Positions 1-20,211 of a stretch of 20,211 bases of DNA are shown here, one piece after another. The stretch is taken from IMG/VR virus record IMGVR_UViG_3300033233_000193, positions 1 to 20,211 of that record, one strand, 5' to 3'. The notes under the pieces are model-generated. The model saw only the letters and a list, made by a program, of their open reading frames with translations, did not search any database and was not told where the DNA came from. Positions within the stretch are counted from its first letter, which is position 1; every line of letters begins with the position of its first letter. The DNA is from a virus. The translations under genes were made by a program, and so were the position numbers.

Positions 1-41
1 CGCACTACAAATACTAGAAGCTCGAGCGCCCGGGCCACGAT

Positions 42-572
42 TTGACGGCGTGGAGCGCGGACCACGATCGGATGGTAGCGACATTGGCGAGCGGAACCGT
101 GCCGGGGGTGGATGTCTATCGGGAGAAAGAAAACGAATTCAAGCTGTACGGCTCGAGCGCGATCTTATCGGGGAAGCCTGATCTCGTCACTGTGAGTTTC
201 GAGCCCGTTCGTCGTCAACGATTCGCGATCGTGTATGACGTCAAAACCGGCAAACGTCGGCGATCGGATTGGTGGCAAGTTCTGATCTATATGCTCGCGC
301 TCCCGCGTTGTGTGGCGCGGTACAAAGACGCGCGGCTGCTCGGTGATATTACTTACAAGGGCGGCGAACATGAACGGATCCCATCAGAGGAGCTCACGGC
401 GGCGCGGAGCGGTGAGATCTTCGCGATGTTGCGGGCCGTCGGTGGAGACTTTCCTCCAAAGCGTACGCCGTCGGCCTCCGAGTGCTCATTCTGTGATATC
501 GGGCCGGAAGATTGTCCGGAGCGCGTCGAGCTCGAGCCGGCGCCGGCAGAAGTTCACGCGACGGAGTTCTAG
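42..572 (+). CDS. Cas4/RecB-like PD-(D/E)XK nuclease
   Basis: Probable DNA nuclease or exonuclease of the PD-(D/E)XK superfamily, used in phage recombination or DNA processing. In the 176-residue reading, motif II is GKPD (Asp47), motif III is YDVKTGK (Asp66-Val-Lys68), and the QxxxY helix is QVLIY (Gln79, Tyr83). A C-terminal cysteine set (Cys148, Cys151, Cys158) resembles the Fe-S cluster cysteines of Cas4/AddB-type nucleases. The start is uncertain. TTG at 42 is the first usable codon after an in-frame TAG at 15-17, and neither it nor ATG at 72 has a clear ribosome site. The codons just after the TAG also read like protein, so the N-terminus may be incomplete. The RuvC-like gene follows after two bases, consistent with a recombination operon. 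The superfamily is clear; the biological role is inferred. Confidence 0.8.
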   Translation: MTAWSADHDRMVATLASGTVPGVDVYREKENEFKLYGSSAILSGKPDLVTVSFEPVRRQRFAIVYDVKTGKRRRSDWWQVLIYMLALPRCVARYKDARLLGDITYKGGEHERIPSEELTAARSGEIFAMLRAVGGDFPPKRTPSASECSFCDIGPEDCPERVELEPAPAEVHATEF

Positions 573-574
573 GG

Positions 575-1075
575 ATGGTGATCTACGGGCTCGATCCGGG
601 GCCGGAACAAAGCGCGATCGTGGTCTACCATGCGCCTCGAGAGGGGCCGGCGCTCGTGTTTAAACATCAGACGCTCTATAACCTCGAGCTCTTGGCGTGG
701 CTGCAACATCACGCGGTGGAGGATGCCCTACTCGTGATCGAGCAAATCGAAAACATGGGAATGGTGGTCGGGGCGTCGGTGTTTGAAACCGTCTTCTGGT
801 CGGGGCGGTTCGCCTCGCGGTGGGAAGACGCGAACGGCGGCGCGCGGTGGGAGCGGCTGTCGAGGCGCAAGATCAAACTGGCGCTCTGTGGGTCGATGCA
901 AGCAAAAGATCCGAATATCCGACACGCGTTACTCGATCGGTGGGGTTCCTCGAGGGAACGCGCGATCGGGACGAAGAAAGTACCGGGGCCGCTCTATGGG
1001 GTCGTCGGGCACGAATGGGCCGCGCTCGCCGTCGCGGTCGCATGGGCTGACCTGAACGGCTACAGGAAGGAATAG
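575..1075 (+). CDS. RuvC-like Holliday junction resolvase / RNase H-fold nuclease
   Basis: A 166-residue protein of the RuvC/RNase H-fold type, expected to cut branched DNA such as Holliday junctions before packaging. The N-terminal strand YGLDPG carries the first acidic residue (Asp7). A second strand, LLVIEQIEN, supplies Glu56, and the C-terminal segment GHEWAALAVAVAW matches the last conserved helix, with His146 and Glu147 in place of the more usual His/Asp pair. ATG 575 is chosen because it lies two bases after the nuclease stop, has GGAG about nine bases upstream, and begins directly with the fold's first strand. Longer in-frame starts would overlap the nuclease. Phages often pair a Cas4-like nuclease with a RuvC-like enzyme. 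The fold is confident; resolvase activity is inferred. Confidence 0.82.
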   Translation: MVIYGLDPGPEQSAIVVYHAPREGPALVFKHQTLYNLELLAWLQHHAVEDALLVIEQIENMGMVVGASVFETVFWSGRFASRWEDANGGARWERLSRRKIKLALCGSMQAKDPNIRHALLDRWGSSRERAIGTKKVPGPLYGVVGHEWAALAVAVAWADLNGYRKE

Positions 1076-1080
1076 ACGAC

Positions 1081-1626
1081 ATGGCGACGAAAGCGAAGGC
1101 GAAGAAGTCGGCGGCGGTCGTGCGAGCCGTCAAAGCGAAGACGATCGAGACGCCGAAGAAGCGAACCGGCGCGCGGATCGTCAACCGGCAGGCGAACGGG
1201 GCCGCGGGGCCGGTGATGTCGGTACCGGAACCGGATCTGCCGCTCGAGGAATCGATCAAGAAAGCGATCGAGGAGCTCGGTGAGCTCGCCGTCGATGAAA
1301 GCTCGGCGCCGAAGCATCTGCGCGAGCTCGCCGACGATTACCACGAAGTCGTGCGGACGCAAACGATCCTCGCGAAGCGCGTCGACGCTGTGAAGATTGC
1401 CAAAAAGTCGGTCGACTCCGCAACCGCGGTGCTCCTCGAGAAGCTCCGAAGCTGTACACACCAAAAGCCGCTCCCGTTGTTTAATGTGAAAGACCGGGAA
1501 GCCGATCAAGCGAACATGCTCGAGGGCGCGAGCTCCTTCGGGCCGATTAGTGGAGGCGTGGCGCCTGGGGCTGACCTCGAGGACGAGCAACACGACGGCG
1601 AAGGGCTCGAGGATCTCGAGGGGTGA
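1081..1626 (+). CDS. Hypothetical protein, Lys-rich N-terminus and acidic tail
   Basis: I do not recognise this 181-residue protein. The first 45 residues are Ala/Lys/Arg-rich and probably disordered or nucleic-acid binding. The middle (about 60-125) is predicted helical and heptad-like, with ESIKKAIEELGELA and a following charged helix. A Cys-His pair follows at SCTHQKPLP. The tail is Gly/Asp/Glu-rich. An excellent ribosome site, AGGAAGGA at 1064-1071, precedes ATG 1081. It lies between the RuvC-like gene and a gene whose GTG overlaps its stop, so it is co-transcribed with DNA-processing genes. A DNA-binding accessory protein is possible but unsupported by a specific domain. Confidence 0.75.
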   Translation: MATKAKAKKSAAVVRAVKAKTIETPKKRTGARIVNRQANGAAGPVMSVPEPDLPLEESIKKAIEELGELAVDESSAPKHLRELADDYHEVVRTQTILAKRVDAVKIAKKSVDSATAVLLEKLRSCTHQKPLPLFNVKDREADQANMLEGASSFGPISGGVAPGADLEDEQHDGEGLEDLEG

Positions 1627-1979
1627 AGCCGTACGCGGTCGTGACGTATCCACGCCGGCGGATCATCAAACGATCGCGGTGGGAAGGGTTCCCGGCGTGG
1701 CTCATCGAAGTGACCGACGAAGAACTCGGATTTATCGCCAACGCGCAAGTAAGCGCCGAGCTCGTCGCATGTGCGCGGGAAATGATCGAGGAAGAAAGGC
1801 GGGACCGTGGCAAGACGGATGCCGCGACAAAAGCCGGGAGAGTCAGATCCGGACGTCGGAACCGATCCGAAGCTCCTGCGGGCTGTGCGGCGGTTGCTCG
1901 GAATACGCGCGTTCGATTGCGATCTAGCGGCCTCGCCTCAGAACGCGGTCGCGCAAAAGTTCTACACAAAAAGCGATGA
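1623..1979 (+). CDS. Hypothetical protein with long out-of-frame overlap into the methyltransferase
   Basis: Unrecognised 118-residue protein starting at GTG 1623, which overlaps the preceding stop (GTGA). The first 65 residues look like ordinary phage protein: a basic strand region, then WEGFPAWLIEVTDEEL and a charged helix. From about codon 62 the reading overlaps the Dam-type methyltransferase in another frame by roughly 173 bases. That part is very Arg-rich with little recognisable structure, as out-of-frame reading of a GC-rich gene usually is. The N-terminal half is probably real. The tail may be an overprinted extension, or a base may be missing or added near 1800. Confidence 0.6.
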   Translation: MKPYAVVTYPRRRIIKRSRWEGFPAWLIEVTDEELGFIANAQVSAELVACAREMIEEERRDRGKTDAATKAGRVRSGRRNRSEAPAGCAAVARNTRVRLRSSGLASERGRAKVLHKKR

Positions 1980-2295
1980 CGCGCTCCGGCAACCGTGGCG
2001 AGTCGGATCCGGGTGGAACTGGCTCAATCCACCGTTCGACGAGATCGAGCCGTGGGTGAAGCGGGCGTACTTGCAATCGAGCGCGGCGAATAGTGCTCAG
2101 ACGGCGATGCTCGTGCCGCTCGGGTGTCCGGACTGGTGGCGGTTCTGGGTCCATCATAAGGCGCGCGTGATGCTCTTGAATGGGCGGCTTACCTTCGTGG
2201 GGCACAGCGATCCGTACCCGAAGGATTGCGCGATTTTGCTCTATGGGCCATACGTCAAGACAAGTTATGAGGTGTGGGTGTGGGGGCAACAGTGA
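1807..2295 (+). CDS. Phage DNA N6-adenine methyltransferase (Dam-type)
   Basis: A 162-residue N6-adenine methyltransferase of the small phage Dam family (Dam_MT type). It should transfer methyl groups from S-adenosylmethionine to adenine in DNA, commonly to protect phage DNA from host restriction. The catalytic motif IV is NPPF at residues 74-77, inside WLNPPFDEIEPWV. FDCDLAAS at 36-43 fits the upstream family motif, and the C-terminal DPYPKDCAILLYG is typical. GTG 1807 is preceded by an AAGAAAGG stretch about seven bases upstream; ATG 1819 is a shorter alternative. No target-recognition domain can be read, so the site is unknown, although GATC occurs frequently in the window. Its stop overlaps the next gene's GTG. 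Confidence 0.88.
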   Translation: MARRMPRQKPGESDPDVGTDPKLLRAVRRLLGIRAFDCDLAASPQNAVAQKFYTKSDDALRQPWRVGSGWNWLNPPFDEIEPWVKRAYLQSSAANSAQTAMLVPLGCPDWWRFWVHHKARVMLLNGRLTFVGHSDPYPKDCAILLYGPYVKTSYEVWVWGQQ

Positions 2296-2507
2296 TCGCG
2301 GTGCTCGTCGGTGGCGCGGTCGGCGCGCTCTGTGGGTTCGTCGGTGGCGCGATCGTCTCGGGTCGGATGTACGAACAGGATCGGCGCGACGCCGAACAGG
2401 GCGAGCGAATGTGTCTCTGTGGGCATCAGGCGCGGCGCCATATCCTCGGGTGGGGGCAATGCACCTGTGGGCAGTGCTTGAAATTCAAACCGAGCCGCTC
2501 ACAATAG
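2292..2507 (+). CDS. Small membrane-anchored zinc-ribbon-like protein
   Basis: A 71-residue protein with a Gly/Ala/Val transmembrane helix at about residues 2-23, then a charged linker and a cysteine cluster: CLC at 41-43, then CTCGQC at 57-62. The cysteines could bind one zinc ion on the cytoplasmic side. GTG 2292 overlaps the methyltransferase stop (GTGA) and is preferred over GTG 2274, which would extend the protein by six residues into the methyltransferase. The function is unknown. It is one of an unusual number of tiny membrane proteins in this phage. Confidence 0.65.
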   Translation: MIAVLVGGAVGALCGFVGGAIVSGRMYEQDRRDAEQGERMCLCGHQARRHILGWGQCTCGQCLKFKPSRSQ

Positions 2508-2514
2508 CGGTCTG

Positions 2515-2934
2515 ATGGTGAGGATTACCTTTCGGCCGAAAAAGGAACCCGAGCGGGAATACATCGTTGTGTGGGACGGCGTCAACGACGGCGCCGGCGG
2601 GGATTACTTGTGCTGCTCGGGGCAGTTCGACACAAAGGACGCTCCGCGGGCGAAGCGGGCGCAACGCACCCGGGCGGTTCGGGATCTGGTGTTGTCGCTC
2701 CTGCTCGAGCATCCGGCCGGTCTTTTGATTGAAGAAATCGTGTTTGAGCTCGACGAACGGCCGCAAGTCGTCCACGGGGTCATTCAATCGTTCCGAGTGC
2801 TCGGGCTCATCGACGGCGTCACGATCGAGGAATCCATCGGGCAGGGACCGGCGCGCAAGCGGTATTTTCTGAAACGCGAGATCCTCGCGAAAGCGCGGGC
2901 GATGGTCAACACGGGAGGCAACGGGCATGGTTGA
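2515..2934 (+). CDS. Putative winged-helix DNA-binding protein
   Basis: A 139-residue protein. Residues about 50-115 have the pattern of a winged helix-turn-helix: a helix ending LVLSLLLEHPAGL, a second helix IEEIVFEL, a recognition-like helix PQVVHGVIQSFRVLGLI, and a wing ending in RKRYFLKRE. The N-terminal 45 residues form a basic, strand-rich segment with two adjacent cysteines (YLCCSG). It starts at ATG 2515, eight bases after the preceding stop. It could be a phage transcription regulator of the packaging and late genes just downstream, but no operator is visible. The fold assignment is from pattern only. Confidence 0.6.
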   Translation: MVRITFRPKKEPEREYIVVWDGVNDGAGGDYLCCSGQFDTKDAPRAKRAQRTRAVRDLVLSLLLEHPAGLLIEEIVFELDERPQVVHGVIQSFRVLGLIDGVTIEESIGQGPARKRYFLKREILAKARAMVNTGGNGHG

Positions 2935-2987
2935 TTGAGAAGCTCCCGGCGTTCGAAGCCTGGTACACGCAAATCACTGAGGAATAA
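2931..2987 (+). CDS. Micro-ORF, 18 codons, coupled to the next gene
   Basis: A TTG-started reading of 18 codons ending in TAA at 2985-2987; the final A of the TAA is the first base of ATG 2987 of the next gene (TAATG). The peptide ends LPAFEAWYTQITEE, which looks like coding sequence rather than spacer, and GGGAGG lies at 2913-2918 upstream. The one-base junction suggests translational coupling. It may be the remnant of a longer gene whose start was lost, since the frame stays open upstream without a better start. Confidence 0.3.
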   Translation: MIEKLPAFEAWYTQITEE

Positions 2988-3346
2988 TGTCGATTGTCTG
3001 GGGGACTATGAACACGTATCGGATTCGCTGTCGTGTGACGGCTGTGCTCGAGGTCGACGTGTTGGCCGAAACCTCTCACGAAGCTCATCGGCTCGTTGAA
3101 GTCGGCGATTTGAACGTGATCACGTCTGTGGCGGCGCCATTCGTTGATCTCGAGACTCGGAAGGTCATTCCGAATGCGTTCCGAGTCTTGAAAGCCACGG
3201 AGCGCCAGCCAGTCGAGATCTACTCAGTGCGCTACGAACCGGGCGCGGCTATCCTCCGCATTCGCTCTGGGGCGAAAAGCCGCGTCACGGGCACGCCTGA
3301 CGCCTCAGCGGGGGTATCTCGCGAGCCGTCAGACGGTCACGAGTAG
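2987..3346 (+). CDS. Hypothetical protein
   Basis: Unrecognised 119-residue protein. The first 60 residues form an alternating strand/helix pattern (YRIRCRVTAVLEVDVLAE, then a helix beginning SHEAHRLVEV), compatible with a small alpha/beta domain. The last 25 residues are Ser/Gly/Pro-rich and probably disordered. ATG 2987 has GAGG at 2979-2982, so it is preferred. ATG 3008, after GGGG, would give a 112-residue form beginning MNTYRIRC and cannot be excluded. It is the last gene before the packaging module, from which it is separated by 89 bases. Confidence 0.65.
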   Translation: MSIVWGTMNTYRIRCRVTAVLEVDVLAETSHEAHRLVEVGDLNVITSVAAPFVDLETRKVIPNAFRVLKATERQPVEIYSVRYEPGAAILRIRSGAKSRVTGTPDASAGVSREPSDGHE

Positions 3347-3435
3347 TCGAGTCGCGCGGGGCGTGTTACAAAATAGACACGAAGTAGAGACAGCGGAGTT
3401 TCTCTCTGCGGCGACAGCCGACGGGCGTCGACATC

Positions 3436-3771
3436 ATGCCAAGAATCCCGGGATCCGGTCGTCAGAAGGGATCCAAAAACAAAACGCCGAATGAGGTCCG
3501 ACAACTCGCGCTCTCCTTCTGTCCGGAGGCGATTCGGATTCTGATCGCGATCGCTCGGAAGACCAGCGCCGACGACACGGCTCGAGTCGCGGCAACGCGG
3601 GTGCTCCTCGACCGCGGCCTCGGGAAAGCCGTTCAACCCGTCGGTGGGTTACCGGATCCGCTGACCGGCGAACACACGTCCCTCAATGCCTCACCTGGCA
3701 GGCTTGTAATTGAGCTCCTCGATAGGCTCCCGCCGGCGGAAGCCGAAGCCGGCGCCTCGAGCACGGCGTAA
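3436..3771 (+). CDS. Putative small terminase subunit
   Basis: A 111-residue protein beginning MPRIPGSGRQKGSKNKTPNE. The Gly/Lys-rich GxxKGSxNK opening is typical of phage terminase-small-subunit-like and DUF5681-type proteins. It is followed by a helical region (QLALSFCPEAIRILIAIAR, then DDTARVAATRVLLDRGLGK) that resembles their DNA-recognition or oligomerisation helices. It lies directly upstream of, and overlaps by 62 bases, the large terminase gene, the normal place for this subunit, which recognises the packaging site and regulates the motor. ATG 3436 lacks a strong ribosome site. A diverged DUF5681 protein of other function is the main alternative. Confidence 0.7.
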   Translation: MPRIPGSGRQKGSKNKTPNEVRQLALSFCPEAIRILIAIARKTSADDTARVAATRVLLDRGLGKAVQPVGGLPDPLTGEHTSLNASPGRLVIELLDRLPPAEAEAGASSTA

Positions 3772-5245
3772 GCCGGCGCCTCGAGCGCTCGCGGTTCTTC
3801 CGAAACCCGACGAGGGGCCAGTCACGGCGATCCGGTTCGTCGGTGTCCTGGCGCAAGTCTTCCGCGATGAAACCCGATTTGTCGACGTCGAAGGGGCGTT
3901 GAATTGTGGGAAGACGACGGCGTGCTTGTGGAAGGAATACCTTGCGGCCGTCGTGCGGTGGCCGGGGATCTCGTCGTTCATTTGCCGATTCGCGGACGGT
4001 GACAACGATTCGAAGCTGATCCCGGCATGGCTGGCGGTCTGTGAGCAAGCGCACGCGGCCGATCGTCGACTCCCGCGGCCGACGTGGAACGCGCGGGAGC
4101 TCTGTTTTGAGTTCCGGCTACCGGGCGACAAGCTCTCGAAGGTGTATTCGTTCGGGATTCGGCCGTCCGGGGAGCTCGGGCGCTATGCGAAGCTCCGCGG
4201 CCTGGGCGTCTCAAGGATCTACGTCGATCAAGCCGAAGAACTGCCGAGCGACTATATCGGTGAGCTCGCGCAGCGGTTGCGGCAAAAGGGATTCCCGCAC
4301 CAATTGACGCTCTCGCCGAATCCGCTCGACGAGAATTCGTGGTTGGCGGAGATGTTCCCAGAGAACCAATCGATCGCGAACCGAAAGTACTACGCGGTCG
4401 CGCTCATGGACAACGCGCACAACCTGCCGGCCGGGAAGGTCGAGGACGCGCTTGCTATGTATCCGGTCACGCACGCGAAGCACCGATCGGCGATCCTCGG
4501 GCTCCGCGGGCTCAATGTGATCGGCAAGCCGGTGTACTCGGGCGCGTTCATTCGGTCGACGCACGTTCGGCCGCTCAAGTGGAATCCGTTCGTGACGCTC
4601 GAGGAAGGGATCGATTTTGGGAAGCATCATCCGTGCGTCGTGTGGCGGCAGCGGTCGATGTACGGCGGGGTGCAATACCTCGGCGGGGTCATGGGGCAGA
4701 ACATGTACCTTGATGACTTCCTGCCGGTGGTGAAGGCGTTCCGCTCGAAGTGGTTTCCGGACGTCAAAGAGATCGCGACGTGCTGCGATCCGGCGGGCTC
4801 ACACGGGAATTCTCAGGGGCTCCGCGATAACGGCGTCTCGATTCTCCGGGCGCACGGGTTCGCGCCTCGGTGGCGGGACGATGCGAACCGGCCAAGTATT
4901 CGCGCGGCGATCATGGACCGGATCGCGGGTCAGATGCGCAAGCGGACGCCGGCGGGCGAAGCCTACCAAATTGAAGCGTCGCGCGATCGGTGGATGCGCG
5001 TCACCGGCGAAGGGGCTCCGCCGGCGTCGTGGTGCTTCCTGGCCGATGGCGATGAGGCGGGGTACGTCTGGGATCAACACATGGTGTCGGAAGGCTCGAA
5101 ACAGTACCGACGCGCCAAGAAAGACGGCTGGTATGAGCACGGGCAAAACTGCAAGGAATACCTCGAAACAAATTTCGGCTCGGATCCCGTCAAAGCGCCG
5201 GAGCGCGACGATCCGGAACCCGAACGTACCTCCGCGTGGTCATAG
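3710..5245 (+). CDS. Terminase large subunit (packaging ATPase/nuclease)
   Basis: A 511-residue large terminase, the motor that translocates phage DNA into the procapsid and cuts concatemers. ATPase domain: Walker A GALNCGKT (62-69), Walker B RIYVDQAEEL (169-178, Asp173 with Glu176/177), and a coupling motif LSPNP (201-205). Nuclease domain: EGIDFGKHHPCV with Asp302, then CCDPAG with Asp360, and a late Asp/His region at DGWYEHGQNCKEY. The start is TTG 3710, because an in-frame TAA ends at 3709 and no other start occurs before the ATPase domain; CAGG lies about seven bases upstream. The first 25 residues form a basic Lys/Pro/Arg extension containing a short duplicated segment. It overlaps the small subunit by 62 bases. 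Confidence 0.93.
   Translation: MSSSIGSRRRKPKPAPRARRKPAPRALAVLPKPDEGPVTAIRFVGVLAQVFRDETRFVDVEGALNCGKTTACLWKEYLAAVVRWPGISSFICRFADGDNDSKLIPAWLAVCEQAHAADRRLPRPTWNARELCFEFRLPGDKLSKVYSFGIRPSGELGRYAKLRGLGVSRIYVDQAEELPSDYIGELAQRLRQKGFPHQLTLSPNPLDENSWLAEMFPENQSIANRKYYAVALMDNAHNLPAGKVEDALAMYPVTHAKHRSAILGLRGLNVIGKPVYSGAFIRSTHVRPLKWNPFVTLEEGIDFGKHHPCVVWRQRSMYGGVQYLGGVMGQNMYLDDFLPVVKAFRSKWFPDVKEIATCCDPAGSHGNSQGLRDNGVSILRAHGFAPRWRDDANRPSIRAAIMDRIAGQMRKRTPAGEAYQIEASRDRWMRVTGEGAPPASWCFLADGDEAGYVWDQHMVSEGSKQYRRAKKDGWYEHGQNCKEYLETNFGSDPVKAPERDDPEPERTSAWS
3747..3786 (+). repeat. 16-bp direct repeat, 24-bp period, at the terminase start
   Basis: AGCCGGCGCCTCGAGC occurs at 3747-3762 and again at 3771-3786, exactly 24 bases (8 codons) apart. 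It spans the end of the small terminase gene and the start of the large terminase, where it encodes two copies of a Lys-Pro-Ala-Pro-Arg-Ala motif in the basic N-terminal tail. The in-frame spacing suggests a small tandem duplication. Confidence 0.85.
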
Positions 5246-5276
5246 GCGGATCGCTCATTCCTTCAGCCGGCGGTAA

Positions 5277-5305
5277 TTGTCGGAACCTCGAGGCTCGGGC
5301 ATACT
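5277..5305 (+). promoter_or_regulatory. Promoter-like element, possibly for a leaderless transcript
   Basis: In the 67-base gap after the terminase, TTGTCG (5277-5282) and CATACT (5300-5305) are 17 bases apart, resembling sigma70 -35/-10 boxes. The same pair, TTGTCG with CATATT, occurs in the other large gap at 9121. Transcription would start close to ATG 5313, which has no ribosome site, so the first gene could be translated from a leaderless mRNA. This is inferred from spacing and recurrence only. Confidence 0.4.
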
Positions 5306-5312
5306 CTGACCA

Positions 5313-5516
5313 ATGACCGTGCGGTGCGGTGGCTGCGGCGGGCGTCTCGTCCTGTCGTGGGGTCGGGCCGGCGGGCGCGCGAAAGCGTGGCGGATGATCG
5401 CGCGGTGTCCATCCTGTCGACGTCTACCGATTTACTTCTCGAGCAAGCGCGAGCTCGAGGCGAGGGGTGACAATGCCGAAGTTCCTCGAGGCGAAACTAC
5501 GGGCCGAAGCCGGTAA
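5313..5516 (+). CDS. Small zinc-binding protein
   Basis: A 67-residue basic protein with two CxxC knuckles, CGGC at residues 5-8 and CPSC at 32-35, separated by a Gly/Arg-rich linker, as expected of a zinc ribbon that could bind nucleic acid. The C-terminal third is charged and overlaps the next gene by 44 bases. ATG 5313 has no recognisable ribosome site; a promoter-like element ends seven bases upstream. The function is unknown. It opens a run of small genes between terminase and portal. Confidence 0.65.
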   Translation: MTVRCGGCGGRLVLSWGRAGGRAKAWRMIARCPSCRRLPIYFSSKRELEARGDNAEVPRGETTGRSR

Positions 5517-5826
5517 ACGTGGGTTCAAGGGCAACGAAGCCGATCACTACGTGTACGGCGCGCTCAACAACATGGGCGCGATGCACGGATCGAAGGAAAC
5601 CCCAAAGGGCGCAGCGATGGACCGGAAGCACGCGGCGGACATGAAGCCGCGGCGCCGACTCCATCCGGCGTTGATGGAACGCGCAAAGCTGGTCAAGGCG
5701 GCACACGAACATCTGTCGGCGAACATTCCCGGGTTCAAACATCGGCCGATGCGGGAACGGATGGCCGCGGCGCAAGCACACATCCGAAGCACACAAGGGC
5801 GCCGGGTATCGGATTCGCGTCTATAA
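5473..5826 (+). CDS. Conserved small phage protein (MPKFLEAKL family, as remembered)
   Basis: A 117-residue basic, helical protein starting MPKFLEAKLRAEAGKRG and continuing with DHYVYGALNNMGAMHGSK and a Lys/Arg/His-rich C-terminal half. Proteins with this opening and layout commonly accompany terminase and portal genes in metagenomic phages; their function is not known to me. ATG 5473 is preferred over GTG 5467 because GAGGGG at 5462-5467 then lies at good spacing. The last 15 residues diverge from the expected pattern. Over the same bases a zinc-ribbon-like reading appears in the +1 frame, so a frameshift near 5780-5800 is possible. Confidence 0.7.
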   Translation: MPKFLEAKLRAEAGKRGFKGNEADHYVYGALNNMGAMHGSKETPKGAAMDRKHAADMKPRRRLHPALMERAKLVKAAHEHLSANIPGFKHRPMRERMAAAQAHIRSTQGRRVSDSRL

Positions 5827-5917
5827 GTGTCCAGACTGCGGGAAGTTCCACGTGACGAACGCTGAAAAGCGGCACAACCAAGAATCGCGAGGACGATGGC
5901 GCGATCCAGACTCATAA
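5813..5917 (+). CDS. Zinc-ribbon-like mini-protein without a standard start
   Basis: In the frame +1 to the preceding gene, the reading contains RVYKCPDCGKFHVTN, a compact CPxC knuckle followed by a Phe-His pair, typical of tiny phage zinc-ribbon proteins. It ends in TAA at 5915-5917, overlapping the next gene by 22 bases. The frame is open from about 5674, but I find no ATG, GTG or TTG before the motif. The nearest candidate is ATT at 5813, which would give a 34-residue protein beginning MRVYKCPDCG. Alternatively it is reached by frameshifting from the upstream gene, or a base is wrong in the assembly. Confidence 0.4.
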   Translation: MRVYKCPDCGKFHVTNAEKRHNQESRGRWRDPDS

Positions 5918-6246
5918 CGCCGAAGGCGGCCGATGTCGAGACGCTCGGCGGCTCGAGCGCGAATCCGACGGCGGAGGCGGATCGGCCTGGCTTCCGAACC
6001 GATCGCAGCGGGCTCTACGTCCCGGGCGGCGACGTGCGACGTGAGGAACTCAAGGCCACCTCCGACGACGTGAAGCATCTCGAGCGGGCGATTCGGAATG
6101 TAGTTCAACCGCTGTGGCTCAAGATCGCCTTTGCGTGTGGGGATCCGGCGTGCCCCGATCCTCGAATCGAGCGACTCGGGCGCGACGATGGCGGGTTCAC
6201 GTTCCGGTGCGGATGCCGGGATCGGATCTTCCAGGGTCGGTATTGA
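5896..6246 (+). CDS. Hypothetical protein with C-terminal Cys-rich motif
   Basis: Unrecognised 116-residue protein. Residues 1-55 are polar and probably flexible (Gly/Ser/Asp-rich). A helix follows (SDDVKHLERAIRNVVQPLWLK), then a cysteine cluster FACGDPACPDPR and FRCGCRDRIF that could bind zinc. ATG 5896 has GAGGA at 5889-5893, a close but plausible ribosome site. It sits in a run of small Cys-containing genes between terminase and portal. No function can be assigned. Confidence 0.65.
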   Translation: MARSRLITPKAADVETLGGSSANPTAEADRPGFRTDRSGLYVPGGDVRREELKATSDDVKHLERAIRNVVQPLWLKIAFACGDPACPDPRIERLGRDDGGFTFRCGCRDRIFQGRY

Positions 6247-6250
6247 GTTC

Positions 6251-6427
6251 TTGGCCTGTTGCGGGCAGTCGATGACGGTCCGATCGCTCTGGGATGCTGA
6301 CGTGTTGTTGTGGGCGGAGTGGCGATGTCGAGCGGCGCATTGCCGGCGGGTCGTGCGGGTCGGGGAAAAGCGGTGGAAAGAGAAGTGGTATCAGATCCTC
6401 GGCCGCGGGCCGCATAAACAGGTGTGA
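6251..6427 (+). CDS. Small Cys-rich hypothetical protein
   Basis: A reading of 58 residues from TTG 6251, with CCGQ near the N-terminus and WRCRAAHCRRVVRV in the middle, giving four cysteines in a zinc-ribbon-like arrangement, and a basic, aromatic C-terminus (KRWKEKWYQILGRGPHK). The start is uncertain: TTG 6251 lies just after the preceding stop, while ATG 6272 would remove the first cysteine pair. The stop overlaps the next gene's GTG (GTGA), which supports a real translated gene. The function is unknown. Confidence 0.5.
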   Translation: MACCGQSMTVRSLWDADVLLWAEWRCRAAHCRRVVRVGEKRWKEKWYQILGRGPHKQV

Positions 6428-6642
6428 TCGTGGCAAAGTGTGTGCTCGTCCGCGACCTCTCGCCGGCGCCGATCTTCTGTAATTCACCCTGCCTCGAATG
6501 CGGGCATCCGACGGTGGCGGCCTCTGGGTTCGCCTGGCGAGCAGCGGCACAAGATCACATCGACTATGTGAAAGCCACGCGCGATCGAGCGACCGATCCG
6601 CATTTCGCGGACGAACGAATCACCGAACTCTGTAACGAGTAG
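6424..6642 (+). CDS. Small Cys-containing hypothetical protein
   Basis: A 72-residue protein with cysteines in FCNSPCLECGHP, followed by a helical segment (AWRAAAQDHIDYVKATRD) and an acidic C-terminus. GTG 6424 overlaps the upstream stop. GTG 6430, two codons later, has ACAGG seven bases upstream and would give MAKCVLVRDL, and is about equally likely. It ends four bases before the portal gene. I do not recognise a family. Confidence 0.6.
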   Translation: MIVAKCVLVRDLSPAPIFCNSPCLECGHPTVAASGFAWRAAAQDHIDYVKATRDRATDPHFADERITELCNE

Positions 6643-6646
6643 ACCG

Positions 6647-9013
6647 ATGCCTGAAACCGATCGCGATCTCTTGAATGAAATTCGGGAGCGGCACGACACG
6701 GCCACGCTCGAGTTCGACGACATCCAACAAGAGGCGAGGAAAGACAGGCTGTGTGTGGCGGGTAAGCCATGGCAGGCGCTTGATCCGGAAGGCGCGCGGC
6801 AACGGGTCGCGAAGAAACGGCCGATGATTGCGGCCGACGAGCTCGGGCAGTACCTGAATCAGATAGTGAACTCGATTCGGGCGAATCCTCGCGGCATCAA
6901 ATACACGCCGACAGGGAATGGCGCCAACGACAAGGGCGCGGAGTTCTACCAAAATCACACACGCGAAATTGAATACCGCTCCCACGCCTCGATCGCCTAC
7001 TCGGGCGCGTTCGAGAACGCGGTGTCCCACGGGTACGGCTGGATCCGGATTACATCGAAGTTTGAAAGCGATCGATCGCTCAATCAAGATCTCTGGATTG
7101 AGCCGATCGTGAACCCTGACGCGGTGATCCCGGATCCGTCGGCCGTCTGGCCCGATTCGCGGGATATGTCGTTTCTGTTCTACGTCGAAGCGCGCAAGCG
7201 CAACGAGTTCAAGCGCGAATTCGGAAAGTCGGCGACGATCACGAGTTTCACGACGGAACACGCGCGCCTGGCGCCTCGGTGGCTCCGACAGGATGAAGTC
7301 TTGATCGCGGAGTACTGGGCGAAGCGGACGCGGCCTCGCAAGCTCGAGATGCTCCTATTGCCGGCGCCTCCTGAGCAACCTGGGGCGCCTCAAGGTCGGC
7401 CGCCGGCGCTTCCGCTCTCGGTCGGGCTGTTCGTCGATGAAATCGAGAAGATGCGCGCGGCGGGTCAACTGCCGGCGGAAGGGATCCAAGTCGTCGGCTC
7501 GCGGATGGTCGATTTCGAGTACGTGAAACAGTACCTCACGAACGGGATCGAGATGCTCGGTGAGCCGAAAGCGTGGGCCGGGAAGCATATTCCGTTCGTC
7601 AGTTGCTACGGGAAAGTGTTGTACGTCGATGAAGGCGCCGGGCTCCGTCGGAACATCCTGTCGATGACACGGCTTGTGCGCGATCCGTACATGCTGTACT
7701 GCTACATCCGGACGTGCGAGGCGGAGGCGATCGGCGGCATTCCGCGGTCCCAGTGGGTCGGGTACAAGGGGCAGTTCTTCAAGCCGGCGGAGTGGAAACG
7801 CGCGAATAGTGAGCCGGTCACGTTCCTCGAGTCGATGCCGTTCTCGGAAGAAAACCCGGGTCAACTTCTGCCGCTCCCACAACGGCAACCGTGGGATCCT
7901 CCGCTCCAGAACCTCGAGATCTCCGCCGAAGCGGCGCGACGCGCGATCCAAGCCGCGATGGGCGTCACGCCGCTCCCGACGCCGCTCCAGCGGGATAATC
8001 AGAAATCAGGGAAGGCGCTTCAACAACTCGACCAATCGGCGCAGCGGGGATCGTTTCACTTTGTCGACCATTACGAGCTCATGATCGAGCGGGCGGGCAT
8101 CGTGCTCGAGGATCTGATCGACAAAGTGATCGACACGGCGCGCGATGTGTCCATCCGAGAACCGAACGACACGGCGAAGATCGTCCGGGTGAACGATCCG
8201 CGGGATCCGAAGTCGATCACGACGAAGGGGGACTATCGGTGTACGGTGTCGACGGCTCCCTCGTCCGACAGTCAACGCGACGCGGCTTCCGATTTCGTCG
8301 ATTCGATCATCACAAATATTCCGATGGTCGCACAAGTGGCCGGCCAACATGCCGCGGCGCATGTGCTCGCGATCTCCGTGAAGATGAAACAGTTAGGGCC
8401 GATGGGCGACGAGATCGCGAAGACGATCGATCCGGAAGGGTACCAGCAAGGGACCGACGGGCAGGAACCGCCGACGCCGAAGGAACAGGCGATGCAGGCG
8501 AAGCTCCAGCAAGCCGGCCAGATGTTGCAGCAAGCCCAGAAGATCATCGAAACGGAACAGATCAAGGCGCAGCAAGCGAAGGAGCTCAAGCAAATGGAGC
8601 TCGCGTCACGCGAGAAGATCGCGGCCGACGACCGCGCGTCAAAGGAACGCCTCGAGGTGGGAAACCTCGTGCTCGAGAACAAGATCAAGGCGATGGATCG
8701 CGAGGTGAAACTCGCGGTGGCGGAAATCTCCACGAAGTCGAAAGAGATCGATCTATTTCTGAAGGAACGCGACCGGGTGGGGGCACATCTCGAGGCGGAT
8801 GCCGGCCGGGCGCACGAGGCGACACAAGCGGAGCTCGATCGGCAACATGCGGTCACGCTCGCGGATCAAGCGCACCAGAATGCGCGGGCGCTCGCCGATC
8901 AAACCGCGGCGCACGGGTTGCGGTCGCAAGTGGCCGGCGCGGCGCTCGAGCCGGAACCGCCAGCCGTGGAAGCCGGGGAAGCGGCGCCCGATCGCGAGGC
9001 GCCGACCGCATGA
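6647..9013 (+). CDS. Portal protein, P22 type
   Basis: A 788-residue portal protein, the dodecameric ring at the capsid vertex through which DNA enters and leaves. The N-terminal third has the P22-type portal pattern: PMIAADELGQYLNQIVNSI, then a segment naming the GIKYTPTG strand, and AYSGAFENAVSHGYGWIRI. The central region DLWIEPIVNPDAVIPDPSA is also typical. From about residue 610 to 765 it is Gln/Ala/Lys/Glu-rich and strongly predicted coiled coil, matching the long C-terminal helical barrel of P22-like portals. An Ala/Pro/Glu tail follows. ATG 6647 lies four bases after the previous stop. The size is similar to P22 portal (725 residues) with a longer tail. Its stop overlaps a 36-residue membrane peptide gene (ATGA). 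Confidence 0.92.
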   Translation: MPETDRDLLNEIRERHDTATLEFDDIQQEARKDRLCVAGKPWQALDPEGARQRVAKKRPMIAADELGQYLNQIVNSIRANPRGIKYTPTGNGANDKGAEFYQNHTREIEYRSHASIAYSGAFENAVSHGYGWIRITSKFESDRSLNQDLWIEPIVNPDAVIPDPSAVWPDSRDMSFLFYVEARKRNEFKREFGKSATITSFTTEHARLAPRWLRQDEVLIAEYWAKRTRPRKLEMLLLPAPPEQPGAPQGRPPALPLSVGLFVDEIEKMRAAGQLPAEGIQVVGSRMVDFEYVKQYLTNGIEMLGEPKAWAGKHIPFVSCYGKVLYVDEGAGLRRNILSMTRLVRDPYMLYCYIRTCEAEAIGGIPRSQWVGYKGQFFKPAEWKRANSEPVTFLESMPFSEENPGQLLPLPQRQPWDPPLQNLEISAEAARRAIQAAMGVTPLPTPLQRDNQKSGKALQQLDQSAQRGSFHFVDHYELMIERAGIVLEDLIDKVIDTARDVSIREPNDTAKIVRVNDPRDPKSITTKGDYRCTVSTAPSSDSQRDAASDFVDSIITNIPMVAQVAGQHAAAHVLAISVKMKQLGPMGDEIAKTIDPEGYQQGTDGQEPPTPKEQAMQAKLQQAGQMLQQAQKIIETEQIKAQQAKELKQMELASREKIAADDRASKERLEVGNLVLENKIKAMDREVKLAVAEISTKSKEIDLFLKERDRVGAHLEADAGRAHEATQAELDRQHAVTLADQAHQNARALADQTAAHGLRSQVAGAALEPEPPAVEAGEAAPDREAPTA

Positions 9014-9120
9014 ACTACGGGGACGCCTACGACGAGCCGATCGACCCTCCGCGGTGGCTCCGGTTGGGGATTCTCGCGGCCTGCGTGGGTGTGCTCGTGG
9101 CCGTCTGGATCGTCGGGTAG
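9010..9120 (+). CDS. 36-residue single-pass membrane peptide
   Basis: A very short gene whose ATG overlaps the portal stop (ATGA) and whose TAG is at 9118-9120. The peptide has an acidic, polar N-terminus (MNYGDAYDEP) and one C-terminal transmembrane helix (LRLGILAACVGVLVAVWIVG). The tight overlap supports translation. It is too small to call a holin, and its role is unknown. The first promoter-like box downstream begins immediately after its stop. Confidence 0.6.
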   Translation: MNYGDAYDEPIDPPRWLRLGILAACVGVLVAVWIVG

Positions 9121-9150
9121 TTGTCGAATCCGGTCGGGTTCGTGCATATT
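9121..9150 (+). promoter_or_regulatory. Promoter-like element upstream of scaffold and coat genes
   Basis: TTGTCG at 9121-9126 and CATATT at 9145-9150 are 18 bases apart. They recall the pair in the gap before 5313. This is followed by the most AT-rich patch of the region (9158-9175). It could drive the head-assembly genes or a short leader RNA. Evidence is motif similarity and position only. Confidence 0.4.
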
Positions 9151-9204
9151 GTTGGACCATGTAGATAAATCAATCCTCGAGCTCGTCTAGGGTAGCTCCC
9201 GAAA

Positions 9205-9225
9205 CGACCGACTCGGCCTCGGTCG
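9205..9225 (+). other. 7-bp RNA hairpin
   Basis: CGACCGA at 9205-9211 is the exact reverse complement of TCGGTCG at 9219-9225, with a 7-base loop. No T-run follows, so it is not a terminator by itself. It may be part of a structured leader. Confidence 0.45.
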
Positions 9226-9253
9226 CTGACGTCGCTCACAAGGCCCGAACGCG

Positions 9254-9314
9254 AAAGCCGCGCGCTCTATTCCTCGATGCCATCTCGAGGTCATGGGCCG
9301 CGGCTTTTGTGTTT
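9254..9314 (+). terminator. Compound hairpin with T-rich tail, terminator-like
   Basis: AAAGCCGCG (9254-9262) pairs perfectly with CGCGGCTTT (9299-9307). An inner 6-bp stem CCTCGA (9272-9277) pairs with TCGAGG (9285-9290). The right arm runs into TTTTGTGTTT at 9305-9314. This resembles an intrinsic terminator or an attenuator. It lies 62 bases before the scaffold start, so if fully active it would stop transcription before the scaffold and coat genes. Confidence 0.5.
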
Positions 9315-9375
9315 CGGGTGTTCTTCCAACGGCCGAAGGCGCGTCGGCCGGCGCGCGTCTCGAGCTCGCAGTGTT

Positions 9376-10533
9376 ATGAGCGAACCCCTTTCGACGCCGG
9401 CGCCTGCCGCGACGGAATCAGACGTAGACACGTACTCGGCCAGTCAAGCGGCCGTGATTGTCGGCGACATGGGCTTGTACCGGGAAACACGGCGAGCCGA
9501 ACGCGCCGGCAAACCCTACGAGGATGTCGAGGTTGCCACCGATCGCGAGGGCGTCTCGACCATTCTCGAGGACGAACCCGCGGCGCCGGCCGCGGAGGCG
9601 ACACCGAAGGAAGCGGCTGCGGCCCTTCCTGAGAACCGGAAGACACGGGCGCAACGGGAGCAAGATCGGATCAATACCGCGATTCGAACCGCGGTCGAAG
9701 CGGAAACGAAATCGCTCCGCGATCAACTCGCACGGTTCACGGCTCCGCTGGCGCCGGCTGGCGATCCACGAACCGCGGAGGCTCCGAAAGCGCCGACGCC
9801 GCTCGAGGAAATCCAACGCTATCAGGCGATGCCGAACGCGCCGCAGCCGGAGGATTTCGGCACGGACGCGGATTATCGGGCGGCGCTCCATCTCTTCATT
9901 ACCGACACGCGCAGCGAGGAACGCACAATCGGCGCGCGACAACAAGAACTCCATCGGGAGTTCGCGGCCGCCCAGGACCGTCGGATTGATACGTTCCTTC
10001 ACCGTTTCACGGAAGCGAAGAAGATCCCGGGGTGGTTCGAGAGCATCTCGCCGGAGGTGCGGGCGATCCGTCCTGCGAGCGGCATGGATGCCGCAAAAGA
10101 GCGCGTTGGCGCTCTCAATGTGCTGTGGGATCACGTGTACGACTCGCCACACCTGGCGAAGCTGTCGAGCTACTTCAGTCAACACCCTGCCGAGCTCCGT
10201 CGGTTTGAAACGATTCCCGACGATATCAAGGCTCTGCCGCGGCCGATGTGGGTCGACAAGCACAAGGAACGCATCGCGCAAGAGTTCGCCATTCTCGAGC
10301 GGTCGCTCGGAGGATCAAGCGCGCCATCGGCGGCGGCTCGAGCTCCCGCGGCGGTCGTTCATTCTGAAGTCAAACACGTCTCTAGTGCGCCGGAACCTGT
10401 CGAGACGCTCGGCCGTCGGCCTGGCTCGCTCGCGGATCCGATCAAGGAAGCCGTTCGCACGGGAGACATGGGCGCATATCGCAAGGCACGGCTTGCCGAG
10501 CGGATCGCCGAAACACAAGGATCTCGACGATGA
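9376..10533 (+). CDS. Scaffolding-like head assembly protein
   Basis: A 385-residue acidic, mostly helical protein between portal and coat, the standard place for the P22-like scaffold that directs procapsid assembly and then exits. Residues 1-80 are low-complexity and Pro/Ala-rich. The middle is charged and helical (ENRKTRAQREQDRINTAIR; a later segment TRSEERTIGARQQELHREF), and the C-terminus is basic. A motif, GDMGxYRxxRxAER, occurs near both ends (residues 30-43 and 363-376). ATG 9376 is chosen because the upstream 33 codons are Arg-rich and cross the hairpin. The ribosome site is weak. The stop overlaps the coat gene ATG. Assignment rests on position and composition; no scaffold domain is directly recognisable. 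Confidence 0.72.
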   Translation: MSEPLSTPAPAATESDVDTYSASQAAVIVGDMGLYRETRRAERAGKPYEDVEVATDREGVSTILEDEPAAPAAEATPKEAAAALPENRKTRAQREQDRINTAIRTAVEAETKSLRDQLARFTAPLAPAGDPRTAEAPKAPTPLEEIQRYQAMPNAPQPEDFGTDADYRAALHLFITDTRSEERTIGARQQELHREFAAAQDRRIDTFLHRFTEAKKIPGWFESISPEVRAIRPASGMDAAKERVGALNVLWDHVYDSPHLAKLSSYFSQHPAELRRFETIPDDIKALPRPMWVDKHKERIAQEFAILERSLGGSSAPSAAARAPAAVVHSEVKHVSSAPEPVETLGRRPGSLADPIKEAVRTGDMGAYRKARLAERIAETQGSRR

Positions 10534-11894
10534 AAAACTGGACACAGCGTCCGCGGTGGACGTTCGTGCTGTCGACGGTGATTGCTCTGATCGTGGCGCT
10601 CGTCTGTCGTCACTATCAGGTCTTCGACGACGGCTCGGGCGTCTCGCACGCGGCGAACGTCTTCGCAACGACCGACTGGCTCGTGATGGAATCGCTGGAT
10701 ATCTTGCTCAACAAGATGGCGATCGGCCAGTACTTCAACATGGACGACAACGACCAATTCGAGCAAGCGTTTGCCGTTGGTCCGACGATTCGAAAGAAGC
10801 TCCCGCAGCGGTTCCTCACGCGGGATGGCCTCGGTTACAACCCGCAAGGGTTGAACCGAATCACTACAACGATTTCGGTCAATCAGGTGTTCGGGATCGA
10901 TTTCGAGTGGGACTCGTACGAGAAGGCGGTCAACATGGAGCGCGGCGAGGCTCAGTTGCGGAAGGAATACATTGAGCCGGCGATGGCGCAGTTGACGCAG
11001 GAAATCGAAAGCCGGTGCGCGCTCTGGGCGTATCAGAACGCCTCGGCGATGGTCGGGATTCTGGGCACGGATCCGACGGACTTTGATTCGAGCTCGGCCT
11101 CCTGCCGACAGAAGCTCGTCGAGCTCGGCTGTCCGGTTGGGAAAGATCGGTGCATGGTCGTCACGCCGTCGATCATGCGCACGCTCAAAAAGTCGGCCGT
11201 GTCGTACTTCAACCCGGTGACGGACATTTCGAAGCAGTTCCGCACGGGGATCGTGGGGTCGGGCGACGGGTTTGAATGGTACGAGTCGGTGTCGCTCTAT
11301 TCCCATACGGCGGGCACCTGGGCCGGCGCGGTCACGGTGAAGGGCGCGGGGCAGTCGGGATCGTCGCTCACGATCACGGCGACCGCGGGCGACACGTTCA
11401 AGCGCGGCGACAAGTTCAGTATGGCCAACGTGAACTCGGTGAATCCGGGCACACGTCGGAAGGTGGGGGCCGCGGCGAAAACCTTCACAGTGCTGAACGA
11501 TCCGCAGTTGACGGCGGCGGGCGGTGGCGTCGATGTGCTGTCGATCTCTCCGGCGATCTTTGGACCGGGCTCGCAGTACCAGAACGTCGATGCGTTGCCG
11601 GCGGATGCCGCGGCGCTCACGCTCTGGCCGGGCACGGCGGCACCGAACGGCAAGAGCGGTACGATCTCGCTGGCGTTGCATCCTGACGGCTTTGCGCTCG
11701 TCGGTCTGCCGCTCGAGGTGCCGAAGGCGGCCGAAGTCGGCGTGATGAAGCGCGATCCGGAAACGGGGATCGCGGTCGCGTTCGTGCGCATGTTCGATCC
11801 GATTCAGCGGAAGATGGTCAATCGGTTCGATATCCTGCTCGGCTTCGGAAACTACTACAGCGACAATTGCGCGGTCGCATTGGCCGGAGCGTAA
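10530..11894 (+). CDS. Major capsid (coat) protein, P22 type, with N-terminal hydrophobic segment
   Basis: A 454-residue P22-type coat protein that forms the icosahedral head. The body matches the P22 coat pattern: an N-terminal helix at DWLVMESLDILLNKMAI, a long helix region around EPAMAQLTQEIESRCALWAY, and an inserted segment with TFKRGDKFSMANVNSV, like KRGDKISFAGV in P22 coat. Unlike the usual family start, the first 42 residues add a membrane helix (about 11-26, FVLSTVIALIVALVC) with positive charges before it and a possible signal-peptidase site SHA before residue 42. ATG 10530 overlaps the scaffold stop and has AAGGA at 10517-10521, so the extension appears genuinely translated. The next in-frame ATG (10686) would cut into the conserved helix. 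Confidence 0.9.
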   Translation: MKNWTQRPRWTFVLSTVIALIVALVCRHYQVFDDGSGVSHAANVFATTDWLVMESLDILLNKMAIGQYFNMDDNDQFEQAFAVGPTIRKKLPQRFLTRDGLGYNPQGLNRITTTISVNQVFGIDFEWDSYEKAVNMERGEAQLRKEYIEPAMAQLTQEIESRCALWAYQNASAMVGILGTDPTDFDSSSASCRQKLVELGCPVGKDRCMVVTPSIMRTLKKSAVSYFNPVTDISKQFRTGIVGSGDGFEWYESVSLYSHTAGTWAGAVTVKGAGQSGSSLTITATAGDTFKRGDKFSMANVNSVNPGTRRKVGAAAKTFTVLNDPQLTAAGGGVDVLSISPAIFGPGSQYQNVDALPADAAALTLWPGTAAPNGKSGTISLALHPDGFALVGLPLEVPKAAEVGVMKRDPETGIAVAFVRMFDPIQRKMVNRFDILLGFGNYYSDNCAVALAGA

Positions 11895-11899
11895 GGACC

Positions 11900-12394
11900 A
11901 TGAACACTTACATCAAACGGCTCATCGGATCCCTTGCCGTCCTGCTCACTCTGTTCGGGTGTGTGGCGCCGGTGGGGGCACAAACGTATCTGACGGCCAC
12001 GACGCTCAATGGAGCGATTACGTCGACGTCGGCTACCACACTCACGTTGACATCGGCCTCAACCGTCACGACGACGACGCTCCTGTTTGTCGATCGTGAA
12101 CTGATGCGGGTCACGGCGATCAACGGCACCACGATCTCGGTGATTCGTGGGGCCGGCGGTACGCGAGCCGACACGCACGCGACCTCGGCGAACGTCTTGA
12201 TTGTCCATCCCGAGGCGGTCGTGAACGGGTTCGCGAACGAGGAACCGGCGGGATCCTGCACGGCGGCGAACTATCCGTACTTGCCGTTAGTCGATGTCGG
12301 CAGCGGGTTCCTATGGTCCTGTCGATCGGGCGTCTGGAAAGCGACCTCGTCTCAGCCAGTCACGTACAACAGCTTCTTGACCGGGAAGTCGTAG
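11900..12394 (+). CDS. Ser/Thr-rich decoration-like protein with signal peptide
   Basis: A 164-residue protein. Residues 1-27 form a classic Sec signal peptide: basic MNTYIKR, hydrophobic LIGSLAVLLTLFG, and a VGA site before Gln28. Cys21 could alternatively be a poor lipobox. The mature part is extremely Ser/Thr-rich (runs such as TSTSATTLTLTSASTVTTTT), followed by LLFVDRELMRVTAINGTTISV and VIRGAGGT. This beta-strand pattern is common in phage head decoration or cement-like proteins. It directly follows the coat gene (5-base gap), where decoration genes lie, and ATG 11900 has AAGGA just upstream. The two C-terminal cysteines could form a disulfide outside the cytoplasm. A secretory signal on such a protein is unusual. 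Confidence 0.7.
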   Translation: MNTYIKRLIGSLAVLLTLFGCVAPVGAQTYLTATTLNGAITSTSATTLTLTSASTVTTTTLLFVDRELMRVTAINGTTISVIRGAGGTRADTHATSANVLIVHPEAVVNGFANEEPAGSCTAANYPYLPLVDVGSGFLWSCRSGVWKATSSQPVTYNSFLTGKS

Positions 12395-12397
12395 GTG

Positions 12398-12568
12398 ATG
12401 CGAGGGATCGATCACAGCTACGCGCTTCTGGCGGTCGGGCTGTGGTTGATCTCTCTCTCGGCGGCCTGTCTCGTGATGGGAGACGTGGCGGTCGAAAGGC
12501 GATTCGTGGATCCGTACAAAACGCCCGCAGAAGAGGGGATTCATAGAGGATTCGGGTCGAACCGATGA
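12398..12568 (+). CDS. 56-residue single-pass membrane protein
   Basis: A small gene from ATG 12398 (GTG 12395 is a one-codon longer alternative) to TGA 12566-12568. It has one hydrophobic helix at about residues 9-28 (ALLAVGLWLISLSAACLVMG), then a polar, charged C-terminal domain of 28 residues. It overlaps the next ATG (ATGA), indicating coupled translation. The function is unknown; it forms a string with three other membrane-protein genes. Confidence 0.6.
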   Translation: MRGIDHSYALLAVGLWLISLSAACLVMGDVAVERRFVDPYKTPAEEGIHRGFGSNR

Positions 12569-12753
12569 CGCTTCGGACCGTCATCCTCGTGGTCTTCATT
12601 GAGGCGATTGTGCTGTTAGCGGCCGTGGCACTGCTCGAGGACTGGTGTATTGATCGACGGGACTATGCGCCGGGCTACAACACGTATCGGCTGGTCCGGT
12701 GTATCGATGCGCCGTCGTATCCGGCGCCACATATCCGACAGCTGACGCCGTGA
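12565..12753 (+). CDS. 62-residue single-pass membrane protein with Cys-containing tail
   Basis: ATG 12565 overlaps the preceding stop. An N-terminal membrane helix (VILVVFIEAIVLLAAVALL, residues 6-24) is followed by an approximately 38-residue polar domain with two cysteines (EDWCIDRR and VRCIDAP) and several Tyr/Pro residues. If the tail is periplasmic the cysteines could form a disulfide. The layout resembles spanin-like or accessory membrane proteins, but there is no specific match. Its stop overlaps the next gene's GTG. Confidence 0.6.
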   Translation: MTLRTVILVVFIEAIVLLAAVALLEDWCIDRRDYAPGYNTYRLVRCIDAPSYPAPHIRQLTP

Positions 12754-13070
12754 CCTCGCGCGGGTGGCGACTGCTGTTCCTGCTCGCGTTCCTGACCTTC
12801 TGTCGGGTCTTCGAATGGCGGTCGGCGCTCTCGGTGTGGCAGTCGGCCTCACTCATCTCGACGGAGTCGATTCGTGCGCATCTGCATTATCGGAACGCGC
12901 TGGTTCGGGCGGGGCGGTGGGGAGAAGCCTTAGATCAATGCGACATCTTAGCGCGCTTACGGCCCGACTCGAACCCGCACGAACGCTTGTTGATCTGGCG
13001 GGCGTGTGCGCCCTTGTCGTCGGAGCGTACGTCTGGGCGTGTTGGGGAGAAACCGTCTTCGAGGAAGTGA
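12750..13070 (+). CDS. Membrane helix plus TPR protein resembling the C-terminal part of TMTC/DUF1736 proteins
   Basis: A 106-residue protein from GTG 12750 (GTGA overlap). It has one membrane helix (WRLLFLLAFLTFCRVF, about 6-21), then EWRSALSVWQSASLISTES and a tetratricopeptide-like helix pair (RAHLHYRNALVRAGRWGEAL, 42-61, and following). In bacterial and eukaryotic TMTC/DUF1736 membrane proteins, the last helix is typically followed by a W-W-containing linker and then RAxxNxGxxLxxxGRxxEA repeats. This protein matches that junction from memory. The last 44 codons overlap the start of the next gene in another frame and are low-complexity. It therefore looks like a detached C-terminal portion encoded ahead of its partner. 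Confidence 0.55.
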   Translation: MTSRGWRLLFLLAFLTFCRVFEWRSALSVWQSASLISTESIRAHLHYRNALVRAGRWGEALDQCDILARLRPDSNPHERLLIWRACAPLSSERTSGRVGEKPSSRK

Positions 13071-13969
13071 GTCCATTCGTGGTGAGGTTCCCTCCCTGGC
13101 AAATCGGCGCGATCACCGATCTCCCGAATGCCCTCTCGAGGGCCTCGTTGTATTGGCCGCAGTCCTTTGCCCTGCAACATCTCGTGAGCCTCGGGATCCA
13201 CCTGGCGAATGTCGGGTTGCTGTGGGTGTTCCTCTGGCGCGCGGCGTGTCGCTGGCCGGTCTGTTGTCTCGCGGCGTCGCTCTTTGCACTCCATCCACTG
13301 GGGAGCGAAGCGGTTGTGTACCTGGCGGCGCGCGGGTCATTACTTGCCACGACCGGGCTCCTGATTGGGGCGATTGGGCTTGTCTCGCCCTCCCGGGTCG
13401 GTGAAGTCATCGCAGTGGTCGGATTGGGGATCGCCGGACTTTCGCACAGTGCGACCGCGGCCTCGGCGATCGTGCTGTTTCCGTTGGTCGCCTGGTGGGC
13501 GCGGCGGCGCGTCTGGCTGATCGTGGATGTGGTCTTCGTGCTCGGGGTGTTCTTTTGGATTCCTCCCACGGAAGGTGACGCGGTGATGGGCTCGGCGGGT
13601 GCGTTTCTCCTGCGGCAGGTCGGGCACGCCGGATGGTTACTCGTGATGGCGATGGCGCCGCTGAATTTGAGTCTCGAACTGCCGACGGTGAGCGCGGGCG
13701 TCTCGGTGGCGGTGGCCGGCATGCTCCTGATCGCCTCGTGGGGGCTCTGGCTGGCGCGGCATGACGTCGACGGTCGGGCGCGGCTGTTTGGATGGTTCTG
13801 GGGCTTCGGGGCGCTCCTGCCGCGGTTGGTCGTGCCGCGGTTCGAAGGGCTACACGAACGGCACGCGTACCTCGCGCTCGTGGGCTGGATGTTGCTCGCG
13901 GCGCTTCTGTTGGAATCGGTGATCGCTCCTCGTGGGGAGCTCGAGAAGGGGGTTATGGCTCATGGGTGA
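12938..13969 (+). CDS. Polytopic membrane protein, TMTC/DUF1736-like (GT-C glycosyltransferase fold)
   Basis: A 343-residue polytopic membrane protein with about eight to ten hydrophobic helices. Family-like landmarks are LFALHPLGSEAVVYLAARG (115-133), matching the LFALHP..TEAVAYISGR segment of TMTC/DUF1736 proteins; PLNLSLELP (241-249), matching their P.xLSxDxP loop; and HERHAYLALVGWMLL (306-320), matching ERxxYLPxxG. Upstream, HLVSLGIHLANVGLLWVFL fits the HLxNxxxHxxN helix. Such proteins are polyprenyl-sugar-dependent O-mannosyltransferases in eukaryotes and are presumed glycosyltransferases in bacteria. ATG 12938 is chosen before the first helix; the ribosome site is weak. The expected N-terminal acidic loop is present only as GETVFEEV, so activity is uncertain. 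Such a gene within a phage structural block is unusual. Confidence 0.65.
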   Translation: MRHLSALTARLEPARTLVDLAGVCALVVGAYVWACWGETVFEEVSPFVVRFPPWQIGAITDLPNALSRASLYWPQSFALQHLVSLGIHLANVGLLWVFLWRAACRWPVCCLAASLFALHPLGSEAVVYLAARGSLLATTGLLIGAIGLVSPSRVGEVIAVVGLGIAGLSHSATAASAIVLFPLVAWWARRRVWLIVDVVFVLGVFFWIPPTEGDAVMGSAGAFLLRQVGHAGWLLVMAMAPLNLSLELPTVSAGVSVAVAGMLLIASWGLWLARHDVDGRARLFGWFWGFGALLPRLVVPRFEGLHERHAYLALVGWMLLAALLLESVIAPRGELEKGVMAHG

Positions 13970-14333
13970 AGGACAAGCGCCGGAGGTCAGTTTTGCGGAC
14001 GTGCAAGGGTTGCATCAGCGACTCAACGAGCAAGATGCACAGATCAAGTCACTGCTCGCGGCGCTCGAGGCGAAGAAGCCGGAGACGGATCGAACGGTCG
14101 TCGATATCAACGATGTCCGGGTACCGTACGTCCTTCGGCCGTTCCCGACGACCGTGCATCGGCCGAATCCGAAGCACGTCGGGCCTGATCACATCGGGTA
14201 CGACGCGAAAGCCGTGAGCACGCCGGAGGAAGTGAGCACGGCCGTCTCGGCGGGCTGGCTCGATCTCGAGGCGTACCGGCGGCATGTTGCCGATGGAATC
14301 GAGAAAGCGGCACGGAAAGGGGGTGTCCGATGA
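13962..14333 (+). CDS. Hypothetical protein with N-terminal coiled coil
   Basis: A 123-residue protein starting at ATG 13962, eight bases before the upstream stop ends. Residues 8-40 form a helix with heptad character (VQGLHQRLNEQDAQIKSLLA) suitable for trimerisation or oligomerisation. The middle is Pro/Val-rich and strand-like (PYVLRPFPTTVHRPNPKHV), and the C-terminus is helical with SAGWLDLEAYRRHV. It is probably a small virion-associated protein because of its location, but I cannot name a family. The stop overlaps the next ATG. Confidence 0.6.
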   Translation: MGEGQAPEVSFADVQGLHQRLNEQDAQIKSLLAALEAKKPETDRTVVDINDVRVPYVLRPFPTTVHRPNPKHVGPDHIGYDAKAVSTPEEVSTAVSAGWLDLEAYRRHVADGIEKAARKGGVR

Positions 14334-14551
14334 CAATGGGCGAACGTGAGCACAAGGATCCCGCGGCGCGGTCGTCGCTCTGGGAACGGCCCGATCCACA
14401 CGTCCATCCGGCGCCGGAGGTCGGCGGGCGGTATCCCGCACATCTGCACAAGCCGGGAGGCAAGTTCCTCGATGTGGCCGATGCGGACGCGGAAAAGGCG
14501 GCGCGTGCTGAGGAGTGGGTACTGGCGCCGGTACCGGATCCGGCTCCGTGA
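14330..14551 (+). CDS. Small structural-module protein
   Basis: A 73-residue protein starting at ATG 14330 (ATGA overlap; ATG 14336 is an alternative). It is His/Pro-rich in the first half, then contains HLHKPGGKFLDVADADAEKA followed by an EEWVL end. The pattern of a PGG turn, a strand, then a DADAEKAxxxEEW helix resembles small proteins seen near phage head and tail genes, where a Lys-Pro-Gly strand precedes an Ala-rich helix ending in Gly/Glu-Trp. The function is unknown. Confidence 0.6.
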   Translation: MTMGEREHKDPAARSSLWERPDPHVHPAPEVGGRYPAHLHKPGGKFLDVADADAEKAARAEEWVLAPVPDPAP

Positions 14552-14664
14552 CTGAGTGGCTGCTCGGGGCGATCCTGCTCGTTGAACTCGGGCAGTTGAT
14601 CGTCTCGATCTACAACGGGCGGCACGCCAAGAAATCGAAACCTGTGCACGGGCCGGTGCGATGA
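14548..14664 (+). CDS. 38-residue single-pass membrane peptide
   Basis: GTG 14548 overlaps the previous stop, and its own stop TGA 14662-14664 overlaps ATG 14661. The peptide is MTEWLLGAILLVELGQLIVSI followed by a strongly basic tail (RHAKKSKP). One N-terminal helix and a cytoplasmic basic tail fit a small membrane protein. The four-base overlaps at both ends are strong support for translation. The function is unknown. Confidence 0.6.
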   Translation: MTEWLLGAILLVELGQLIVSIYNGRHAKKSKPVHGPVR

Positions 14665-14939
14665 CCTCTGAAATGCTTCGCGTGAAACGGGTCAGTCTCA
14701 TGGCTGGCATCAAAACCGGGATCTCGCCTCCATCGAGTTTTCATAATCTGTCGGTCGGGAACGCGACAACCGACGATCTCGAGCTCCACACGACGGACGA
14801 CAACGATCTCGAGTTCCTCGTGATTGAGGCGGGATTTGAGCGGCCGATTCCGACGTCGCGGCGCTTGTTCAGTTACGACAGCGTCGCGTTTTGGTTGAAA
14901 GCGAAGGTATCAGGTACGGCGGTGCTCCTATGGTACTGA
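14661..14939 (+). CDS. Hypothetical protein upstream of the fiber gene
   Basis: A 92-residue protein from ATG 14661 (ATGA overlap). It is strand-rich with a polar centre (NATTDDLELHTTDDNDLEF) and an aromatic C-terminus (YDSVAFWLKAKVSGTAVLLWY) that would suit a small beta domain. Its last ten bases overlap the fiber gene start, so the two are probably coupled. It may be a fiber-associated or virion protein; no family was recognised. Confidence 0.6.
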   Translation: MTSEMLRVKRVSLMAGIKTGISPPSSFHNLSVGNATTDDLELHTTDDNDLEFLVIEAGFERPIPTSRRLFSYDSVAFWLKAKVSGTAVLLWY

Positions 14940-16840
14940 CGTGGCGTCGGTGGCTCCTCCTCGCGTTCCTCCTCGCCGTTCCCCTACGCCTCGAGGCGCA
15001 ACCGTTCCCGATTCCCGCGGTCGTCACGGCCTCGCTCTCCTCGAGCTCCTGTCCGGGGACCGGCTGTGTTCAGATGGCCGTCCGCGGGTACGCCGGCGGC
15101 GGGGTACAGGTTGGCGGGTCGTTCACGGGAACTCTGACCTTCGAAGGGGCGATCGGGACGGATTGCGCCTCAGCCACGTACAAGCCGGTGAACTTCACGC
15201 CGGCCGACAGCACCACGCCACAAAGCACCACAACGGCCGCCGGGCTCTTTCAGGGGCCGATCGCCGGGCTCTCCTGCCTTCAGGTGCGGTTCTCCGCGTA
15301 CACGTCTGGTACGGCAACGGTGGGCCTCCTGGCGGCCTTCGGGGGGAGCGCCTCGAGGACGACCGGGGGCGGGTCGCCGGCGGGGCCGTCGACGTCGGTG
15401 CAGTTCAACGACGGGGGGTCGTTCAACGGCGTGGCGGCCTTTGAAATCGACAAGGTCAATTCGACTCTCACGGCGACCTCGGACGGCGTCAACCATCCAA
15501 CTGACTGGAAGCTCGGCGCCTCCGTGCGGGCGCATGTCAACGAAAACGGGGAATTCTCGAATTTCGGCTTTACCGGCAATGCGACCGATGCGACGTTCGG
15601 CCGGAATAACGGCGTCAATATGACCGGCGCCGGCGGAAATAATACGTTCTTCGGAACGAACGTCGCGAGCACGGCGAACGCGACCTCGAGCGGCGGGTTG
15701 ACGCTCGTCGGGCAGAGCGCGGATGTCACGAGCGCCAGCGGGACACTTGCGACCGCGGTCGGCTACTCCATGAAGGTGCCGACGAGCTCGGCCGGGTTCG
15801 GTTTCAACGGGACCGGCGACCGGGCGCAACAGTTCCTGATTTCGCTCAACAACGGCAACGGGAGTCTCGGCCCGCAAGTAGTCGCGGCGGCCTCGAGTGA
15901 TTCCGTCGACGACCGGCGGAATTGGTCGATTACCGGGGTGTGGGCCACGGCAACCGATGCGACACGGAAGGGGCGGGCGCTTTTTCAGGCGTGGGATGCG
16001 ACGACGGCGCGCGAGTTCATGCGCGGGGAAACCAACGGCACGAACGCGATGATCGGGTTTCTCGGGGCGACCGCGTCACTCGCGCAAACGGGCGATCTCG
16101 CGTCGGCGCTCACGACGTTCGGGTTGATGACCGGGTCGCCGACACTCGCGGACACGAAAGTCTCGTTTACCGACAACGTGACCGGGAACGCGGCGACGAC
16201 ACAGCACGGGTATCAAGCGAAGGGGACCGGGTCAACGTCGACGTTCTACCGGAGCGACAACACGCAAGCCGCGGTCACGGATGCAAACCTGTCGGTTTCT
16301 GACGTCACGACTAACAACGTCACGAGTACCGCGCACGGGTTCGCGCCGAAGTCGCCGGCGAACGCGGCGCAGTTTCTGAACGGGGCGGCGACGCCGGCCT
16401 ATGCCAGCGTGACGGATGCGAACCTCTCGACGTCCGATATCACGACGAACGACTGCACGGCGGCTAAGCACGGATTCGCGCCGAAGGGGGACGGCAACGT
16501 CAATCACTTCCTGAATGGGTCGTGCGCGTACTCGGCGGCGACGGCCACGGTCGCGATCACGGAAACCGAGATCAATTTCGATACGTGCGGGGTGTCGGTC
16601 GGCACGATTCACGCCTCCTTCACCTGTACCGCGACGGTCACTGATGCCGGGGTCAGTGGGACCAGTAAGATCATCGTGCTCCAAAGCGGTGCGGCGCCGA
16701 CGGGTCGACAGGCCGACGAAAACGACATGGATCCGCTGGCCTGTAATGCGCTCGCGGGCGCGGGATCGTTCACGGTGATTTGTAAAGCGCTCAACGGGCC
16801 GGCACACGGCAAATACAAGCTCAATTACTTGGTGGGGTAA
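14930..16840 (+). CDS. Tail-fiber-like protein with Sec signal peptide
   Basis: A 636-residue fiber-like protein. Residues 1-23 are a signal peptide: MVLTWRRW, hydrophobic LLLAFLLAVPL, then RLEA before Gln24. There is no alternative start after it. The mature region begins with a Cys-containing beta domain (two Cys pairs) and a Gly-rich linker PAGPSTSVQFNDGGSFNG, a spacer widely seen in phage fibers. A long Gly/Ser/Thr/Asn-rich shaft follows. Near residues 448-536 are repeats with HGFAPK and FLNG typical of receptor-binding fibers. The C-terminal domain (SKIIVLQSG to YKLNYLVG) looks like a compact beta head. ATG 14930 overlaps the previous gene by ten bases; GTG starts upstream are less likely. 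The signal peptide is unusual for a virion fiber. Confidence 0.75.
   Translation: MVLTWRRWLLLAFLLAVPLRLEAQPFPIPAVVTASLSSSSCPGTGCVQMAVRGYAGGGVQVGGSFTGTLTFEGAIGTDCASATYKPVNFTPADSTTPQSTTTAAGLFQGPIAGLSCLQVRFSAYTSGTATVGLLAAFGGSASRTTGGGSPAGPSTSVQFNDGGSFNGVAAFEIDKVNSTLTATSDGVNHPTDWKLGASVRAHVNENGEFSNFGFTGNATDATFGRNNGVNMTGAGGNNTFFGTNVASTANATSSGGLTLVGQSADVTSASGTLATAVGYSMKVPTSSAGFGFNGTGDRAQQFLISLNNGNGSLGPQVVAAASSDSVDDRRNWSITGVWATATDATRKGRALFQAWDATTAREFMRGETNGTNAMIGFLGATASLAQTGDLASALTTFGLMTGSPTLADTKVSFTDNVTGNAATTQHGYQAKGTGSTSTFYRSDNTQAAVTDANLSVSDVTTNNVTSTAHGFAPKSPANAAQFLNGAATPAYASVTDANLSTSDITTNDCTAAKHGFAPKGDGNVNHFLNGSCAYSAATATVAITETEINFDTCGVSVGTIHASFTCTATVTDAGVSGTSKIIVLQSGAAPTGRQADENDMDPLACNALAGAGSFTVICKALNGPAHGKYKLNYLVG
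16271..16537 (+). repeat. 45-residue fiber repeat, two copies plus a degenerate one
   Basis: Two in-frame copies spaced 135 bases apart encode TDANLSxSDxTTN...HGFAPK...FLNG. The second starts at 16406. A weaker third copy (HGYQAK) lies just upstream around 16165-16270. Such repeats are common in distal fiber shafts and likely reflect recombination or duplication. Confidence 0.7.
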
Positions 16841-17878
16841 ATGGTTCGCTTCTATCTCGATCCGCGGTTAGTGCTCCTCCTCGCTACGCTCCTGCTCTCG
16901 GTGGGGTCGGTCGCGCTCTGGGTGATGCTCGGGCGCTCGTGGAAAGGGGTTGCAAAAACGGCCTCGCTCGCGCTCCTGTGGTTGGCCTGCACGGCGGCGA
17001 TCATTCAATCGGGCGCCTCGGCGGATCTCTGGACGATTGACGCGACGTCGAAAGCCGGTCGGGTGTCCCTCTATAACACCGCGGGAACCTTTATCGGTGA
17101 TACGACAACGCCATTCTTCGTGAAAGTGCAGTCGGGGGCCGCGGCGAATGTGCTCACGGTGGACGCGACCTCGCTCGCGGCACGGGCGACGCTCTACAAC
17201 ACCGCGGGTACTACGCTCGGCGACACGACGACTCCGCTCGTCTTCAAGCAACAAAGCGGCGCCTCGAGCGATCAACAGACAATCGACGCGACATCGAAGG
17301 CGGGGCGCGTGTCGCTCTATAGCTCGGCGGGTGTGGAAATTCCTGGGGTCGGGCAGCTTCAGACGTTCGGGATCTCGTCGACGTTCACGCCGGCGGCCAC
17401 GCCGACGGATCTCGTGATTATCGAAGGGAGTTCCACGAAAACCATCAGAATGGTTTCGATGAACATCTGTACGACGAACACGGCGGCCGGGTCGCAAGAA
17501 TTCTTCTTGATCAAGCGCAGTGCGGCCGACACGACGGGGACGTTTGTTTCGGCGGGCACGCCGGTGCCGCTCGATTCGAACGATGCGGCCTCCACGGTGA
17601 ACCGCGTCGGGCACTTTACGGCAAATCCCGGCGCGCTCGGTACGGCCGTTGGGACCATCGCGCGCTATCGTGTCGCGTCAACCGTGGCGATCCCGGCGAC
17701 GTTTGCCGGCATTCGTGAAATCACCTGTCAAGACATGATGCCGTGGTACTCGCAGGCGCACGCGGATCAACGGATTACCCTGCGGGGCGTGGCGCAAACG
17801 CTCGCGATCAATTTCAATGGCGTAGCGCTCGTGGCCGGACAAACGCACACATACACGATCGTCTGGACGGAGGAATAA
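16841..17878 (+). CDS. Membrane-anchored repeat protein of the virion block
   Basis: A 345-residue protein starting immediately after the fiber stop. Two N-terminal hydrophobic segments (about residues 9-30 and 40-55) are separated by a basic loop (RSWKGVAK). Three tandem 41-residue repeats then begin at residues 56, 97 and 138, each with QSGA, DATS and LYxxAG landmarks. The C-terminal half (170-345) is a strand-rich domain with Ser/Thr/Gly and four cysteines, ending QTHTYTIVWTEE. The repeats resemble short beta elements in phage fiber or decoration proteins. The double membrane segment suggests insertion or an uncleaved signal. It follows the fiber in a likely operon and is probably a virion accessory or receptor-interaction protein, by inference. 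Confidence 0.65.
   Translation: MVRFYLDPRLVLLLATLLLSVGSVALWVMLGRSWKGVAKTASLALLWLACTAAIIQSGASADLWTIDATSKAGRVSLYNTAGTFIGDTTTPFFVKVQSGAAANVLTVDATSLAARATLYNTAGTTLGDTTTPLVFKQQSGASSDQQTIDATSKAGRVSLYSSAGVEIPGVGQLQTFGISSTFTPAATPTDLVIIEGSSTKTIRMVSMNICTTNTAAGSQEFFLIKRSAADTTGTFVSAGTPVPLDSNDAASTVNRVGHFTANPGALGTAVGTIARYRVASTVAIPATFAGIREITCQDMMPWYSQAHADQRITLRGVAQTLAINFNGVALVAGQTHTYTIVWTEE
17006..17341 (+). repeat. Three tandem 123-bp repeats
   Basis: Units start at 17006, 17129 and 17252 (the last is shortened). They encode QSGA...DATSxAxRxxLYxxAGxxxGDTTTP with clear divergence between copies, so they are old repeats under protein-level selection rather than a recent tandem expansion. Confidence 0.8.
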
Positions 17879-17883
17879 CGCCA

Positions 17884-18144
17884 ATGGCTGACGTCTCGAT
17901 CACGGGCGTGACCGTGCAAGTCCGCAAGACGCTCGGGGCGCCGGCGGCGATTGCGGCCACGATCAATCTGTCGTTCAACGGCGTCGAGTCACAAAGACAA
18001 TTTCCGATCGCGGCGGACGATGTCGATGTCGCGTTATCTGGAGATGAAACCGCGGCGCTCGAGGCGGCGCTCGGGGTCGTGCTTCAGCGGATTACCGATA
18101 CCACGCGCAACGCCGTGACGCGGTTTCTCGAGGGGCTCCAATAA
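17884..18144 (+). CDS. Small hypothetical virion-block protein
   Basis: An 86-residue protein starting at ATG 17884, with GGAGG at 17869-17873 about ten bases upstream. The first 60 residues form alternating strands (VSITGVTVQVRKTLGAPAA and a NLSFNGVESQRQFPIAADD segment), followed by a C-terminal helix (AALEAALGVVLQRITDTT). Size and position next to the gp4-like gene suggest a minor structural protein. No family was recognised. Confidence 0.65.
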   Translation: MADVSITGVTVQVRKTLGAPAAIAATINLSFNGVESQRQFPIAADDVDVALSGDETAALEAALGVVLQRITDTTRNAVTRFLEGLQ

Positions 18145-18145
18145 G

Positions 18146-18880
18146 ATGGCGTACAAGATTCGCGACCTCGCGATCGGGGCGATGCTCGAGATCCGAGTGG
18201 CGCGTGCGGGCGACACGCCTCCAGCGACCGCGCTCGCGTTCACGATTCAGATCCTCAACGAGCTCCTCGATGAGTGGAACATCGACGCGCGGGCCGTCTA
18301 TTCGAACGTCTTCACGGCGTTCACGCTCACGCCGAACCATCAACCGCACACCTTCGGGACGCCTGCCGCCGATTTCGCGTTCACGGTGCGCCCGGTCGAG
18401 GTCATCAAATCGCGGCTGATTCTGACGAACGTCACGCCGAACGTGTACACGCCGATCGAGGTGCGAGACGAGTACTGGTGGAACAATGTGCGGGTGCCGG
18501 GGATCGCGACGACGATTCCGACCGATCTCTACTACACGCCAGACTTTCCCCTCGGGCATGGCTATTTCTGGCCGGTGCCCACGGTCGCGTACGGTGTCGA
18601 GTTCCTCACGCGCGGGCTCCTCGCGCAAGTCGTCGAAAACGATGATTTCTCACTACCGCCGGGGTACAAGGCGGCGCTTCGGTTGACGCTCGCGGAGCGG
18701 ATCGCGTCTGGGTTCGGAAAAACCGTCTCGAGAGATACGCACGTTGCGGCGGCCATGGCGCGTGGGCGGATCTTTGGGGAAAACGAACCGGACGCCTCGA
18801 TCTCGACGCAGGATTCCGGGTTGCCGAGCTCGCAACGGGTTGAAACCTTCAACTACCGTTCGCGATCGTTCGGTGGGTAA
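18146..18880 (+). CDS. P22 gp4-like head-tail accessory factor
   Basis: A 244-residue protein resembling the P22 gp4-type tail accessory factor, which seals the portal after packaging and starts tail assembly. The N-terminal helices (RDLAIGAMLEIRV, then ALAFTIQILNELLDEWNID) match the family's leucine-rich opening, in which the second helix ends L.DxW. The centre is strand-rich (VEVIKSRLILTNVTPNVYT and EYWWNNVRVPG), and the C-terminus has GYKAALRLTLAERIASGFGK, a helix also seen in gp4-like proteins. It is longer than P22 gp4 (166 residues), as metagenomic relatives often are. ATG 18146 follows the prior stop by one base. The position before the gp10-like gene agrees with P22 order. Confidence 0.78.
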   Translation: MAYKIRDLAIGAMLEIRVARAGDTPPATALAFTIQILNELLDEWNIDARAVYSNVFTAFTLTPNHQPHTFGTPAADFAFTVRPVEVIKSRLILTNVTPNVYTPIEVRDEYWWNNVRVPGIATTIPTDLYYTPDFPLGHGYFWPVPTVAYGVEFLTRGLLAQVVENDDFSLPPGYKAALRLTLAERIASGFGKTVSRDTHVAAAMARGRIFGENEPDASISTQDSGLPSSQRVETFNYRSRSFGG

Positions 18881-18896
18881 TTGGTCTAAAGCGATT

Positions 18897-19202
18897 ATGG
18901 CCACAAGGCGCGTCTGTGATCGGTGCGGAGCGGATGCGGAAGTCACGGCCGGAGTCGCCGTCGTGCGAAATGTGATCGTCTCAGTGAAGGATCCGACGAC
19001 GAACCCGATCGAGAAAGATTTCGAGCTCACGTTGTCGATCACGCCGAATCAGGATTTGTGTAAGCCGTGCAAAGCGTCGTCGCTCCTCGGGTTCGTCGCG
19101 GGCATCATGGCGGAGGTCGGGAAGTTCGAAACGCGGGCCGTGACGGCGATTCTGACGCGGTCGCTCCCGCCGGCGCCTGATGTCAAAGCCGGGGGGCGGT
19201 GA
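18897..19202 (+). CDS. Small zinc-binding hypothetical protein
   Basis: A 101-residue protein starting at ATG 18897. It has two CxxC pairs (CDRC at 7-10 and a second in DLCKPCK near 55-58), consistent with one zinc site, separated by a strand-rich insertion (VAVVRNVIVSVKDP). A helical C-terminus follows. The stop overlaps the first base of the gp10-like gene start. Genes between gp4 and gp10 are absent in P22, so it is an insertion in the module. The function is unknown. Confidence 0.65.
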   Translation: MATRRVCDRCGADAEVTAGVAVVRNVIVSVKDPTTNPIEKDFELTLSITPNQDLCKPCKASSLLGFVAGIMAEVGKFETRAVTAILTRSLPPAPDVKAGGR

Positions 19203-20086
19203 TGGCGAAGTGGCCGGGATTCTGCGGCGGGTCGGGGCAGTCACAAAGCATCATCGCGAGCCTGGCGCGGACGGTCAACCTGTATGTGGAGGAAATCCCG
19301 GCCGACGACGGCGCCGGGAAACAGCTTCAAAAGGTGCTCTATCCGACGCCGGGATTCTCGCCAAAGTGGGCGCTTGCGCAAGTCGGGTGTCGGGCGTTGT
19401 CGTCGATCGTGCCTGGGCAAATGTTCGGCGTCGAGGGCACGAAGTTCCTCGAGTTCTTCTCGGATTACTCGAGCATCGAACGGGGGACCGTCGCACAGAA
19501 CAGCAACCCGGCGACGATTTCGTACAACGGCATTCCCGGCCAGCTCTTCGTGACCTCGGGGGGGAACGGGTACCTGTACAACCTCTCAACCCATGCGTTT
19601 ACGCAAGTGCTCACGGGTGACGCCGACATGGGGGCGGAGCTCGATTCCTATTTCATCGCGTTTTCGATCGCGATCGGTCAAGCGCGCCTCTCGAATCCGA
19701 ACGACGGTTCGACCTGGGATCCGTTGCAGAAGTTCGTCCGGTCGACACAGCCGGATCCGTGGCGGACGATGTTCGTCGACGGCAACCGGCAATTGTGGTT
19801 TATCGGGTCGGTCACGGGGGACGTGTATTACAACACGGGTGTCGCGAATAACCCGTTTCAACCGATTCCCGGGTCGGTCTATCGGTCGGGGATCGCGGCG
19901 CCGTTCGCGCGCGGGCTGGCGGGGACTAACATCGTCTGGCTCGGGCAGAACGACGAAGGCTCCGGAAAGGTGATGGCGGCGCGGGGCTACGTGCCGCAAC
20001 CGATTTCGACGTACGCCGTCGAGACGGCGCTTGCCCAGTACAAGCGCACGGGTCGGATCGATGATGCTGAGGTGATGGTCTACTAA
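19202..20086 (+). CDS. P22 gp10-like tail accessory factor, interrupted by in-frame TAA
   Basis: A 294-residue reading of a P22 gp10-like packaged-DNA stabilisation / tail accessory protein, which stacks under gp4 and connects to the tail needle. The N-terminus (GGSGQSQSIIASLARTVNLYVEE) matches the start of this family, in which a short polar segment precedes NLYxE. Strands with GNGYLYNL and AELDSYFIAFS follow, then NRQLWFIGSVTGDVYY. The reading stops at TAA 20084-20086 after about two thirds of the expected length (P22 gp10 is 472 residues). The same frame then continues with family-like sequence. ATG 19202 is preferred; GTG 19199 adds one residue. It is either truncated, a pseudogene, or contains a sequence error or recoded stop. 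Confidence 0.85.
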   Translation: MAKWPGFCGGSGQSQSIIASLARTVNLYVEEIPADDGAGKQLQKVLYPTPGFSPKWALAQVGCRALSSIVPGQMFGVEGTKFLEFFSDYSSIERGTVAQNSNPATISYNGIPGQLFVTSGGNGYLYNLSTHAFTQVLTGDADMGAELDSYFIAFSIAIGQARLSNPNDGSTWDPLQKFVRSTQPDPWRTMFVDGNRQLWFIGSVTGDVYYNTGVANNPFQPIPGSVYRSGIAAPFARGLAGTNIVWLGQNDEGSGKVMAARGYVPQPISTYAVETALAQYKRTGRIDDAEVMVY

Positions 20087-20211
20087 GATGAGGGACATAC
20101 GTTCGTGAATTTCGGATTTCCCACGAACGGCGGAACGTGGACCTTCGATCTCGAAAAGGCGTCCTGGGCCGAACGGGGCATGTGGAATCCGGTCAAGGGT
20201 AGTTATGACAT
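20087..20211 (+). pseudogene. Continuation of the gp10-like gene after the in-frame stop (runs off the window)
   Basis: Directly after TAA 20084-20086 the same frame stays open to the window end. It reads DEGHTFVNFGFPTNGGTWTF and then DLEKASWAERGMWNPVKG. A GH-strand, then FPTxxxTWxxD, then W.ERGxW is the expected next section of gp10-like proteins. A restart at GTG 20105 is possible but would begin inside this section. Hence this is the displaced 3' part of the preceding gene rather than a new one. Confidence 0.7.

Follow-up and report, generated by a model that had tools for sequence, protein, structure and literature searches.

Two overlapping genes of P22-like environmental phages very probably encode one TMTC-like GT-C protein, split and in reversed order

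The arrangement of two overlapping genes, here named A and B, in P22-like environmental phages is real, conserved and unusual. Judging from sequence comparison, the two genes very probably encode two parts of a single TMTC-like GT-C protein, which has been split and whose parts stand in reversed order. The pair was studied in the IMG/VR record IMGVR_UViG_3300033233_000193, in a stretch of 20,211 nucleotides which was analysed as a whole (hereafter the window); the window genes described below from the coat gene to B are on the plus strand. With a probability of about 0.5, the pair is read as a two-subunit, periplasm-facing glycosyltransferase using a host lipid-linked sugar. Phage surface-modifying enzymes are usually stand-alone genes, whereas here a polytopic enzyme appears to be cut between its last two membrane helices. 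The retention of its reversed parts across very diverged phages would represent a natural experiment on the splitting of membrane enzymes.

Anatomy and homology of the two halves

Gene A (12750..13070) has a GTG start which overlaps the stop of the preceding gene, and it encodes 106 aa comprising a single N-terminal TM helix, equivalent to TM11, a W-x(6)-W linker and one TPR-like repeat. Gene B (12938..13969), with an ATG start and an SD-like GGGAG upstream, encodes 343 aa forming a GT-C membrane domain, the counterpart of TM1-TM10 of TMTC-like proteins. The two genes share 133 nt (12938..13070) in two reading frames, B being in the -1 frame of A. Such an out-of-frame overlap had been described in the first-pass annotation, together with landmark segments of the TMTC family; both ORFs were recovered at these coordinates, and the segments are present in B (FALHPLGSEAVVY, PLNLSLELP and ERHAYLA) as well as in A (FEWRSALSVW and GRWGEA). 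Outside the overlap, the GC3 of the A and B parts (0.77 and 0.79, with 0.82 in the coat gene) is coding-like. A 407-codon open frame is rare, occurring at 0.13% in 2.1 kb Markov-1 sequence.

No family was assigned to window B by Pfam, PHROGs or NCBIfam. In its AF2 model (pLDDT 78.7, pTM 0.82), the protein has the GT-C membrane fold: the top 41 rows of the structural comparison are all GT-C enzymes or relatives (Z 9.6-17.9), and the first non-GT-C row has a Z of 4.7. The model aligns with PMT (Pmt4) over 287/343 residues (Z 17.9, rmsd 4.7 A) and with ArnT at Z 14.6, in agreement with the initial view of the large protein as TMTC-like; Foldseek E-values are weak by themselves, the best being 0.016. 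The fold of B is thus shared with the PMT and ArnT enzymes (6p25, 9i5k, 5ezm/5f15), from which the phage pair differs in having no MIR domain, in receiving its last helix from another gene and in an identity of 11-12%. When solved structures were searched by sequence with the bacterial profile, matches were swamped by TPR proteins.

Bacterial single chains of 514-1400 aa were collected by means of a genome scan in which B was used and A was not. On about 30 of them, the B match extends over approximately residues 30-380 and the A match lies directly behind it, the order always being B then A. Window A alone matches residues 388-459 of the single chain L094 (i-Evalue 6.7e-8) and the equivalent position in others, while profiles built solely from phage sequences match bacterial single chains down to 1e-41 for B and down to 1e-17 for A. 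The claim that A is the section which normally follows B is borne out by these placements, since both halves match adjacent parts of the same chains. In L094 the B match gives way to the A match between residues 374 and 375, and predicted helices at 354-373 and 379-404 flank this junction. An analysis of TMTC proteins located ERxxY between TM9 and TM10 (PMC7801869). Numbered in the same way, the two L094 helices are TM10 and TM11; because the split falls between them, B corresponds to TM1-TM10 and A to TM11 together with the beginning of the TPR domain. The Pfam TPR matches of A are below the cut-off (TPR_19 with E 0.062 in the window, TPR_17 with 0.0018 in L011 and TPR_11 with 3e-5 in L083), and phage A aligns to true TPRs of the bacterial chains.

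The Pfam family TMTC_DUF1736 (PF08409), searched at permissive E-values, was matched neither by A or B of the window nor by L005, L011, L045, L083 and L086, and it was likewise unmatched in the five bacterial relatives scanned. For this reason, "TMTC-like" is used here in the sense of architecture and motifs, not of Pfam membership. The likeness to TMTC/DUF1736 proposed at first sight consequently holds for the architecture, the motifs and the GT-C fold, but not for the Pfam DUF1736 profile.

Recurrence in phages and origin of the reversed order

Scans of IMG/VR using single sequences, namely window A, window B or the connector protein, gave no match, and relatives were reached through the coat protein, which provided 80 related viral loci, and through profiles. 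Among the coat-linked loci, tblastn with window B identified L005 (1e-8) and L011 (1e-6), and further A/B searches added L045. The B profile contributed L083 and L086, plus L082, a near-identical copy of L005. A scan with the alignment of bacterial single chains revealed nine more viral contigs (L130-L138), which constitute one group termed marine-type, a name given to these closely related contigs and not based on sample metadata. The gene pair pointed out in the first-pass annotation therefore recurs across further viral contigs of IMG/VR. A is upstream of B and overlaps it in 15 of the 16 contigs, the sixteenth (L134) beginning inside the region. Seven diverged lineages share the order A before B, and in 7/7 the frame of B is -1 relative to A. 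No native-order viral gene was found, including in the scan by bacterial single-chain alignment, and the last viral scan returned zero new lineages; since a single short conserved pattern underlies the viral scans, further forms could have escaped them. Among cultured phages, searches with window B, L083 B, L005 B and a bacterial single chain brought up no relative. The literature searched, in which few subscription papers were covered, contained nothing relevant on a phage TMTC or a phage-encoded protein O-mannosyltransferase.

Pairwise dN/dS (Nei-Gojobori) within the marine group ranges from 0.08 to 0.16 for B and from 0.09 to 0.30 for A, and this purifying selection implies that both chains are maintained in the group. 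In the B trees all phages are placed on one side of one branch (support 99/98 and 97/94). Phage B sequences thus form one clade, which fits a single origin, and the swapped order probably arose once. The similarity of hydrophobic proteins is easily inflated and B has no significant Pfam match, both of which would favour a chance resemblance of hydrophobic helices; together with an assembly artefact, this explanation retains practically no credibility. Examined separately, A and B fall next to each other on about 30 bacterial chains, the same order is present in contigs of many metagenomes, and dN/dS is well below 1; the independent matches, the recurrence and dN/dS refute it in practice.

In 297 bacterial genomes of one phylum, matches were obtained in 165, and single chains were common. 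The open frames in which the listed matches lie measure 371-1219 aa, with the shortest one close to the edge of its contig, and no split copy was found among these matches. Bacterial GT-C/TPR genes were observed in tandem arrays at L158, L159, L160, L161 and L162, with two to four copies, some of which are near-identical. Tandem copies abut or overlap in several genomes, and in the L161 pair there is an ATGA overlap with a -1 frame. A fragment spanning such a tandem junction reads TM11-TPR then TM1-TM10 in the -1 frame, like the phage layout. A possible origin is hence that a phage captured a junction at which the 3' TPR part of a host gene runs into the 5' membrane part of its tandem neighbour.

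The constant -1 frame of B in all seven lineages, with a B frame that is open well into A, could also be taken as a sign of -1 frameshifting, which would fuse A to B in a true circularly permuted chain running from TM11-TPR to TM1-TM10. This is very unlikely, as no slippery heptamer is conserved, the only one being a chance-like TTTCCCC in L083, and as ordinary ATGA-type overlaps also give -1, tandem bacterial genes showing the same. Of the "circular permutation plus gene split" which had been put forward, the split and the swapped gene order are upheld, but no single-chain permutant is encoded.

Catalytic-site residues and expected activity

Phage motifs were compared against 19 bacterial chains on the basis of the TMTC motif criteria, where M1 is DD in the first outer loop, M4 is KE(T/Q)xxT, with Lys to the donor phosphate and a metal-binding Glu, and M7 is ERxxY in the fifth outer loop. 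M1 reads EE in the window, ED in L005, L011, L045, L083 and the marine group, and DD only in L086, which means that the first Asp has become Glu in six of the seven phage lineages. A simple pattern applied to 57 bacterial chains gave 51 DD and one ED (L139), five chains being unreadable by the pattern. L139 (G001:C12:632741-633718) is a single-chain relative with the phage-like ED, which the tree places apart from the phages. As regards M4, Ser and Ala replace Lys and Glu in the window, while both residues are retained by L005, L011, L045, L083 and the marine group; in L086 the two positions read KW, without Glu, and the M3 Arg is missing as well. The M4 Lys (K198 in L094 numbering) is conserved in every phage except the window. 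The M7 of the window is ERHAY (307-311), matching ERxxY, and the other phages mostly have EH. B of L011 is without the C-terminal M7 region; at L011 9400-9493 gene B terminates prematurely, ahead of the M7 loop, and its tail is unrelated (WIARNVKILKKTLPR), which reflects either truncation or an assembly error.

The histidines of H..N...H (L094 positions 95 and 102) are kept in nearly all phages, one being changed to Arg in L005, HPLxxEAVAY is retained with few changes, and P284 is retained in nearly all phages. Moreover, the M5 acidic residue, the M3 Arg and most of the conserved His are found in L005, L011, L045 and the marine group. The window copy is the most eroded phage copy, with the longest branch within the phage clade; since several of its catalytic-site residues are lost, this copy may itself be inactive.

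The main rival to an active transferase is a dead or interfering complex, that is, a TMTC-like assembly which retains the fold without the chemistry or has a dominant-negative effect, blocking or redirecting the host single-chain relative, or a membrane receptor block leading to superinfection exclusion. The Asp to Glu change in M1, the EE of the window and its loss of the M4 K/E, the absence of the M4 Glu and the M3 Arg from L086 and of the C-terminal M7 region from L011 are all in line with a dead complex, and potential targets are available, one or more host relatives being present in 165/297 bacterial genomes. However, M4 K/E, the M5 acidic residue, the M3 Arg and most His are intact in L005, L011, L045 and the marine group, and strong purifying selection acts on marine B. 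Furthermore, the replacement of Asp by Glu is conservative, and the bacterial chain L139 also has ED. A dead complex is viewed as an unlikely explanation, and an active glycosyltransferase in most lineages as slightly more probable than not.

Bacterial single-chain GT-C/TPR proteins are usually annotated as TPR proteins. These chains (e.g. L094 from Bryobacterales and L087 from Myxococcales) contain a GT-C domain, a last TM helix and TPR as in the phages, and HPLxxEAVAY, H..N...H and the M4 K are conserved in them and common to the phage version. They consist of one chain in native order, with several TPRs, DD in M1 and ER in M7, whereas the phage version is made of two reversed genes with one or few TPRs, ED or EE in M1 and mostly EH in M7. 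The metazoan O-mannosyltransferases TMTC1-4 are single chains with 11 TM helices, catalytic loops and an outer-face TPR domain (PMC7801869). Phage A/B share this architecture, and counterparts of M1, M3, M4, M5 and M7 can be aligned; unlike TMTC1-4, they comprise two chains, do not match Pfam TMTC_DUF1736, mostly do not have DD in M1 and have no long TPR array.

Genomic neighbourhood and proposed mechanism

The P22-type coat protein of the window (10530..11894; phrog_283, 9e-52) is related to P22 coat proteins of cultured phages. Directly after it, an exported Ser/Thr-rich protein is encoded (11900..12394), with a signal-peptide-like N terminus (MNTYIKRLIGSLAVLLTLFGCVAPVGA-QTY) and PHROG tail or virion-structural matches (phrog_1101, 1e-6). 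A 62-aa single-TM protein with no family match (12565..12753) is located just before A, with a GTGA overlap at the A start, and by position it shares a transcription unit with A. Signal-peptide-bearing equivalents precede A in other A/B phages. According to a simple rule, a signal-peptide protein also follows the coat in 38/72 phages without A/B, and the association between the presence of A/B and a signal peptide on the upstream gene did not reach significance; the rule applied was crude and overlooked the window itself. Immediately behind the coat, about half of the 80 related loci encode a Thr-rich protein whose signal peptide is of the Sec type (frequently ...A-QT); these proteins are related to tail or virion-structural PHROGs and represent a widespread exported protein of uncultured P22-like phages.

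In the mechanism proposed here, A and B would together make up a TMTC-like GT-C protein of two chains, B supplying TM1-TM10 and the catalytic loops and A supplying TM11 and the TPR on the periplasmic face. Their position suggests joint, late synthesis from the structural-gene cluster, and A:B would most probably come together in the inner membrane of the host; the formation of a two-chain complex is considered likely. Across the family, the complex would take a sugar from a polyprenyl-phosphate donor of the host and pass it to a periplasmic acceptor. The donor must be host-derived because no GT2 or GtrA gene was found in the phage records, neither GtrA (PF04138) nor GT2/GtrB (PF00535) having a match in the 8 records, some of which are fragments. 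Two acceptors can be envisaged, the exported Ser/Thr-rich protein whose gene lies just upstream and a component of the host envelope. The former is doubtful as an acceptor, and the idea is one of adjacency only, because such exported proteins are also common without A/B.

P22-type phages are known to carry GT-C-like proteins that act in seroconversion, and the combination of a P22-type coat with a GT-C fold would be compatible with serotype conversion, in which a GT-C analogue of GtrC/GtrII alters the host surface polysaccharide and blocks further adsorption. The GtrABC/GtrII clusters of P22-type phages likewise include a phage-borne polytopic GT-C-like enzyme; A/B differ from them in that no GtrA/GtrB partner was found, in their late structural locus and in the presence of a TPR subunit. 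In addition, B has no Pfam GtrII match. A Gtr-type seroconversion cassette is disfavoured because GT2, GtrA and an integrase were not found in the phage records, some of which are fragments, and serotype conversion is on the whole rather improbable.

Returning to the proposed two-chain glycosyltransferase, the enzyme may serve these phages to modify proteins that are exported, or the surface of the host, in the course of infection. The sequence context points to a putative GT-C activity in the late head-gene cluster, beside exported phage proteins, and opens to testing what protein export and glycosylation contribute to phage infection. In the most specific form of the model, a phage lineage would have stably turned a one-chain TMTC-like protein glycosyltransferase into a two-chain, order-swapped enzyme with shifted active-site residues (DD->ED, ER->EH), which is expressed with the head genes and attaches O-glycans to a phage protein exported to the periplasm. 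This form is improbable as a whole; if it were true, it would constitute a phage-encoded membrane protein-glycosylation system.

Further observations concern the structural proteins. The P22-type coat carries a hydrophobic N-terminal extension in the window (10530-11894), in L045 (5938-7344) and in L083 (2288-3640). In tblastn, the extension of the window coat is included in the alignments to L002 and L025, which begin at query residue 1, while the L005 and L011 coat alignments begin at the usual place. At 14930-17878 of the window, two structural-cluster genes have a signal-peptide-like or two-TM N terminus (MVLTWRRWLLLAFLLAVPLRLEAQP; MVRFYLDPRLVLLLATLLLSVG), and because of these N termini several head/tail-cluster proteins look exported or membrane-bound.
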